From contig JAUXYA010000005.1 of assembly GCA_030684405.1 (NCBI GenBank), forward strand, positions 124,001-188,000: a DNA stretch of 64,000 nt, read 5' to 3'. The translations under genes and the position numbers were made by a program. Under the pieces are notes generated by a model that was given only the letters and a program-made list of their open reading frames with translations, did no database searches and was not told the DNA's origin. Of this stretch, positions 1 to 64,000 are shown one piece after another; position 1 is the stretch's first letter, and the number at the start of each line of letters is the position of its first letter. This DNA is from Burkholderiales bacterium (GTDB lineage Bacteria; Pseudomonadota; Gammaproteobacteria; Burkholderiales; SG8-41).

Positions 1-2516
1 ATGCGGCGGAGCAGGTTGAGCGCCAGAAACAGGATTTCCAGCGTCTCGGCGTGCTCGGCGACTGGGACAACCCGTACCTGACGATGGCCTTCCGTAGCGA
101 GGCCGATGAGATCCGCGCGCTGGGCAAGCTGCTGGAGAATGGCTATGTCTATCGCGGATTGAAACCGGTGAACTGGTGTTTCGATTGCGGTTCGGCGCTG
201 GCTGAGGCGGAAGTTGAGTACGAAGACCGCAAGGACCCTGCAGTCGACGTCGGCTTCCCCTTCGCGGAGCCGGAGAAGGTGGCGCAAGCCTTCGGCCTTT
301 CGTCCTTGCCGGACAAGCCGGGTTTTGCGGTGATCTGGACCACGACGCCGTGGACGTTGCCGGCGAACCAGGCGCTGAACGTGCACCCTGAAGTTGAGTA
401 TCTGCTTCTTGATACTGACAAAGGGTTGCTGATTCTTGCTGCAGAGATTGCGCGAAAAATCAGTGCGACTTCGACATCTTTTCCGGGAACTGATGCGGAG
501 CTGAGAGATGCTTCTATGCCCGATATTCTTCGCAAGTACGGAATTGTCAGCTATAGGGAGCTCGCATCCTGCAAGGGCGCTGCCCTCGAATTGATCAAGT
601 TCAAGCATCCTTTCTACGATCGCTTGTCGCCGGTCTACCTGGCAGATTACGTCACGCTCGACACTGGCACAGGTATCGTGCATGCAGCGCCGGCCTATGG
701 CGTCGAGGACTTTCACTCCTGTCGCAAGTACGGCCTTAAGGATGACGAGATCCTGACCCCGGTGCTGGGCGACGGCAAATACGCGTCGACGCTGCCGCTG
801 TTCGGTGGCCAGATGATCTGGAAAGCCAATCCGCAGATCGTGGCGCTCATGCAGGAACTTGGAGTGCTTTTCGCGCACAAGTCGGACTTGCACAGCTATA
901 TGCACTGCTGGCGCCACAAGACGCCGATCATCCTGCGCGCGACCACGCAGTGGTTCGCCGGCATGGAGGATGTGCCGGGTTACAACGGTGTGAAGCCGCA
1001 GGAGACGCTGCGCGCGACGGCCCTGCGCGCGGTCGACGCCACACAGTTTTTCCCGACCTGGGGCAAGGCACGGTTGCACGCGATGATCGCCAACCGGCCG
1101 GACTGGACGCTGTCGCGCCAGCGCCAGTGGGGCGTGCCGATGCCTTTCTTCGTGCACAAGGAAACAGGCGCGCTGCATCCGCGCACGCCGGAACTGCTGG
1201 AGCAGGTGGCCCAGCACGTCGAACGTGAAGGCATCGAGGCCTGGCAGACGCTGGACGCTGACGAACTGCTCGGCAAGGACGCCGGACAATACGAAAAGAT
1301 CCGCGACACGCTCGACGTCTGGTTTGATTCGGGCACCACGCACATGACAGTGCTGCGCGGTTCGCACGCGGCGGAAGGCTCGTTTCCGGCGGACCTGTAC
1401 CTGGAAGGTTCAGACCAGCACCGCGGCTGGTTTCATTCCTCGCTGCTGACCGGCTGCATGATCGACGGCCGCGCGCCCTATGAGGCGCTGCTGACCCACG
1501 GCTTTGTCGTCGACGGCGAAGGCAAGAAGATGAGCAAGTCGAAGGGCAACGTGATTGTGCCCCAGCAGGTGATGGGAGAACTTGGCGCAGACATCCTGCG
1601 CCTGTGGGTGGCGAGCACGGATTACTCCGGCGAGCTGTCGATTTCGAAGGAAATCCTCAAGCGCGTTGTCGAGTCCTACCGCCGCATCCGCAACACGCTG
1701 CGTTTTCTGCTGGCCAACATCGCCGATTTCGATCCCGCCAAACACGCGCTGCCGGTGGAGCAGTGGCTGGAGATCGACCGTTATGCGCTGGAGCTCGCGC
1801 GGGCGCGCCAGGGGAAGGTGCGTGAGGGTTATGAACGGTACCAGTTTCACACGGTGATCCAGGAACTGACGGGGTTCTGCTCCGAGGATCTCGGCGCGTT
1901 TTACCTGGATATCCTGAAGGACCGGCTGTACACGACCGGCGCGGATTCACGGCCGCGAAGGGCGGCCCAGAATGCCCTGTGGCACATCACTCACTCACTG
2001 CTGAAAATGATGTCGCCGGTGCTGAGTTTTACCGCTGAAGAAGCCTGGCAGGTCATCAAGGGCGGTACCGAAGGCAGCATTTTTGAGGAGCAGTGGCATG
2101 AACTGCCTGATATGAAAATGGATCAGCGTTTGATGGAGGGCTGGTTAGATATCCGCAATACGCGAAATATGGTGAACAAGAAGATCGAGGAAGATCGTGC
2201 AAAGGGAGCAGTGGGATCATCGCTTCAGGCGGAACTCGATCTTCATGCCGCCGGCCCTGCTTACGAAATGATGAAGCGCTTGGGAGATGACCTCCGGTTT
2301 GTCTTCATCACCTCCCGGGCAACTCTGCATAAGAGGACTGATGCGACTGGAGACGACCTTAATCCTGTGCCGCAGGTGAAGCCCAGTACCCACACCAAAT
2401 GCGAACGCTGCTGGCATTACCGTGACGATGTCGGTCATGACCCGCAGCATCCCGAGCTCTGCGGCCGCTGCACGTCGAACCTTTACGGCGCCGGCGAACC
2501 GAGGAGTTTTGCCTGA
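1..2516 (+). CDS. ileS: Isoleucyl-tRNA synthetase, 5'-truncated by window edge
   Basis: Class Ia aminoacyl-tRNA synthetase charging tRNA-Ile in the cytoplasm. The reading frame is open from base 3, so the gene begins upstream and the HIGH motif is outside the window. Visible are the CP1 editing domain (threonine-rich stretch [11 protein letters not shown]), the KMSKS signature in [10 protein letters not shown] (about 1525-1555), the anticodon-binding domain, and a C-terminal zinc ribbon (CERCWHY...CGRC). It ends in TGATG, overlapping lspA by one base, which implies translational coupling. Two patches (about 400-560 and 2090-2350) are visibly AT-richer than the rest. Identification is secure. 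Confidence 0.97.
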
Positions 2517-2986
2517 TGTGGCGCTGGCTGCTGCTTGCGGGCATCGTCGTCGTGGCCGACCAGGCGACCAAACACGCGGCAGTCTCGGCGCTCGCCGGGC
2601 AGCCGCCGGTCGCAGTCACTTCCTTTTTTAACCTGGTGCTGGTCTACAACCCCGGCGCGGCTTTCAGTTTTCTCGCTGGCGCAGGTGGCTGGCAGCGCGA
2701 GTTTTTCACGATTATCGCGCTCGCGGCCTCGGTGTGGATCGTCTGGTTGCTCTACCGCCATCCGCGGCAATCACTGTTTTGCGTCGCGCTCGCATTGGTG
2801 CTCGGAGGCGCGCTGGGCAACGTCATCGACCGCATCATGATCGGCGCGGTGGTTGACTTCCTCGACTTCCATGCCTGGGGCTGGCACTGGCCGGCTTTCA
2901 ATGTCGCGGACTCCGCGATCACCTGCGGCGCGGTGCTGCTGGTGTGGGATGGTCTGCGCAGTCCGGCCCTGCAGAATATTTCATAA
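2516..2986 (+). CDS. lspA: Lipoprotein signal peptidase (signal peptidase II)
   Basis: Inner-membrane aspartyl protease that removes the signal peptide from diacylglyceryl-prolipoproteins. It has 156 residues, the usual size, with four hydrophobic segments. Conserved blocks are [21 protein letters not shown] and FNVADS; the last two carry the catalytic aspartate pair known for the family. The ATG overlaps the ileS stop (TGATG), matching the widespread ileS-lspA arrangement. The fkpB gene often found between lspA and ispH is absent here. Confidence 0.97.
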
Positions 2987-3044
2987 GTATATGTTTTTAT
3001 TGAATATTTTATGTTTTCCCTGATATTGCTCCGGGCTCTCGCGA

Positions 3045-3050
3045 TATAAT
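3045..3050 (+). promoter_or_regulatory. Putative -10 box for ispH
   Basis: A perfect TATAAT lies 7 bases before the ispH ATG, in an AT-rich 71-base gap after lspA. No good -35 hexamer is visible. If used, the transcript would start at or next to the ATG and be leaderless. ispH could also be read through from ileS-lspA. Confidence 0.35.
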
Positions 3051-3057
3051 CAAGATC

Positions 3058-3978
3058 ATGCAAGTCCTGCTCGCCAATCCCCGCGGTTTCTGTGCCGGCG
3101 TTGACCGCGCGATCGACATCGTCGAGCGCGCGCTTGAACTCTTCGGTGCACCGATCTACGTGCGCCACGAAGTCGTGCACAACAAGTTCGTTGTCGACAA
3201 TCTGCGTGCGAAGGGCGCGGTGTTCGTCGAGGAACTCGACGATGTGCCCAGCGGCAGCACCGTTGTGTTCAGTGCCCACGGTGTGTCGCAGGCGGTGCGC
3301 CGCGAAGCGGAATCGCGCGGCCTGAAAGTGTTCGATGCGACCTGTCCGCTGGTGACCAAGGTGCATGTCGAAGTGGCGAAGATGCGCGAGAAGGGCCGGG
3401 AGATCATCATGATCGGTCATCGCGGGCATCCCGAGGTCGAGGGCACGATGGGACAGAGCGAGGGCGGCATGCATCTCGTTGAAGGTCCGGGGGATGTCGC
3501 CGGCCTGCGCGTGCAGAACGAGAGCAATCTGGCCTATGTTACGCAGACCACGCTGTCGATGGACGATGCCGCGCGCACCGTCACCGCGTTGAAGCAGCGA
3601 TTTCCGAAGATCGTCGGTCCGAAGAAGGATGACATCTGTTACGCCACGCAGAACCGGCAGGATGCGATCAAGACACTGGCGCAGCGTTGCGACGTAGTGA
3701 TCGTCGTCGGCTCGCCGAACAGCTCTAATTCAAACCGCCTGCGCGAAGTGGCCGAGCAACTCGGCGTGCCCTCGTATATGGTCGACAATGCCAGCGAACT
3801 GAAGCCGGAGTGGGTTGCCGGTAAAACCACCGTCGGCATCACGGCGGGGGCGTCAGCGCCCGAAGTGCTGGTGCAGGATGTGGTGGAGCGTCTGCGCAGC
3901 CTCGGCGCCGATGCAGTCACGACGCTGGACGGCATTGCCGAGCGGGTGACTTTCCCGCTGCCGAAGGGTCTGAACTAG
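3058..3978 (+). CDS. ispH: 4-hydroxy-3-methylbut-2-enyl diphosphate reductase
   Basis: Last enzyme of the methylerythritol phosphate pathway. It reduces HMBPP to IPP and DMAPP using a 4Fe-4S cluster. It has 306 residues, typical length. The three cluster cysteines are visible in NPRGFCAGV (C12), [11 protein letters not shown] (about C96-C101) and [11 protein letters not shown] (about C197). The substrate motifs SPNSSNS and TAGASAPE are present. It follows lspA in the conserved ileS-lspA-ispH order and converges on a TonB-like gene 3 bases away. Confidence 0.97.
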
Positions 3979-3981
3979 ATT

Positions 3982-4635
3982 CTAGGGAGTTGCCCCGGCG
4001 CTGCCGGCAACTGCCGGCAGGATGCCCGGTGCAGCCTTACCCGGTTCGGGGCGCAGGGTTACTTCAATGAGCATTTCGCTGCGTACCGGCACACTGGCCC
4101 GGTAGCCGGGATGGAATTTCGCGCTCTTGAATTCTCTCAGCGCTGCGTCCTCGAATTCCCGGACACCGGTGCTCATCATGATCCGGGCATCGTCGATGCG
4201 TCCGCTTTCGCTGATGCGCAGGCGGATCGTCACGGCGCCGGCCATTGACGGTTCCGATTCCGGTGCAGGCACTTCGATCCGTGTCAGCGGAAACGGGCGA
4301 CGATCGAGTTCCGAGGTCTTGAAGTAATACGCACCTTCCGCGCTGCCGCCATCGCCTGCAACCGTTGCGGCTGGCGCGGTCACGGCGACCATGTCCGGGA
4401 GTTCTGCAGCAGGCGCGGCTACCGGCTCCGGCATCACCGGAACGGACGTGACCGTATCAGTGACGGCAGCTGCAAGCCTCGCAATCAGTGGCGGCGCCTG
4501 GGCTGCCGCTCCGTTGCCGCCTTCACCACCGGCGGGGCGGCCCACCGAAATCACCAGTGCCGTATGCAGCAGCAGTGACAGCCCGACGGCGAGCAGCAGG
4601 CGCGGCATGCCGTCATCCACGTTCCGCATGAACAT
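3982..4635 (-). CDS. TonB-like C-terminal domain protein at end of pilus operon
   Basis: It has 217 residues: an N-terminal membrane anchor (about residues 10-30, PRLLLAVGLSLLLHTALV), a proline/alanine-rich middle, and a C-terminal domain resembling the TonB/TolA energy-transduction fold (VTIRLRISESGRIDDARIM, then EFKSAKFHPG and EVTLRPEP). TonB domains contact outer-membrane proteins from the periplasm. It starts 23 bases downstream of pilY1 on the same strand, so it is probably the last gene of the pilus operon. There is no exbB/exbD nearby, so classical TonB energy coupling is uncertain. The start could also be residue 10 (Met before PRLLLA). Confidence 0.75.
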   Translation of the reverse strand: MFMRNVDDGMPRLLLAVGLSLLLHTALVISVGRPAGGEGGNGAAAQAPPLIARLAAAVTDTVTSVPVMPEPVAAPAAELPDMVAVTAPAATVAGDGGSAEGAYYFKTSELDRRPFPLTRIEVPAPESEPSMAGAVTIRLRISESGRIDDARIMMSTGVREFEDAALREFKSAKFHPGYRASVPVRSEMLIEVTLRPEPGKAAPGILPAVAGSAGATP

Positions 4636-4658
4636 GGCACGCGTCCGGCGCCTGATGG

Positions 4659-7600
4659 TTACTGCACCAACTCACGCCAGCTGGTGCGCCGGCCCTGGGG
4701 GTCGCCCGGCGGGATCGGTGCTTCCTGGGTCTGCTGGGATGCGTCCGAGGTGGTGGCGATGACCACCGTTCTGCCGTCGGGCAGCCGCACCACGTTGATA
4801 CCCACTGCCAGCGAATCCGAGAGCTTGATGCCGAAGTTGGCGGCGCCGGCAATCTGCAGGCCGTTGCGGGCATCGAAGAAGTTGAGCCAGCTATAGCCGC
4901 CGATGTTGCAGGCGTTGTTTTGCGGCACGTTGCTGGCAACCACCAGCGTACCCAGTTGCAGCTTCATGTCGATGTTCACCCGCTCGCCTGTGTCCGGCAG
5001 GTCGGCGAACCAGCCGGCGTTGGTGACGCAGTTCGTGGTGCAGGTGATGCCGCGCGTGGTGCCGGTGTTGGCAATGGTCAGCTGGCTCAGCGCGGAACGC
5101 GGGTTGGCGACCGGATAAGTGCCGGTGTCCTTGATCGCCCACACCGACTGCACCTGGGTCGACGACAGGTCACTGGCACCGATGTACTTGCCGGCTGCGA
5201 CGTAGATGTGAGTTACCGGCGGGCTGCCGAAGTCGGCGATCTCCGGCTTGGTGGAGATAGCCTGCGGGTTGTTCGCGGCGTCGGTGATGGTCGTGATGCG
5301 GATGGCGGCTTGCGAGGCATTCACCTCGAAGCGCCAGACATTGCCGAGCAGGTCGGCGCCGTAGAGGTGCTGGGTGGTGTTGTTCACCGCGGTATCGAGC
5401 ACGAAATTGTTGATCTTGCCGAGCCCGCTCGGCGTGGTCGCGTCGCCGGCACCGGTGGAGATCTTGTAGATGATCGTGCCGGTCAGCGCGTCGAGGACAT
5501 AGAGGTAACCGCGGCCGTCGCCGGCAACCGCGGGCGAGTTGACGTTGTTGTAGCCCGAGGTCACGAATACCACCCAGCGGCCGTCGGCGAGTTTGCTGAT
5601 GGTCGGGTTGCCATAGCTGTAGCCGAGGTGACAATCCGAGGACTGTCCCGCCGGCGTCGCAGCACAGGTGCTGGTGTGCTTGAACTCCCACAGGCCCTTG
5701 GGGTTGGCGGGGTCGGTGATGTCCAGCGCGTAATAACCCTTGCCGCCGGCATTGAGGCCGCCGACGAGAATGGTTTTCCACACCGCGTTCACCGAGTCAT
5801 AGACATCGCCGGCGGTCGGGGTGCCGTCCACGTAGTAGCGCCGCAGGTTGGCGTAGTTGTTGTCGGCGAGACGGTGCAGCTCGGGCAGTACCATCGAGGG
5901 AATGACGGCCCAGCGCTCCTCGCCGCCCAGCGGATCGCTGGTGTTGATGCCGGCATAGAAGGCGTGCAGCATGCCGTCATTGGCGGCCACGTAGACCATC
6001 GGCGTACGTCCGGCATTGGCGGTCTTGAAGGCGGCGTAGCCGGCATCGTTGTATTCGGCAAACGGCGCCTTCACGAACACCGGCTGGGCATTGACGATGT
6101 CACCGAGCACGGCGGTGCGGGTGCGGTACAGTTCCTGTTCGTTGGTTTCGAAGCCCTCGCGGCCGCGGTGGCCGCGGACGAAGTTGACCAGGTTGGCGCC
6201 GGCAGCGAGGCCGCGCTGGTTGACTGTGCCGGAGGAACCGTCGGTCATGTCGGGAAACTGGCTGAGATTGCCGATCTGGGTGGCACCGAAGAAGGCCTGC
6301 TCGGTAAGGTTCAGCCCCGTGCTGGCCACGCCAGTCGGATTGCCGGAGCCATCGCAGGCCTGGGTGTTCCAGGTGAAGTTGGCGAGATTGTTTGCGGCGC
6401 CGGTGCGGAACAACCTGATCACCCGGTTGTCGCAGGCGTTGCCGGTTTTCGCATTGAGCTTGGCCTGTGCCGACCAGATCGGCGTGGTGCCGACATTGCC
6501 GGTGACGAGATCGATTTCCTTGGCTTCCAGTTCGCCGATCCATTCCAAAGTTTTGTAACTCGCGGTGTAGGCGAAGTTGTCGCCGGCCACCGGCTCCAGG
6601 TTACTGGTCGCCGCCGCGGCCGCCGAAGCGACGCGGGCGTTGACGCCGGCCAGCGCGGTCGTCAGCGCATCGACCACGCTGTCCGGATCGGCAGCGCTGA
6701 AAAACTGGCCGCGGCCATTGACTGCGGCATGCCAGAGATCGTCCAGCGTCGTGGGATCGTCAGCGGAGGGTACCGGCCAGTTCAGGGCGCCTGAGCGCAG
6801 CGCCGCGAAGTCGCCGGCACCAGTCTTGTAGTTCGGCACGAAATTCAGCGTGCCTGCGAGCCCGAGGCCCATTGTGAACGTGGTCATATGCTGGTGGCGC
6901 GCGGTGTCGGCTTCGACGCCGGTGCCATTTGCGGGCACGTTGTTGTCAGTGCCGACGTCGGTGCCCAGCGCGCCGATCGAGCCGTTGGGACGCAGGTCGG
7001 TCAGGTAGTAATAGGCCGCGACGTCGGCCAGCGTGCCGGAAGCGCCACCGCTGGTGGAGGTCAGGATTTCCGGGTCTGAAAACTGGGGATTGGGATTCCA
7101 CACTGCACGTGTGCTGGTGGAGCAGCTGGTGATGTAAGTCTGCGAGGTGTTTGTCACGGCCTCAGGTCCCGGCGTCGGGCTGATTGGCGTGACCAGCGTG
7201 GTGGTGACCAGACGAATCCGTGTACGACCTGAAGAACAGTTGAAACGGTCGCGGATTTCCTCGTACTTGTAGCGCCGACTGGACACCGTTTCGAGGGTGC
7301 CGTCGTACAGCGGCCGCGGCGTGATGCTGATGTTGCCGTCATGATTGCCGATCAGCGTATTGTTGAGCTGGCGTCCCGCGTTGCCGTTCCAGTAACCGTC
7401 ACTGGTCAGGATCGAGAAATTTTGCTGGCAGGAGTACTGCATCGGGTCGCCGGTCATGCCGCTGTTGATGCCGTCCTGGATGCCGGCGAAATGCCGTCCC
7501 GCGCGCGACAGCGCTTCGCGCAACGGCGTGCCACCACTCGGGTCCTGGGAATAGAGCTTGTTGAACCAGTCGTTTTTTTGGGTGGCGTTGAAATCGCTGA

Positions 7601-8369
7601 TGGCGAGATAGCGACTGGCCAGCACCGGGCTGCCGGGGTTGATGGTGATGAAGCCGACGCGGTAACCCTCGTTGATGCTGACAAAGGCGCGGCCGGTGGC
7701 GGTTTTCATCAGCAGCATCCGGGTGCGGTAATAGCTGTACCAGTTGGCGAAATTCTGGCGCTCGTCAGTGTTGCCGGGCCCCGAGGTTGCAGTGACCTGG
7801 CGCTTGGTCCAGTTGCCGGTGGTGTGCGGGAAGCCGTCGCTGGAGCTGGGCCAGCAGCCGGTAGTGCTGCTGGTGCTGCTGTCGCTGGGCGTGCCGGCGC
7901 CATTCCAGACGTAGTAATAGGCGGGCTGCGCAGTGTCGGTGCCGATGTTCCAGCTGGTGGTGTTGTCGTAGGCGATGTAGTTGGTGCTGAGGTTGCGCGT
8001 TGACGACGAGGTGTTGAAGCCGTTGTAGCGCGCGGCGGTGAAACTCGCATTCGGAAAATCCGTGCCGTCGGAGTTCTTCGGCGGCACATAAGTGATGCTC
8101 GGGTTGTAATAGACCGTGTTGCAGAAGTGGTTCTTGTAGCCGGTCGTGCCGGTGCGGTTGCGAATGCCGTCCGGCATGAAGCCCCAGGCCATACTGCCCG
8201 AATCGTCCAGCGTGAACAGGATGTTGGGCTTGACCACGGTGGTCGAGCTGCTGGCCAGCGGCACGTTGGCGATGTCGGTCATCGCGGCCTGGGCCGCGGA
8301 GGTGGCCGCGAGGCAGGCGGCCAGGGCAAGGGCGCGCAGGCTGGCGGGCGAGGGTATGCGGGGATTCAT
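4659..8369 (-). CDS. pilY1: Type IV pilus tip adhesin / assembly protein PilY1
   Basis: Large (1236 residues) calcium-dependent adhesin associated with pilus tips. It has an N-terminal signal peptide (to about AAQAA), then a von Willebrand A-like domain with a MIDAS-type DDSGSM motif near residue 57. A long Ser/Thr/Asn-rich region follows. The C-terminal third is a beta-propeller of the PilY1 type (ALDITDPANPKGLWEF, GYLYVLDALTG, LYGADLLGNVWRFEV). The aspartate/asparagine-rich turn before LYGAD is where family members bind calcium. ATG is preceded by GGAGAA. It lies 31 bases after pilX in the minor pilin operon. Confidence 0.93.
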   Translation of the reverse strand: MNPRIPSPASLRALALAACLAATSAAQAAMTDIANVPLASSSTTVVKPNILFTLDDSGSMAWGFMPDGIRNRTGTTGYKNHFCNTVYYNPSITYVPPKNSDGTDFPNASFTAARYNGFNTSSSTRNLSTNYIAYDNTTSWNIGTDTAQPAYYYVWNGAGTPSDSSTSSTTGCWPSSSDGFPHTTGNWTKRQVTATSGPGNTDERQNFANWYSYYRTRMLLMKTATGRAFVSINEGYRVGFITINPGSPVLASRYLAISDFNATQKNDWFNKLYSQDPSGGTPLREALSRAGRHFAGIQDGINSGMTGDPMQYSCQQNFSILTSDGYWNGNAGRQLNNTLIGNHDGNISITPRPLYDGTLETVSSRRYKYEEIRDRFNCSSGRTRIRLVTTTLVTPISPTPGPEAVTNTSQTYITSCSTSTRAVWNPNPQFSDPEILTSTSGGASGTLADVAAYYYLTDLRPNGSIGALGTDVGTDNNVPANGTGVEADTARHQHMTTFTMGLGLAGTLNFVPNYKTGAGDFAALRSGALNWPVPSADDPTTLDDLWHAAVNGRGQFFSAADPDSVVDALTTALAGVNARVASAAAAATSNLEPVAGDNFAYTASYKTLEWIGELEAKEIDLVTGNVGTTPIWSAQAKLNAKTGNACDNRVIRLFRTGAANNLANFTWNTQACDGSGNPTGVASTGLNLTEQAFFGATQIGNLSQFPDMTDGSSGTVNQRGLAAGANLVNFVRGHRGREGFETNEQELYRTRTAVLGDIVNAQPVFVKAPFAEYNDAGYAAFKTANAGRTPMVYVAANDGMLHAFYAGINTSDPLGGEERWAVIPSMVLPELHRLADNNYANLRRYYVDGTPTAGDVYDSVNAVWKTILVGGLNAGGKGYYALDITDPANPKGLWEFKHTSTCAATPAGQSSDCHLGYSYGNPTISKLADGRWVVFVTSGYNNVNSPAVAGDGRGYLYVLDALTGTIIYKISTGAGDATTPSGLGKINNFVLDTAVNNTTQHLYGADLLGNVWRFEVNASQAAIRITTITDAANNPQAISTKPEIADFGSPPVTHIYVAAGKYIGASDLSSTQVQSVWAIKDTGTYPVANPRSALSQLTIANTGTTRGITCTTNCVTNAGWFADLPDTGERVNIDMKLQLGTLVVASNVPQNNACNIGGYSWLNFFDARNGLQIAGAANFGIKLSDSLAVGINVVRLPDGRTVVIATTSDASQQTQEAPIPPGDPQGRRTSWRELVQ

Positions 8370-8400
8370 GATGTTCTCCAGGTGCGGACGTGTGCCACGC

Positions 8401-8958
8401 TCAGTACATGATCGACTGGGTATAGGACACGGTGTTGCGCGGGCCGAGGGCGCGCGAGGTGATGCGATAGTAGAGGAAGGTGGTGCCCGACAGCGGCATG
8501 ATGCCGTAGCTGCCTGCGCCCCGGCCGCTGCTGCCGCCGGCGACGCTCACGGTCAGGCACTGCTGGTTCGGTGCGTTGTGGCCGGCATTGGGCAGGCTGC
8601 ACAGCCGGTGGACCACGAACTGGGTGGTAAATCCGGCGGAATCGGCAGCGGCAGGCATGCTGCCGAGGTTGTCCCAGTCGAAGGTGGTGGCATCAAAACG
8701 TTCGTCCCAGCTGGAGACATAACCCCGGGGCTGGGTGTTGTTGAGCACGCCCGGGCCCTGGGCCATCAGCCAGGTGCGTGCGCCTTCGATGCCGGCGTCG
8801 GATGAGGTGACCGCGCCGCGCTGCATCGCGATGTTGCCGGCGATCAGCACGCCGGTGCCGATCGAGCGCCACAGTGCCACGCCGGCCAGCGACATGGCGA
8901 CCAGCACGATCAGTGCGATGAACAGGACGACGCCGTGTTGTTTGCGGATGGATTTCAT
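8401..8958 (-). CDS. pilX: Type IV pilus minor pilin PilX
   Basis: It has 185 residues. The prepilin-like N-terminus KQHGVVLFIALIVLVAMSLAGV is positively charged, then a peptidase cleavage Gly, then a hydrophobic helix lacking Glu at +5, as is usual for PilX. I chose the ATG at 8958 because GGAG lies about 9 bases upstream; a longer frame to 9009 has no such signal and would run into pilW. PilX joins the tip complex with PilV, PilW, FimT and PilY1, its neighbours in the same order here. Confidence 0.88.
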   Translation of the reverse strand: MKSIRKQHGVVLFIALIVLVAMSLAGVALWRSIGTGVLIAGNIAMQRGAVTSSDAGIEGARTWLMAQGPGVLNNTQPRGYVSSWDERFDATTFDWDNLGSMPAAADSAGFTTQFVVHRLCSLPNAGHNAPNQQCLTVSVAGGSSGRGAGSYGIMPLSGTTFLYYRITSRALGPRNTVSYTQSIMY

Positions 8959-8984
8959 GGGCGAATGCTCCGGGGCTGCTTGGC

Positions 8985-10220
8985 TCAGGGACGGATCTGC
9001 GAACCCCACAGCATGTTGCGCAGGGGGATAACGGTTTCGTAAACGCGGTAACGGTAGTTTTTCCAGTGGTTTGCCGGATCAGCCGGCTTGGTCGCGCTGC
9101 TCGTGCCGTCCAGGTTGGTGATGGCGAACTGCCCGCCCGCCCACGAAGGAACAACTGTGGTGACATGATTGTTGGGCTCGTTCGGTTGAAGCGGATCGGG
9201 TTGGCGCTCGAACTGGCCGGAGCGCACCAGAATGCCGACGCGTACGGCGAGCACATTGGCCCAGAGCGAAACGGGTTCCGTTCCTAGGGTACCCGGATCC
9301 GCTGTTCTCCATGTGTCGACGCGGCCGTTGTTGGCCCCGACGGTGTTCAAATTAAGGCCGTATTCCGCCTGCAGCGAGACGACGTTGTCGGCGACCTCCA
9401 CCGGGTCGTTGGCACCGTCGCCATTGCTGTCCTGGTAGAGCAGGTCGTTGGTCACCTGCAACCTGCCGTTCTGCACGGTCCAGATGTTGCGGCGCGGGCT
9501 GTTACCGAGGTTGAACAGATATCCCGAACTGAACGTTATCGGGGGAGTGGCATTGTTATGGCGTGCGATGCGTGCTTCGGTTGAGGTGCTGCCGTCGGGC
9601 AGGTACACCGTGTAGTTGTAGCTGCCCTGGTTGTGGCGGATGGTCAGCGCATCGGCATCACTGACGTCGGTAATCTCGACGGTCAAGCAGTCCGTCGTTG
9701 GTGTGGTCCTCGCCACCAGCAGGACGTCTCGCGGTGAGATACCGGCGCGGCCACGGGTTTTTTTCGAGGTGTCGGTGGATTCGGTGAACACATAAGCTGC
9801 CGGAAAGGTGCTGCCGCTGCCGCGCAGCACGATCAGCGTGTCGGATGCGGTGCCGACGCCCTGGATGATCTGGATCGGGGTCAGCCGGTAAGTGAACGCG
9901 TTAACCGGGCGTCCGCTGTCAAACGCATTGACCGTACAGCCCATGACCGGGGTGATGCCGGCATCGAAAGCAGCAGAAGAAAAACCGTACCCGGCTTCAC
10001 GGATATCCCGCTCGAGGGTGGTGAGGGCGATGACGCCGGTGACCTGGACATCGCTGCCGGCGGAGGCTGTGCGCTTGCGTTCCTCCGAGGTCGCCAGCAT
10101 CTGGAAAATGACAATGATGCCGATCATGCCGATCAGCACGCCGACCATGATTTCGACGAGGCTGAGCCCGGACTGTCGCGCGTGCGCTGCCGGCTTGCGC
10201 CTGCTAGGTTCAATAAACAT
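8985..10220 (-). CDS. pilW: Type IV pilus minor pilin PilW
   Basis: It has 411 residues. The class III prepilin signature RQSGLSLVEIMVG is followed by a hydrophobic helix and a long, variable beta-rich extracellular domain, standard for PilW. PilD should cleave after the Gly, and Glu+5 is present. The start overlaps the end of pilV by 11 bases, which indicates translational coupling. It is part of the priming/tip complex for pilus assembly. Confidence 0.9.
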   Translation of the reverse strand: MFIEPSRRKPAAHARQSGLSLVEIMVGVLIGMIGIIVIFQMLATSEERKRTASAGSDVQVTGVIALTTLERDIREAGYGFSSAAFDAGITPVMGCTVNAFDSGRPVNAFTYRLTPIQIIQGVGTASDTLIVLRGSGSTFPAAYVFTESTDTSKKTRGRAGISPRDVLLVARTTPTTDCLTVEITDVSDADALTIRHNQGSYNYTVYLPDGSTSTEARIARHNNATPPITFSSGYLFNLGNSPRRNIWTVQNGRLQVTNDLLYQDSNGDGANDPVEVADNVVSLQAEYGLNLNTVGANNGRVDTWRTADPGTLGTEPVSLWANVLAVRVGILVRSGQFERQPDPLQPNEPNNHVTTVVPSWAGGQFAITNLDGTSSATKPADPANHWKNYRYRVYETVIPLRNMLWGSQIRP

Positions 10221-10716
10221 AGGAAATTACCTGGTGGCGGCGTCGGACCGTGTCCTGCGGCGTCTGCCAGCAGACGGTGACCGTGACGCGGTTAAGGTCA
10301 GCCGTGGAGACGGCGATCTGCTGCATGGCGGCGGTGGCACCGAGCAGGCCGGTGCCGGAATCAGTAACCCCGCTGACCCACTGCGTCACCGCGGTATTGG
10401 TGTTATCGGCCTGTCCGCCTGTGAATTCACAGTCGCTGCCGCCGGTGTTGAGCTGGAAATTATTCAGCGACGTAATGACGCTGGCATCGTCGGTGCGGTC
10501 CACGCTCATCCAGATCTGCGAGATGATTTCGCTGGCAAAAGCGGCGGCATCGGCGCGGTTCTTGGCGTCGGCACTGGCCGAGAACGCGGCCGCCTGTATG
10601 CCGACCATGGCGAGGATACCGATCGAGAATATCAGGATGCCGATCAGCGCTTCGAGCAGCATGACGCCCTTCTGCGAGTGCAGGGGTGCGGGAGAATGTT
10701 TGATCAATGTTTTCAT
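10210..10716 (-). CDS. pilV: Type IV pilus modification / minor pilin PilV
   Basis: It has 168 residues. The prepilin motif SQKGVMLLEALIGILIF carries the cleavage Gly and Glu+5, and a small globular domain follows. It overlaps pilW at its 3' end and touches the fimT stop by one base. Its position between fimT and pilW is the conserved order of pseudopilin-like minor pilins. Confidence 0.9.
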   Translation of the reverse strand: MKTLIKHSPAPLHSQKGVMLLEALIGILIFSIGILAMVGIQAAAFSASADAKNRADAAAFASEIISQIWMSVDRTDDASVITSLNNFQLNTGGSDCEFTGGQADNTNTAVTQWVSGVTDSGTGLLGATAAMQQIAVSTADLNRVTVTVCWQTPQDTVRRRHQVISYVY

Positions 10717-11318
10717 CAGCAGGCCCGCGTGTCCTTGGTATCGGTGACCTTGGGGTCGCAGACGCGAATTTGCCCGCCGGGCGACACGTTGATGTTAAGA
10801 CAGCGCAGCGGGCCGCTCGCCGCCGCGCAGGTGCCTGCGGCGGGGTAAGTGAACTGAAAAGACACCGGTTGGCCGATGGCCATGGCACCGAAGCCGGTGA
10901 AAGTTATCCGTCCGTCGTAGGTGGCGTCGGTGCTGGACGACGCGACGATCACACCGGATTCCTCGCGCCCCGAACCTTCGGCGCCAGCCTTGCCTTCGAT
11001 GAAATTGAAGGAATTGGTGCTGGGCACCCACTCACGGACCATCCAGTTGGTGCCGCTGGTCGAGGGCGTGATCGCATTGACCAGGGCTTCGACGGGCAGG
11101 TCATCGGTGAGTACCATTTCCACCCGCGCGTTGCGCTTGACAGCTTCGGCGCGCGCGAGATTGAGGCCGGACGTAACGCCTTCGGAGGTCGCGCGAATGC
11201 GCGCATTGGCGGTGAACGTGGCGTACTGCGGTACGCCCAGTGCCATCAGCAGGGCGAGTACGGCCATGCCGACGATCAGCTCGACCAGGCTGAAACCGCT
11301 GTGGCGCCGGCTCAGCAT
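10716..11318 (-). CDS. fimT: GspH/FimT family minor pilin
   Basis: It has 200 residues. The prepilin motif RRHSGFSLVELIVGMAVLAL is followed by the GspH/FimT pattern (AR...SEGVTSGLNLARAEAVKRN). It initiates the minor pilin complex. Its start overlaps the pilE-type gene by 7 bases and its stop touches pilV. FimT and FimU cannot be separated from sequence alone. Confidence 0.87.
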   Translation of the reverse strand: MLSRRHSGFSLVELIVGMAVLALLMALGVPQYATFTANARIRATSEGVTSGLNLARAEAVKRNARVEMVLTDDLPVEALVNAITPSTSGTNWMVREWVPSTNSFNFIEGKAGAEGSGREESGVIVASSSTDATYDGRITFTGFGAMAIGQPVSFQFTYPAAGTCAAASGPLRCLNINVSPGGQIRVCDPKVTDTKDTRAC

Positions 11319-11746
11319 CCGCCGCCCTTGTTGGTGACCCAGCAGCTCGAGCCCGCGCCGTTCCAGCCGGTGGCGACGCCGGTGGTGGTGCGGGTATTGG
11401 CCTGGTTGACGGTGTAAACGAAACCGTTGACACCCTGAGCTGCCACACCGGTGGCAGTGACCGTGAACGTGGTGGCCGTCAGATTTGAGCAGGCATAGGT
11501 GAAGTAGCGTCCGGTCGGTGGCGGGGCTATGGTGCCTGCCGCGCAGGCGCCGACGTAGGTGCGGTTGTCCTGAAAATATTGTTCCATTTTCACGCGGTGC
11601 TCGGATAGTGTCGCAAAGGCCTCGGTGAGCTTGCTGCGAACAATGTAGTCACCATATTGGGGGACTGCGATCGCCGCAATGATGCCGATGATGGCCACCA
11701 CGACGAGCAGTTCGACCAGGGTGAATCCTCGCGCGAATCGTTTCAT
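11312..11746 (-). CDS. pilE: Type IV pilin PilE-like minor pilin
   Basis: It has 144 residues. The short leader MKRFARG precedes FTLVELLVVVAIIGIIAAIA, the canonical type IVa prepilin cleavage site and N-methylated helix. The globular domain has the sequence class usually annotated PilE (SKLTEAFATLSEHRVKMEQ, YFQDNRTY), with a cysteine pair near the C-terminus (SSCW...GGGC). First gene of the minus-strand operon, with AAGGA before the ATG. It may be a minor pilin here, not the major subunit. Confidence 0.88.
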   Translation of the reverse strand: MKRFARGFTLVELLVVVAIIGIIAAIAVPQYGDYIVRSKLTEAFATLSEHRVKMEQYFQDNRTYVGACAAGTIAPPPTGRYFTYACSNLTATTFTVTATGVAAQGVNGFVYTVNQANTRTTTGVATGWNGAGSSCWVTNKGGGC

Positions 11747-11914
11747 GGCAATTCCTTTTCTGAGGGCTGAAGGTTAGGGGGGATTTTATGCTCTAGCCAC
11801 CGGCTGCCGATGAGTGGTTGTTGATCCGGCACCAGCGGTTCGCAGTGTGAAATTGCGCACGTTTTGAGGTGGTTTCGCCGCGGCAGGGCCGGAAGCTCTT
11901 TGGCGGGCTTGAGT

Positions 11915-11943
11915 TAGACAAAGTCCAATCTTTAGCCTAAAAT
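11915..11943 (+). promoter_or_regulatory. Sigma-70-like promoter with overlapping palindrome upstream of fur-type gene
   Basis: TAGACA (11915-11920) and TAAAAT (11938-11943) are separated by 17 bases. A perfect 11-base palindrome, TTTAG-C-CTAAA (11931-11941), overlaps the -10 box and could be an autoregulatory operator; its half-sites resemble the outer halves of Irr boxes. The first ATG (11952) is only 8 bases past the -10 box, so the message may be nearly leaderless. The rest of 11747-11951 holds the divergent pilE leader. Confidence 0.45.
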
Positions 11944-11951
11944 AAAGACCA

Positions 11952-12368
11952 ATGAAAGCAATGTCTTATAGCCGCGAAGCCATGGTCGAGTTACTGCGTA
12001 AACATGGCATATCCCCGACGCACCAGCGCTTGGAGATTGCCCACGTCCTGTTCAGTCGCTGCGAGCATCTCTCCGCAGACCGGATTCTCGCGCTGACCAA
12101 CGAGCGCTTCGCAGAGACCTCCAAGGCGACGGTTTACAACACGCTGAACCTGTTCCGCGACCGCGGACTGATCCGTGAGGTGATCGTCGATCCGAAGCGG
12201 GTGTTCTACGATCCCAATACCCAGCCGCATCATCATCTCTACAATGTTGATACCGGTGAGATCACCGATATCGCCGCCGATGCCCTCGAAATCAGCGGCA
12301 TGCCTGCGCTACCTCCCGGCATGGTCACCGAAGGCGTTGACGTCATCGTCAGGATCCGCGCGCTCTGA
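11952..12368 (+). CDS. Fur-superfamily regulator, Irr/PerR-like branch
   Basis: It has 138 residues. The N-terminal winged helix (ISPTHQRLEIAHVLF, SKATVYNTLNLFRDRGLI) matches Fur-family DNA-binding domains. The dimerisation region has PHHHLYNVDTGEITDI where classical Fur has a His cluster followed by a CxxC pair; there is no cysteine in the C-terminal half, so the structural zinc site is missing. The HHH pattern resembles Irr-type (heme/iron status) regulators. A second start at 11961 is equally possible. It lies upstream of tRNA-Thr and is oriented away from the pilus operon. Confidence 0.85.
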   Translation: MKAMSYSREAMVELLRKHGISPTHQRLEIAHVLFSRCEHLSADRILALTNERFAETSKATVYNTLNLFRDRGLIREVIVDPKRVFYDPNTQPHHHLYNVDTGEITDIAADALEISGMPALPPGMVTEGVDVIVRIRAL

Positions 12369-12399
12369 CAGGGTGTTTGCTGTAAAATCCGCCCCCCGG

Positions 12400-12475
<76 letters not shown>

Positions 12476-12704
12476 AAAATCAATCGGTTACACCTAGAGT
12501 GGCAGACTGGTCATTCTCATGTAAACGGCGTGTAGATGCATGAGAAATCGATTGGTTTTCTGCCTATGCGCTTAGTCAGGCCCCGGGGGGGGCAACCCCA
12601 AAATTTACCACCAGAATTCGGCCCCTTCCCAGCTTTCACAGGCTTTGCCACTTCTAGCGCCAGATAAGCGGACCTTGAATGATAGGGCGAATGACTCTGA
12701 TTAC
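12476..12704. other. Gap between tRNA-Thr and LysR gene; possible gene remnant
   Basis: There is no convincing intact gene. On the minus strand a short open frame (about 12517-12708) contains KGPNSGGKFWGC, which resembles half of a topoisomerase-type zinc ribbon. It lies next to a run of C and G (about 12582-12593) where a frameshift could have occurred. This is a weak hint of a decayed gene at the island edge. Confidence 0.3.
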
Positions 12705-13628
12705 TCACTCGTTGAACAATGTTCTTTGAATTTGATCGCGGCGCAAAAGGGGCGAAAATATTTCAATGAAGTCATAAACATATGGCTTCAGGTATGTGCT
12801 CTTGCGTAATCCGATATTGATCAAATTTTGTTTAAAGAGATGGTTTGCATCTATTGCTTGTAGATCTTTATCTTCACGGGCACTAAAGGCCAGCGAGGCT
12901 ACTACAGCGACACCTAGCCCCAGCCTTACGTAAGTTTTCATGACATCAGCGTCTGTCGCGCTGAGCACAATGTTCGGCACAATCCGTTTTCGGGAAAATG
13001 CCTCTTCAACTCGCCGGTATACGGAAAAAGAGGCGTTGTAGGTAATCAGCGGGAACTTTGCTAATTGTTCAAGTGTTGGTTTTGTAATCCGCTTCAAAGG
13101 GTGGCCGCGCGGTACAAGCAGGATTCTGGAATGTTTATGGCATGGAAATAATGCCAAATCCGGATTCAATTTATTTGTTTCCGAGGTAATTGCAATGTCT
13201 GCTTGCCCTTGAATTACCCAGTTCGTAATTTGCTCAGGGCCCCCTTGCAATAAAACTAGTCTTACCTTGGGATGTTTCTTCATGAACTCTCTGACAACTT
13301 CGGGGAGGGTATATCTGGCTTGTGCGTGTGAAGCGGCAATTGTGAGACTGCCTGTTTGCTGTAGCGAATCTGTTTTCCCGATTTGCCCGATGCTTTCGAT
13401 TTCTCGAATGGCTCGCCGTGCTGACTGCACGGCTTCAGCGCCGGCATCCGTAAGCGCCAGAATTTTCTTTTTTGAGCGCACGAATATCCCGATCGTCAAC
13501 TCCTGCTCAAGAGCATGAAGCTGCCTACTAACATTCGGCTGCGTCGTGTGCATTACGCGTGCGGTCTCAGACACATTGAGATTGCAGTCAACAACTTGGC
13601 AAAGTAGTTGTAGTTGGCGAAGCTTCAT
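12705..13628 (-). CDS. LysR-type transcriptional regulator, CysB-like
   Basis: It has 307 residues. The N-terminal winged HTH (LRQLQLLCQVVDCNLNVSET, TTQPNVSRQLHALEQEL) and a C-terminal co-inducer domain resemble CysB/Cbl. CysB-type regulators sense sulfate or sulfur compounds and often control sulfonate use. It is divergent from a TauD-type dioxygenase 113 bases away, the usual arrangement for a LysR gene and its target. It is first in the AT-rich island. Confidence 0.9.
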   Translation of the reverse strand: MKLRQLQLLCQVVDCNLNVSETARVMHTTQPNVSRQLHALEQELTIGIFVRSKKKILALTDAGAEAVQSARRAIREIESIGQIGKTDSLQQTGSLTIAASHAQARYTLPEVVREFMKKHPKVRLVLLQGGPEQITNWVIQGQADIAITSETNKLNPDLALFPCHKHSRILLVPRGHPLKRITKPTLEQLAKFPLITYNASFSVYRRVEEAFSRKRIVPNIVLSATDADVMKTYVRLGLGVAVVASLAFSAREDKDLQAIDANHLFKQNLINIGLRKSTYLKPYVYDFIEIFSPLLRRDQIQRTLFNE

Positions 13629-13632
13629 AGGG

Positions 13633-13649
13633 TATGCCTGTTAAGCATA
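13633..13649. promoter_or_regulatory. LysR-type operator candidate
   Basis: An interrupted dyad TATGC-N7-GCATA lies 4 bases upstream of the LysR start in the divergent intergenic region. It contains ATGC-N7-GCAT, the LysR-type geometry (T-N11-A related). This suits autorepression and control of the divergent dioxygenase. Confidence 0.4.
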
Positions 13650-13741
13650 TTTAATATCAAATTATAGTATTAGAACGCATAATAATTAGTGCGTATAGTC
13701 TTGAAACAAGCGCCATTTTCATGCGCTCTCAAGAGGAAATT

Positions 13742-14650
13742 ATGACTGCGATTACCGTAAAACCCATCGGATTTGCTCTCGGTGCAGCAATAACGGGAGT
13801 TGATTTGACAAAGCCATTAAGCATGTCAATAAAAGAACAGGTCAGTGAAGCATGGCGAGAGCACCTGGTTCTGGTGTTTCCTGACCAAAAATTGAGCCCT
13901 GAGCAAATGATCGAATTTACCTCCTCGTTTGGAAGCCTCGATCCGAACGATGCGGCACCTTATTACAGAGATCCAACGCATAAAGAAATTCTCATTGTCA
14001 CCAACAAGCCCCTGGATGGGAAGCCATCTGAAACAGCTACTGCAGGAACCAGCTGGCATTCTGATCGTACCTACACGTTACGCCCCACTAAGGCATCATT
14101 TCTGCTTTGCAAGGAAAAGCCTTCGGTGGGTGGCGATACCATTTTTTCAAATATGTACAAAGCGTACGAAACACTGAGCAGACCTTTCCAGGAATTTCTG
14201 GACAAACTTGAGGCCATTCACGACGTATCTCTCATTAAGGGTCTCGATAAACGAGACCCCGAAAAAGTGGCTGCAATGAAAAAATTAAATCCTCCTGTAA
14301 TACATAAAGTGATCCAGACTCATCCGGAAACAGGGAGGAAATGCCTCTTCGTTGGCCAGAGAATCAGGAGTTTCGTCGGAATGACCGAGGCCGAAAGCGC
14401 GCCGATCCTTTCGTTTCTGAATCAACATGCGGTCTCCCTTGAATTTACCTACCGGCACAACTGGAGCCTGAATGACCTCATGATGTGGGATAACCGCTGC
14501 ACTATGCATATTGCGGTGCCAAATTACGACAAGTCCCAAATTCGCTATATGCTGCGCACTGCATTGCTGGGTGAGGAAATTGGCCGTCGCTTCGAAGAAA
14601 CTGCAAAAGCAGAAGTCTCTATGGAGAAGGAACTTGCGGCAGTCTCGTAG
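13742..14650 (+). CDS. TauD/TfdA family Fe(II)/2-oxoglutarate dioxygenase
   Basis: It has 302 residues. The start at 13742 is chosen because GAGGAA sits 5 bases upstream. Iron ligands are visible in TSWHSDRTY (HxD) and the distal His in NRCTMHIAVPNY; the 2-oxoglutarate-binding Arg is in RYMLRTALLG. Family members hydroxylate taurine, alkylsulfonates, sulfate esters, phenoxyacetates or similar acids next to the leaving group. The divergent CysB-like regulator favours a sulfur-containing substrate, but this is inference. Two Bug genes follow. Confidence 0.9.
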   Translation: MTAITVKPIGFALGAAITGVDLTKPLSMSIKEQVSEAWREHLVLVFPDQKLSPEQMIEFTSSFGSLDPNDAAPYYRDPTHKEILIVTNKPLDGKPSETATAGTSWHSDRTYTLRPTKASFLLCKEKPSVGGDTIFSNMYKAYETLSRPFQEFLDKLEAIHDVSLIKGLDKRDPEKVAAMKKLNPPVIHKVIQTHPETGRKCLFVGQRIRSFVGMTEAESAPILSFLNQHAVSLEFTYRHNWSLNDLMMWDNRCTMHIAVPNYDKSQIRYMLRTALLGEEIGRRFEETAKAEVSMEKELAAVS

Positions 14651-14714
14651 TTATAAGGTAGTAATTGACTGCAAGAATTATGGAGACATCAATAAGTAAA
14701 ATCGAGGAGGATAT

Positions 14715-15674
14715 ATGAAGTATCTAGTTGGAATTACAGCCGCACTTGCGTTAACAGGCGCGGTATTCCAGGCAAATGCTCAACAGTACCCGTCTAAACC
14801 GGTGCGCATAATTGTTCCCTTTTCTCCTGGCGGTGGGACTGACTTTATTGCGCGATTAGTCGCAGCCAAGCTTTCCTCGAATCTTGGCACTCAATTCATC
14901 GTCGAAAATCGAGCTGGAGCGGGCAGCACAATAGGAACTGAGTTTGCACTCAAATCGCCACCTGACGGATATACGCTGCTGCTCACATCGGGAAGTTATA
15001 CAGTTGCATCTAGCTTATACAAGCTGCGATACGACCCTATCAAAGATATGGCGCCGATCATTCAACCGGATGACGGACCGTTCGTTATGGCTACACACCC
15101 ATCTTTGCCTGCAAAAACGGTAAAACAATTTGTTGCCCTTGCAAAAAGTAATCCCGGCGCAATCAATTTTGCAAGCAGCGGCCAGGGAAGTATTTCGCAT
15201 TTGTCTACCGAGCTATTCTCCATGATTTCCGGAATTCGCTTAACGCATATTCCTTATAAAGGAACGGGGTTGTCCGTGGCAGATACGATTGCTGGACACA
15301 ATCAATTCCTTTTGGCGGCAATTGCGAGTGCTGTTCCGCACGTTAAGTCGGGACGGCTCAGGGCGATTTCTGTTACCTCCGCCCAAAGAAACTCTGCCCT
15401 GTCCGATGTTCCCACTGTGAGAGAGTCAGGCTACGATTACGAAGTCAGCAATTGGCATGGACTAATGGGACCCAGTGGCCTGTCTACCGCAGTGATTGAG
15501 CGTCTAAATAGTGAAATTAACAAGATCGTCAAAGATCCCGAGTTCGCACAGAGAATTGCAACTGACGGGCTTGTGCCTGTAGGTGGAACGCCCGAACGAT
15601 TTCTCAAGCTGCTAAAAGAAGAAATGGCTAATTGGGAAAAAGTTGTCAAGAAGGCTGGAATAAAAATTCAGTAG
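14715..15674 (+). CDS. Bug (TctC-family) periplasmic solute-binding protein
   Basis: It has 319 residues with a signal peptide ending near ANA (residue 22). The ligand loop PFSPGGGTD (D43) and the second conserved loop (PPDGYTLL) are present, then IPYKGTG. GAGGAGG precedes the ATG. Bug proteins bind carboxylates in the periplasm for tripartite tricarboxylate transporters. It lies 64 bases after the TauD gene, probably in the same transcript. No TctA/TctB is present. Confidence 0.93.
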   Translation: MKYLVGITAALALTGAVFQANAQQYPSKPVRIIVPFSPGGGTDFIARLVAAKLSSNLGTQFIVENRAGAGSTIGTEFALKSPPDGYTLLLTSGSYTVASSLYKLRYDPIKDMAPIIQPDDGPFVMATHPSLPAKTVKQFVALAKSNPGAINFASSGQGSISHLSTELFSMISGIRLTHIPYKGTGLSVADTIAGHNQFLLAAIASAVPHVKSGRLRAISVTSAQRNSALSDVPTVRESGYDYEVSNWHGLMGPSGLSTAVIERLNSEINKIVKDPEFAQRIATDGLVPVGGTPERFLKLLKEEMANWEKVVKKAGIKIQ

Positions 15675-15935
15675 TAGTTCGGGAAATATGCGTGTGTGCA
15701 TGACAAGTTGGCACTGGCTCTAAGACCAATAAAGTGTGGATATCGACGGACGAGGATAGGCCTTTAATGGGTCTTTTCGCAGATTTAGATTTCAAACTCA
15801 AAGGGATGAAAAATCCCGTTTTGTCATTCACTGATGACATTTGCTACCAAAATGGCCACCTTGGGATGCAATAATTCAAGGTGTTTCTTGTTCGGCGTCT
15901 CTATTCACACGTGGTTTTCAGGAGGATAAGGAATT

Positions 15936-16958
15936 ATGTCTTTGCTTATCAAATCAAGGATTGTCGTGCATTCACTATTCATATGTTTAGTGATTGCAAT
16001 ATCCGTAGTCTCTTCCAAAGCTATTGCGCAAAATACTGCCAATATCAATACTTACCCGACGAAGCCTGTGCGTATCATCGTGCCGTTTCCGCCGGGGGGC
16101 AGTAACGACATTGTCGGTCGGTTTATTGCAAACAAACTTACCTCGCGTCTTGGTCGACAGTTTGTTGTGGATAACAGGGGGGGCGCTGATTCGGTCATAG
16201 GGACTTCACTTGCATCGACTGCGCAGCCAGACGGCTATACGCTGCTCATTGCCTCTGTGACCTACTCAATGGTACCGGCTACCGGAAAGAAACTCCCTTA
16301 TGACCCAATTAAGTCTTTTGTGCCTGTGGCATCAATAGGCACAGGCCCCAACCTTTTTGCGGTCTGGCCTGGATTACCCGTGCATTCAATAAAAGAACTG
16401 ATTGCCATGTCTAAGGCAAATCCGGGGAAACTGCGTTATGCATCGTCTAGCACTGGCGGGAATCATCATTTTGCTGCCGAATTATTCAAGATCATGGCGG
16501 GTGTGGACATCATGCAAATACCCTACAAAGGCGGTGGCCCCGCAATGGTAGATGTAATGGCAGGGAACGTTGAAATCGCCGTTGCTACTTTGATCTCGGC
16601 AATTCCACATGTGCGTTCGAACAGGCTTCGACCACTAGGAGTCAGTAGTCTAAAGCGCTCATCTATCATGCCGGATGTTCCGACGATCAGCGAAGCGGGG
16701 GTGCCTGGGTACGAAGGTAGCATCTGGTGGGGAATTGTTGGCCCGGCAGGGATACCGGTTGGGATAGTCAACAAGCTAAATGCAGAAGTGGGAGCAATTC
16801 TTCGCGAGCCGGACACCACAAAGTGGCTTGAGGCGCAGGCAGCGGAGCCAACGATTTCCTCACCTGAAGAGTTTCGTAAACATATAAATAGTCAGATTTC
16901 CAAGTGGACTAAGGTGGCCAAGGAGTCCGGAATCGACAAGCTAGTTGCAGCCAATTGA
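15936..16958 (+). CDS. Bug (TctC-family) periplasmic solute-binding protein
   Basis: It has 340 residues with a long signal peptide to about residue 31 (KAIA). The loop PFPPGGSND (D58) deviates from the commoner GGGTD, suggesting a different ligand preference. IPYKGGGPAMVD follows. CAGGAGG lies 12 bases before the ATG. The 261-base gap from the previous Bug gene shows no gene. The UGSC gene begins 88 bases downstream. Confidence 0.92.
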   Translation: MSLLIKSRIVVHSLFICLVIAISVVSSKAIAQNTANINTYPTKPVRIIVPFPPGGSNDIVGRFIANKLTSRLGRQFVVDNRGGADSVIGTSLASTAQPDGYTLLIASVTYSMVPATGKKLPYDPIKSFVPVASIGTGPNLFAVWPGLPVHSIKELIAMSKANPGKLRYASSSTGGNHHFAAELFKIMAGVDIMQIPYKGGGPAMVDVMAGNVEIAVATLISAIPHVRSNRLRPLGVSSLKRSSIMPDVPTISEAGVPGYEGSIWWGIVGPAGIPVGIVNKLNAEVGAILREPDTTKWLEAQAAEPTISSPEEFRKHINSQISKWTKVAKESGIDKLVAAN

Positions 16959-17046
16959 TGAATATCTTTTCCGTCTGACATTCGTTTTCAAAGGCACTTA
17001 TTGCGCTCCTGGTGCTTGTGCATAATTTTTACTCAAGGCTCAGATC

Positions 17047-18756
17047 ATGTCTAAAGTCGGCGTTGTAAGCCCCGCAGGGCTTGATGCAGTCAAGCGGAGC
17101 GGCAGTGCACCCAGGCTGGGGTCCCTGGAAGGAAAAACAATCGGCGAGGTCTGGAATGGCGTATTCAAGGGTGATCAGACGTTTCCAATTATTCGGAAGC
17201 TGCTGTTAAAAAAATATCCTTCCTTAAAAATCATTCCGTTTACTGAATTTCCGCATAACTCCGGTAGCGATAACCCAAGCCAACAGCGCGAACTGGCCCA
17301 GCGCATAGCAGCAATGGCGAAGGAAAAAGGGTGTGATGCCCTAATTTCTGGCAACGGGGCTTGAGGGGTCTGTGCACCGGCCGCGGCGCGGCCGGCGACA
17401 GAAGCCGAAAAACTCGGCATTCCAAGCGTTGTAGTTACAACGACTGGCTTTTCTCTACTTGCTCGGTTGACTGGCAAAGCAGGTGGTGTGGCTGATCTGA
17501 ATGTTTCCGAGTATCCCGGTCCGTTAGGAATTCACGACACGGCGCAGATTGCCAAAAACATTGAAGGCAAGCTGCTGGACCAGATCATTAATGGATTAAC
17601 GGTCGGTAGCGATACGGCTGAAACGGTGACTGCATCGAGTAACCCGCACGATGTAGTGTTCACCGGAACCGAATCCGAGGTGAGCGACTATTACGAGGCA
17701 AAGGAGTGGAGCGATGGCCTCCCTATAGTTGCGCCAACGATCGAGCGTGTCGAACGGTTCTTGGAGTTTACGGATCGCAAGCCGGATGAAGTGGTGGCTG
17801 TTTTGCAATCTGCTAACTTACAGGCCACACCATGGAACATCGCGGTAAACGGTGTGATGGCTGGATGCAGGCCTGAACACATGCCACTGCTGATTGCTGC
17901 TGTAGAAGCCCTGGGAGAGGAGCGTTGCAATCTCAATAACATTGGTAGCTCATCATCGCTGGTGCCATTTGTCCTGATTAATGGTCCGATCGTCGCGGAG
18001 TTGGGAATCCAGTCGGGGGCGCAGCTGGTGTCGAGGCCCCCGAACCCACCTATTGGCAGAGCAATAGGACTGATCGTGCGGAACATTGCGGGATACCGAC
18101 CAGGCTCCACTTACATGGGTACATTCGGATATCCGCAAGCTTTTGCGCTGGCAGAACATGCTGAAGGAAGTCCTTGGGAACCATTTCACGTTGAGCATGG
18201 CTTTGCCCTCGATGAGAGCACTGTTACAGTGGGAATTACGAGTAACTGGGGCTCGTCTCCCGCACCTTATGACAGGCCGGAAAAAGATGGCGCCTCGACT
18301 ACCTTGGAGATGCTTTCACGGGAGATCGTTAAAAAAACCCGGATTTTCATGTTCCCGGGACGAGGTCCGGACGCAGATACAGCGATGTTGACTGTATTGC
18401 TATCACCTTCCTTGGCACAGAGCCTTGCAGCAGCTGGGTATTCAAAACAGGATGTAAAAAAATATCTGCACGAAAACACGCGAATGACGCTTCGTGAGTT
18501 TGAGTGGTTATGCCGCTACATGAGCATCTCCGGGGCCAGACCGCAAGAGAAGGTGGCCGAGGGCGTTTACCCGAAAGAGTTTGCCGGGGCGCCAGATGAC
18601 ATTATCCAAGTCCTATCCGGGCCGGAAATTTTGCACATTATCGTTTGCGGTGATCCGAACCGAAACAGACTTATGGTCATGGAAGGTGGGCATACGACGC
18701 CAACCACGAAGGCCATCGTTTTGCCAAAAAAATGGGCTGAGTTACGGGGTAAATAA
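17047..18756 (+). CDS. UGSC-family selenoprotein (in-frame UGA = Sec106) fused to a WSDGLP-type domain
   Basis: One reading frame of 569 residues if TGA 17362-17364 is read as selenocysteine. Upstream half: LEGKTIGEVWNG, then CDALISGNGA directly before the UGA. Downstream, without any stop: GVCAPAA, EAEKLGIPSVVVTTTGF and EYPGPLGIHD. This is the layout of UGSC-family proteins, where U-G-S-C follows a D/N-G turn and precedes a LEKRGIP-like helix; here it is U-G-V-C. A SECIS-like hairpin lies immediately 3'. From about residue 200 a second domain begins (EWSDGLPIVAPT, NGVMAGCRPEHMP, GRAIGLIVRN, SPWEPFHVEHG), known as a separate conserved uncharacterised family. The Sec redox role is inferred. 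The alternative is a nonsense-mutated pseudogene, made unlikely by motif and hairpin. Confidence 0.85.
17370..17401 (+). promoter_or_regulatory. Bacterial SECIS-like hairpin
   Basis: Lower stem CTGT (17370-17373) pairs with ACAG (17398-17401). A small internal loop follows, then an 8-base-pair upper stem CCGGCCGC (17377-17384) with GCGGCCGG (17388-17395) and apical loop GGC (17385-17387). The loop begins 20 bases after the UGA and starts with G, inside the known spacing and loop rules for bacterial SECIS elements. The segment is much more GC-rich than its surroundings. Confidence 0.75.
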
Positions 18757-18823
18757 GGATTGGCGGTTTAGCAGCTGGTTTGACATTAATTGGGCGTTTA
18801 ATGTTTCAGCAGGAGACAGGGAA

Positions 18824-19465
18824 ATGAGTGTTGTCCCGTGTTACCGGTACCTGACTGAGGCGGAGGTTCGTTTCCTGAATGCCGCTGTTGAGCGTCTGAT
18901 TCCCAGTGATGAGTCGGGAGCAGGGGCGAAAGAGGCGAATGTCGCTTATTTTATTGATCAGCAACTCGCGGGAAGCTGGGGAGTGCACGGGCGATGCTAC
19001 AGGCAGGGCCCTTGGCGGGAAGGTAAACCGCAGCAAGGATATCAATCCAGGCTGACGCCGCAGGAGATTTATCGAGAGGCGATTAGGGAAATCGATCAGC
19101 ATTGCACTGGTAGGCATGGGAAAGTCTTTGCTCACCTTGGTGCTGATTTGCAGGACGAGATTATCCGGGAACTGGAGGCAGGTACATTTGAATTCCAGTC
19201 CATCCCGTCGAGCCTGTTTTTTGAATTGCTGATACGCAATACTCAGGAAGGCTTTTTTTCCGATCCTATGTATGGGGGAAACAAAGACAAGGTCGGCTGG
19301 AGATTAATCGGCTTTCCGGGCGTGCCTGCTTCCAACTACGATGACCATATCGATGAGCGAAATATTCCGTACAGGGTCGAGCCGGTCAGCATATTGGACA
19401 TTAAAAACGGTTCGGTTGAACTTGACTCACAAGGTTACCCGAAGCATGTACTTTTAAAGAGCTAA
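18824..19465 (+). CDS. Gluconate 2-dehydrogenase subunit 3 family protein
   Basis: It has 213 residues. Start at 18824, preceded by AGGAGA. The fold signature is visible: FLNAAVERLIPSDESGAGA, YFIDQQL, then the C-terminal NTQEGFFSDPMYGGNKDKVGW. Such small subunits accompany GMC flavoprotein dehydrogenases and help maturation or export. The usual twin-arginine leader is not visible. The GMC oxidoreductase starts 16 bases downstream, so the two form an enzyme pair. Confidence 0.88.
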   Translation: MSVVPCYRYLTEAEVRFLNAAVERLIPSDESGAGAKEANVAYFIDQQLAGSWGVHGRCYRQGPWREGKPQQGYQSRLTPQEIYREAIREIDQHCTGRHGKVFAHLGADLQDEIIRELEAGTFEFQSIPSSLFFELLIRNTQEGFFSDPMYGGNKDKVGWRLIGFPGVPASNYDDHIDERNIPYRVEPVSILDIKNGSVELDSQGYPKHVLLKS

Positions 19466-19481
19466 TTGCCGGCTAGTGACT

Positions 19482-21245
19482 ATGGCGTTGATCAAGCAAA
19501 AGAATGTGGATGTCGTAGTTGTTGGCTGTGGCGTGTCCGGTTCGATCCTTTGTATGGAACTCGCTGCGGCAGGATTGCGTGTGGTTAATCTTGAGCGAGG
19601 CCGAATGATTGACGGAATGAGAGAGTTTTCTTCGCCGCATGCATTCGATGAATTCAAATATGAACGACATAGCGACATATTCCAGAATCTGTCTCGGGAA
19701 ACTGTCACTTTCCGCAATTCAAGTAGTGATGCCGCATTGCCTATGCGGGAGATGGGCTCATTCAAACTCGGCGAAGTTGTCGGAGGCACGGCGTTGCATT
19801 GGGGAACGCACTCGAGAAGATTTCTTCCTTGGGACTTCGAGTCTTTAAGCAAAACCATTGAACGATATGGGCCTGACGCACTTCCACAAGATTGCAGTAT
19901 GCAGGACTGGGGAATAACCTACGAAGAGTTGGAGCCTTACTACGATCAGTTTGAACATCTCTATGGCGTTGGTGGAAAAGCGGGAAATCTGAACGGAGAG
20001 ATCCGGCCAGGCGGGAATCCATTTGAGGGCGCGCGTTCGCGGGAATACCCGAATCCGCCTGCGCCGATGACTTATGCGGGCTCAATCTTCGCTGAGGCTA
20101 CGCGCAAGTTTGGATATACACCCCACGTCAATCCAGTTGCGTCAATGACGGAGTCTTATGTCAATCCCTACCGCCTGATGTTGGGTAAATGTATGCGCGG
20201 TGGATTTTGTTCCAGTCACGGCTGCGCGAACGGTGCAAAAGCGAACCCACTGACGGCAGTGATGCCAGTGCTGTCCAAACACAAAAACTACGAGTTAAGG
20301 CCGCTTTGCAATGTCATAAGAATCAACCTTGATTCGAGCGGTAAGTGTGCGACAGGCGTTAATTACATTGATGCCCGTGGACGGGAGGTTGAGCAACCGG
20401 CCGATCTCGTAATACTTGCCTCATACACGTTTAACAACACGCGTCTGTTGCTTTTATCCGGTATTGGCAAGCCCTATGATCCGATTGCGAACACCGGAGT
20501 GATTGGCAAGAACTACTCTTACCAGACCGGTGGCAAAGTTACTCTGTTCTTTGAGGACAAGGTTTTCAATCCCTTCATGGGTGGTGGCGCTAGAGGCGTC
20601 TCGATTGACGATTTTAACGGCGACAATTTTGACCATTCAGGGCTTGGTTTTGTTGGCGGTGCATATGTGGCAGTTTCCAGCAGCGGCGCGCCGCCGATTA
20701 AAAATACCCCTGTGCCTCCGGGAACGCCAGGTTGGGGTCTGGAGTGGAAGCGGGCGGTTTCAAAGTATTACAACCGAAATTTTTCAATCAGAGTAACTGG
20801 TGGGTGTCAAAGTCACCGTGGAAACTATCTCGATCTAGATCCAACCTATAAGGATGCAAATGGACTTCCGCTTTTAAGGATGACGTTTGACTGGACGGAA
20901 AATGAGCGGCGTATGTCCTCATGGATTAGTGAGAAAGCTTTAGACATTGCGCGCGAAATAGGGGCGTCAAAGTTAAGTGCTTCACCCACCCGAGGCCATT
21001 ACAGCATTGTTCCATATCAGAGTACGCATAATGTCGGAGGAGTAATCATGGGTGCAGACTCCATGACGAGCGCCGTCAATAAATATCTCCAGTCATGGGA
21101 TGTATCCAATCTTTTCGTAGTGGGGGGTAGTGCGTTTCCGCAAAATAGCGCCAACCCTCCAACCAATACGATTGGCGCACTTGCATGCTGGGTTGCAGAT
21201 GCGATTAAGGACCAATATCTGAGGAGGCCGGGGCCGTTGGTCTGA
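19482..21245 (+). CDS. GMC-family FAD-dependent oxidoreductase (large subunit)
   Basis: It has 587 residues from the ATG at 19482; a GTG two codons earlier is possible. The N-terminal FAD fold VVVGCGVSGSILCMELAAAG and ERGR are followed by GGTALHWGTHSRR. The C-terminal GMC signature has STHNVGG (catalytic His) and NPPTNTIGALA (catalytic Asn). It resembles the flavoprotein subunits of gluconate, sorbitol or 2-keto-gluconate dehydrogenases. Together with the upstream small subunit it should oxidise an alcohol or sugar acid. The cytochrome c subunit usual for these complexes is absent. Confidence 0.9.
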   Translation: MALIKQKNVDVVVVGCGVSGSILCMELAAAGLRVVNLERGRMIDGMREFSSPHAFDEFKYERHSDIFQNLSRETVTFRNSSSDAALPMREMGSFKLGEVVGGTALHWGTHSRRFLPWDFESLSKTIERYGPDALPQDCSMQDWGITYEELEPYYDQFEHLYGVGGKAGNLNGEIRPGGNPFEGARSREYPNPPAPMTYAGSIFAEATRKFGYTPHVNPVASMTESYVNPYRLMLGKCMRGGFCSSHGCANGAKANPLTAVMPVLSKHKNYELRPLCNVIRINLDSSGKCATGVNYIDARGREVEQPADLVILASYTFNNTRLLLLSGIGKPYDPIANTGVIGKNYSYQTGGKVTLFFEDKVFNPFMGGGARGVSIDDFNGDNFDHSGLGFVGGAYVAVSSSGAPPIKNTPVPPGTPGWGLEWKRAVSKYYNRNFSIRVTGGCQSHRGNYLDLDPTYKDANGLPLLRMTFDWTENERRMSSWISEKALDIAREIGASKLSASPTRGHYSIVPYQSTHNVGGVIMGADSMTSAVNKYLQSWDVSNLFVVGGSAFPQNSANPPTNTIGALACWVADAIKDQYLRRPGPLV

Positions 21246-21405
21246 AGATAAGTCACCGTCAATAAAATGGCAGTTATCCACAGCTTTTGGCAATTGACCG
21301 CGCACCTTAAGTTATCACCCGGAATCAAGCGCGCGCCGACCTGTTCGACTGTTGCATCGAGCGGTTTACAATTCCGGGTTCGAACACCCAACGCTGGGTA
21401 ATATA

Positions 21406-21429
21406 AGCCCAGCCCAGCCCAGCCCAGCC
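21406..21429 (+). repeat. Short tandem repeat (AGCCC)n
   Basis: Four perfect AGCCC units plus a partial fifth, in the 268-base gap between the GMC gene and the second TauD gene. A small hairpin ACCCA-ACGC-TGGGT sits just before. No gene is seen in the gap. Confidence 0.8.
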
Positions 21430-21513
21430 GAGTTTGAGTGGCAGCTTGGAAGCCAGGTGGAGGTTCTGCGGAAACGGGTGAAGCCAACTGTGCATAATAG
21501 TAGGGAGACAGCC

Positions 21514-22452
21514 ATGTCGGTTGAAACGCTACACTCAGAAAAAACGCCTGAAACAATTGAAATCAAACCGCTGGCCCTGACCATTGGCGCCGAAATCGGC
21601 GGAGCCGACCTGTCGCAGACCTTGTCGCAGCAGCAGCGCGACGAAATTTGGGCGGCTTTCGTCAAGTGGAAGATGCTGGTGTTTCGCAATCAAAATCTCG
21701 ACAAGTCGAGCTTCGTCGCTGTTTCGAAACAGTTCGGACTCTTGTCGCGCGGCCACAATATTCATGCCGTCGATGAGGATTTTCCGGAAATCTATGGCGT
21801 CATAAAAAACCGCCACAAAGCGCGCCAGACCGGCCAACCGATCTTCGAACCCTGGACCGGATGGCATACCGACCTGACGCCGGCGATCAATCCGCCGACC
21901 GGGTCGATTCTGTGGGGCGTCAATGTTCCACCCTATGGCGGTGACACGCAGTGGACCGATCTCGGTGCGGCTTACCGGGCATTGTCGCCGACGATGCGCG
22001 AATTCGTCGATGGTCTGCGCGGCGTGCACACCTATCTCACCTATCCTGGCGTCAGGCCGAATCAGGATTTCCTCGACCGCATAGCCAGGAACCAGAAGAC
22101 GAGCGAACATCCGATTGTTCGAGTGCACCCGGATTCGGGCGAACGCATCCTGTTTATCAGCCCGAAGTTCCTGCGTGAAATCGTCGGCCTGACGCCGACC
22201 GAAAGTACCGCGCTAATGGCAATGCTGAAAACCCACGCCATCCGGCCGGAGTTCACGGTCCGCGTTAAATGGGAACCGAACACCGCCGCCATGTGGGACA
22301 ACAGGGCAACGGCCCACCTCGCACCGCGCGACATTAATGACAGTGATTTCCCGCGCGAACTGTATCGGACGACGCTGGTCGGTAAAGTGCCTGTTGGCGT
22401 TGATGGCCGCGAATCGGTTTCTCTTGAAGGCACTCCACTTCTGGCGGCCTAA
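21514..22452 (+). CDS. TauD/TfdA family Fe(II)/2-oxoglutarate dioxygenase
   Basis: It has 312 residues. Start at 21514 with GGGAGA upstream; the frame stays open to 21352, but that extension covers the tandem repeat and lacks family similarity. Iron ligands are in WTGWHTDLTP (HxD) and NRATAHLAPRD (His), and the 2-oxoglutarate Arg is in LYRTTLVG. It has taurine-dioxygenase-like motifs (YGGDTQWTDL, VRVHPDSGERILFI). Its base composition is closer to the flanking chromosome than to the rest of the island, so it may have a separate origin. Confidence 0.9.
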   Translation: MSVETLHSEKTPETIEIKPLALTIGAEIGGADLSQTLSQQQRDEIWAAFVKWKMLVFRNQNLDKSSFVAVSKQFGLLSRGHNIHAVDEDFPEIYGVIKNRHKARQTGQPIFEPWTGWHTDLTPAINPPTGSILWGVNVPPYGGDTQWTDLGAAYRALSPTMREFVDGLRGVHTYLTYPGVRPNQDFLDRIARNQKTSEHPIVRVHPDSGERILFISPKFLREIVGLTPTESTALMAMLKTHAIRPEFTVRVKWEPNTAAMWDNRATAHLAPRDINDSDFPRELYRTTLVGKVPVGVDGRESVSLEGTPLLAA

Positions 22453-22665
22453 GTTATGAATGGTCCGAAAATCCATGGGCAAGGCAGGTACCCAAGAAAA
22501 AAACGTGAGCAAATAATAGAAATGGGTGAGCAGCCTGAGGACGGCGGGAGTTGTTTGGAAGTAAATATGAAACTAAGTTATTGATTGAATTCGATAAAAA
22601 TAAACCTGATGTCATTGCAGACCGTTGATTTCCAAGGATACTTTTTGTCCTTCAAAATTATAAGT

Positions 22666-22704
22666 ATCAGTAGGTCGGAGGTTCGACTCCACTCGTCAAC
22701 ACCT
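22666..22704 (+). repeat. Right attachment-like repeat (partial tRNA-Thr copy)
   Basis: A diverged copy of the tRNA-Thr 3' end: 25 identical bases, then substitutions at 22691, 22699 and 22704. It has no 5' half and cannot form a tRNA. It marks the island's right border. The rest of 22453-22747 is AT-rich with no gene. Confidence 0.75.
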
Positions 22705-22747
22705 CTTCCGGGCATTGTCAACCGGTTGCCTTGAGGGACATCGCGCG

Positions 22748-23767
22748 GTGCAGGACGCATCCCAGTTCACTTCCCGTTTTATCTCCGGAACCGAGCCATC
22801 CGTTTCACGGCGACCGCCGTCCGGACGAGTCGCGGCCCTTGCGCTGATATTCCCTCTGCTGCTCGCGGTGGGCATCGGCTATGCCGCAAGCGATGCACGT
22901 CCCGATGCGGCGTCGCCTGCGGTGTTCCGCGACTGCGATACATGTCCGCAGATGGTGCGCATTCCGGCGGGCGAGTTTCTGATGGGCGCCGGCCCCGATG
23001 AGGAGGAGCGCGAACGTCTGGGCGAGATCTTCCGCAACCGCAGCGTTCCGCAGCGGCGTGTGCGCATTGCCGCTTTTGCCATGGGCCGTTATGAGATTAC
23101 CCGCGGTGAATTCCGCCGTTTCGCGGAAGCGACCAGCCATGCCGTCAGTCAATGCTTCGTCTGGTCAGGCAGTGAACACCGCCTCGACAACGGAACGGCC
23201 TGGGACAGGCCGGGCTATCCGCAGGACGATCGCCATCCTGCCATCTGCGTGAGTTGGGAGGATGCGGAGGCCTATGTACGCTGGCTGAGCCTCTTGACGG
23301 GAAGGCGATATCGCCTGCCCAGCGAGGCGGAGTGGGAGTACGCGGCGCGCGCGGGCACCGTCACACCGCGCTACTGGGGCATGGACGGTCACGCCGCCTG
23401 TGCCCATGCCAACGGAGCGGACGCCCGCTTGCGCGCTGCGCTTGCCATCGCGAAGGACTGGGACGCGGCTGATTGCGACGACGGCCATGTCCATACTGCA
23501 CCGGCGGGCAGTTTTCGCGCCAACGCCTTCGGTTTGCATGACATGCTCGGCAACGCAGCCGAGTGGACCGCTGACTGCTGGAGCCCCGATTATCGGGGCG
23601 CGCCCGCGGACGGCCACAGCCGCAGCGACGGTGATTGCTGGTTACGCGCGGTGCGCGGCGGCGCCTGGGATGAAGGCCCCGCCGGCCTGCGCGCCGGCTA
23701 CCGCGTCGGCAGCCCGGTTGTCATCCGGGTCTACACGCGCGGCTTCCGCGTCGTTCGGGACGAGTAG
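22748..23767 (+). CDS. Formylglycine-generating-enzyme-like (FGE-sulfatase domain) protein
   Basis: It has 339 residues from GTG 22748 (GAGGG about 10 bases upstream); TTG 22715 is an alternative. An N-terminal membrane anchor or signal (ALALIFPLLLAVGIGYAA) precedes an FGE-sulfatase fold (MVRIPAGEFLMGA, YEITRGEFRRFAE, RYRLPSEAEWEYAARAG, GLHDMLGNAAEWTAD, VRGGAWDEG, TRGFRVVRD). The paired catalytic cysteines of true FGE are missing, so it is probably not a sulfatase maturase; it may be a periplasmic member of unknown role. First gene after the island. Confidence 0.85.
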   Translation: MQDASQFTSRFISGTEPSVSRRPPSGRVAALALIFPLLLAVGIGYAASDARPDAASPAVFRDCDTCPQMVRIPAGEFLMGAGPDEEERERLGEIFRNRSVPQRRVRIAAFAMGRYEITRGEFRRFAEATSHAVSQCFVWSGSEHRLDNGTAWDRPGYPQDDRHPAICVSWEDAEAYVRWLSLLTGRRYRLPSEAEWEYAARAGTVTPRYWGMDGHAACAHANGADARLRAALAIAKDWDAADCDDGHVHTAPAGSFRANAFGLHDMLGNAAEWTADCWSPDYRGAPADGHSRSDGDCWLRAVRGGAWDEGPAGLRAGYRVGSPVVIRVYTRGFRVVRDE

Positions 23768-23788
23768 ACCCGGGCTCTGCGACGGCGT

Positions 23789-24562
23789 TCAGAGCACCCC
23801 GGAAATACCGCCGTCCAGGTTGATGCTGGTGCCGGTGACGTAACTGGCGGCATCCGATGCGAGGAAGGTGATGACGTTGGCGACTTCCTGCGCTTCACCG
23901 GCGCGTTTCATCGGGATGTCCTTGCCGAGCTTGCCGTAATACTCATCGGCGCTGATGCCGTCCTTGGTAAAACGACGTTCATGCTGGCCGGACTTTATCT
24001 TGCCGATGCAGATTGTGTTGACCAGGATGTTGTCTGCGGCGAATTCCTTGGACAGCGCTTTGGTGATCGCGAGGCCGGCTGCGCGCGAAACCGAAGTCGG
24101 GTAGGATTCCGCGCCCGGCTGCTTGGCGCCCGAAATCGTGATGTTGATGATGCGCCCGCCGCCGCGCTTTTTCATATGCGGTATCGCCAGCCGGGAACAG
24201 CGTACGGCGCCGAACACCTTCAGTTCCAGATCGGCGGCCCACTCGTCGTCGGTCAGTTCCAGAAACTTGCCGCGCTTCGAAGTGCCGGCATTGTTGACCA
24301 GGATATCGATGCCCCCGAAGCGCTTGACCACCTCGTTGATGAAGCGCTCGACATCCGCTGCCTTGCTCATGTCGGCGGACAGTGCCAGCACTTCTCCGCC
24401 GGCTTTGGTGATTTCCGCGGCCACGGCATCGAGTAGCGGCTGACCTCTTGCGCAGATCGCCACTTTCGCGCCCTCGCGCGCGAGGGTCAGCGCGGTGGCC
24501 TTGCCAATGCCCTCGGTGCCGCCGGTAACCACTGCAACTTTGCCCTTGAGTCCGAATTCCAT
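23789..24562 (-). CDS. SDR-family oxidoreductase with altered catalytic motif
   Basis: It has 257 residues. Start at 24562 with GGAGG upstream. The Rossmann motif TGGTEGIG (residues 13-20) and LVNNAG are intact, as is the C-terminal LASDAASYVTGTSINLDGG. Where SDR enzymes have Y-x-x-x-K, the aligned stretch reads T-S-V-S-R before AAGLAITKAL; a Tyr lies two residues earlier but has no Lys four positions later. It may catalyse a different reaction or have lost activity. Divergent from the PDZ protein gene. Confidence 0.87.
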   Translation of the reverse strand: MEFGLKGKVAVVTGGTEGIGKATALTLAREGAKVAICARGQPLLDAVAAEITKAGGEVLALSADMSKAADVERFINEVVKRFGGIDILVNNAGTSKRGKFLELTDDEWAADLELKVFGAVRCSRLAIPHMKKRGGGRIINITISGAKQPGAESYPTSVSRAAGLAITKALSKEFAADNILVNTICIGKIKSGQHERRFTKDGISADEYYGKLGKDIPMKRAGEAQEVANVITFLASDAASYVTGTSINLDGGISGVL

Positions 24563-24709
24563 GCCGTTTGTCCTCCACAATTGCGGGAAAAGAGCCGCAT
24601 TGTATCGTCATTCTTCGGCCGGACCTTTTGGATCGCCGGCAATAGTCGTAGGATAGCCACATGGTGCCTGCGACAGCCGCGTCGCAGGCACATTACAGCG
24701 GAGGTGCCC

Positions 24710-25714
24710 ATGTATCCAGTCCACGAAGTAATCCTCAGGTGGCAGCGCCTGGCGCGGGCATTGCCCATCATTGCCGGCCTGCTGGTTCAGGGCATGGCAC
24801 ATGCTGCCGAAAGTCAGCTGACGCTCGACCATTTTTCGGTGGTGAAACTGACGGTCAAGGCGGTGCCCGACGCGCGCAGTTCGCGCACCCTCGGTGCCCA
24901 GCGTGAGGGCACCGGGGTAGTCATCGATTCCAGCGGCCTGGTGATGACTATCGGATACCTGGTGACCGAAGCCGATACCGTGGAACTGACGACGGCTGAC
25001 GGGCGCAAGTTTGCGGCGAATGTTGTGGGTTATGACAATGCCACTGGCCTCGGACTGGTGAAATCGTTGCTGCCCCTGCCGGTGAAACCGGTTGATTTCG
25101 GCCTGTCGTCGGCGGCCAGCCTGCGAGACATGGTATTGATCGTCGGCTTCGACGGCGTGGCACCGGCCTACATCGTGTCCAAGCGGCCGTTCGTCGGCTA
25201 CTGGGAATACCTGCTCGACGAGGCGATCTACACCGCGCCGGCGACCGTCAACTGGCAGGGCGCTGCGCTGCTGTCACGCGAGGGCAAGTTGCTCGGCATC
25301 GGCTCGCTCGCCGTTGGCGACGCGCTGGGCAAGGGTGGCGTTCCCGGCAACATGTTCGTGCCAATCGACACTCTGAAGCCCGTGCTGGGCGATTTCATCG
25401 CCAATGGCAAGGCCACGAGCAAGCCGCGTCCCTGGCTGGGCATCACCTCGCAGGAGGTGCAGGGCAAGGTGATCGTGACCCGGGTAACCTCGGATGGTCC
25501 TGCCGAGGAGGCCGGATTGCAGGCCGGCGACATCATCGTCGGCCTCGGTGGCCAGCCGCTCACCGGGCAGGCGGATTTCTATACCCGGCTGTGGAAGACC
25601 GGCGAGGCCGGCGTCGAAGTTACGCTGGACGTGTTGAAGGGCAGCAAGGTCGAAGCGGTGAAAGTCAGATCAATCGCCCGCGAACGCCATTTCCGGGAAA
25701 GGCCGGTCTATTGA
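24710..25714 (+). CDS. S1C/DegP-like PDZ protein lacking the catalytic triad
   Basis: It has 334 residues with an N-terminal signal peptide (to about MAHAAES), a trypsin-like domain and a C-terminal PDZ domain (PWLGITSQEVQGK, VTSDGPAEEAGLQAGDIIVGL). Compared with DegP-type proteases, the His site reads MTIGYLVTE (Tyr for His), the Asp site NATGLGLVK (Gly for Asp) and the Ser site NWQGAALL (Gln for Ser). It should be a non-proteolytic periplasmic binding or chaperone protein. Start chosen at the ATG with GGAGG upstream. Confidence 0.85.
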   Translation: MYPVHEVILRWQRLARALPIIAGLLVQGMAHAAESQLTLDHFSVVKLTVKAVPDARSSRTLGAQREGTGVVIDSSGLVMTIGYLVTEADTVELTTADGRKFAANVVGYDNATGLGLVKSLLPLPVKPVDFGLSSAASLRDMVLIVGFDGVAPAYIVSKRPFVGYWEYLLDEAIYTAPATVNWQGAALLSREGKLLGIGSLAVGDALGKGGVPGNMFVPIDTLKPVLGDFIANGKATSKPRPWLGITSQEVQGKVIVTRVTSDGPAEEAGLQAGDIIVGLGGQPLTGQADFYTRLWKTGEAGVEVTLDVLKGSKVEAVKVRSIARERHFRERPVY

Positions 25715-25743
25715 GGCAGAGTGATGAGTGCGGAGCGATGAAC

Positions 25744-25770
25744 GATGAGCGAAAAACGATTTTGCTCATC
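25744..25770. terminator. Bidirectional terminator candidate between convergent genes
   Basis: GATGAGC (25744-25750) pairs with GCTCATC (25764-25770). Inside, AAAA and TTTT can extend the stem after a one-base bulge. It lies between the convergent PDZ-protein and acyl-CoA dehydrogenase genes. Confidence 0.45.
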
Positions 25771-25785
25771 ACTCATGGTTCATCA

Positions 25786-26952
25786 CTAGAAATAGTCCAT
25801 TCCCAGGCAGCCTGACGCGAGATCCATCTGTTCGACCAGTTTGCGGCCGACCATGTTGCGCAGGGTTTCGGTGGTGCCGCCGCCGAGGCTGCCGTAACGC
25901 GTGCCGCGAAAAAAACGCGATACCGGAAACTCGTCGGTGAAACCGTAACCGCCATGCACCTGCACCGCCTCGCTGGTGACCCGGATCGACATTTCGTTGG
26001 TGTAGATCTTGGCCATTGCCGCCAGCGTCGGATCCGGGAATTTGTCGCCTGACACTGCGGCGCGATACAGCAGTCCGCGGGCGGCTTCGATCTCAATATA
26101 CATGTCCGCCACTTTCCAGCGCATGCCCTGAAAGTCGCCGATTTTCTTGCCGAAGGCGGAGCGGTTGCGCATATATTTCACTGCTTCTTCCAGCGCGCCT
26201 TCGGCGAGACCGAGGCAGATCGCCGGATTCAGGCAGCGCTGGGTGTTGAATGCCGACAGCAGTTTTTTCATGCCGTTGTCGCGGATCACCAGGTTTTCCA
26301 GCGGCAATTCAATATCGTCGAAAAAAACATCGGACAGGTATTCACCGCCCATCGTGTGGTAAGTCGCCTTTGCGGTCAGGCCCTTGATGCCGCCCGGCAC
26401 CAGCACGCAGCCGATGCCTTCCGCGCCGGGCTTGTTATCGACGCGGGTGAACACCACGAACATCTCGGCAATGTCGGCGCGGGAAATCAATGTTTTTGCG
26501 CCGCGCAGGATTACGCGATCACCCTTGATGGTGCAGTTGGTCTTGTAGTTCGGCACGTCAGTGCCGGCGTCGGGTTCGGTCATGCAGATCGCAAGCATGG
26601 CCTCGCCGGAGGCGACACGGGGCAGGATGCTGCGCTTGATTTCCTCGGGGGCAAATGTCGAGATCACCCGCGTTTGCGTGCCGACTTCACCCAGCGCGCC
26701 CATTGCCGTGACGTAACAAACCTTGCCGATCTCCTCGAGCACCAGCACGGTGTCGAGTATCGACAGGCCGGAGCCACCGTATTCTTCGGGGACCGCCATG
26801 CCGAGCACGCCGATTTCGCCGAGGCGCTTCATGTTTTCAGCCGGCCAGGTGCCATCGAGATATTTGATCGCACGTGGCGCGAATTCCTGCTGACACACCT
26901 TGCGCACGGTATCGACGAAGGCGCGCTGCTGTTCTGAAATCCTGAAATCCAT
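25786..26952 (-). CDS. Acyl-CoA dehydrogenase
   Basis: It has 388 residues. All three domains are visible: helical N-terminal, beta-barrel (AICMTEPDAGTDV, ISRADIAEMFVV) and C-terminal FAD-binding (RSAFGKKIGDFQGMRWKVADM, QVHGGYGFTDEFPVSRFFRGTR). The usual catalytic Glu in Y-E-G-T reads GGGTTET, and the alternative Glu position of isovaleryl-CoA-type enzymes reads NTQRC. The base may be elsewhere or the reaction unusual. It is followed on the same strand, upstream, by an aldolase-like gene 25 bases away, forming a likely pair. Confidence 0.92.
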   Translation of the reverse strand: MDFRISEQQRAFVDTVRKVCQQEFAPRAIKYLDGTWPAENMKRLGEIGVLGMAVPEEYGGSGLSILDTVLVLEEIGKVCYVTAMGALGEVGTQTRVISTFAPEEIKRSILPRVASGEAMLAICMTEPDAGTDVPNYKTNCTIKGDRVILRGAKTLISRADIAEMFVVFTRVDNKPGAEGIGCVLVPGGIKGLTAKATYHTMGGEYLSDVFFDDIELPLENLVIRDNGMKKLLSAFNTQRCLNPAICLGLAEGALEEAVKYMRNRSAFGKKIGDFQGMRWKVADMYIEIEAARGLLYRAAVSGDKFPDPTLAAMAKIYTNEMSIRVTSEAVQVHGGYGFTDEFPVSRFFRGTRYGSLGGGTTETLRNMVGRKLVEQMDLASGCLGMDYF

Positions 26953-26977
26953 GACGTTTTTTGCCTTTTTTGCGTGG

Positions 26978-27775
26978 TCAGTGCCAGTACGGCGGATAAC
27001 CCGAATTTTTCGATTCGGCGTCGAGGAGCCTCAGCATCGCGTGCCACTCCAGCACGCCATACGGACGGCGCGTGCCCGGCTGATAAAGATTGGCCGTGTG
27101 TTCGATGACCTCCGAGGCAGGCAGTACGATTTCCTGGCCACCGGCCATCGCGTCGACCTGGGCACGGCAGGACAGCTCCAGCTGATACATGGTGTTGAAG
27201 GCCTGCTGGATGGTGGCGCCGCAGGTCAGCAGCCCGTGGTTGCGCAGGATCAGCGTGTCATGCGGTCCGAGGTCGCGCACCAGCCGCTCGCGCTCGGCGA
27301 GGTCGATCGCCGGGCCTTCGTAGTCGTGGTAGCCGTGGTGGCCGACAAAGCGCATCGCCGTCTGGGTCATCGGCAGGAGGCCGCACTTCATCGAACTCAC
27401 TGCCATGCCGGCGCGGGTATGCGTGTGCATCACGCATTTGAGCTCGGCGCGCGCGCGGTGGATGGCGCCATGGATCACGTAACCCGACTTGTTGATGCCG
27501 TAATCGGTATCCGGTTTCCACAGGATGTTGCCCTCGAGGTCGATCTTGACCAGGCTGGAGGCGGTGATTTCCTTGTAGAGCAGGCCATAGAGATTGATCA
27601 GCAGGTGCTCGTCATCGCCGGGGATCCGTGCGGTGATGTGGTTGTAAATCAGGTCGGTCATGCCGAAGCTGTCGGTCAGCCGGTAGCAGGCGGCAAGGTT
27701 GACCCGCGTTTCCCACTCTGCGGGACTGACATCGTCCCGCACGCAGCGAAAACGGGTTGAGTAATTGGCGGTCAT
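26978..27775 (-). CDS. Class II aldolase/adducin family protein
   Basis: It has 265 residues. The family's zinc ligands are seen in MHTHTRAG (HxH) and LRNHGLLTCG (His). Members include fuculose- and ribulose-phosphate aldolases/epimerases, and many uncharacterised decarboxylase- or aldolase-like enzymes in catabolic clusters. It precedes the acyl-CoA dehydrogenase on the minus strand and is divergent from an alpha/beta hydrolase. The substrate cannot be stated. Confidence 0.88.
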   Translation of the reverse strand: MTANYSTRFRCVRDDVSPAEWETRVNLAACYRLTDSFGMTDLIYNHITARIPGDDEHLLINLYGLLYKEITASSLVKIDLEGNILWKPDTDYGINKSGYVIHGAIHRARAELKCVMHTHTRAGMAVSSMKCGLLPMTQTAMRFVGHHGYHDYEGPAIDLAERERLVRDLGPHDTLILRNHGLLTCGATIQQAFNTMYQLELSCRAQVDAMAGGQEIVLPASEVIEHTANLYQPGTRRPYGVLEWHAMLRLLDAESKNSGYPPYWH

Positions 27776-27846
27776 CGTGTGGGGCGTCTGTCATGGACGC
27801 CTGCAGGATCTGGACAGCGCAGGATTATATAGGGCGCCTCTGCTGT

Positions 27847-27875
27847 TTGACTGGGGCGGTTCCGTATCCTAGACT
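27847..27875 (+). promoter_or_regulatory. Sigma-70-like promoter candidate for the hydrolase gene
   Basis: TTGACT (27847-27852) and TAGACT (27870-27875) with exactly 17 bases between, in the divergent gap upstream of the hydrolase ATG at 27951. Confidence 0.4.
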
Positions 27876-27950
27876 TGGCATCCCCGCCTGCGAGCCCCGC
27901 GTCTGTCCCGCGTCTCGCCCTTGGCAGCCACATTCAATCGACGGAACAAA

Positions 27951-28874
27951 ATGGATCAAACCGCAGCAAGTGCCCCCATCGCCGGCAAGGAACATTGGAC
28001 CCGCAAGGGCGACGTCAAGCTTTTCCTCTGGGAGAAAAAAGCTGTCGACGGCAAGGGTGCCAAGGGTACCGTGCTGTTCGTGCATGGCTCGTCGATGGCC
28101 TCACAGCCGACCTTCGACCTTCAGGTTCCCGGCCGCGCCGACTCCTCGGTGATGGATTGGTTCGCGCAGCGCGGCTTTAACACCTGGTGCGTGGACATGG
28201 AAGGTTACGGCCGCTCCGACAAGTCGCGCGACATTTACTTCGACATTGCCAACGGCGCCGACGACCTCGCTGCGGCCAGTGACTACATCATCAAGACCAC
28301 GGGCACTGAAAAATTCATGGTCTACGGCATCTCATCCGGCGCGTTGCGTGCCGCGATGTTTGCCGAGCGTCATCCGGACCGGGTGAGCCGACTTGCCCTT
28401 GATGCTTTTGTCTGGACAGGCAAGGGCAGTCCTACGCTGGAAGAACGCGCCAAGAAACTCGACCTGTGGAAGGCCATGAAGCGCCGCCCCATCGACCGTG
28501 CGTTCATGCACTCGATATTCAACCGTGATCATCCGGGCTGTGCCGAGGAAAACGTGGTTGAGGCGTTTGCCGATGCCGTGCTGGCACTGGATGATTCGGT
28601 GCCCACCGGTACCTACCTCGACATGTGCGCGAATCTGCCGGTGGTCGATCCGGCCAAAATCACCGCGGCCACCATCATCATGCGCGGTCAGTGGGATGGT
28701 ATTGCCAGCGTGGAGGATCTGCTCGATTTTTTCAGCCGCCTGCCCAATCCGGACAAGCAGTTCGCAGTGATGGCCGGCATCTCGCATGCCAGCTTCCAGC
28801 AGATCAATTATCGTACGGTGTACCACATCCTGCATTCGTTCTTCACCCAGCCGGAGCCGATCTACCGGGGTTGA
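27951..28874 (+). CDS. Alpha/beta-fold hydrolase
   Basis: It has 307 residues from ATG 27951. The oxyanion region is VLFVHGSSMAS, the nucleophile elbow is VYGISSGALRAA (Ser), the acid is in MRGQWDGIAS (Asp) and the His in MAGISHASF. Family members cleave esters, lactones or C-C bonds. A Bug gene follows 64 bases downstream in the same direction, so it may act on an imported acid or ester. Confidence 0.88.
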   Translation: MDQTAASAPIAGKEHWTRKGDVKLFLWEKKAVDGKGAKGTVLFVHGSSMASQPTFDLQVPGRADSSVMDWFAQRGFNTWCVDMEGYGRSDKSRDIYFDIANGADDLAAASDYIIKTTGTEKFMVYGISSGALRAAMFAERHPDRVSRLALDAFVWTGKGSPTLEERAKKLDLWKAMKRRPIDRAFMHSIFNRDHPGCAEENVVEAFADAVLALDDSVPTGTYLDMCANLPVVDPAKITAATIIMRGQWDGIASVEDLLDFFSRLPNPDKQFAVMAGISHASFQQINYRTVYHILHSFFTQPEPIYRG

Positions 28875-28938
28875 ATCCGGCGGCAAAGGATTATTGACGT
28901 GGCTTACCACTACAGCAGTTCATAACAGGAGGAAAAGC

Positions 28939-29916
28939 ATGAAACAGCAGAAATTGAAACTGGCGGGAGCGGTGGTCGCTGCGGCGACCATTGCACTCAG
29001 CATCCCGGCCCAGGCACAGCAGTGGCCGAACAAGCCGGTGCGCATCGTCGTGCCCTTCGGCGCGGGCGGCGGCACCGACATCCAGGGCCGGCTGCTCGGC
29101 CAGAAGTTCCAGCAGAGCATGGGCCAGAATTTCCTGGTCGAAAACCGGTCCGGCGCGTCCGGACTGATCGGCACCGAGTTCGTCGTGCGTGCAGCCCCCG
29201 ACGGCTACAACATCCTGTTCACGACGGCGTCCTTGGCGGTGAACTCGGTGCTCTATGCCAAGCGCCTGAAGTTCAACCCGCTGACTGATCTCGAGCCGGT
29301 GAGCTGGGTGTCCTCAGTGCCGCTGGTGCTGGTCGTGCACCCCAGCGTGCCGGCGAAGAACCTCAAGGAGTTCGTCGCACTGGCGAAGCGCCCGAACAGC
29401 AACCTGATCGCTGCGCACAATGGCGCCGGCACCACCAGCCACCTGTCGGTGGAAATGCTCAAGCTGTTTGCCGGCGCGCAGGTGACGCCGGTGCCGTACA
29501 AGGGCGGCGGTCCTTCCATAGTGGCACAGATCAGTGGCGAGTCGGACTTCCACTTCGGCACCGCGCTGGCGGTCCAGCCCTTCATCAAGTCGGGCAAGGC
29601 CCGCGGCATTGCCGTCACCACGGCCAAACGCTCGTCGAGCTTCCCGGACTTGCCGACGATGAATTCCATGTTTCCGGATTTCGAGGCTGACAACTGGTAC
29701 GCAATGTTCTTCCCGAAGGGCACGCCCAAGGACATCGTGGCCAAACTCAACGCCGAGATCATCAAGGCGCTGAAGTCGCCGGACGTCGACGGGTTCATCC
29801 GCAAGGAAGGTGGCGAGCCGGTGGGCAGCACCCCGGAAGCACTCGCGGATTACTTCAAGCGCGAAGCCGAGAAGTACACCAAGGTCATCAATGCCGCGAA
29901 GATCGTTATCGACTGA
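28939..29916 (+). CDS. Bug (TctC-family) periplasmic solute-binding protein
   Basis: It has 325 residues from ATG 28939 with AGGAGG 8 bases upstream. Signal peptide ends around PAQAQ. The ligand loop is PFGAGGGTD (D47) and VPYKGGGPS is present. Transcription likely stops at the strong terminator 24 bases after its stop codon. Confidence 0.93.
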   Translation: MKQQKLKLAGAVVAAATIALSIPAQAQQWPNKPVRIVVPFGAGGGTDIQGRLLGQKFQQSMGQNFLVENRSGASGLIGTEFVVRAAPDGYNILFTTASLAVNSVLYAKRLKFNPLTDLEPVSWVSSVPLVLVVHPSVPAKNLKEFVALAKRPNSNLIAAHNGAGTTSHLSVEMLKLFAGAQVTPVPYKGGGPSIVAQISGESDFHFGTALAVQPFIKSGKARGIAVTTAKRSSSFPDLPTMNSMFPDFEADNWYAMFFPKGTPKDIVAKLNAEIIKALKSPDVDGFIRKEGGEPVGSTPEALADYFKREAEKYTKVINAAKIVID

Positions 29917-29920
29917 TTGG

Positions 29921-30898
29921 ATGTTCATGGCATCGTCTGGCGCCCGCCTCGTGCGGGCGTTTTTTTGCCTTATTGGCCTTCTTGCCGCTTCCGGCGCGGT
30001 CGCTGTGGCCGCAGAGTTCCCGGTGCGCATCGTTGTGCAGGGGGGCGCTGACGGAAGTGCCTCGCGGCAGGCGCAGTTGCTGGCAGAGGCACTGCAACGC
30101 CAGTCCGGCCGGCAGTTCATCATCGACCATCGCGACGGCATCGGTGGAAGTTCGGCCGCTGCCGTGGTGGCGCGGTCTGCGGCCGATGGCCATGTGCTGC
30201 TTTTTGCCGATGCATCTCTGGCGGTGCGTGCCGCCGGAGCGGCGTTGGCTGGCGCGGCGGACTGGAGCCTGCGCGAACTCGCGCCTGTCGGGCAGATATC
30301 CTCCACTCCGCTGGTGCTGGCAGTGCATCCGCGGGTGCCGGCGCGAACACTGCCGGAACTGCTCGCGCTGGCGCGCTCCCGCGACGTCCGGCTTCAGGCC
30401 GGCACGGGCATGGCGGGAGGACTGGATCATTTGGCAGTGGCCCTTCTGCTGCCGCCGCTCACGGCGGCGCGGATCGCGCCGTTTCGCGGAGATGCAGCCG
30501 CCACGCGCCAATTGGCGGAGGGCCAGATTGACATGCTGTTTGTGGCGGCGCCGCTCGCGCTGCCGCAGTGGGTGGCGGGGCGCGTGCGCCTGCTCGCGGT
30601 CACCGCTGCTTCACGGAATCCCGGGCTCACGCGACTGCCTGTGCTTGGAAATGCGCAGGCGGAGTTCGTGAGCTCGCAGTGGTATGCGTTGTTCGTACCG
30701 GCGACGGTAGCGCCCAGGTTGGTGTCCGCCTTGCAGCAGTCGATGCGCCGGGCATTGCGTGACGAGGCCGTTACGGCGTATTTCGAAGCGCACGCAGTGG
30801 ATGCCGTCAGCGGTGATACTGCAGCGCTCGAAGCGTTGTTACGGCGGGAGACAGAGCGTTATGGATCGCTGATCCGCCGCGCCGCGATGGTGCCTTGA
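29921..30898 (+). CDS. Divergent Bug-like solute-binding protein
   Basis: It has 325 residues; ATG 29921 or 29927. The signal peptide (ARLVRAFFCLIGLLAASG) is followed by a Bug fold, recognisable by VLAVHPRVPARTLPELLALAR and SSQWYALFVPA. The first ligand loop is replaced: VVQGGADGSAS instead of PFxxGGGTD, and the YKG loop reads PFRGDAAATR. Ligand binding must differ or be lost. A terminator lies inside its signal-peptide codons. It starts 4 bases after the previous Bug gene and is probably a diverged paralogue. Confidence 0.8.
   Translation: MFMASSGARLVRAFFCLIGLLAASGAVAVAAEFPVRIVVQGGADGSASRQAQLLAEALQRQSGRQFIIDHRDGIGGSSAAAVVARSAADGHVLLFADASLAVRAAGAALAGAADWSLRELAPVGQISSTPLVLAVHPRVPARTLPELLALARSRDVRLQAGTGMAGGLDHLAVALLLPPLTAARIAPFRGDAAATRQLAEGQIDMLFVAAPLALPQWVAGRVRLLAVTAASRNPGLTRLPVLGNAQAEFVSSQWYALFVPATVAPRLVSALQQSMRRALRDEAVTAYFEAHAVDAVSGDTAALEALLRRETERYGSLIRRAAMVP
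29941..29966 (+). terminator. Rho-independent terminator inside a signal-peptide coding region
   Basis: CGCCCGC (29941-29947), loop CTCGT, GCGGGCG (29953-29959), then seven T (29960-29966). It fits as the terminator of the 28939-29916 Bug gene, yet it also encodes residues 7-16 of the next open frame. Confidence 0.8.
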
Positions 30899-31000
30899 TG
30901 CACCATGGTCGTGCATGATGTGGAATGCGCGGTATGCGCGAATCTCCCTGTTAGAATTGCCGCATCCGTTTTGATGCGCGCGCCCGCGCGAAACCGTGAC

Positions 31001-31627
31001 ATGACTGAAATCGACGCCGCAAAAATCTCATGGCAGGATCAGTACAAACTGATGGTCGGCTCGGTGACGCCGCGCCCGATCGCGCTGGTGACCACTCTCG
31101 GCCGACACGGCCCCAACGCCGCGCCCTTCAGTTTCTTCAATGCGGTGGGTTCGGACCCGGCGATGCTGATGTTTTCGGTCGGCGATCGTTCGGGTGCGGA
31201 CAAGGACACCGTACGCAACATCCGCGAAACTCCGGAGTTCGTCGTGCACATTGTCAGCGACGCGATCAAGGACCGGATGAACATCTGCGCCGTGGATTAT
31301 CCGCCGGAGGTCAACGAAATCGAGAAGGCCGGTTTCACAATGGCGCCCTCGCGCAAGGTGCGCCCGCCGCGTATCGTCGAGGCGCCGGTGGCGATGGAAT
31401 GCCGGCTGCTGCAGATCGTCGACCTCGGCCGCAAACCCTATCACGTCGTGTTCGGCGAGGTGCTGTATTTCCACTACCACGAAGGCATCGTCAACGAGCG
31501 TTTCCACGTCGATGCCGGCCGCATCAATCCGATCGGGCGCCTTGCCGGCAAGGGCGGCTATACGCGGATCACCGACCGTTTCGAAATGCCGCGCATACCC
31601 TATGACGGAGGCACGGCGGGTGAATGA
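31001..31627 (+). CDS. Flavin reductase family (FMN-binding split barrel) protein
   Basis: It has 208 residues from ATG 31001; an earlier in-frame GTG or ATG would add an unlikely N-terminus. FMN-binding motifs SVTPRPIALVTTLG, NAAPFSFFNAVGSDPAM and RNIRETPEFVVHIVS are typical of the DIM6/NTAB group. Members supply reduced flavin to monooxygenases or reduce FMN. No monooxygenase lies next to it; a Bug gene follows after 79 bases. Confidence 0.88.
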   Translation: MTEIDAAKISWQDQYKLMVGSVTPRPIALVTTLGRHGPNAAPFSFFNAVGSDPAMLMFSVGDRSGADKDTVRNIRETPEFVVHIVSDAIKDRMNICAVDYPPEVNEIEKAGFTMAPSRKVRPPRIVEAPVAMECRLLQIVDLGRKPYHVVFGEVLYFHYHEGIVNERFHVDAGRINPIGRLAGKGGYTRITDRFEMPRIPYDGGTAGE

Positions 31628-31706
31628 AGAAGTGCTTCACAGAACAGAACACAGAACAAAAAGCAGGCACCGATCGGAGGACAACCATCGCTCAGCGAGG
31701 AACACC

Positions 31707-32675
31707 ATGAAGACATTCCGCAGCAGCCTTTTCTCCGTCATGTTTGCCGTACTCGTCGCGGTGCCCGCACAGGCGGCCGAGTACCCGCAGCGTCCGGTGC
31801 GCCTGGTGGTGCCCTATTCCGCCGGCGGTTCAACCGACACGGTGGCCCGGGTGACCAGCGCACGGCTGTCGGAACGACTGGGGCAGCAGGTCGTGGTTGA
31901 CAACCGCACCGGCGCCGGCACCCTCATCGGCACCGAGATTGTCAAGAACGCGACGCCCGATGGCCACGTGCTGCTGATGGCAACGCCGCCGCTGGCTGTC
32001 AATCCGTCACTGTATGAGAAGGTGCCTTACGTGCTGGAGCGCGATTTCGTCGCCGTCACCAACATCGCCGCATCGAGCAACCTGCTGGTGGTACATCCCT
32101 CGATGCCTGCGGCCTCGGTAAAGGAGTTGATCGCGTTGCTGAAGGCCAGCCCCGGAAAATACAACTATGGCTCCAGCGGTGTCGGCGGCGCCGGCCATCT
32201 CGCGATGGCGCTGTTCACCAGCATGGCCGAGGTCGAGGCGCTGCATGTGCCGTACAAGGGCGGTGCGCCCGCGGTGGCGGATCTGGTGGCCGGCCGTCTG
32301 AACATGATGATGGCCAACCTCACCACAGCCCAGCCGCATATTCGTGCCGGCAAGCTGCGCGGGCTCGGTGTTGGCAAGGCGCAGCGCACGCCGCTGTTTC
32401 CGGAAATGCCGACCATTGCCGAGGCCGGCGTGAAGGGCTACGAAGCCAACAACTGGAACGGCCTGGTGGCACCTGCCGGCACGCCGCGCGCGGTGATCCA
32501 GCGCCTGCACAGGGACATCGTCGCCACATTGAAGGAACCGGCGATTGCCGAGCGCATGACGCGCGCCGGGCTGGAGCCGGTGGGTGACACGCCGGCGGAG
32601 TTTGCGCAGTACCTCAAGACCGAGGCGGCGAAGTGGGGCAAGCTGATCAAGTCGGCGGGAATCAAGGCGGAATGA
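31707..32675 (+). CDS. Bug (TctC-family) periplasmic solute-binding protein
   Basis: It has 322 residues. The signal peptide ends at PAQAA, the ligand loop is PYSAGGSTD (D44) and VPYKGGAPAVAD follows. GCGAGG is just upstream of the ATG. The prpD gene begins 36 bases downstream, so this protein may capture a citrate- or methylcitrate-like acid for that enzyme (inference). Confidence 0.93.
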   Translation: MKTFRSSLFSVMFAVLVAVPAQAAEYPQRPVRLVVPYSAGGSTDTVARVTSARLSERLGQQVVVDNRTGAGTLIGTEIVKNATPDGHVLLMATPPLAVNPSLYEKVPYVLERDFVAVTNIAASSNLLVVHPSMPAASVKELIALLKASPGKYNYGSSGVGGAGHLAMALFTSMAEVEALHVPYKGGAPAVADLVAGRLNMMMANLTTAQPHIRAGKLRGLGVGKAQRTPLFPEMPTIAEAGVKGYEANNWNGLVAPAGTPRAVIQRLHRDIVATLKEPAIAERMTRAGLEPVGDTPAEFAQYLKTEAAKWGKLIKSAGIKAE

Positions 32676-32711
32676 CATTAAAATATCAATATAATCAAGG
32701 AGTTACGAGGA

Positions 32712-34151
32712 ATGTCCGCAGTCACCAATAAACGTCCACAGCCGGACAAGGTCATCGTCGATCTCGCGAAGTACGCATACGGTTACAAGCCGACCAGCAA
32801 GCTCGCCTATGAAACCGCGCGCCTGACGCTGATCGACAGCCTTGCCTGCGCGTTCGAGGCGCTGGCTTATCCGGACTGCACAAAGCTGCTCGGGCCTGTC
32901 GTGCCCGGCACCATCGTGCCCAACGGCGCGCGCGTGCCCGGCACGAATTACGTGCTCGATCCGGTGACCGCGGCATTCAACACCGGCGTACTGGTGCGCT
33001 GGCTCGATTTCAACGACGCCTTCTACGGCCGCACGGTGATTCATCCCTCGGACAATATCGGCGCTATCCTGATGACCGCCGACTGGCTGTCGCGCACACG
33101 GGTCGCGGCAGGCAAGAAGCCGCTGACCATGCGCGAAGTGCTGACTGCGGTCATCAAGGCCTACGAAGTGCAGGGCGGCTTGGCGCTGGAGAACGGCTTC
33201 ACCGCCGCCGGCCTCGACCACACTATCCTGGTCAAGATTGCGAGCACTGCCGCGATTTCCTCGCTGATCGGCTGCACGCTGGAGGAGACCGTCAACGCGC
33301 TGTCCAACGCCTGGCTCGATGGCCATGCGCTGGCGGCCTACCGCCGCAAGCCCAACACCGGCGCGCGCAAGTCCTGGGCTGCGGGTGACGCCTCGGCGCG
33401 CGCGGTGTGGCTGTCGCTGCTGGCGCAGAAGGGCGAGATGGGTTATCCCTCGGCATTGACTGCGCCGAAGTGGGGCTTCTACGACGTGCTGTTCAAGGGA
33501 AAGCCCTTCAAATTCCAGCGCCCGCTTGGCAGCTATGTCATCGAGAACACGCTGTTCAAGATTCCGTACCCGACGGCCTTTCACGGCCAGACCGGCGTCG
33601 AAGCGGCGATCAAGCTGCATCCGCTGGTCAAAGACCGGCTCGACGAGATCAGCCATATCGAAGCGCGTGCACACAACTCGACGATGGTGATCCTCGACAA
33701 GACCGGTCCGCTGGCGAACTTCGCCGACCGCGACCACTGCATGCAGTACATGATGGCTGTCGGCCTGATTTTCGGTGACATGACCGCGAAGCATTACGAG
33801 GACGAAATAGCCGCCGACCCGCGCATCGACAAACTGCGCGCGAAGATCCGGCTGACCGAGTACGAGCGCTACGAGCGCGAGTACCACGATCCCGCCAAAC
33901 GCACCAACGCCAACTCGATCCAGGTCTTCTTCAAGGACGGCAGCAAGACCCCTTTGTCGGAAGTGAACTATCCGCTGGGCCACCGCAAGCGTCGCAAGGA
34001 AGGCATCCCCGCGGTGATGAAGAAATTCAACGCCAACACCGCGATGGCGTTTGCGGCAAAACAGAAGGCTGCGATCACCGCGGCCTGCATGGACCAGAAA
34101 AAACTCGAGGCGATGGCGGTCAACGAGTTTGTGGATTTGCTGGTGCGTTAG
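32712..34151 (+). CDS. prpD: 2-methylcitrate dehydratase PrpD-type
   Basis: It has 479 residues, the length of bacterial PrpD, and collinear with it throughout: LIDSLACAFEALAYPDC, KLLGPVVPGTIVPNGARVPG, VRWLDFNDAF, HPSDN, RKSWAAGDA, GEMGYPSALTAPKWGFYDV, PLGHRKRR. PrpD dehydrates 2-methylcitrate in propionate catabolism. prpB, prpC and prpR are not here, so it may serve a related tricarboxylate imported by the upstream Bug protein. AAGGAGTTACGAGGA precedes the ATG. Confidence 0.88.
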   Translation: MSAVTNKRPQPDKVIVDLAKYAYGYKPTSKLAYETARLTLIDSLACAFEALAYPDCTKLLGPVVPGTIVPNGARVPGTNYVLDPVTAAFNTGVLVRWLDFNDAFYGRTVIHPSDNIGAILMTADWLSRTRVAAGKKPLTMREVLTAVIKAYEVQGGLALENGFTAAGLDHTILVKIASTAAISSLIGCTLEETVNALSNAWLDGHALAAYRRKPNTGARKSWAAGDASARAVWLSLLAQKGEMGYPSALTAPKWGFYDVLFKGKPFKFQRPLGSYVIENTLFKIPYPTAFHGQTGVEAAIKLHPLVKDRLDEISHIEARAHNSTMVILDKTGPLANFADRDHCMQYMMAVGLIFGDMTAKHYEDEIAADPRIDKLRAKIRLTEYERYEREYHDPAKRTNANSIQVFFKDGSKTPLSEVNYPLGHRKRRKEGIPAVMKKFNANTAMAFAAKQKAAITAACMDQKKLEAMAVNEFVDLLVR

Positions 34152-34168
34152 CCGCACTCGCAGTATCC

Positions 34169-34275
34169 GTAGCCCGGATGAAGCGAAGCGGAATCCGGGG
34201 GGCGATTGCGCATGAGGCCGCATCGCGACATGCCTTAGGTCCCGGACTCCGGCCTACGGCCTTCCTCCGGGCTAC
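34169..34275. repeat. Palindromic interspersed repeat (REP/MITE-like)
   Basis: Ends GTAGCCCGGA (34169-34178) and TCCGGGCTAC (34266-34275) are perfect inverted repeats; the 107-base unit has further internal symmetry. It sits between convergent prpD and lactonase genes and may act as a transcription block. This sequence type recurs in many proteobacterial genomes. Confidence 0.75.
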
Positions 34276-34314
34276 AAAATCTGAAATCGATTTGCCTGCG
34301 ATGGCGGTGGTATT

Positions 34315-35235
34315 TCAGGCGTGAGAGTACATCTCCCGCCCCGGCGTCGGCAGTTCCGCGCTGAGGATCGCGCCGCCCTCGGAATCGACGATGTACAGCG
34401 TGTGCGGATCATTGATGCCGTAGGCGCAGTTGGTGATCACGTCCGAGCCTGGCGAATCGATGCGGTACATCGGTTCGCCGCGCTGGTTGAACACCCATAC
34501 CGCACCCATGTCCGGATGCGCGACGGCCAGTCCGTCGTCCTCGTCGATCGCCATTCCGTCGGGGCCACGCCCGCCTGACATCTGGATGAAGACCCCCATG
34601 CGCGACACCGTGCCGTCGGGCAGCAGGGGCAGGCGCCATACCGCGTTGGCGCGAGTCACTGCGACGAACAGCGTGTTTTCCGCTGCATCGAGCACCAGGC
34701 CGTTGGGGCTGGGGATGTTATCGGCGATGCGGTCCAGCTTGCCGTTCGCACACAGCCGGTAAACTGCGCCGCTTGGATTCTGCAAGCCGCTCTGGCCCTG
34801 GTCGGTGAAGTAAAGGTCGCCGTTGGCGGCGAACACCAGGTCGTTGAGCCCCTTGAATGTTTCCAGGTTATAGCGGTTGATCAGGGGCTCGATACGGCCA
34901 CGTTTCGCGTCGAGCAGCATCAGCCCGTGCCGGTGGTCAGCGACGAAAATGCGCCCGTCGCGGTGGATCTTCAGGCCGTTGGGCTCCCCATCGTATTCGA
35001 CGACGAGATCCCAGGCGCCCATCGGCGAGATGCGAAAAATGCGGCCGAAGGGAATGTCGGTGATATAGAGATTGCCCTTGCGATCGAAGGACGGGCCTTC
35101 AAGGAAACAGCCGCCGTGCGGCGCGGGACGGCCTGCGGCGAGGCGCTCAGCAGACACCTTCGTGCGGCGGAATTTTTTCGGCAGTTCGGCAAAAACGTCG
35201 GCAGTGATGCGCTCGGGCGGGGCAAAGAAGCTCAT
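34315..35235 (-). CDS. SMP-30/gluconolactonase-family protein
   Basis: It has 306 residues. Start at 35235 (MSFFAPPERI) aligns with its paralogue at 40509. It has a six-bladed beta-propeller with metal-site residues seen in CFLEGPSFDRKGNLYITDIPFG (Glu), LNDLVFAANGDLYFTDQG (Asn), PSPNGLVLD (Asn) and GRGPDGMAID (Asp). Members hydrolyse sugar-acid or other lactones. No signal peptide, so cytoplasmic. Divergent from the acyl-CoA ligase gene 88 bases away. Confidence 0.9.
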   Translation of the reverse strand: MSFFAPPERITADVFAELPKKFRRTKVSAERLAAGRPAPHGGCFLEGPSFDRKGNLYITDIPFGRIFRISPMGAWDLVVEYDGEPNGLKIHRDGRIFVADHRHGLMLLDAKRGRIEPLINRYNLETFKGLNDLVFAANGDLYFTDQGQSGLQNPSGAVYRLCANGKLDRIADNIPSPNGLVLDAAENTLFVAVTRANAVWRLPLLPDGTVSRMGVFIQMSGGRGPDGMAIDEDDGLAVAHPDMGAVWVFNQRGEPMYRIDSPGSDVITNCAYGINDPHTLYIVDSEGGAILSAELPTPGREMYSHA

Positions 35236-35323
35236 GGTCTCAATATGGACTGGACAACGGAAGGAGCGGCGATTGTATGACAGAATCCGGCGCAATCCGC
35301 TCAAATCCATATTGCCATCCGCC

Positions 35324-36925
35324 ATGAAAAAACCGCTCGAAGTCCTGCGCCTTTATCCGGAACACGATTACACGCTGAACGGCGTGCTGAAGAGCCGAGC
35401 CGGACGCGATCCCGCGCGTCCCTTCATCGTGTTCAGCGACTGCAACTGGTCCTGGGGCGAGTTTGATTCTGCGGTCGACGCGGCGGCCCGCGTGCTGGCT
35501 TCCCGCGGCATCCGCAAGGGCGACCGCATGGCGGTGATGGCGCGCAACTGCGACGGCCATGTACTGATGCTCTGCGCGCTGGCGCGGCTCGGCGCGATCA
35601 TGGTGCCGGTGAACCCCGAGTTCGGTGTCGAAGAAGCGAAGTACGTGCTGCACCATGCCGAGGTCAGCGCGGTGGCGGCGACTCAGGACACGCTGGAGGT
35701 GGCGCGCAAGGCGGCTGCGGGGCTGAAGGCACCGGCCTGGTTCGTGATGCTTGATGCGGCTGCGGCGGACGCGCCACTGCTCAAAGATTTGCTCAAGACT
35801 GCGCCCGATGTGGCCTTGCCTTCCGACGTGTGCGGCGACGATACCTGCCTGATTGTCTACACCTCGGGCACCACCGGCTTCCCGAAGGGCGCGATGCACA
35901 GTCAGCGCAGCTTCGTCACCGGCGGCGAGGCCTTCGTGCAGCGCGTCTACCTGCAGAACGACGACCGCGTGATGGTTGTACTGCCGCTGTTCCACATCAA
36001 CGCGATGTTCTATTCGGTGGCCGGCACGCTCGCGGCTGGAGCCTGCATGATCATCGTGCCGAAGTTTTCGGCCTCGACCTTCTGGCAGAACGCGGTTGAG
36101 ACCGGTGCCACCCAGGTCAATATCATCGAGGCCATCGGCAGCATCCTGCGCGCGCGGGCGCGCAGCGAGTTCAGACCAGAGCACAGGATTTCCAAGGTCT
36201 ACGGCGTGCGCGCCAGCATGGACGAGACATTCAAGAACGAGTTCAAGATCGCGCACCGCATAGGCGGCTATGGCATGACCGAAATACCCGGCGTGACCTG
36301 CAACCCCTTTGAGGGTCCGCAGAAACTCGGCAGCATGGGCCCCATTGGCCGCCATCCCGATCCCGCGCGACCCTGGGCGCAGTGCCGCGTCGTTGACGAC
36401 GAAGGCCGCGACCTGCCGGACAATGAGCCCGGCGAGCTGTGGGTGAAGACGCCGATCATCATGCAGGGTTATTTCCGCGATCCCGAGCAGACCGCGAACG
36501 CCTTCCATGACGGCTGGTTCAAGACCGGCGACCTGGTCAAGCGCGATGGCGACGGTTATTACTACTTCATTTCGCGCAAGCGCGACATCATCCGTCGCCG
36601 CGGCGAAAATATCGCGGCAGCGGAACTTGATCGCGTGGTCGGCGAGCATCCGGCCGTCGCCGAGGCCGGCACCATCGCGGTGCCCTCGGAACTGGGCGAA
36701 GACGAAATTTTTGTCGTGGTGGCTGTCAGGAAGGGCGCCAAGGTCAGCGCAGAAGAGATTGCAGATTGGTGCCGCACTCGGCTCGCGCCGCAGAAAGTGC
36801 CGCGCTTCGTCGCCTTCGTCGACGAATTGCCGCACACTCCGACGCACAAAATTCTTAAGGCGCAGTTGCGGGAAGACAAGGCCTTGCGGGCGCGGGCGGT
36901 GGATCTGGCGCCGCCAGGGCGCTAG
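35324..36925 (+). CDS. AMP-dependent acyl-CoA ligase (ANL superfamily)
   Basis: It has 533 residues. ATP-binding P-loop YTSGTTGFPKGAM, A5 motif GYGMTEIPG, A7/A8 GWFKTGDL and FISRKRDIIRRRGENI, and the catalytic C-terminal Lys in PTHKILKAQLR are all intact. It activates a carboxylate to acyl-CoA through an acyl-adenylate. The overall sequence resembles the crotonobetaine/carnitine-CoA ligase type, but the substrate is unknown. The gap after it (36926-37114) holds a CCTGTTAACAGG palindrome at 36928. Confidence 0.92.
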   Translation: MKKPLEVLRLYPEHDYTLNGVLKSRAGRDPARPFIVFSDCNWSWGEFDSAVDAAARVLASRGIRKGDRMAVMARNCDGHVLMLCALARLGAIMVPVNPEFGVEEAKYVLHHAEVSAVAATQDTLEVARKAAAGLKAPAWFVMLDAAAADAPLLKDLLKTAPDVALPSDVCGDDTCLIVYTSGTTGFPKGAMHSQRSFVTGGEAFVQRVYLQNDDRVMVVLPLFHINAMFYSVAGTLAAGACMIIVPKFSASTFWQNAVETGATQVNIIEAIGSILRARARSEFRPEHRISKVYGVRASMDETFKNEFKIAHRIGGYGMTEIPGVTCNPFEGPQKLGSMGPIGRHPDPARPWAQCRVVDDEGRDLPDNEPGELWVKTPIIMQGYFRDPEQTANAFHDGWFKTGDLVKRDGDGYYYFISRKRDIIRRRGENIAAAELDRVVGEHPAVAEAGTIAVPSELGEDEIFVVVAVRKGAKVSAEEIADWCRTRLAPQKVPRFVAFVDELPHTPTHKILKAQLREDKALRARAVDLAPPGR

Positions 36926-37075
36926 GGCCTGTTAACAGGTCCTGGCTATCAGTCGGATTCCGGGCTTATCACTTCTTGTATTAGCGCCCAATCCGGGCGG
37001 GGACGGCAATGTAAGAAGACGGCAGGAAGTGACTGTCATGCTTCTGTAACGAACGGCGGTTAATGTCCTTTTGTT

Positions 37076-37095
37076 TGCGGCGCAGCAGCGCCGCA
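37076..37095 (+). promoter_or_regulatory. Leader hairpin before a Bug gene
   Basis: TGCGGCGC (37076-37083) and GCGCCGCA (37088-37095) form a perfect 8-base-pair stem with loop AGCA, 19 bases before the GTG start. No T-run follows, so a terminator is unlikely; it may affect message stability or ribosome access. Confidence 0.4.
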
Positions 37096-37114
37096 TCAGA
37101 CAAGGAATTCTGCC

Positions 37115-38104
37115 GTGTTGAACCGACCTTTTGCATTTTCCCTGGCTAGCGGATTGGTATTCGCTGGTCTTGCGTTGAGCGCCGCGCCGCTGGCCGCGCA
37201 AACCAAGTCCTATCCTTCCAAGCCGATACGTGTGGTTGTGCCGCTGGCACCCGGCGGCGGCAGCGATATCGTCGCGCGCATTGCCGCACAGGCGCTGTCT
37301 GATGCCTGGGGACAGACGCTGGTCATCGACAACCGGCCCGGCGCGGGCGGCACCATGGGCACGATGATCGTCGCCAAGGCGCCGGCTGACGGCTACACCG
37401 CGCTGGTGTCGAGCTCGACCATGGCGATCGGTCCCGCGCTGTTCAAGAACATCGGGTTTGATGTACTGAGGGATTTTGCTCCGGTGACGCTGATTGCCGA
37501 TCAGCCCAGCATCATCGCCGTCAATCCGAAAGTTCCGGCAAAGACGCTCTCCGAGTTGATCGCATTGTTCAAGAAGGAACCGGGCAAGTATGCCTTCGGT
37601 TCTGCTGGCAACGGTACGGCGAGCCACCTTGCCAATGAATTGTTCAAGCTCTCGGCCAAGGTCAACACGATCCACGTGCCGTACAAGAGCGCCGGCCTCG
37701 CCACCACCGGGCTGCTCTCTGGTGAACTCCAGTACATGGTGACCAACATGGCCACCGCACTGCCCCAGGTGCGCGCGGGCCGCCTCACCGGCGTCGCCGT
37801 GACCAGCGAGAAACGCGTGGAAGCGGCGCCGGACATCCCGACCGCGATCGAAGCGGGGCTGCCGGGATTTTCCTACACCACCTGGTACGGCTTACTGGTG
37901 CCTGCAGGCACGCCGGCTGCAGTGGTCAAGCGTTTCCAGGGTGACCTCGCCAAGCAGTCGCGCGATCCGCAGATCGCCCAGCGCTTCTCCAGCCAGGGCC
38001 TGACCGTGCGCGTAAGCGCGCCGCAGGAGTTCTCGAAATACCTGTCGGAAGAGGTAGCGCGCTGGCAGCAGGTTGTCGATGCAGCAGGCATACAGAAGCA
38101 GTAA
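37115..38104 (+). CDS. Bug (TctC-family) periplasmic solute-binding protein
   Basis: It has 329 residues, starting with GTG; CAAGGA lies about 9 bases upstream. Signal peptide ends near LAAQ. The ligand loop is PLAPGGGSD (D51), with Leu in place of the usual Phe, and VPYKSAGLA replaces the commoner YKGGGPA. It lies between the acyl-CoA ligase and a Gfo/Idh/MocA gene. Confidence 0.92.
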   Translation: MLNRPFAFSLASGLVFAGLALSAAPLAAQTKSYPSKPIRVVVPLAPGGGSDIVARIAAQALSDAWGQTLVIDNRPGAGGTMGTMIVAKAPADGYTALVSSSTMAIGPALFKNIGFDVLRDFAPVTLIADQPSIIAVNPKVPAKTLSELIALFKKEPGKYAFGSAGNGTASHLANELFKLSAKVNTIHVPYKSAGLATTGLLSGELQYMVTNMATALPQVRAGRLTGVAVTSEKRVEAAPDIPTAIEAGLPGFSYTTWYGLLVPAGTPAAVVKRFQGDLAKQSRDPQIAQRFSSQGLTVRVSAPQEFSKYLSEEVARWQQVVDAAGIQKQ

Positions 38105-38204
38105 CAGCAGCATCCAGCCGTCCCGTTTTGCGCGTCCCGCGCCGTTCTTCCCCCACCCCTCTCCGCGCGGCGCGCTTTTCTCGTTGTTCTTGATGTGAAT
38201 CGCC

Positions 38205-38231
38205 GGGCATTCCACATGCTGTGGAATGCCC
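38205..38231. promoter_or_regulatory. Perfect 12-base-pair inverted repeat
   Basis: GGGCATTCCACA (38205-38216), loop TGC, TGTGGAATGCCC (38220-38231). No T-run follows on either side. It could be an operator for the downstream oxidoreductase or a terminator of the preceding Bug gene. The rest of 38105-38357 shows no gene. Confidence 0.5.
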
Positions 38232-38357
38232 GTCTCCGGCTTGTGATGCATCGGCCCCTTGGCTAGACTCCACGGGCATGCGTGTTGCCCCATGAAACCC
38301 TGCGACACGACCGATTGAACGTCGCTGCGCAATGCACGCAGCGCTGCCGGAGGAGAC

Positions 38358-39446
38358 ATCATCGAACGCAAGAGCTTGGGCCTCGCCGTCATCGGCTCGG
38401 GCCGCATCGGTGGGCTGCGCGCGCAGCTCGCGGCAGGACATCCCGCGGTGCGCTTCATCGCGACCGCCGACCAGGATGCAAAAAAAGCGGAGGCGCTGGC
38501 GAAAAAGGTTGGCGCCGCTGTCCATTCGGCGGACAACGACGCGATCATCGCCCATCCCGAAGTGAACGCGGTCATCGTTTCAACCAGCGAGGGTGAACAC
38601 CTGGCGCCGATCCTGAAGGCGCTCGAACTCGGCAAACCGGTGCTGGTGGAAAAGCCCATCGCGTTGTCCCTGGCCGATGCCGACCAGGTCATCCGCAGCA
38701 TCGAAAAATCCGGTGTCGGCGTGCATGTCGGCTACAGCCGGCGTTACAAGGAGCGTTACCAGATCGCCAAGGAACAGATCGTGCAGGGGCGCATCGGCCG
38801 CATGACGGGCGGGGCTGCACGGGTGTTCAACTCGCGTTCACAGGCGCTGGGCATGCTCCAGCGCAATCCGCATGCGACACCGGTGGTCGATGCGCTGACC
38901 TATTACGTCGACCTGATGAACTGGTTCCATGAAGGTCATCACCTGGTCGAAGTCTATGCGCGTGGCCAGAAAGGCGTGCTGAGAGATGCGGGTCACCCCG
39001 ATGTCGAGGACATCAGCTATGCGATCCTCACTTATTCCGACGGTGCGGTGATCAACCTCGGCATCAGTTATGCGCTGCCGGCGAAATATCCCGCGCTGGG
39101 CCATGCCGCCCGCGTCGAACTGGTCGGCACCGACGGCGTGATGATCCTTGACGACGACCACACCGACCAGCTGATGTACACCGAGAAGGGGATTCCGCAC
39201 GTCTACCTGCCGGATCACACCGTCAACATGGTGTTTCTGCAGAGCGGCACGCCCGGCGACTGGGCGCTCGGCGAGTTCTGGGGACCGATTGCCAACGAGA
39301 CACGGGCCTGGCTGGACCACCTGGCCATGGGCAAGCCCTGCACCCTGGCCAGGCCGCGCGAGGCGAGGCACAACCTCGAGGTGACGCTGGCGATCGAGCA
39401 TTCGATGGCCTGCGGCCGAGCGGTAACGCTCCCGCTGGTCCGATAA
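38358..39446 (+). CDS. Gfo/Idh/MocA-family NAD(P)-dependent oxidoreductase
   Basis: About 356-362 residues. Rossmann motif AVIGSGRIGGLRA is at the N-terminus, then VLVEKPIALS (the EKP lysine motif) and YSRRYKERY. Family members oxidise or reduce inositols, sugars or their acids. There is no ATG: the frame contains TTG at 38376, but a strong GGAGGAG (38349-38355) points to the ATC codons at 38358/38361, giving IIERKSLGLAVIG. The coordinates here follow that Shine-Dalgarno sequence; the start is uncertain. Confidence 0.85.
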   Translation: MIERKSLGLAVIGSGRIGGLRAQLAAGHPAVRFIATADQDAKKAEALAKKVGAAVHSADNDAIIAHPEVNAVIVSTSEGEHLAPILKALELGKPVLVEKPIALSLADADQVIRSIEKSGVGVHVGYSRRYKERYQIAKEQIVQGRIGRMTGGAARVFNSRSQALGMLQRNPHATPVVDALTYYVDLMNWFHEGHHLVEVYARGQKGVLRDAGHPDVEDISYAILTYSDGAVINLGISYALPAKYPALGHAARVELVGTDGVMILDDDHTDQLMYTEKGIPHVYLPDHTVNMVFLQSGTPGDWALGEFWGPIANETRAWLDHLAMGKPCTLARPREARHNLEVTLAIEHSMACGRAVTLPLVR

Positions 39447-39496
39447 CGGCTGCCGCAATGGCAACAGGTAGTGAAAGACAGACAAGGGGGAAAGTG

Positions 39497-40468
39497 ATGA
39501 AGATGCAATATGCACTGCTGGTGGTGTTGTGTGTGGTGGCAGCCACGGTACAAGCTGCCGGGAATTATCCCCAGCGGCCGATCCGTTTCATCGTGCCGTT
39601 TCCCCCGGCCGGCGGAACCGACACCGTCGCCCGGCTGATTGCCGGTCCGCTGGCCGAGCGCCTGAAGCAGCAGGTGATCATCGACAACCGCGGCGGTGCC
39701 AACGCGATCATTGGTACCGACCTGGGCGCCAAGGCGCCGCCCGACGGCTACACCTGGGTGTTCTGTCTGCCCGCCAGCGTGTCGGTGAATCCGACGCTGT
39801 ACCGCAATCTGCCCTACGATCCCGCGCGCGATTTTGTGCCGGTGATCCGGCTCAACACCATCGCCCTGCTGATGACGGTGACCAACAATCTGCCGGCAAA
39901 AAATGTTGCCGAGCTGGTGGCGCTGGCAAAAGCCAAACCCGGCACCCTGAACTACGCGTCCTCCGGCAACGGTGGTGCCGCCCATCTCGCGATGGCGCTG
40001 TTCAACCTGACAGCCGGCTTGGACATGGTGCACGTGCCGTACAAGGGCGGCGGTCCGGCGATGACCGACCTGATATCGGGGCAGGTGCAGATCATGGCGG
40101 GTCCGATGATCGGGGCTGTTCCGCATGTTAAGGCGGGGCGTGTGCGCGCGCTCGCGGTGATGACCGACCGGCGCGTGCAGGGCTTGCCTGATGTGCCCGC
40201 GGCGGGTGAAACAGTCAAGGGTTTCGAGAGCAGCATCTGGCACGGTGTCCTGATGCCGAAAGGAACGCCGGCCGCCATCGTCCGCCAGGTCAACCGGGAG
40301 ATCAATGAGGTGCTGAAAATCGCCGAGGTGCGCGATCGCATGGCGTCCCAGGGCGCGGAACCGGCGGGCGGTTCGCCCGAGGACTTTGCCATCTGGATCC
40401 GCAACGATACCGCAAAGTATTCGAAACTGCTGAAGCACATCGGTATGGCCGGCAGCGAGAACCGCTGA
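39497..40468 (+). CDS. Bug (TctC-family) periplasmic solute-binding protein
   Basis: It has 323 residues from ATG 39497, preceded by GGGGGAAAG. Signal peptide ends around VQAAG. The ligand loop PFPPAGGTD (D42) carries an Ala for the first Gly. VPYKGGGPAMTD is present. It lies between a Gfo/Idh/MocA gene and an SMP-30 lactonase gene, all in one direction, suggesting one unit for a sugar-acid-like substrate. Confidence 0.93.
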   Translation: MKMQYALLVVLCVVAATVQAAGNYPQRPIRFIVPFPPAGGTDTVARLIAGPLAERLKQQVIIDNRGGANAIIGTDLGAKAPPDGYTWVFCLPASVSVNPTLYRNLPYDPARDFVPVIRLNTIALLMTVTNNLPAKNVAELVALAKAKPGTLNYASSGNGGAAHLAMALFNLTAGLDMVHVPYKGGGPAMTDLISGQVQIMAGPMIGAVPHVKAGRVRALAVMTDRRVQGLPDVPAAGETVKGFESSIWHGVLMPKGTPAAIVRQVNREINEVLKIAEVRDRMASQGAEPAGGSPEDFAIWIRNDTAKYSKLLKHIGMAGSENR

Positions 40469-40486
40469 CGGCGCTTCGCCGTAACG

Positions 40487-40506
40487 GGAGATTGAAGGAG
40501 ATTGAA
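40487..40506 (+). repeat. Tandem duplication of a ribosome-binding region
   Basis: The 10-base unit GGAGATTGAA occurs twice in tandem just before the lactonase ATG at 40509, giving two GGAG sequences. The second is at a usable distance. Confidence 0.8.
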
Positions 40507-40508
40507 CG

Positions 40509-41441
40509 ATGTCGTTTTTCGAACCGCCGCCGCTGATCGAGGCGAACGTTTTTGCATCCGTGCCTACGCGCCTGCGCAAGGGCGGTGCGCCTTCAAGCTG
40601 GATCGATGCCAATCATCCGGGTTCGAAGCTCGACTGTTTTCTTGAGGGACCGGCCTTCGACCGCGAGGGTAATCTCTACCTGGTCGACATTCCCTACGGT
40701 CGCATCCTGAAGATGTCGCCGCAAGGGGAATTCGACGTCGCCGCTGAATATGAAGGCTGGCCCAACGGACTGGCGGTGCACAAGGACGGTTCGCTGTTCA
40801 TTGCCGATTACCGCCGCGGCATCCTGCGCTGCGATGCGAAAACGGGGCGCGTGGAAGATTTCCTGACCCACATTCATTCCGAGGGCTTCAAGGGTGCCAA
40901 CGACCTGACGTTCGCACGCAACGGCGACCTCTATTTCACCGATCAGGGTCAGACCGGGATCCACGATCCGACGGGCCGCGTTTACCGTTACAGTGCGGAC
41001 GGCCGCCTCGATTGCCTGATCAGCAACGGACCGAGTCCCAACGGCATCGTGCTTGATCCGCAGGACAAGGTGCTGTTCGTCGCGATGACCCGTGCCAACT
41101 GCATGTGGCATTGCCCGCTGAAGGGCGGATCGGTTAACAAGGCCGGCGTGTTTGCTGTGCTGCCCGGCATTCACGGTCCCGACGGTCTCGCGATGGACGA
41201 GGCCGGCAACCTCTCGGCAGCGCATGCGCGTCCCGGCATCGTCTGGCTGTTCGGTCCGATGGGTGAGCCGCTGGCGCGGGTGCAAAGCAAACAAAAGGGT
41301 GAACTGAAGACTGCGCGGATGACCAACATGGCCTACGGCGGTGCAGACCGCAAAACGCTGTATATCTGCGATTCCTATCGCGGCGAGATCCTGGTGGCGC
41401 CAATGCCGGTTGCGGGCAAGATCCTGTATTCACATCTCTGA
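40509..41441 (+). CDS. SMP-30/gluconolactonase-family protein
   Basis: It has 310 residues, a paralogue of the 34315-35235 gene (shared MSFF start, DCFLEGPAFDREGNLYLVDIPYG, ANDLTFARNGDLYFTDQGQTG, PSPNGIVLD, HGPDGLAMDE). The propeller metal residues are conserved. It should be a cytoplasmic lactonase. Its stop overlaps the ATG of the next Bug gene by one base (TGATGA), so the two are co-translated: an imported lactone or its acid product is a reasonable substrate. Confidence 0.9.
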   Translation: MSFFEPPPLIEANVFASVPTRLRKGGAPSSWIDANHPGSKLDCFLEGPAFDREGNLYLVDIPYGRILKMSPQGEFDVAAEYEGWPNGLAVHKDGSLFIADYRRGILRCDAKTGRVEDFLTHIHSEGFKGANDLTFARNGDLYFTDQGQTGIHDPTGRVYRYSADGRLDCLISNGPSPNGIVLDPQDKVLFVAMTRANCMWHCPLKGGSVNKAGVFAVLPGIHGPDGLAMDEAGNLSAAHARPGIVWLFGPMGEPLARVQSKQKGELKTARMTNMAYGGADRKTLYICDSYRGEILVAPMPVAGKILYSHL

Positions 41442-42421
41442 TGAATAGAAAAATAATGTCTATAATCAAATACTTATTTTCATTAATCGCATTGTCTGTG
41501 ATGGTGCTGCCGGTGCTGGCACAGAACTATCCGACCCGTACGGTGCGTCTGATCGTGCCCTCGGCGCCGGGCGGCGGTACCGACATCTCGGCGCGTATCC
41601 TCGCGCCGCAGCTGACCCAGTTCCTCGGTCAGCAGGTCGTCGTTGAAAATCGCGCCGGTGCCGGCACGATGATCGGTGGCGAGGCGGTGGCGCGCGCGGC
41701 CCCCGATGGCTACACGTTGCTGATGGGCATCAGCACACTGGCGATCAATCCGGCAATGTACAGAAAAGTGCCCTACGACGCACTGAAGGACCTCGCGCCG
41801 ATTTCGCAGGCGGTGTCGCTGTCCAATGTGCTGGTGGTGCATCCCTCGCTGCCGGCAAAAAATGTGAAGGAGTTCATCGAATTGGTGAAACCGCGGCCGG
41901 GACAAATCAACTTTGCCTCCGCCGGTGTCGGCACCAGTCCCCACCTGTCGATGGAGCTGTTCCTGGTGATGACCGGGCTCAAGATGATGCACATCCCGTA
42001 CAAGGGTTCCGGTCCCGGTGTCACCGACCTGATCGCCGGCCACGTGCCGGCGATGATGCCCAACATGCTGTCGGCGCAGCCGCACATCAAGTCGGGCCGG
42101 CTGCGCGCTCTCGGCGTCACCGGTTCGAAACGCGCGCCGGGCGCCGATGACATCCCGACCATCGCCGAAGCCGGCGTGCCGGGGTACGAAGCGGTGCAGT
42201 GGTACGGCGTGCTGGCGCCGGCAGCGGTGTCGCGCGACATCATTACAAAACTCCATACCGGCGTTGTGCGCGCGCTGCAGAACCCGGAAGTGCGCCAGCG
42301 TCTGCTTAACGACGGTGCCGAGCCGATTGGCAGCAGTCCCGAGGAATTCTCGGCTTATCTGCGCAGCGAGACGGCGAAGTGGGCGAAGGTGATACAGGCG
42401 GCGGGTATCAAGCCCGAGTAG
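41441..42421 (+). CDS. Bug (TctC-family) periplasmic solute-binding protein
   Basis: It has 326 residues. It overlaps the lactonase stop by one base. The first 20 codons are unusually AT-rich (MNRKIMSIIKYLFSLIALSV). Signal peptide ends near VLAQ. The loop is PSAPGGGTD (D48), with Ser replacing Phe, and IPYKGSGPG follows. Confidence 0.93.
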   Translation: MNRKIMSIIKYLFSLIALSVMVLPVLAQNYPTRTVRLIVPSAPGGGTDISARILAPQLTQFLGQQVVVENRAGAGTMIGGEAVARAAPDGYTLLMGISTLAINPAMYRKVPYDALKDLAPISQAVSLSNVLVVHPSLPAKNVKEFIELVKPRPGQINFASAGVGTSPHLSMELFLVMTGLKMMHIPYKGSGPGVTDLIAGHVPAMMPNMLSAQPHIKSGRLRALGVTGSKRAPGADDIPTIAEAGVPGYEAVQWYGVLAPAAVSRDIITKLHTGVVRALQNPEVRQRLLNDGAEPIGSSPEEFSAYLRSETAKWAKVIQAAGIKPE

Positions 42422-42460
42422 TCCGTTCTCGGACGTTGTCTCAAAACATCTATTAAACAG

Positions 42461-42544
42461 CCGTTCGCCCTGAGCTTGTCGAAGGGCGAGTCAACTAGAG
42501 AAAAGCCGGTAAAAACCGGGCTTCGCCAAGCTCAGCCCGAACGG
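42461..42544. repeat. Palindromic interspersed repeat (REP-like)
   Basis: Starts with CCGTTCG and ends with CGAACGG. Between them are complementary segments (CCTGAGCTTGTCGAAG and CTTCGCCAAGCTCAG) and a small hairpin GCCGGT-AAAA-ACCGGG. It lies downstream of a Bug gene and upstream of an MmgE/PrpD gene; no coding function. Confidence 0.7.
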
Positions 42545-42562
42545 TATTTGATGTAACAAAGC

Positions 42563-42614
42563 ATGAAAAAAACACCCCCGAAGATTTCATGAAAAAAACA
42601 CCCCCAAAAATCTC
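42563..42614 (+). repeat. 26-base tandem duplication across a start codon
   Basis: Unit 1 (42563-42588) and unit 2 (42589-42614) both begin ATGAAAAAAACACCCCC and differ at four positions. Unit 1 encodes MKKTPPKIS and then stops at TGA 42590-42592, overlapping the ATG of unit 2 at 42589. Confidence 0.85.
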
Positions 42615-43962
42615 TCCCCTGATGCACAAGCTGGCGACCTACATCGCCGCCGCACCCCGCCGCGCATTGCCGGCAAAAGTCACAGAGCGCGCGAAGCACC
42701 ACCTGCTCGACACGCTGGCGGCGATGCTCTCCGGTTCGCAGCTGCTGCCCGGCCGCCGTGCGATCGAGTTCATCGACACCCAGGGCGGCGTGCCCGAGGC
42801 CACGGTGATCGGCTCGGACATCCGCACTACCGCGATCAACGCTGCGCTCGCCAACGGCATGCATGCTCACGCCGACGAGACTGACGACACCTATTACCTG
42901 GCGCTGGTGCATCCCGGCTGCGGCGTGGTACCGGCCGCGTTGGCGCTGGCCGAGCGTGAACGTGCCGGCGGCACCGCGCTGTTGCGTGCCGTGGTGCTGG
43001 GTTACGACGTCTGCGCGCGGATGTCGATCGCGCTGGGCATCGAGCGTTTCCGTGAGCGCGGCCATTCGACACACAGCTTCGGCCACATGTTCGGCGCCGC
43101 TGCCGCCGCGGCGGCGATCCTTAAGTTGAACTATGACCAGACGCGTTACCTGCTGTCGTACACCGCACAACAGGCTTCGGGCCTGTCCTGCTGGGCGCGC
43201 GACATCGAGCACATTGAAAAGGCTTTTGACTTCGGCGGCATGCCTGCGCGGAATGGCGTTACCGCGGCGCTGATGGTGTCAATGAAGTTTACGGGTGTCG
43301 AGGATGTGTTCGAGGGCGACCGCAGTTTTTTCCATGCCCACGGCCTGACCGCGAGCCCGGAGAAACTGGTGGCGGACCTCGGCCGCAGGTACGAAATCAT
43401 GAACACCTCGATCAAGCGCTGGGCGGTCGGTTATCCGATTCAGGCGCCGCTGGATGCGGTAATGAACCTGATCGAAAAGCACGACATTACGGCCAAGAAC
43501 GTCGAACGCGTGACCATCACCATCGACGAGCAGGGCGCGCGCACGGTCAATCAGCGCACGATGGCCAGCATCAACATCCAGCACCTGGTCGCGGTGATGC
43601 TGCTCGACGGCGACATCAGCTTTGCCTCGGCGCATGACGATCGCCGGGTGCGTGATCCGCAGGTGCTGAGGCTGAAGGAGAGAATAGAACTCAAGGGTAG
43701 CGCTGTGCTGGGCCGAGCCAAGACCACCCAGGCCATCGTCGAGATCACCCCCCGCGACGGCCGCCGGCTGCGCCACCACACGAAAGCCGTACGCGGCACT
43801 GCGGCCAATCCGATGCCGCGGAAGGAAGTGGCGGCCAAGGCGCGCGACCTGCTGCTGCCGCTGCTCGGCCGCCGACACAGCGAAAAACTGATTGATGCTG
43901 TGTGGAACATCGAAGGCCTGCATGATGTCCGCGCATTGCGCCCGCTGCTCGCAGTAAAATAA
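42589..43962 (+). CDS. MmgE/PrpD family protein
   Basis: It has 457 residues. MmgE/PrpD fold: HHLLDTLAAMLSGSQLLPGR near the N-terminus, the His/Asp region GMHAHADETDDTYY, RERGHSTHSFGHMFGAAAAAA, and KRWAVGYPIQAPLDA. It is distant from the PrpD at 32712. Members include dehydratases and isomerases such as cis-aconitate decarboxylase and iminodisuccinate epimerase; the reaction here cannot be assigned. The start lies in a tandem duplication creating an overlapping 9-codon mini-ORF. Confidence 0.85.
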   Translation: MKKTPPKISPLMHKLATYIAAAPRRALPAKVTERAKHHLLDTLAAMLSGSQLLPGRRAIEFIDTQGGVPEATVIGSDIRTTAINAALANGMHAHADETDDTYYLALVHPGCGVVPAALALAERERAGGTALLRAVVLGYDVCARMSIALGIERFRERGHSTHSFGHMFGAAAAAAAILKLNYDQTRYLLSYTAQQASGLSCWARDIEHIEKAFDFGGMPARNGVTAALMVSMKFTGVEDVFEGDRSFFHAHGLTASPEKLVADLGRRYEIMNTSIKRWAVGYPIQAPLDAVMNLIEKHDITAKNVERVTITIDEQGARTVNQRTMASINIQHLVAVMLLDGDISFASAHDDRRVRDPQVLRLKERIELKGSAVLGRAKTTQAIVEITPRDGRRLRHHTKAVRGTAANPMPRKEVAAKARDLLLPLLGRRHSEKLIDAVWNIEGLHDVRALRPLLAVK

Positions 43963-43988
43963 TCAATACCAAGCGCAATGATATGAAT

Positions 43989-44054
43989 CGTCACCCCGGC
44001 GCAAGACGGGGTCCGGAAACGTGCCACAGGATGCCGGCATTCGCGGGCATGACG
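43989..44054. repeat. Palindromic interspersed repeat
   Basis: Bounded by CGTCA and TGACG, with CCCCGGCG...GACGGGG and ATGCCGGCAT inside. It belongs to the CGTCA-ended repeats common in proteobacterial intergenic regions. Confidence 0.6.
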
Positions 44055-44136
44055 AACGGTTTGATGAGCCCGTAACTGCGAAGCCACCTGTTTTATGGAG
44101 AATTACATAAGTACGTGGCACGATGACTGCGCCCCG

Positions 44137-44247
44137 TCATTCCTGCGCGCCCCGAAGGAAGTCCCCTTGGGGGGCAAGCAGGAATCCAGGGGTTTTGTAT
44201 TGAAGCGGAACTGGATTCCGGCTCGCGCTACGCGCGTCCGGAATGAC
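44137..44247. repeat. Palindromic interspersed repeat, double hairpin
   Basis: Bounded by GTCATTCC and GGAATGAC. Two sub-hairpins: ATTCCTGC with GCAGGAAT, and GGATTCCGG with the right end. It sits just upstream of the amidohydrolase gene. Confidence 0.7.
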
Positions 44248-44297
44248 GGTATCTTTGTCACTGAATTATGTAATCATAAATAATTCGAGGAATTTTT

Positions 44298-45290
44298 ATG
44301 TCCAAGCGTTACGACCTGCACAGCCACGTCATCCCGCCGACCATCATCGCGGCGATGGAGAAGGATCCCAAGCGTTTCCACACCAGCATCTGGGAAAAGG
44401 ATGGCAAGAAATACTTCGACGTGCATGGACGGCCGGCGATCCTCAGCCCGGATTTCTACGATGCTGATGCCAAGATCGAATGGATGAGCCGCAACAAGCT
44501 TGACGTGTCGGCGATCTCGGTCGGACCGCCGATCTATTTCTACTGGCTGCCAGCCGAAGCCGGGCTCTATGCCGCGCAGCTCGCCAACGACGGCATTGCG
44601 CAGATGGTGGCGAAACACCCCTCACGGTTGCGCGGCATGGCGCACCTGCCGATGCAGGATCCGGACGCGGCGATCACCGAGCTTGAACGCGTAGTCAAGG
44701 AATACGGTTTCAAGGCGGTGGAGCTGGCAACTTCAATCGAGGGCACGCCGCTCGCCGCGCAGAAATTCCGCAAGGTGCTGAAGACCATCGAACAGCTGGG
44801 CTGCTTCGTCTTTGCGCACCCCTACCAGTGCCTGGCCAAGGGCGGTATGGAGGACTACTACCTGTCGAACTTCGTCGGTTTTCCGCTCGACACCACACTG
44901 ATGGTGGCGCATCTGATGTTCAGCGGCGCGATGGATGAGATGCCGAAGCTGCGTGTCCTGCTGCCGCATGGCGGCGGCTTCATTCCCTACCAGATCGGGC
45001 GCTTCCGCCATGGCCACCAGGTGCGGCAGGAGCCGCAGGTCAACAACCCCACGCCGCCGCGCGAACTGTTCAAGCGTTTCTATTTCGACTGCCTGACCCA
45101 CGATCCGAAAGCGGCCAAGTACCTGATTGATCAAGTCGGGGCCGACCACGTGGTCATCGGCACTGACCATCCCTTCGACATGGCGCCGCTCGACGTGCCG
45201 GCGGCAGTGGACGGCATTCCGGGGCTGACGGCGGAGGAGAAGGACTGGCTGTGCGAACGCACGGCGAAGACTCTGCTGGGGGAAGGCTGA
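44298..45290 (+). CDS. Amidohydrolase family protein, ACMSD-like
   Basis: It has 330 residues. A metal-dependent TIM barrel: YDLHSHV (HxH), VFAHPYQ (His), LLPHGGGFIPYQ (His) and VIGTDHPFDM (Asp). The order and spacing fit the aminocarboxymuconate-semialdehyde/gamma-resorcylate decarboxylase subgroup, which performs non-oxidative decarboxylation of aromatic or muconate acids. TCGAGGA is upstream. Following the MmgE/PrpD gene, it may be part of an acid-degradation route. Confidence 0.88.
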   Translation: MSKRYDLHSHVIPPTIIAAMEKDPKRFHTSIWEKDGKKYFDVHGRPAILSPDFYDADAKIEWMSRNKLDVSAISVGPPIYFYWLPAEAGLYAAQLANDGIAQMVAKHPSRLRGMAHLPMQDPDAAITELERVVKEYGFKAVELATSIEGTPLAAQKFRKVLKTIEQLGCFVFAHPYQCLAKGGMEDYYLSNFVGFPLDTTLMVAHLMFSGAMDEMPKLRVLLPHGGGFIPYQIGRFRHGHQVRQEPQVNNPTPPRELFKRFYFDCLTHDPKAAKYLIDQVGADHVVIGTDHPFDMAPLDVPAAVDGIPGLTAEEKDWLCERTAKTLLGEG

Positions 45291-45357
45291 GCGGAGTCCC
45301 TCCCCCGTCCTGATGGGCGCTGATGCCCGTTCGCCTGCTCAGGTGAGGCGTGCCGGA

Positions 45358-46692
45358 TCACTCCGGTATGACATAGCCTTTTTCGCGAAACAGCCGCATG
45401 CAGGCATCGGTGACTGCCGGGTCGTAATGGTTGCCGCGGCCGCTCTCGATTTCAGTCAGTGCCGCATGGATCCCGAGGCTGGGTCGGTACGGGCGGTGCG
45501 AGGACATGGCTTCGATAACATCAGCGACGGCGATGATGCGAGATTCCTGCAGGATCTCGTCGCCCTTGAGGCCCTTCGGGTAGCCGCTGCCGTCCATGCG
45601 TTCATGGTGCTGCAGAGCGATTTCTGCGACCGGCCACTGAAATTTCACCGCTTTCAGGATGTCGTAGCCGGCAACCGTATGGTTCTGGACCAGGATGTAT
45701 TCGAGGGCGCTGAGCCTGCCCGGCTTCACCAGTATTTCCGCCGGCACGCTCATTTTGCCGATGTCGTGCAGCATCCCCGCGATGCGCAGGCCCTGCTGCC
45801 GGTTAGCGTCGAACCCCATTTCGACGCCGATCGCGGCCGCAATTTCCGCTACCCGCCGCTGGTGAGAAGCGTTGTAGGGGTCCCGTATTGCGCTCAAGTT
45901 GACGGCAACCCCCACAGTTCCCATCAGCGATGCCTCGAGATTGGAGAGGTATTCGCGGGAGTCGCGCTCGGCCTGCTTCTTGCTGGTGATGTCCTGCATC
46001 AAGCCGATGATTGCAGGCTGGCCGCGGAGTGTCGCGGCGCTGCCATGGACGCCGACGTCGACGATGCTTCCATCCTTGCGCAGCAGGCGGGTTTCATAGG
46101 CGCAGCTGTCGATTTCTCCGGATATCCGCCGCTGGATGTTCTTGCTGACGATGTCGCGGTCGCTTTCAGCCACGATGCTGAATATTTCACGGCCGACCAG
46201 TTCTTCGCAGCGGGTGTAGCCGAGTATCTCGGCAAAACGCGGATTGATGTAGGCGAGCCTGCCGTTCTGCACGATGTAAATGCCGGCAACCGATTGCTCC
46301 ACAACTCCCCGAAACTGCGCCAGTGCATCCATCAGTTCCTGGCGGTTCTGGTTGCGTTCGGTGACATCGCGCAGGCTGGTGAGCGTGGCTTTGGCTTTGT
46401 CCCAGAGAATCTCCGAAGCCATCAGTTCGATATGCCGGATGCCGTCTGGGCGCGGGATCTGGATTTCAGTGGGATGCAGTACTGATGGCACGCCGATGTG
46501 GGAATCGATCAGGGTACCGCTCGCGGGTGAGAACAGCGCGATTGCCGCCGGATTGGCGTAGCGGATGTATCCGTGATCATCGATGACGAGCAATCCATCC
46601 GCCGATTTTTCAGTGAAAATCCGGTAGATATCGTCCTGCTCCGCAGCGGGACTGCTGTCTTGCCGGGCCACGGGAGGCTTTGCAGCGGTCAT
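45358..46692 (-). CDS. PAS-PAS-HD-GYP cyclic-di-GMP phosphodiesterase
   Basis: It has 444 residues. Two PAS sensor domains (about 25-135 and 145-260; GLLVIDDHGYIRYANPAA and IYIVQNGRLAYINPRFAEILGY) precede an HD-GYP domain with the signature residues MLHDIGK, HHERMDGSGYPKGL and RIIAVADVIEAM. No membrane segment, so a cytoplasmic sensor. It should hydrolyse c-di-GMP. Its start overlaps the kaiB stop by 4 bases, so it is the third gene of a kaiC-kaiB operon and a plausible output of that module. Confidence 0.92.
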   Translation of the reverse strand: MTAAKPPVARQDSSPAAEQDDIYRIFTEKSADGLLVIDDHGYIRYANPAAIALFSPASGTLIDSHIGVPSVLHPTEIQIPRPDGIRHIELMASEILWDKAKATLTSLRDVTERNQNRQELMDALAQFRGVVEQSVAGIYIVQNGRLAYINPRFAEILGYTRCEELVGREIFSIVAESDRDIVSKNIQRRISGEIDSCAYETRLLRKDGSIVDVGVHGSAATLRGQPAIIGLMQDITSKKQAERDSREYLSNLEASLMGTVGVAVNLSAIRDPYNASHQRRVAEIAAAIGVEMGFDANRQQGLRIAGMLHDIGKMSVPAEILVKPGRLSALEYILVQNHTVAGYDILKAVKFQWPVAEIALQHHERMDGSGYPKGLKGDEILQESRIIAVADVIEAMSSHRPYRPSLGIHAALTEIESGRGNHYDPAVTDACMRLFREKGYVIPE

Positions 46693-46994
46693 GGGTCTTT
46701 CTTGTAGGGCACCAGGTTGAGGCCAACGATGACTTTCTCGGTTTGCGACAGGTCACCGATGATCTTGCGCAGCGGTGGCGGCAGTCTGCGCACGAGGGTG
46801 GGCACCGCGATGATCTGGTCGCCCTCGGCGAGGGCGGGCTGTTCGAGCAGATCGATCACTTCGATATCATAGCGTCCCTGCAGGTTATCAGTGCATATCG
46901 ACTCGATGTTGGACAGGGCGCGCCTTGCGGTGGGCGTCATGCCCGCGATATACAGCCGAAGGTGGTATTTTTCGTCCGGGTTTTCCGTGGTCAT
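46689..46994 (-). CDS. kaiB: KaiB circadian-clock-family protein
   Basis: It has 101 residues, typical KaiB length. The thioredoxin-like, fold-switching family is recognised by LRLYIAGMTPTARRALSNI, YDIEVIDLLEQPALAEGDQIIAVPTLVRRLPPPLRKIIGDLS. It lies 5 bases downstream of kaiC and overlaps the HD-GYP gene. KaiA is not present, as in most non-cyanobacterial kai loci. Confidence 0.95.
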   Translation of the reverse strand: MTTENPDEKYHLRLYIAGMTPTARRALSNIESICTDNLQGRYDIEVIDLLEQPALAEGDQIIAVPTLVRRLPPPLRKIIGDLSQTEKVIVGLNLVPYKKDP

Positions 46995-46999
46995 GGTGT

Positions 47000-48433
47000 T
47001 CAGTCCGTTGCGAGATCGCGCACCGACAGGCCGGATGACGAGAACACCAGTTCCCGGGTCTGCCTGGAGTGATCCATGCCCCGCGATTTGATGATGTGGA
47101 TTTCGCGGCGGTGCAGGTGATTTTTCTCTTCAAGATCCAGCGCAATCCAGGTGTCCACCACTGAGGAGGCCTTGGTATCGGTCTCGTCGGTGATCTTTGA
47201 GCCGCGGGTGAGAGAGGTCAGCAGCAGGGTGATGCCGTGGCCCTTGAGATTGCCGATGATGCGCAACAGCATGCTTTTCACTTCGGCGCCGGACCCCGCG
47301 CTGAGGAAGTTCGACATCGGGTCGATGATCACGCACGACGGTTTGTGGCGGTCGACCATGTCCTGGATCTGCATCAGGTGCTCCTCCAGGCCGAACAGTG
47401 TCGGACGGTTCGAGGAGAGATTCAGCAGGCCGCGTTCCATCCATTTTCCGAGATCGATGCCCACCGAAGCCATGTTTCGGCACAACTGGCCTGCGGACTC
47501 CTCGAAGGCCAGGTAGAGGCAGGACTCACCCCGTTCACAGGCGGCGGCTGCAAAGGCAGCCGCCAGAGTGCTTTTGCCGGTGCCGGCGGTTCCGGAAATC
47601 ATCACGGTGGAACCCTTGAAATAGCCTTTGCCCTCCATCATGGCATCAATGTCGGGCACGCCGCTACTGACCCGTACCGGTGACACCGTATAGTCGAGCA
47701 TCAGCGAGGTCAGCGGGAACGCCAGGAACCCGTGACTGCTGACGAGGAAGGGGTATTCGTCCTTGCCGTGGTCCGAGCCGCGGTACTTGAGTACCCGCAG
47801 GCGGCGCTTGGAAATCTGGTTGTCGATGCGGTGATCCAGCAGCAGTACGAAATCGGAGACATATTCCTCGAAGCCGTGCCGGGTCAGCTGCTCCTTGCCC
47901 CGCTCGCCGGTGATGACTGCCGTAATACCCTTGTCACCGAGCCAGCGGAACAGCCGTGCCACTTCGTTGCGCAGGCTGTCCGTGTTCGAGAGGCTCGAGA
48001 AGATGGTTTCCATGGTGTCAATCGCGACGCGCCTGGCGCCGGTCGACTGGATGGCGTGTTCCAGCATCACCAGCAGGCCATCCAGCGAAAACTCGCCAGA
48101 CTCGAGCAGGTTCGCCCCGGCGATGTCGACATGCAGGATTTTCAGCTGCTTGTTGTTGATCAGCTTCTCGAGGTCGAAGCCGAAAGAGCGGAAGTTTTCG
48201 ATCAGATTCTCCGGGCTTTCCTCGAAGGACACGAAAAGTCCCGGTTCTTCGCGCTGCAGTATGCCGTTGACCAGAAATTCCATAGCCAGCACGGTTTTTC
48301 CGCAGCCGGGACCGCCGCAGACCAGGGAGACCCGTCGGGCCGGCAGACCGCCTTGGGTGATTTCATCGAGTCCGGCAATGCCGGTCGGCACTTTCTGGAT
48401 GCCGGGAGTGGCGGGGAGGTTGTTTTCGGCCAT
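47000..48433 (-). CDS. kaiC: KaiC-family ATPase/autokinase
   Basis: It has 477 residues from ATG 48433. Two RecA-like domains, each with a Walker A motif (GGPGCGKT at residues 40-47; GTAGTGKS about residue 280) and the paired catalytic glutamates (FVSFEESPEN, YLAFEESAGQ). The phosphorylation-site region in the second half reads DTKASSVVDTW, so two adjacent serines replace the Ser-Thr pair of cyanobacterial KaiC. It heads the kaiC-kaiB-HD-GYP operon. In non-cyanobacteria such proteins are linked to stress or timing responses; true oscillation is unproven. Confidence 0.94.
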   Translation of the reverse strand: MAENNLPATPGIQKVPTGIAGLDEITQGGLPARRVSLVCGGPGCGKTVLAMEFLVNGILQREEPGLFVSFEESPENLIENFRSFGFDLEKLINNKQLKILHVDIAGANLLESGEFSLDGLLVMLEHAIQSTGARRVAIDTMETIFSSLSNTDSLRNEVARLFRWLGDKGITAVITGERGKEQLTRHGFEEYVSDFVLLLDHRIDNQISKRRLRVLKYRGSDHGKDEYPFLVSSHGFLAFPLTSLMLDYTVSPVRVSSGVPDIDAMMEGKGYFKGSTVMISGTAGTGKSTLAAAFAAAACERGESCLYLAFEESAGQLCRNMASVGIDLGKWMERGLLNLSSNRPTLFGLEEHLMQIQDMVDRHKPSCVIIDPMSNFLSAGSGAEVKSMLLRIIGNLKGHGITLLLTSLTRGSKITDETDTKASSVVDTWIALDLEEKNHLHRREIHIIKSRGMDHSRQTRELVFSSSGLSVRDLATD

Positions 48434-48779
48434 GGTCGTCAATCTTTGGGTGAGCTTCAGTGATCATTGCAGAACACCACGAAGTCGAAGGTGTGCGCCA
48501 AAGTCGAGCCTGCGTTCCTGATCATCAAGCTTTAGGTGAAAATGCTCGAAAATTATAAAGAAATTAGTAAAAACAAGTGTTTATGTTCGCTAAGAGACAT
48601 GTAAAACGCTGTGTGTACGGCGGGAAGATGCGTCTGTCCGGTTGTGTTTTTTGCGTCTGCAGTGCCGACGCTGTGGCGACAGGCGGGCTCAGTGTTTGTG
48701 ATGCACAGGAATCGCCCTGCAGCACGGTGGATCTAACTATTTGGAGTAGAGTGAGAAAAAACTGCATGTCCGGCGGCAA
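48434..48779. other. Intergenic region, no gene recognised
   Basis: About 346 bases between the kaiC start and the end of the racemase-like gene, so it includes the kaiC promoter region. An AT-rich patch lies at about 48545-48590. I see no RNA gene, strong hairpin or convincing open frame. Confidence 0.5.
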
Positions 48780-49439
48780 TCAGGCGCGCAAAGTGTCTCT
48801 TAGACGCATCACCGCCGAATCCGGGCTGGTCAGCACACGGCAGCCGTGCCTTGCCGGAATCAGTCGTGCGGCAGTGGCCATTGAAAACTGGCCGAGCACC
48901 AGAGCATCGCAGGGCATCAGCCCGGCGGCAGCTTCGGCAATCAGCTGGTCATGTGTTTTGCCGTCACCGCGTTGCAGGGCGGCGAGTGCATCCGGCAGCG
49001 TGCGGGTGGTGACCTGCACCGGCTGTTTTTTCGCCCGCGCCATGTCCTCAAGTTCCGATTTCAACGCCGGTATGCTCGGTCCGAAGGTCGCAATCAGGCC
49101 GATGCTGTTACCGGCGGCCAAGGCTTGGTCGAGCATGGCTTCGTTGGGCTTGAGTACCGGGATCGGCAATGCCGCGGCAGTGGCTTCGATCGCCGGACCG
49201 AAAGCGGAACAGGTAAACAGGATGGCGTCGGCGCCGCTGCCATGGACATAACGTCCCAGGGTCAGGAAGCGTTCGATCATCGCATCGGTGAGCTGGCCGT
49301 CGGCAGCAAGGTCGGAAGACAGCGAGTCCTCGAGCAGGTTGGTGGTGCGCGCTTCGGGCCACAGGCGGCCAAAGGCGGCGACGATGGGCTCGACCGCGAG
49401 TGGCGTCGCGTGGATCAGGGCGATGCGCGGGGATGTCAT
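48780..49439 (-). CDS. Aspartate/glutamate racemase-superfamily protein
   Basis: It has 219 residues from ATG 49439. It resembles the Asp/Glu/hydantoin racemase and arylmalonate decarboxylase superfamily. The first catalytic Cys is in ILFTCSAFGP (C77). The second Cys, expected in a GCTHY-like motif, is replaced: DALVLGQFSMA. A single-cysteine enzyme suggests decarboxylase- or isomerase-type chemistry, not simple racemisation. It is divergent from a Bug gene. Confidence 0.8.
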   Translation of the reverse strand: MTSPRIALIHATPLAVEPIVAAFGRLWPEARTTNLLEDSLSSDLAADGQLTDAMIERFLTLGRYVHGSGADAILFTCSAFGPAIEATAAALPIPVLKPNEAMLDQALAAGNSIGLIATFGPSIPALKSELEDMARAKKQPVQVTTRTLPDALAALQRGDGKTHDQLIAEAAAGLMPCDALVLGQFSMATAARLIPARHGCRVLTSPDSAVMRLRDTLRA

Positions 49440-49606
49440 GACGGAAAGTGGTGATTGACGAGGGCCGCATTCTAACTGTTTTGGCAATGCCGGCGTCCAC
49501 GTGTTTGACAAACCGGGCCCTGCGTGGACAATCGGCGGTGCGCCCAAAAAAAGCCGCGAACAAACGCAAGTCACCTGGCGCAGTGCCTGTAATCGAGGAG
49601 CAAACA

Positions 49607-50584
49607 ATGCCAAAGTTTCTGAACGTGGTGGCTGCCGCGTCGGCCGTGCTGACGCTGGCGTCCGTTGCGGTGCCGGTGCCTGCCCAGTCCTACCCTGCCA
49701 AGCCGGTGCGGCTGATCCTGCCGTTCCCGCCGGGCGGAGGCACCGACATCCTCGGCCGCATGTTGGCGCAGAAGCTGGGCGAGAACCTCGGCCAGCAGGT
49801 GATTGCGGAGAACCGGCCCGGCGCTGGCGGCAATGTTGGCGCGGAGTATGCCTCGCGCCAGGCGCCTGATGGTTACTCCATCGTGCTTTGCTCGCCGTCG
49901 ATTGCGATCAGCCCCAGCCTCTACAAGAAGCTCAACTACGATCCGGCGAAAGACCTGACGCCGATTTCACTGGTGGCCTCGATTCCCAACCTGATGGTGG
50001 TACATCCCTCGATCCCGGCGAAGTCGCTGAAGGAAATCGTTGCGCTGGCGCGGAAGAATCCCGGCAAGCTCAATTTCGGTTCCGGCGGCCCCGGCACCAC
50101 CAACGATCTCGGCGCCCGTTACTTCATCGCCGAGAACAAGCTGAAAATCGAAATGATTCCGCACAAGGGCGCAAATCAGGCGCAGATCGCGCTGCTCTCG
50201 GGCGAGGTCGACATGCTGGTGATCGGCACGGCGGCAGCCGCGCCGCACGTCAAGGCCGGCAAGCTGCGCGCGCTGGCGGCGCTGGGCAAGAACCGTGATC
50301 CTGCGGTGCCCGAGGTGCCGACCGTCGCCGAGGCGGGCATGCCCTGGTTCACGGTGGATACCTGGTACGGTGTGCTGGCGCCAACCGGTACGCCGCGCGA
50401 CATTATCAACCGCTTGAACAGCGCCTTCGTCAAGATGCTCAACGACCCGGCGATGCGCAAGCAGCTTGCTGCGCGCGGCACTGACGCGCAGACCAGCACG
50501 CCGGAGGAATTCGCCAAGTTCATCGCCAGCGAAACCGAGCGCTGGGGCCGTGTGGTGCGCACCTCCGGTGCGACTGCGAACTGA
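49607..50584 (+). CDS. Bug (TctC-family) periplasmic solute-binding protein
   Basis: It has 325 residues from ATG 49607 with GAGGAG upstream. Signal peptide ends at PVPAQ. The ligand loop is PFPPGGGTD (D47); the YKG loop instead reads IPHKGANQAQ, with His for Tyr. It is followed 33 bases later by another Bug gene, an uncommon direct tandem. Confidence 0.93.
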   Translation: MPKFLNVVAAASAVLTLASVAVPVPAQSYPAKPVRLILPFPPGGGTDILGRMLAQKLGENLGQQVIAENRPGAGGNVGAEYASRQAPDGYSIVLCSPSIAISPSLYKKLNYDPAKDLTPISLVASIPNLMVVHPSIPAKSLKEIVALARKNPGKLNFGSGGPGTTNDLGARYFIAENKLKIEMIPHKGANQAQIALLSGEVDMLVIGTAAAAPHVKAGKLRALAALGKNRDPAVPEVPTVAEAGMPWFTVDTWYGVLAPTGTPRDIINRLNSAFVKMLNDPAMRKQLAARGTDAQTSTPEEFAKFIASETERWGRVVRTSGATAN

Positions 50585-50617
50585 GCGCGTCAACACCTAA
50601 ATAGCGAGGATGAACCC

Positions 50618-51589
50618 ATGAAACGTAAAACCATAGCCGCTGCCGCCCTTGCGGGACTGGCCAGCCTGAGCGTCGCTAAAGCCTTCGCCCAGGACTATCC
50701 CAACCGCCCGGTGCGCATGATCGTGCCCTTCGCGGCAGGCGGTCCGACCGATGTGATTGCCCGTGTAGTTGCAATGAAGCTGACCGAGGGCCTCGGTCAG
50801 CAGGTCGTTGTCGATAATCGCGCCGGTGCCGGGGGCAACATCGGCATGGGGCTCGCAGCCACGGCTTCGCCCGACGGGCATACGGTAATCGTGGTGAGTT
50901 CCAGTTTTGTGGTGAATCCGGGCCTCTACGCGAGCATTCCCTATGACCCGTACAAGAGCTTCATTCCGGTGTCGAACATGGCGGCCTCGCCCAATGTGTT
51001 CACCATCCATCCGACGATCGCGGCCAAATCGATGAAGGAACTGCTGACGCTGGTGTCCGCCGATCCGAAAAAATTCTCGGTGGCGACGCCCGGCGTCGGC
51101 ACCACCCCGGACCTCTCGGCGCAGCTGCTGAAACTGACCACCAAGCTTGATTTCATCACCGTGCCCTTCGGCGGTGCGGGCCCCGCAGTGGGGGCCGTGG
51201 TCGCCAACCAGGTGCCGATCGGCTGCACCGCATTGCCGCCGACCACTCCGCACATCCAGGCCGGAAGGCTGCGCGCGATCGCGGTCACCAGCACCAGCCG
51301 CAGCAAAGCCATCGCCGACGTACCGACGATGGCGGAAGTGGGCTTCAAGGGACAGGAAGCGGATACGCTGCAGGGGCTGCTGGTGCCGACCGGTACGCCG
51401 AAGGCCGTGGTCGACAAGCTGCACGGCCAGGTGGTCAAGATGATGGCGCAGCCGGATGTCCGGTCACGCATTGAGAACCTCGGCTTCGACATCATTGCCA
51501 GCTCGCCCGCGGAATTCGCCGCGCAGGTGAAAGTCGAAGTCGATAAGTGGACCAAGGTGGTCAAGGCCGCCGGCATCAAGGTAAATTGA
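50618..51589 (+). CDS. Bug (TctC-family) periplasmic solute-binding protein
   Basis: It has 323 residues. Signal peptide ends around KAFAQ. The loop is PFAAGGPTD (D45) and the second loop reads VPFGGAGPA in place of YKGGGPA, so this differs clearly from its tandem neighbour. The D-tartrate dehydratase-like gene starts 33 bases downstream, suggesting a hydroxy-dicarboxylate ligand (inference). Confidence 0.92.
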   Translation: MKRKTIAAAALAGLASLSVAKAFAQDYPNRPVRMIVPFAAGGPTDVIARVVAMKLTEGLGQQVVVDNRAGAGGNIGMGLAATASPDGHTVIVVSSSFVVNPGLYASIPYDPYKSFIPVSNMAASPNVFTIHPTIAAKSMKELLTLVSADPKKFSVATPGVGTTPDLSAQLLKLTTKLDFITVPFGGAGPAVGAVVANQVPIGCTALPPTTPHIQAGRLRAIAVTSTSRSKAIADVPTMAEVGFKGQEADTLQGLLVPTGTPKAVVDKLHGQVVKMMAQPDVRSRIENLGFDIIASSPAEFAAQVKVEVDKWTKVVKAAGIKVN

Positions 51590-51622
51590 TGTATCCAGCC
51601 GCGCTGCGCAGGGCGGGATGCC

Positions 51623-52789
51623 ATGCGCATCGTTGACATCCGCGAAACGTCGATCGCGCTGAAATCGGACCTGCGTAACGCAGTGTTCGATTTCAGCGAA
51701 ATGACCACCTCGGTGGTTGCCGTAGTCACTGACGTGATCCGTGACGGCAAACCCGTTGTCGGCTTCGCCTTCAACTCCACCGGCCGTTACGCCTGCGGCG
51801 CGCAGATGCGCGCGCGTTTCATCCCGCGCATCCTCAAGGCCACGCCGGAATCCTTGCTCGACGAAAACGGTGACAACATTGCTCCGGAAAAAATACTCGC
51901 GGCCATGATGCAGCGGGAGAAACCCGGCGGCCACACCGAACGTTCGGTGGCGATCGGCACCATCGAAGTCGCGTGCTGGGATGCCGCAGCCAAGATTGCA
52001 GATTTGCCGTTGCATGCGCTGATTGCAAAAAAATACAATAAAAACAACAATATAGAGAAGGTCCCTTGTTATGTTGGCGGCGGCTGGTATGCGCCAGGCA
52101 AGGGCCTCCCGGAACTGCTCGAAGAGATCCGCGAAAAACTCGGGCAGGGTTACCGCACGATGAAAATCAAGGTCGGCGGTGCGTCGATTGCGGAAGATAT
52201 CGCGCGCGTCGAAGCGGCGCTGAGAGTCATCGGCGACAGCGCGAACCTCGCAGTGGACGCCAACGCCGGCTTCGACCGCGAGCGTGCGCTGTCCTATGCA
52301 AAAGCGCTGGCGCCGTACAAGCTGCGCTGGTTCGAGGAGCCGACCGATCCGCTGGACTACGCGCTGCTCGCTGAAGTGGTGGAGATTTACGACGCGCCCA
52401 TCGGCACCGGCGAGAACCTGTTCTCGACCCAGGACGTGCGCAACCTGATCACCTTCGGCGGCCTGCGCGCCGACCGCGACATCATCCAGACCGATGTGCC
52501 GCAGTCCTATGGCATTGCGCAGTTCGCAAAGACGCTGGCGATGATGAAAGAACGCGGCTGGTCGCCGCAATCAGTATTTCCTCACGGCGGCAACCAGATG
52601 ACACTGCACATCGTCGGCGGCTTCGGCCTCGGCGGCTGCGAAGCCTATCCGGGCGTGTTCGGCATGTTCGCCGGCTTCGCCGACGACGCAAAGGTCGAGG
52701 ATGGTTACCTGAAACTGCCGGATCGTCCGGGTATCGGCTTTGAGGCGCAGAACGCGCTGTATGCGAAAATGCACGAACTCATTTCCTGA
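51623..52789 (+). CDS. Enolase-superfamily dehydratase, D-tartrate dehydratase-like
   Basis: It has 388 residues. Mandelate racemase/muconate lactonizing fold. It is collinear with characterised D(-)-tartrate dehydratase: MTTSVVAVVTDV near the N-terminus, AMMQREKPGGHTERSVAIGT, MKIKVGG (base Lys), LAVDANAGF and WFEEP and GTGENLFS (metal ligands), and VFPHGGNQM (catalytic His). It should convert D-tartrate or a close acid sugar to a 2-keto acid. It follows two Bug genes, forming an import-degradation unit. Confidence 0.87.
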   Translation: MRIVDIRETSIALKSDLRNAVFDFSEMTTSVVAVVTDVIRDGKPVVGFAFNSTGRYACGAQMRARFIPRILKATPESLLDENGDNIAPEKILAAMMQREKPGGHTERSVAIGTIEVACWDAAAKIADLPLHALIAKKYNKNNNIEKVPCYVGGGWYAPGKGLPELLEEIREKLGQGYRTMKIKVGGASIAEDIARVEAALRVIGDSANLAVDANAGFDRERALSYAKALAPYKLRWFEEPTDPLDYALLAEVVEIYDAPIGTGENLFSTQDVRNLITFGGLRADRDIIQTDVPQSYGIAQFAKTLAMMKERGWSPQSVFPHGGNQMTLHIVGGFGLGGCEAYPGVFGMFAGFADDAKVEDGYLKLPDRPGIGFEAQNALYAKMHELIS

Positions 52790-52810
52790 ATCTGATGCGC
52801 GTTGTGACTC

Positions 52811-53455
52811 ATGAAAAAACTCCATCAACTCTTCGACAGCAACCGCGCCTGGTCCGAGCGTATCCGCCGCCAGGATCCTGATTTTTTCAGAAAACTCGCG
52901 CGCCAGCAGACTACGGAATACCTGTGGATCGGCTGTTCCGACAGCCGCGTGCCTGCCAATGAAATCGTCGATCTGCTGCCGGGCGAACTGTTCGTCCACC
53001 GCAATATCGCCAATGTGGTCGCCCACACGGACCTGAACTGTCTGTCGGTGATCCAGTTCGCAGTCGACGTGCTGAAGGTCAAACACATCGTCGTCGTCGG
53101 TCACTATGGCTGCAATGGTGTCGGCGCCGCGTTGCGGGGCGAGCGCATCGGGCTCAGCGACAACTGGCTGCGCCATGTGCAGGACGTGCGCCGGAAACAC
53201 GAGGCACGGCTGGGGTCGGTGACTGATGCTGCGCAGCGTGCCGACCGGCTGTGTGAGCTGAACGTGATCGAGCAGACTGCCAATGTCTGCCACACCACCA
53301 TTGTCGGCGATGCCTGGGAGCGCGGACAGCAGCTGTCCGTGCACGGCTGGGTCTACGGCTTGCGTGACGGGCTGATACGCGACCTCAAGTTCACGGCGGA
53401 TTCACCGGACGAGGTGCCAGTCGCATACGCTGCAGCGCTTGATGGCCTCGGCTGA
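52811..53455 (+). CDS. can: Beta-class carbonic anhydrase
   Basis: It has 214 residues. Zinc ligands are in WIGCSDSRVPA (Cys, with the Asp-Arg dyad) and VVGHYGCNGV (His and Cys). Catalyses reversible hydration of CO2 in the cytoplasm. Length and sequence fit the Can type. It lies 21 bases after the dehydratase, but a functional link is not evident. Confidence 0.95.
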   Translation: MKKLHQLFDSNRAWSERIRRQDPDFFRKLARQQTTEYLWIGCSDSRVPANEIVDLLPGELFVHRNIANVVAHTDLNCLSVIQFAVDVLKVKHIVVVGHYGCNGVGAALRGERIGLSDNWLRHVQDVRRKHEARLGSVTDAAQRADRLCELNVIEQTANVCHTTIVGDAWERGQQLSVHGWVYGLRDGLIRDLKFTADSPDEVPVAYAAALDGLG

Positions 53456-53469
53456 AGCGGCGCGGCTTC

Positions 53470-54693
53470 TCAGATGATGCCGGCGGCGCGCAGCGCCGCG
53501 ATCTCGGCATCGCTTTTGCCGAGCAGGCCGCGCAGCACGTCATCAGTGTGCTGCGACAGCAGCGGCGGCGGTGTGTCGTAACTGAGCGGCGTGCGCGAGT
53601 ACTTGATTGGATTGGCCACCAGTGGCACCGTACCCGACAGCGGATGGGGTATTTCCACTTTCATCTTGCGATGCCCGATCTGCGGATTGGCGAATACCTC
53701 GTCGAGGCGGTGCACCGGCCCGCAGGGCACACCCAGAGGGTCGAGCACGGCGATCCATTCGGCGGTGGTTTTCCGTTTCATCGCCGGCGCGATCGCGGAG
53801 ATGCAGGCCTCGCGATTGGCGATGCGCAGCGCGTTGGTCGCGAAGCGCGGATCGCTGCCGGTTTCGGCGATGCCCGCGGCTTCGCAGAAGCGCATGAACT
53901 GGCCGTCGTTGCCGACGGCAAGGATCACGCTGCCGTCCTGCGTCGGGAAGGTCTGGTAGGGCACGACATTGGGGTGCGCATTGCCCATGCGTACGGGCAC
54001 CTCGCCGCCGATCAGGTAGTTGGTGTTCTGGTTGGCGAGCCAGGCGACCTGGGTGTCGAGCAGCGCCATGTCGATGTGCTGGCCGCGGCCGCTGCGATGG
54101 CGTTCTTCAATTGCGGCGAGTATCGCCACCGTCGAATACATGCCGGTCATCAGGTCAGCGATGGCGACGCCGGCCTTCTGCGGCCCGCCGCCGGGCAGGT
54201 CGTCGCGTTCTCCGGTGATGCTCATCAGGCCGCCCATGCCCTGCACCATGAAGTCGTAGCCGGCGCGGTCCTTCAACGGCCCGTCCTGGCCGAAACCGGT
54301 GATCGAGCAGTAGACCAGCCGCGGATTGAGCGCGGACAGCGTGTCGTAGTCGAGACCGTAACGCTTCAGGTCGCCGACCTTGTAGTTCTCGAGCAGGATG
54401 TCGGCGCGCTGCGCCAGTTCGCGAGCGAGTGCCTGGCCCTCGGGCTTCGCGATGTCCAGCGTCACCGACTGCTTGCCGCGGTTGGCGCAGAGGTAGTAGG
54501 CCGATTCCGCGGTGTCGCGGCCCTCGCGGTCCTTGAGGAAGGGCGGTCCCCAGCCCCGGGTGTCATCGCCCTTGCCGGGACGCTCGATCTTGATCACTTC
54601 GGCGCCGAGGTCGGCCAGTGCCTGGCCGCACCAGGGACCGGCGAGGATGCGGCTCATGTCGAGTACGCGCAGGCCCGACAGTGGTCTGTTCAT
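53470..54693 (-). CDS. CaiB/BaiF-family (class III) CoA transferase
   Basis: It has 407 residues. Family signatures: LSGLRVLDMSRILAGPWCGQALADLGAEVIKIERPGKGDDTR, ANRGKQSVTLDIAKPEGQ, and the catalytic Asp region GYDFMVQGMGGLMSITGE. It moves CoA between carboxylates, such as in oxalate, carnitine or itaconate-type metabolism. Its ATG overlaps the stop of the upstream dehydrogenase (ATGA), so they are co-translated. Confidence 0.93.
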   Translation of the reverse strand: MNRPLSGLRVLDMSRILAGPWCGQALADLGAEVIKIERPGKGDDTRGWGPPFLKDREGRDTAESAYYLCANRGKQSVTLDIAKPEGQALARELAQRADILLENYKVGDLKRYGLDYDTLSALNPRLVYCSITGFGQDGPLKDRAGYDFMVQGMGGLMSITGERDDLPGGGPQKAGVAIADLMTGMYSTVAILAAIEERHRSGRGQHIDMALLDTQVAWLANQNTNYLIGGEVPVRMGNAHPNVVPYQTFPTQDGSVILAVGNDGQFMRFCEAAGIAETGSDPRFATNALRIANREACISAIAPAMKRKTTAEWIAVLDPLGVPCGPVHRLDEVFANPQIGHRKMKVEIPHPLSGTVPLVANPIKYSRTPLSYDTPPPLLSQHTDDVLRGLLGKSDAEIAALRAAGII

Positions 54694-55601
54694 GGGCGTT
54701 TTGCGGCGGCGATCAATTTATAGACGCCGGTGTGGTCAGTGCCGGCGGGCAGTTGTGTTTCAGCAGCGCTCCAGAATGCCGCGCAGTGACGGGCGAGGTC
54801 AGATGTGGTGCCGGTGGATTCGACCACTTCCAGGGCAGTGCGCACGTCCTTCGCCATCAGGCTGGTCGCGAAACCGGCACCGAAGGCGCTGTTGAGCATC
54901 TGCTGCTTGACCTTGTTCTTTGTCGTGTTGTTCATGCCGCTGGAGACATTGATGATGTCGGTCGCCACCGCGGGGTCGAGGCCGAAACGTTCGGCGGCGA
55001 TGAGGGCTTCGCAGGCGGCGACCAGTCCCGCTGCCGAGACATAGTTGTTCAGTGCCTTGATTGCGTGACCGGCGCCCAGCGGGCCGGCATGGAACAGTTG
55101 GCCGCCCATTTTCGCCAACATCGGTTTCACGCGTTCGAAAATCGCCGCGTCGCCGCCGACCATGATCGCCAGCGTCGCCGCGACCGCACCCTTGACGCCG
55201 CCCGAGACCGGCGCATCGATGAAGGGTGTGCCGCGCGCGGCGAGCAGGGCGCCGAGATCACGCGTGCCGACCGGTGACGACGAACTCATGTCGATGACCA
55301 GCGTGTCCTTCGCTGCGCGTTCGAGGATGCAGTTCTTGAAGCTGTCGTTCGCGCCGCACAACGCAGTGCGCACCGACTTGCCGTCGGGCAGCATGGTGAT
55401 GATGATATTCGCAGCGGCGCCGAGTTCGGAGAGATTATTCGCAACGGTGACTGCGCCATGTTCGCGCTTTAATGCTGTCGTGCGCGAGGCATCGAGGTCG
55501 AACACGACGAGTGTGTAACCCGCGCGGACGAGGTTGCCGGCCATGGGGGTGCCCATGGCGCCGATGCCGGCGAAGCCAATGATGTCTGTCGAGGGATTCA
55601 T
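54690..55601 (-). CDS. 3-hydroxyisobutyrate dehydrogenase-family oxidoreductase
   Basis: It has 303 residues. N-terminal Rossmann FAGIGAMGTPMAGNLVRAGY, the substrate-binding stretch DAPVSGGVKGAVAATLAIMVGGD, and the catalytic Lys in GHAIKALNNYVSA are typical. Members reduce 3-hydroxyisobutyrate, tartronate semialdehyde or similar. Coupled by overlap to the CoA transferase. The TPP enzyme upstream on the same strand is separated from it by the inserted GxxExxY unit. Confidence 0.93.
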   Translation of the reverse strand: MNPSTDIIGFAGIGAMGTPMAGNLVRAGYTLVVFDLDASRTTALKREHGAVTVANNLSELGAAANIIITMLPDGKSVRTALCGANDSFKNCILERAAKDTLVIDMSSSSPVGTRDLGALLAARGTPFIDAPVSGGVKGAVAATLAIMVGGDAAIFERVKPMLAKMGGQLFHAGPLGAGHAIKALNNYVSAAGLVAACEALIAAERFGLDPAVATDIINVSSGMNNTTKNKVKQQMLNSAFGAGFATSLMAKDVRTALEVVESTGTTSDLARHCAAFWSAAETQLPAGTDHTGVYKLIAAAKRP

Positions 55602-55645
55602 AAATTTATCAATAAAATCATATATTTATAAAGAATCAGTCAAAG

Positions 55646-56076
55646 GCTTAGCCACAGAGGACACAGAGATCACAGAGAAAAACGTTTGATGCCGTCAGTG
55701 AGGCGGGGATTGCCGAAGTTGATCAGCAAGGCCCGATTCAATCCGGTTGCTCGCAGGCAGGACAGTGTTTGTGCGGATGCCACTTCGGGAAGATTTCTCG
55801 CCGATTTGAGTTCGATGACCACGCTGTTATCCACGATAAGGTCGATGCGCTGACCGGATATGGTTTTTCCTTTGTACTCGATATCAACCGGAACTTGTCG
55901 GGCAAACGGAATTTCCCTCAGTTCGAATTCGCGACACAAGGCCTCCTCGTATACAGATTCCAGTAGCTCCGGCCCCAGAATCCGATGCACCTCAATCGCC
56001 GCGCCAATGATCTTTTCAGTAAGCTCATCCATAACGCGGTTTTTCTCTGTGTTCTCTGTGCCCTCTGTGGCTAAGC
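55646..56076. mobile_element. Inverted-repeat-bounded unit carrying a GxxExxY gene
   Basis: Left arm 55646-55682 and right arm 56040-56076 are near-complementary 37-base repeats built of CACAGAG-type units (GCTTAGCCACAGAG and CTCTGTGGCTAAGC at the outer ends). They enclose only the GxxExxY gene. The layout suggests a small mobile or mobilisable unit inserted in a catabolic operon. Confidence 0.6.
55670..56032 (-). CDS. GxxExxY-family nuclease-like protein
   Basis: It has 120 residues from ATG 56032. The name motif is in GPELLESVYEEAL. The region RIDLIVDNSVVIELKS has the D...E-x-K pattern of PD-(D/E)XK nuclease folds. The C-terminal LLINFGNPRLTDGIKR is typical. Function of the family is unknown. 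It sits within inverted CACAGAG repeats that run into both ends of the gene. Confidence 0.88.
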   Translation of the reverse strand: MDELTEKIIGAAIEVHRILGPELLESVYEEALCREFELREIPFARQVPVDIEYKGKTISGQRIDLIVDNSVVIELKSARNLPEVASAQTLSCLRATGLNRALLINFGNPRLTDGIKRFSL

Positions 56077-56087
56077 TTTTTAGCTTT

Positions 56088-57785
56088 TCAGCCTTTCTTG
56101 CCTTTCTTCGCCTCTTCCCGAATCGCCGACAGCGTGGTCCGCGGCGTGATCGCTTCCGGATCGACGCGGCATTCAATCAACGCTGCGGTCTTCGCCGACC
56201 ATGCACGTTCAAACGCTGCTTCGAAGTCTTCAGTTTTTTCCACCGTCTCGCCATGCAGGCCGTAGGCGCGGGCGAGGGCGGCGAAATCCGGGTTCTTCAA
56301 CTGCGTGCCGCTGACGTTGCCGGGGAAGTTCTTCTCCTGGTGCATGCGGATGGTGCCGAACATGCCGTTGTTGACGACGATGAAAATGACTTTGGCGTCG
56401 TACTGCGCAGCGGTGGCGAGTTCCTGGCCGTTCATCAGGAAACAGCCGTCGCCGGAAAAGGAAATCACCGGACGGTTTGGATGCACGATTTTCGCGGCGA
56501 CGCCCGAGGGCACGCCGTAACCCATCGCGCCGCTGGTCGGCGCGAGCTGGGTGCGGAAGCAGGGATAGGGATAGAAGCGGTGGACCCAGATGGCGAAGTT
56601 GCCGGCGCCGTTGGTGACAATGGTTTCGGTTGGCAGGCGTGTCCGCAGGAAGGCCATTACTTCGCTCATGTTGAGTTTGCCCGGCACCTTGACCGGCTGC
56701 TGCCAGGCTTCGAGATCGGCGCGCGCTTCCTTCGTCCACGCGTCCCAGGCCGGCTTCACCGGCGCGAGTTTTTTCGCGGCGGCGGCGAATTCCGGCATGC
56801 CGCTGTTGATCAGCAGTTCGCCCTGGTAGACGCGGCCCAGTTCCTCGGCGCCGGCGTGCACGTGCACCAGCTTGTGCGCGGGCTTCGGTATGTCCACCAG
56901 CGTGTAGTTGGCGGTGGTCCATTCGCCGAGCCGCGCGCCGACCACCAGCAGCAGATCGCAGGCCTTGATGCGTTCGGCGAGTTTCGGGTTGAGGCCGACG
57001 GCAACATCGCCGACGTAATGCGGATCGCGGTTGTCGACCAGGTCCTGGCAGCGGAATGACGCACACACCGGCAGGTTGAAGGCGCGGGCGAAGGCAAGGA
57101 TGTCCTCGCTCGCCTGTTTGTTCCAGCCGCCGCCGCCGACCATCATCAGCGGTTTTTTCGCCTTGCCCAGCAGGTCGCGCAGCCGGTGCATGTCGAATTC
57201 GCCGGGGTTGGCGGCGACGCGCTGATAACGGCCGGCATTCGACGCCGGTGCCATCTCGGTCTGCATGTCTTCCGGCAGCGCCAGCACCACCGGGCCGGGA
57301 CGGCCCGAGGTGGCGACATGGAAGGCATGGCTGATGTACTCGGCCACGCGGTCGGCGCGGTCGATCTGCGCGACCCATTTGCACATCGGACCAAACATGC
57401 GGCGGAAATCGATTTCCTGGAAGGCCTCGCGTTCAACGACGTCGTTGCCGACCTGGCCGATGAACAGGATCAGCGGCGTGGAGTCCTGGAAAGCGGTATG
57501 CACGCCGATCGAGGCGTTGGTGGCGCCGGGGCCGCGGGTGACGAAGGCGATGCCCGGTTGGCCGGTGAGCTTGCCGTAGGCATCGGCCATGTTGGTGACG
57601 CCGCCTTCCTGGCGGCAGATGATGAATCGAAACTCGTCCTGGCGTTCATGGATTGCGTCGAGCACTGCGAGATAGGACTCGCCGGGCACACCGAACGCAA
57701 GATTGGCGCCGTGGGTGATCAGTGAGTCGACGAGGATTTGCGCACCGGTCTGCATCAGCGGGCGCGTGGCGGATTTGGCCGTCAT
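56088..57785 (-). CDS. Thiamine-pyrophosphate enzyme, acetolactate synthase-like
   Basis: It has 565 residues. The three domains of the IlvB family are present: FGVPGESYLAVLDAI and the catalytic Glu in CRQEGGVTNMADAYGK; a central domain with VGARLGEWTT; and the TPP/metal motif SGDGCFLMNGQELATAAQYDAKVIFIVVNN. Retention of the Glu argues against glyoxylate carboligase. With the dehydrogenase and CoA transferase it probably handles a 2-keto acid. Divergent from an amidase gene. Confidence 0.9.
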   Translation of the reverse strand: MTAKSATRPLMQTGAQILVDSLITHGANLAFGVPGESYLAVLDAIHERQDEFRFIICRQEGGVTNMADAYGKLTGQPGIAFVTRGPGATNASIGVHTAFQDSTPLILFIGQVGNDVVEREAFQEIDFRRMFGPMCKWVAQIDRADRVAEYISHAFHVATSGRPGPVVLALPEDMQTEMAPASNAGRYQRVAANPGEFDMHRLRDLLGKAKKPLMMVGGGGWNKQASEDILAFARAFNLPVCASFRCQDLVDNRDPHYVGDVAVGLNPKLAERIKACDLLLVVGARLGEWTTANYTLVDIPKPAHKLVHVHAGAEELGRVYQGELLINSGMPEFAAAAKKLAPVKPAWDAWTKEARADLEAWQQPVKVPGKLNMSEVMAFLRTRLPTETIVTNGAGNFAIWVHRFYPYPCFRTQLAPTSGAMGYGVPSGVAAKIVHPNRPVISFSGDGCFLMNGQELATAAQYDAKVIFIVVNNGMFGTIRMHQEKNFPGNVSGTQLKNPDFAALARAYGLHGETVEKTEDFEAAFERAWSAKTAALIECRVDPEAITPRTTLSAIREEAKKGKKG

Positions 57786-57904
57786 CTGGATTTCCTGGAG
57801 TGTGGATCGGGATATTGCGAAGGCCGAAAGCCTAACACGGACACCCTTCTTTTGGCCCTGGGAAAACTGCGCCGGCCGCTATACTGCGCCGGGGAGGAGA
57901 GCTC

Positions 57905-59317
57905 ATGGACGAATTCATAAAATGGACTGCGACCGAGGCCGTCGCGCGTCTGCGCAACGGCGAGGTGTCGCCGCTGGATCTGATTGATGTCGCGGAGCGG
58001 CGCATCGCCGACACCAATCCGCGGATCAACGCGATAGTAACGCTGTGCCTCGATCGCGCCCGTGACCATGCAAGGCGGCTGATGAACGAGCCGCGCACGG
58101 ACCGTGCGGCGAATTTCCTGCACGGGCTGCCGATTGCGGTGAAGGACAACACCGATGTCGAAGGCGTGCGCTGTACCTCGGGATCGAAGGTATTCGAAAA
58201 CCGCATCGCGCCCGGCTCCGACCCGGTGGTGAAACGTCTCGAGGCTCACGGCGCGATTGTGATCGGCAAGACCAATCTGCCGGAGTTCGCCGCCGGCGGT
58301 AACACCTTCAACGATGTTTTCGGCGCGACGCGCAATCCCCGGGATACACGGATGAGTGCCAGCGGTTCCTCCGGCGGCAGCGCTGCTGCGCTCGCCGCGG
58401 GGCAGGTGTGGCTGGCGACCGGCAACGACTTCGGCGGCAGCATCCGCACGCCGGCGGCGTTCTGCGGCGTCAGTGGCCTGCGACCCAGCCCCGGCATGGT
58501 GGCGCGATTGCAGAAGCAGCCCTTCAATCCGCTGTCAGTCGAAGGGCCGATGGCGCGCACCGTCGCCGACGTCGCGCTGATGTTCGATGCCGAGGCCGGT
58601 TTCGATGCACGCGATCCGCTGTCGCCGCGTGGTGACCCCTTGCCCTCGTTTGCGCAGTTCGCGGCACGGCCGCAGAAGCCGCGACGTGTCGCCGTCAGCG
58701 CCGACCTTGGTGTCGCGCCGGTGGTCGATCGCGAGGTGCGTGCCGGCATTGCCGCAGTCGCTGCGAAACTTGCCGCTGAAGGCGTCATCGTCGAGGAGGC
58801 GCATCCGGACCTGAGCGATGCTGCGCGCCATTTTCTGACGCTGCGCGGGGCGGTCTACATCGCGCGCATTGCGCCCCTGCTGGCTGAGAACCGTCACCTG
58901 CTGAAACCGGAGGTCATCGAGAATACCGAGTTCGGACTGGGCCTGAGGCTGCAGGACGTGGTTGCTGCCGAGATTGCGCAGGGCGAGATCATCCGCCGCT
59001 GTGCCGCCTTTTTCGACAAGTACGATGCGCTGATCTGCCCGGCGACGCTGTGCCCGCCGTTTCCGGTGGAACTGCGTTATCCGGAAAACTGGGATGGCAT
59101 CGCCTTCGAAGGCTACATGGGCTGGCTGGTGCTGACCTGCGCGGTCACGATGACTGCCTGCCCGGTGTTGGCGCTGCCCGGTGGTTTCACATCCGGCGGT
59201 TTGCCGCTCGGCTTGCAGGTGGTGGGACGGCCGCGCGGTGAGGCCGCTTTGTTTGCTCAGGGTTCGTGGCTGGAGCAGTTGATTGCCGCCGACCCGGGTC
59301 CGGTCGATCCGCGCTGA
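57905..59317 (+). CDS. Amidase-signature family enzyme
   Basis: It has 470 residues. The Ser-cisSer-Lys triad is recognisable: Lys in LPIAVKDNTDVEG, the cis-Ser in SASGSSGGSAAALAAG and the nucleophile Ser in GNDFGGSIRTPAAFCG. GGAGGAG is directly upstream of the ATG. It hydrolyses amides or related bonds in the cytoplasm. No GatB/GatC nearby, so not the aminoacyl-tRNA amidotransferase. Confidence 0.92.
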   Translation: MDEFIKWTATEAVARLRNGEVSPLDLIDVAERRIADTNPRINAIVTLCLDRARDHARRLMNEPRTDRAANFLHGLPIAVKDNTDVEGVRCTSGSKVFENRIAPGSDPVVKRLEAHGAIVIGKTNLPEFAAGGNTFNDVFGATRNPRDTRMSASGSSGGSAAALAAGQVWLATGNDFGGSIRTPAAFCGVSGLRPSPGMVARLQKQPFNPLSVEGPMARTVADVALMFDAEAGFDARDPLSPRGDPLPSFAQFAARPQKPRRVAVSADLGVAPVVDREVRAGIAAVAAKLAAEGVIVEEAHPDLSDAARHFLTLRGAVYIARIAPLLAENRHLLKPEVIENTEFGLGLRLQDVVAAEIAQGEIIRRCAAFFDKYDALICPATLCPPFPVELRYPENWDGIAFEGYMGWLVLTCAVTMTACPVLALPGGFTSGGLPLGLQVVGRPRGEAALFAQGSWLEQLIAADPGPVDPR

Positions 59318-59459
59318 GCGGGCGCGCCATGGCTCGGGTGGCATATTTCAGTTGGCGTATATCAGGGCGGGCTGATACTCTCATTTGCTGGAAATCCAGC
59401 AAGCGGCTGAGACCCGATCAAAGCCGTTCAACCCATCCCGCGATCGTTTCTGCTGATAC

Positions 59460-61097
59460 GTGTTAAACAATCTCAGCGCGCGCCTGCGCATCGTGCTTGT
59501 CGTCGTGGCCTCAACGCTGCCGGTGCTGGCACTGACCTATTATCTCGGCATGCTCGAGCGCGACCGCGTCGAACTGCTTGAACGCGACGAACTCCAGATC
59601 ATTGCGGAACTGACCGCAAAGCGCCCCGAGCAACTGATCGAGGGCGCACGTCACCTGCTGTCATCGGTCGCCCTTAATCTTGATAGCCTGATGGAAACGC
59701 GGCGCGGCTGCCGGGACTACTTCAGGCGGCTGGTCGATGGCCTTGACGGAAGCTTTCGCGCGGCGGGACTGATACTTCCCGACGGCGAGCTCTACTGCAA
59801 CTCCGCGCTCGAAGCGGATGGCCCATTGGTCAATGTGGGCGACCGCCAGTATTTCCGCTCTGCGCTCAGCACCGGCGAGTTTGCCGTTGGCGATTTTCAG
59901 GTGGGCCGCCTCAGCGGCCAATCGGGCATCAACTTTGCCTATCCGGTTGCCAGCCAAGATGGGGGTCTCCGCGCCGTGCTGTTTCTCGGTCTCAACCTCG
60001 AGAAGTTCATCGAGCAGGGGCAGTCGCGCCGGGAGTCGGTATTCCAGCGCTATGAAGACCGCCTGATTACGATCTACGACCGGAACGGCATCGTGCTGGC
60101 CCAATATCCGCATCTGCGCTACAAGATCGGACAGAAGAGCCCGAACCCCGCAGTGAACGAGGCGCTGGCGACGCCGGCTGCGCGCATTTTCAAGGCAAAT
60201 GACCAGTTTGGCGTGCCGCGGCTGTATGCAGTCGAGAATGTCGGGAAGGATGCAGACGGCAACGGACTGTTGCGCGTGATCGTCAGCCAGCCGCTTGCTG
60301 CGCTGCATGTTCATGCGGAGCGCATGGCGCGTACCACCGCGATCGGCATCCTGCTGGTGATGACTCTGGTGATCGCGCTGGCCTGGTTCGGTGCGGGCGC
60401 GATTGTGCTGCGCAGCTTCAGGCGGCTGCTCAAGACTGCGGACAGGCTGCGCAACGGGGATTTCACGGCACGTACCGGTCTTGGCAAGGGGCGCGAGGAG
60501 TTGGCCCAGGTCGGCGCTGCCATCGATGCAATGGCCGAGCAGTTGCAGATTCGCGATCTCAAGTTGCAGGAGGTGATGCAGCAACTTAACGAGTTGGCAG
60601 TGACCGATCAACTGACCGGCTTGCCCAACCGCCGCTATCTCTGGGACCGGCTGAGTGCCGAGTTGATGCGGGCACGGCGCAAGGACGCACCCCTGTCGGT
60701 GCTGCTCTTTGACATCGACCATTTCAAGGACTTCAACGACCGCTGGGGGCACGAGGCCGGCGATCTGGTGCTGCGCAACGTCGCACATGCAATCCGCAGG
60801 GTTGTGCGCGGTTCCGACATTGTGGCTCGCCATGGCGGCGAGGAATTTGTCATTGTCCTGCCCGAGGCCGGGGAAGACATTGCGCTGCTGCGCGCTGAAG
60901 AGTTGCGCCGCGAGATTTCCGCGCTGCGGCTGACCTTCGGCGGCGAAGCGTTGGGAACGATTACGGTTTCAGTCGGCGTCGTGTGCAGTCGCCATGGCAG
61001 CAGTAGCGCGGAAGATCTGGTGCGCGCTGCGGACCATGCGATGTACGAGGCGAAGCAGGGTGGCCGCGATCGCGTGGTGCTGGCGGCGGCGCGCTGA
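59460..61097 (+). CDS. Membrane diguanylate cyclase (Cache-HAMP-GGDEF)
   Basis: It has 545 residues, starting GTG. An N-terminal membrane segment (IVLVVVASTLPVLALTYYLG), a periplasmic Cache-type sensor (about 35-275), a second membrane segment (TAIGILLVMTLVIALAWFGAGAIVL), HAMP, then a GGDEF domain. The active site is GGEEF (about residue 459); RGSD five residues before it is the inhibitory RxxD site. It should make c-di-GMP in response to a periplasmic signal. It could oppose the HD-GYP protein at 45.4 kb and affect pilus functions. Confidence 0.94.
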   Translation: MLNNLSARLRIVLVVVASTLPVLALTYYLGMLERDRVELLERDELQIIAELTAKRPEQLIEGARHLLSSVALNLDSLMETRRGCRDYFRRLVDGLDGSFRAAGLILPDGELYCNSALEADGPLVNVGDRQYFRSALSTGEFAVGDFQVGRLSGQSGINFAYPVASQDGGLRAVLFLGLNLEKFIEQGQSRRESVFQRYEDRLITIYDRNGIVLAQYPHLRYKIGQKSPNPAVNEALATPAARIFKANDQFGVPRLYAVENVGKDADGNGLLRVIVSQPLAALHVHAERMARTTAIGILLVMTLVIALAWFGAGAIVLRSFRRLLKTADRLRNGDFTARTGLGKGREELAQVGAAIDAMAEQLQIRDLKLQEVMQQLNELAVTDQLTGLPNRRYLWDRLSAELMRARRKDAPLSVLLFDIDHFKDFNDRWGHEAGDLVLRNVAHAIRRVVRGSDIVARHGGEEFVIVLPEAGEDIALLRAEELRREISALRLTFGGEALGTITVSVGVVCSRHGSSSAEDLVRAADHAMYEAKQGGRDRVVLAAAR

Positions 61098-61114
61098 GCG
61101 GCGGAACGGTGTAC

Positions 61115-61139
61115 AAAAAAACCCCGGCTTGCGCCGGGG
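61115..61139 (-). terminator. Rho-independent terminator for the lipoprotein gene
   Basis: CCCCGGC (61122-61128), loop TTGC, GCCGGGG (61133-61139). On the plus strand it is preceded by seven A (61115-61121), which read as a T-run on the minus strand, so it terminates the leftward lipoprotein gene. It lies between convergent genes. Confidence 0.8.
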
Positions 61140-61226
61140 AAAAACAGGGGTTCTTTTCGCTGCCCTCGTTGGAGGAGTACTGCAGAAATAAGTTTGTCGG
61201 AACTGCGAAGAAGGGTGTGCTTGTCC

Positions 61227-61448
61227 TTATTTGACCCGCATGCCGATTTCGTGACCGGCGGCCGCGCCGGCACCAGCGCCGATCACGGTACCCGCAGTGC
61301 TTCCGGTCAATGCAGAGCCGATCACGCCACCCACCACTGCGCCGGCGGTTGCGCCCACCTGGGCATTGGTCGGGGTGCTTGAGCAGGCACTCAGCGCCAG
61401 TGCGCCGGTAACCATCGCGGCAGTGATCAGTCGGTTGTTCATGTTCAT
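61227..61448 (-). CDS. Glycine-zipper lipoprotein, OsmB-like
   Basis: It has 73 residues. Lipoprotein signal peptide with lipobox LSAC (Cys22), then a glycine-zipper hairpin (GATAGAVVGGVIGSALTGSTAGTVIGAGAGAAAG). It resembles OsmB/SlyB-type small outer-membrane lipoproteins linked to envelope stress. Two adjacent ATG codons (61448 or 61442) are possible. A terminator follows on the same strand. Confidence 0.87.
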   Translation of the reverse strand: MNMNNRLITAAMVTGALALSACSSTPTNAQVGATAGAVVGGVIGSALTGSTAGTVIGAGAGAAAGHEIGMRVK

Positions 61449-61819
61449 ACGCTTGTCGTAGATCTGTCGGGTATTGGCATTGCAGGCTTCGTGCCAGATG
61501 GGGAATATCAATAAAAACAAATAGTTACCTCGATCTGCGAGTAAGTGGATTGTCGCCATGCAGCGACGATCGCCGACGACTGTCTGTAACCTATTGATTT
61601 TATTAAAAATATTTGTCTCTCCGCGGAGACGGCTGGACAGTTGCACTGCTGTGACTTTTTTCCATGCCGCGAAATCGCCGCTGCCGTCCGAACTTCGACG
61701 GACCTGGTACCTGATCGACCGCCCATCGCCCACGGGTCCGCGCCGGTCGGCCTTGCTGCGGGCACGACTTGTGCAACTGCCCTTCCGTGCAATACCGGAG
61801 ACTGCAAAGGAGGTGCTCC
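61449..61819. other. Divergent intergenic region
   Basis: About 370 bases. It holds the leader of the lipoprotein gene on one side and of the small membrane protein on the other. An AT-rich stretch (about 61590-61612) precedes a perfect 12-base palindrome TCTCCGCGGAGA (61618-61629), a possible operator. No gene recognised. Confidence 0.5.
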
Positions 61820-62002
61820 ATGAACATTCTGCTGATTCTGCTGCTGGTCTATTTCGGACTGATCGTCCTGTGGTCGGGTGGCCGCCTGCGTACAACGCTG
61901 CGCGAGTGCTTGCGCCAGACCTTCGCCGAAGCCGGAAATTCCTGCACGGCTGTTACCATCGAAGCCACCATGCCGCCCCGTCGCACATCCTGCCGTGACT
62001 GA
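61820..62002 (+). CDS. Small single-pass membrane protein, unknown function
   Basis: It has 60 residues. ATG preceded by AAGGAGG at ideal spacing. N-terminal hydrophobic helix (NILLILLLVYFGLIVLWSGG), then a short basic tail. No family recognised. Its stop lies inside the start of the MFS gene (8-base overlap), suggesting translational coupling. The good ribosome-binding site supports a real gene, but coding status is unproven. Confidence 0.5.
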   Translation: MNILLILLLVYFGLIVLWSGGRLRTTLRECLRQTFAEAGNSCTAVTIEATMPPRRTSCRD

Positions 62003-63311
62003 AGCTGTCCGCAGCAGCCTCGCGCCGGGCGTGCGGCCACGTGAAGTCTGGTCATGGGCGATGTACGACTTCGCCAACTCCGGTTACACCACGGTGGTCA
62101 TTACCGCGGTGTTCAGCGCCTATTTCGTCGCCGAGGTTGCCGGCAACGCGCCCTGGGCGACCTTTGCCTGGACCGCGGCGCTGGCGCTGTCCTACGCGCT
62201 GATCATGGTCACCGCGCCGCTGATCGGCGCCTGGGCCGATGCACGCGCTGCGAAGAAGCAGCTGCTTGCCGCGACGACGCTGGGCTGCATCACTTTCACT
62301 GCTGCGCTCGCCTGCATCGGCCGCGGCGACGTTGCGGCTGGCATTGCGCTGATCGTGCTGTCCAATTTTTTCTTTGGCACCGGTGAAAACCTGATAGCTG
62401 CCTTCCTGCCGGAAATTGCCGAGGGTGAAGCGCTGGGGCGGGTTTCCGGATGGGGCTGGAGCCTCGGCTACTTCGGCGGCCTGGTGGCGCTCGGCATCTG
62501 CCTCGCCTACGTGACCCACGCCCAGGGCCAGGGCGCAACCGCTGTCGAATTCGTGCCGGTGACCATGCTGATCACCGCGGCGATTTTCGCGCTTGCCAGC
62601 CTGCCAACGTTTTTGTTCCTGCGCGAGCGCGCGCAGCCGCAGGCCGATGCCGGCACTGCGATGCGCGCGGCTTTTGCGCGGCTTGCCGAAACGCTGCGCA
62701 CTGCGCAGCGCTACCGCGACCTGCGGCGCTTCCTCGTCTGCCTGGTGTTCTACCAGGCGGGCATCCAGACGGTAATCGCGCTGGCGGCGATTTATGCGCA
62801 GCAGGCGATGGGCTTCAGCACCCGCGACACGATTTTGCTGATCCTTGTCGTCAACGTCACCGCAGCGATCGGCGCTTTTGGTTTCGGCTATGTGCAGGAC
62901 CGCCTCGGCCATGTGCCGACGATCATCCTGACGCTCGCGGGCTGGATCCTCACCGTGCTGCTGGCCTGGATGGCCGAGGGAGCGGCGCTGTTCTGGGTGG
63001 CGGCGAATCTCGTTGGCCTTTGCCTCGGCTCCAGCCAGTCGGCCGGTCGAGCGCTGGTCGGCTATCTCAGTCCGCCGGGCCGTCAGGCCGAGTTCTTCGG
63101 CTTGTGGGGACTTGCGGTGAAGCTGTCTTCCATCCTCGGGCCTCTGACCTACGGCGCGGTGACCTGGATGTCCGGCGGTGACCACCGGCTGGCGATCCTG
63201 ATTACCGGCAGCTATTTCGTGATTGGCATTTTCATCGTCGTTGGCGTCGATGCGGCGCGGGGACGTGCGGCCAGTGGCGCCGCTATGGGCGGCGGAGAAG
63301 CCGGCCGATAG
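61995..63311 (+). CDS. MFS transporter, UMF1/Atg22-like family
   Basis: It has 438 residues from GTG 61995. The conserved start SWAMYDFANSGYTTVVITAVF and about 12 hydrophobic segments mark the UMF1 family of major facilitator proteins. MGFSTRDTILLILVVNV and QSAGRALVGYLSPPGRQAEFFGLWG are typical of the second half. Substrate unknown; yeast Atg22 exports amino acids from the vacuole. Confidence 0.88.
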   Translation: MTEAVRSSLAPGVRPREVWSWAMYDFANSGYTTVVITAVFSAYFVAEVAGNAPWATFAWTAALALSYALIMVTAPLIGAWADARAAKKQLLAATTLGCITFTAALACIGRGDVAAGIALIVLSNFFFGTGENLIAAFLPEIAEGEALGRVSGWGWSLGYFGGLVALGICLAYVTHAQGQGATAVEFVPVTMLITAAIFALASLPTFLFLRERAQPQADAGTAMRAAFARLAETLRTAQRYRDLRRFLVCLVFYQAGIQTVIALAAIYAQQAMGFSTRDTILLILVVNVTAAIGAFGFGYVQDRLGHVPTIILTLAGWILTVLLAWMAEGAALFWVAANLVGLCLGSSQSAGRALVGYLSPPGRQAEFFGLWGLAVKLSSILGPLTYGAVTWMSGGDHRLAILITGSYFVIGIFIVVGVDAARGRAASGAAMGGGEAGR

Positions 63312-63392
63312 ATATAGAATGGGTTCATACGATCCGCGGCGCTTGCCGACCGACGGACGCAGACACGGGGACAGGGGATAGGGGAATACAAG

Positions 63393-64000
63393 ATGCTCGG
63401 CTTCCTGAAGGGCGAGAAGATCGATCATCCGATGGCCGATGCGAAAAAGGCCCGGGAGATCGTGGATGAACTGCCAGCCGATCCGCTGAAGGCGCTGGCG
63501 GAAATCACCCATTGGCTGGAGACGCTGCGCGATACGAAATCCTTCCGCGTCGAGCGCCTGTTCGAGAACATCGACCTGCTTGATGCGGCGGCGAAGAACC
63601 ACCAGCGCCGTTTGGCACAGGATTATTTCGGCACCGCGCGCCAGCAGAAATTCCAGGAACACCGGTTGTGGAGTGGCAGCTATGCCTTCTGGAAGGCGTT
63701 GAGCGAGGCTTATCTCGAATGCGTCGCCCGCTTCGAGTCCGGACAGACCGGCACTGCAATCCGCAAAAGCCTGCCCGTGATCGTTGCCCGCACGCTGCGC
63801 GCGATGACTCTGCAACTGAAATGGATACTCGTACGCTACGGGCCGGTCGAGCCGCGGGTGTGGGCCGACATCGGCCGTCTCTACCAGGTGGCGGAAGCTG
63901 CGGGTTTTGCCGACGCGGTGATCCAGATCTATCCCGGTTCGCATGGCGGCGGTTCGGTGCGCCAGGAACTGCTGAAGGGGCTGATGCTGAGCGTGTCCTC
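63393..64000 (+). CDS. Unknown protein, 3'-truncated by window edge
   Basis: It has 202 residues visible, and the frame is open at the window end. ATG is preceded by a purine-rich GGGGATAGGGG stretch. The sequence (MLGFLKGEK at the start, then amphipathic helices such as LKALAEITHWLETLRD and RLFENIDLLDAAAK) is alpha-helical and soluble, with no signal peptide. I do not recognise a domain in the visible part. Confidence 0.75.
   Translation, partial: MLGFLKGEKIDHPMADAKKAREIVDELPADPLKALAEITHWLETLRDTKSFRVERLFENIDLLDAAAKNHQRRLAQDYFGTARQQKFQEHRLWSGSYAFWKALSEAYLECVARFESGQTGTAIRKSLPVIVARTLRAMTLQLKWILVRYGPVEPRVWADIGRLYQVAEAAGFADAVIQIYPGSHGGGSVRQELLKGLMLSVS

Follow-up and report, generated by a model that had tools for sequence, protein, structure and literature searches.

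The UGSC family was described in 2008 in an ocean metagenome paper, which counted 255 Sec-containing and 21 Cys-containing members in its samples (PMC2398784). The first-pass annotation of the gene treated here agrees with the accessible text of this source (PMC2398784) in presenting the family as one known from metagenomes in Sec or Cys forms. According to the same text, UGSC proteins rank with the more abundant selenoprotein families of aquatic metagenomes, are abundant in non-marine samples as well, and occur with the UGSC domain fused to a domain named 'Unknown_1' (PMC2398784). A 2026 review, in its available part, groups UGSC with selenoproteins of largely uncharacterised function (PMC13188914).

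The Sec-bearing proteins GrdB and PrdB belong to the glycine, betaine, sarcosine and D-proline reductases (PF07355, TIGR01917, TIGR01918 and TIGR04483). In the glycine reductase reaction, protein B uses its Sec to attack the carbon bearing the leaving group. For fluoroacetate reductase, the available part of the published description proposes that the Sec of a GrdB relative attacks the leaving-group carbon, leading to carbon-heteroatom cleavage (PMC10838667).

The gene analysed here probably encodes a 569-residue selenoprotein in which a UGSC domain (Sec106, U-G-V-C) is fused to a C-terminal domain, with SECIS-dependent decoding and possibly bond-cleaving chemistry of the GrdB/PrdB type. Since both the family and the fusion to a second domain were printed in 2008, the gene adds a member to a known family. 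It shares with the UGSC family, as set out in the accessible text of PMC2398784, the UGSC domain, the U-x-x-C motif, the predominance of Sec with rare Cys and the fusion to a second domain. It differs in having U-G-V-C instead of U-G-S-C, in its long fused form and in the many paralogs per genome found in its lineage. With GrdB and PrdB it shares Sec at the aligned position, and the PrdB in the accessible text of PMC2398784 is also listed with U-x-x-C. Unlike these proteins, the UGSC gene lies in a genome in which no GrdA or GrdE/PrdA-type partner was found, carries a different fused domain and has no PF07355 match. FarB of Cloacibacillus porcorum MFA1, compared by the available description alone (PMC10838667), is likewise a GrdB-related Sec protein among several paralogs and is likewise proposed to attack a carbon-heteroatom bond via Sec. 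In contrast to the UGSC protein, it belongs to the GrdB family proper, has a GrdE-like partner and comes from an anaerobically grown host (PMC10838667). Beyond family membership, the relation to GrdB/PrdB and the radiation of paralogs are noteworthy; in the open-licence text and the paper titles covered by the literature searches, no statement of the former and no report of the latter were found.

The UGSC gene and the decoding of its UGA

Positions refer to the window, i.e. the whole stretch of 64,000 nucleotides that was analysed (C35:124001-188000), in a draft genome of 3.74 Mb that is 99.4% complete. The features are as follows:

14715-15674, forward strand: TctC solute receptor, upstream neighbour (Pfam match)
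15936-16958, forward strand: TctC solute receptor directly 5' of the UGSC gene (Pfam match)
17047-18756, forward strand: gene of the UGSC-domain protein, almost certainly a selenoprotein; 569 aa, Sec106, stop TAA
17062-17601, forward strand: UGSC domain, residues 6-185, very probably related to the Sec-bearing part of GrdB/PrdB; AlphaFold2 domain model with pLDDT 94.2
17362-17364, forward strand: in-frame TGA, codon 106, read as selenocysteine on the basis of the homologue alignment and sel genes
17369-17402, forward strand: SECIS-like hairpin, from folding, recoding test and covariation
17371-17373, forward strand: codon of C109, the partner of Sec in U-G-V-C, invariant in 27 aligned sequences
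17641-18753, forward strand: C-terminal domain without a family in Pfam or NCBIfam
18806-19465, forward strand: gluconate 2-dehydrogenase subunit 3-like protein, downstream neighbour
19476-21245, forward strand: GMC-family FAD oxidoreductase, downstream neighbour

The frame runs from ATG 17047 to TAA 18754-18756 over 569 codons, and its sole internal stop is TGA 17362-17364 (residue 106). The first-pass annotation had described a single frame broken only by this TGA and followed by 463 open codons; the same frame was recovered from the sequence and 463 codons were counted. It had also placed an internal ATG at 17467, where the bases actually read TTG; gene callers would list a downstream ORF beginning at this TTG. 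The residues around Sec106 are ISGNGA-U-GVC-APAAARPATEAEKLGIPSVVV. The genes follow one another in the window as two TctC genes, the UGSC gene, the gluconate-dehydrogenase-subunit-3-like gene, the GMC oxidoreductase gene and that of a TauD dioxygenase. A second TauD lies upstream, and the neighbourhood looks like a catabolic cluster. An Rfam search of the window gave nothing beyond one tRNA. At 4659-11746 on the reverse strand, a run of genes resembles type IV pilus minor pilins together with a PilY1-like protein, as judged by eye from the ORF list.

The assignment to the UGSC family made at first reading is borne out by the match to the Pfam UGSC model PF24696 over residues 6-185 (77.1 bits, cut-off 25). 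The match to the NCBIfam equivalog NF041046 stays below threshold (47.4 bits, cut-off 125), which places the gene in a diverged branch of the family. The protein has matches in 75 of 120 genomes, its own among them. The closest named matches are mostly titled Betaproteobacteria or Burkholderiales, and the weaker ones include Chloroflexi, Actinobacteria and others. Of 110 homologous segments, 105 have U at the aligned site, 2 have C and 3 have a gap; the segments include duplicate copies of some records and comprise 88 distinct Sec sites. The alignment of homologues thus gave Sec or rarely Cys at the site and no other residue, and the frame is without decay. In 27 aligned sequences, the U/C-x-x-C motif is present, and both residue 106, with Sec written as Cys, and residue 109 are invariant. 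Two distant members from records titled Dehalococcoidia and Gammaproteobacteria (L112:760-804 and L116:5757-5801) have U-S-T-C in place of U-G-x-C. Per-site differences from nine chosen relatives amount to 0.71-0.87 for synonymous sites and, for non-synonymous sites, to 0.12-0.36 in the part preceding the TGA and 0.16-0.35 in the part following it; the likeness of the latter two ranges indicates similar constraint on the second part of the frame.

The genome holds the genes for Sec decoding. SelB (434 bits, NCBIfam cut-off 242) and SelA (585 bits, cut-off 268) are encoded at 63-67 kb on the contig of the window. The tRNA-Sec lies at 50 kb on the same contig (75.9 bits, cut-off 47), and ARAGORN also reports it as tRNA-SeC with anticodon TCA. 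SelD exceeds its NCBIfam cut-off on contig C21. The search for sel genes that the first-pass annotation had called for has therefore returned SelA, SelB and SelD over their cut-offs together with tRNA-Sec (TCA). The SelD match itself (C21:4962-5891, L016) has an in-frame TGA and is for this reason probably a selenoprotein too. Across genomes, SelA exceeds its cut-off in 68 of the 75 with a match to the protein vs 12 of the 45 without one (one-sided Fisher 5e-13, with kinship and incomplete drafts uncorrected). At least 12 genomes have selA and a match to the protein in divergent orientation, about 210-300 bases apart; these selA-adjacent matches are paralogs of 34-37% identity, distinct from the window's own gene.

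Bacterial SECIS elements follow the rule of a hairpin downstream of the UGA with a G in the apical loop. The mRNA 3' of the TGA folds as CCGGCCGC-GGC-GCGGCCGG, with a core stem at 17377-17384/17388-17395, the loop GGC at 17385-17387 and an outer stem UCUGU/ACAGA at 17369-17373/17398-17402; the loop GGC agrees with the rule. When compared with synonymous recodings based on the gene's own codon usage, the hairpin has z -3.28 in this gene. In the first 60 of the 88 sites, which were used for this test, the mean z is -1.77, and 25 of 60 hairpins reach p<0.05 individually; 341 control windows of the same genes have a mean z of -0.19, with 28 below -1.64. Covariation was followed in 74 of the 88 hairpins (35 in subset A4 and 39 in subset A5), 14 being omitted by eye as having another register, being unclear or being near-duplicates. 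A4 comprises 35 rows, of which 33 are distinct; 20 of these have G-C at pair 22/28 and 13 have U-A, without any intermediate form, although the U-A form occurs mostly within one clade and may therefore reflect few events. In this subset 98.1% of cells pair, vs at most 57.2% with the partner slid. In A5 (39 rows), four pairs are changed on both sides, and 93.9% of cells pair vs at most 51.9% with the partner slid. The covariation score of A4 was reached by 0 of 500 shuffles; the number of double-change pairs was reached by all 500 and is uninformative. There is good evidence from the nucleotide sequences that the hairpin is a SECIS.

The UGA might also be a true stop, lying between two separate genes or within a decayed one. 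The standard code does list two ORFs here, and TTG 17467 could start the second. Such a reading conflicts with the similar constraint on both sides of the TGA in comparison with the nine relatives, the conservation of TGA at the site across many genomes, the compensatory changes in the hairpin and the full sel machinery of the genome. The stop or pseudogene explanation was rejected on account of the constraint after the TGA and the recurrence of TGA, and is considered highly improbable. Decoding of the UGA as another amino acid, through near-cognate readthrough or reassignment, is less probable still. No support for it was found, and it is opposed by the tRNA-Sec with anticodon TCA, by Cys being the only alternative residue among the 107 ungapped segments, and by the use of TGA as a terminal stop in the genome, e.g. 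in both PrdB-like genes described below. Residue 106 is almost certainly Sec, as far as sequence data can indicate. The UGA would be decoded by SelB and Sec-tRNA(Sec) under the guidance of the hairpin a few bases 3', as sequence and covariation suggest; the original proposal of Sec106 read with SelB has gained support from the sel machinery, the site alignment, the hairpin and the constraint. Annotation with the standard code would cut every such gene at its UGA.

Probable relation of the UGSC domain to GrdB and PrdB

A distant relationship very probably links the UGSC domain to the Sec-bearing part of GrdB/PrdB, with Sec aligned on Sec. In the NCBIfam scan, the domain of the window gave weak matches over the Sec stretch to PrdB, GrdH, GrdF, GrdB and the joint family (E 0.007 to 0.1), along with the unrelated glycolaldehyde reductase model (0.013). 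When 58 UGSC domains were scanned at E<=1, the GrdB model TIGR01917 was matched by 27, PrdB by 23, GrdF by 18, GrdH by 15 and the joint model by 15, with a best E of 1.9e-5; the next family was matched by just 4 members. In hhalign, UGSC compared with two PrdB-like proteins and a Cys relative gave E 2.9e-6 for the whole protein and 2.6e-6 for the domain (probability 88.7%; 88-89% over both comparisons), with Sec placed on Sec. The GrdB-family protein of the relative G021 gave E 1.8e-6 (probability 89.8%, 32% identity over 59 columns), and controls with TctC and TauD gave 0.25, 0.44, 0.51 and 0.76. The aligned stretch is short in these comparisons (59 to 94 columns).

A search of 1545 sequences with the UGSC profile ranked the downstream piece of the window gene first and GrdB second (E 2.3e-5), followed by the PrdB-like pair (0.051 and 0.07) and an unrelated window ORF (0.077). 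The best of 1000 shuffled GrdB copies reached 0.31. The link to GrdB is thus clear in the profile run, and that to the PrdB-like proteins, which score no better there than a background ORF, is suggested only by hhalign and the model scans.

In the host genome, PF07355 matched two other loci and not the UGSC gene. Both in GrdB and in the PrdB-like proteins, the Sec lies a few residues beyond the end of this model, which therefore could not reach the related stretch of UGSC. In the Pfam scan of the 58 UGSC domains, 25 of 41 families were listed, and none of these is a GrdB family. Searches of the host genome with PF04723 and PF09338 for GrdA and GrdE/PrdA-type partners gave 0 matches; with neither subunit found, the cycle of glycine reductase cannot operate here in its standard form.

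The host genome has two PrdB-like genes on C27 and C35 (L131:718-1953, reverse strand, and L135:1234-2466, forward strand) with an in-frame TGA in U-P-x-C. Both exceed the cut-off of PF07355, have PrdB as the best NCBIfam model under its cut-off and end with TGA as the terminal stop. They are likely to be further selenoproteins. In G021, a cluster on C148 (L236) contains GrdA with a TGA, a GrdB-family gene with UGTC, a GrdE-type gene and, as recognised by eye, an ORF resembling FAD proteins. Its GrdB-family protein scores 419 bits against TIGR01918 (cut-off 65), and the cluster resembles glycine/sarcosine reductase.

Structure and proposed chemistry

AlphaFold2 models, built with Cys for Sec, have pLDDT 89.6 and pTM 0.91 for the full-length protein and pLDDT 94.2 and pTM 0.89 for the UGSC domain, in which strands alternate with helices. 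Foldseek found no match to the full model at E<=0.001 and 6 matches to the domain model, all with low TM. The 50 PDB matches listed for the domain model are mixed alpha/beta folds (TesA thioesterase, MurG, FtsZ, azoreductases and some barrels). Among solved structures searched by sequence, the full protein had one weak match (3das, E 0.028) and the UGSC profile a best value of 0.086; no match was found with a PrdB-like protein as query. A hydantoin racemase among the weak structure matches raised the idea of an Asp/Glu-racemase-like origin of the UGSC domain, which was set aside at a TM to query of 0.33.

The UGSC domain is called likely thioredoxin-like in the accessible text of PMC2398784, and the model places U-x-x-C at the start of a helix following a strand, which would locally be as in thioredoxins. 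The domain as a whole, in contrast, is modelled as alternating strands and helices, and no thioredoxin is among the 50 PDB matches listed, in all of which TM to query is at most 0.46. The sequence profiles favour GrdB/PrdB, and dozens of diverged paralogs, many of them adjoining solute receptors, better suit substrate-specific enzymes. A thioredoxin-like nature of the domain is rather unlikely, and kinship with GrdB/PrdB is preferred.

The C-terminal domain gave only scattered weak matches when 27 members were compared with NCBIfam. It has a nearly invariant Cys at 274 and is found elsewhere as a separate gene, some copies adjoining separate UGSC genes. It is perhaps the 'Unknown_1' of PMC2398784, judging from the accessible text. 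Its identification as a GrdE/PrdA-type subunit was rejected after its profile had been compared with a relative's GrdE-type protein (E 0.23).

The tie to GrdB/PrdB gives the UGSC Sec domain a concrete, testable chemistry. By analogy, in what is the likeliest reading, the selenolate of Sec106 would attack the activated carbon of a small imported organic acid and split off a leaving group, and C109 of U-x-x-C might act as the resolving thiol for the intermediate. Substrate binding would fall to the C-terminal domain, which is the best candidate for this role, and the TctC receptors could deliver the substrate. Since no GrdA or GrdE/PrdA-type subunit was found, the product would bypass the acetyl-phosphate route. 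That the reaction type is reductive carbon-heteroatom cleavage is a plausible analogy, with chances slightly short of even. The first-pass annotation had placed U at a redox position; its U-G-V-C motif stands, and 'redox' is an interpretation in whose place the GrdB/PrdB relation suggests a nucleophilic Sec and not one of the thioredoxin type.

Expansion of UGSC paralogs and their association with TctC

The host genome has five UGSC-family matches, namely this gene and four others with one TGA each. In 12 genomes picked for completeness, PF24696 has 5 to 35 matches each and 189 in all; among the 150 of these that were listed, 149 have one TGA and one has no stop. G021, a draft assembled into about 330 contigs (completeness 98%, contamination 2%), has 58 PF24696 matches, of which 51 contain a single TGA only, 3 a TGA plus another stop and 4 no stop. 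When the regions are taken, U in U-G-x-C is found in 53 of 59 segments. Two of these 53 (on C307 and C45) also carry another stop, leaving 51 UGSC domains with TGA at the site and free of other stops; given the draft status, the count of 53 needs a closed genome. No two of the 59 segments share more than 90% identity, the median to the nearest being 62%, which indicates paralogs and not strain duplicates.

TctC places in G021 number 121 in 444 kb near UGSC genes vs 23 in 210 kb elsewhere, i.e. they are 2.5 times denser, in a comparison limited to this one genome and, for the part elsewhere, to 20 stretches, each taken from the beginning of a contig for which no UGSC match was listed. For TauD-like places, the counts are 10 near UGSC genes and 0 elsewhere. 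In single-linkage clustering of ORFs from 92 loci surrounding a UGSC or second-domain gene, the window's two TctC genes fall into the largest cluster (210 ORFs in 75 loci); neighbour clusters besides TctC and TauD were recognised by eye only. In the 20 stretches away from UGSC genes (L214-L233), TctC places occur at 0.11 per kb, which by extrapolation corresponds to several hundred in G021.

The lineage might have turned the GrdB/PrdB-type Sec domain into a large arsenal of selenoenzymes, each specific for its substrate, for cleaving the carbon-heteroatom bonds of organic acids from the environment, often in partnership with TctC and without GrdA; this is a tentative idea, with the odds somewhat against it. 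A worm symbiont (Olavius) is very selenoprotein-rich. The largest prokaryotic selenoproteome named in the accessible text of a 2022 review comprises 39 genes (PMC9312934; also PMC5029168). If the idea of an arsenal is true, the largest prokaryotic selenoproteomes known would be those of some members (53 UGSC domains with TGA at the Sec site in one draft genome), 'largest' being meant only against the accessible text of PMC9312934 and PMC5029168. The paralog counts suggest that some betaproteobacteria can be very selenoprotein-rich, beyond the anaerobes named in the reviews as far as their text is available.

Some of the G021 paralogs depart from the Sec form. L212:4998-5534 and L213:4998-5465 are without TGA and have the Cys motif ALCNAG in place of U-G-x-C. 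Another copy (L210, G021:C7:46801-47299) is split over frames, contains a TAG and has UESC at the site; it is apparently a decayed paralog.
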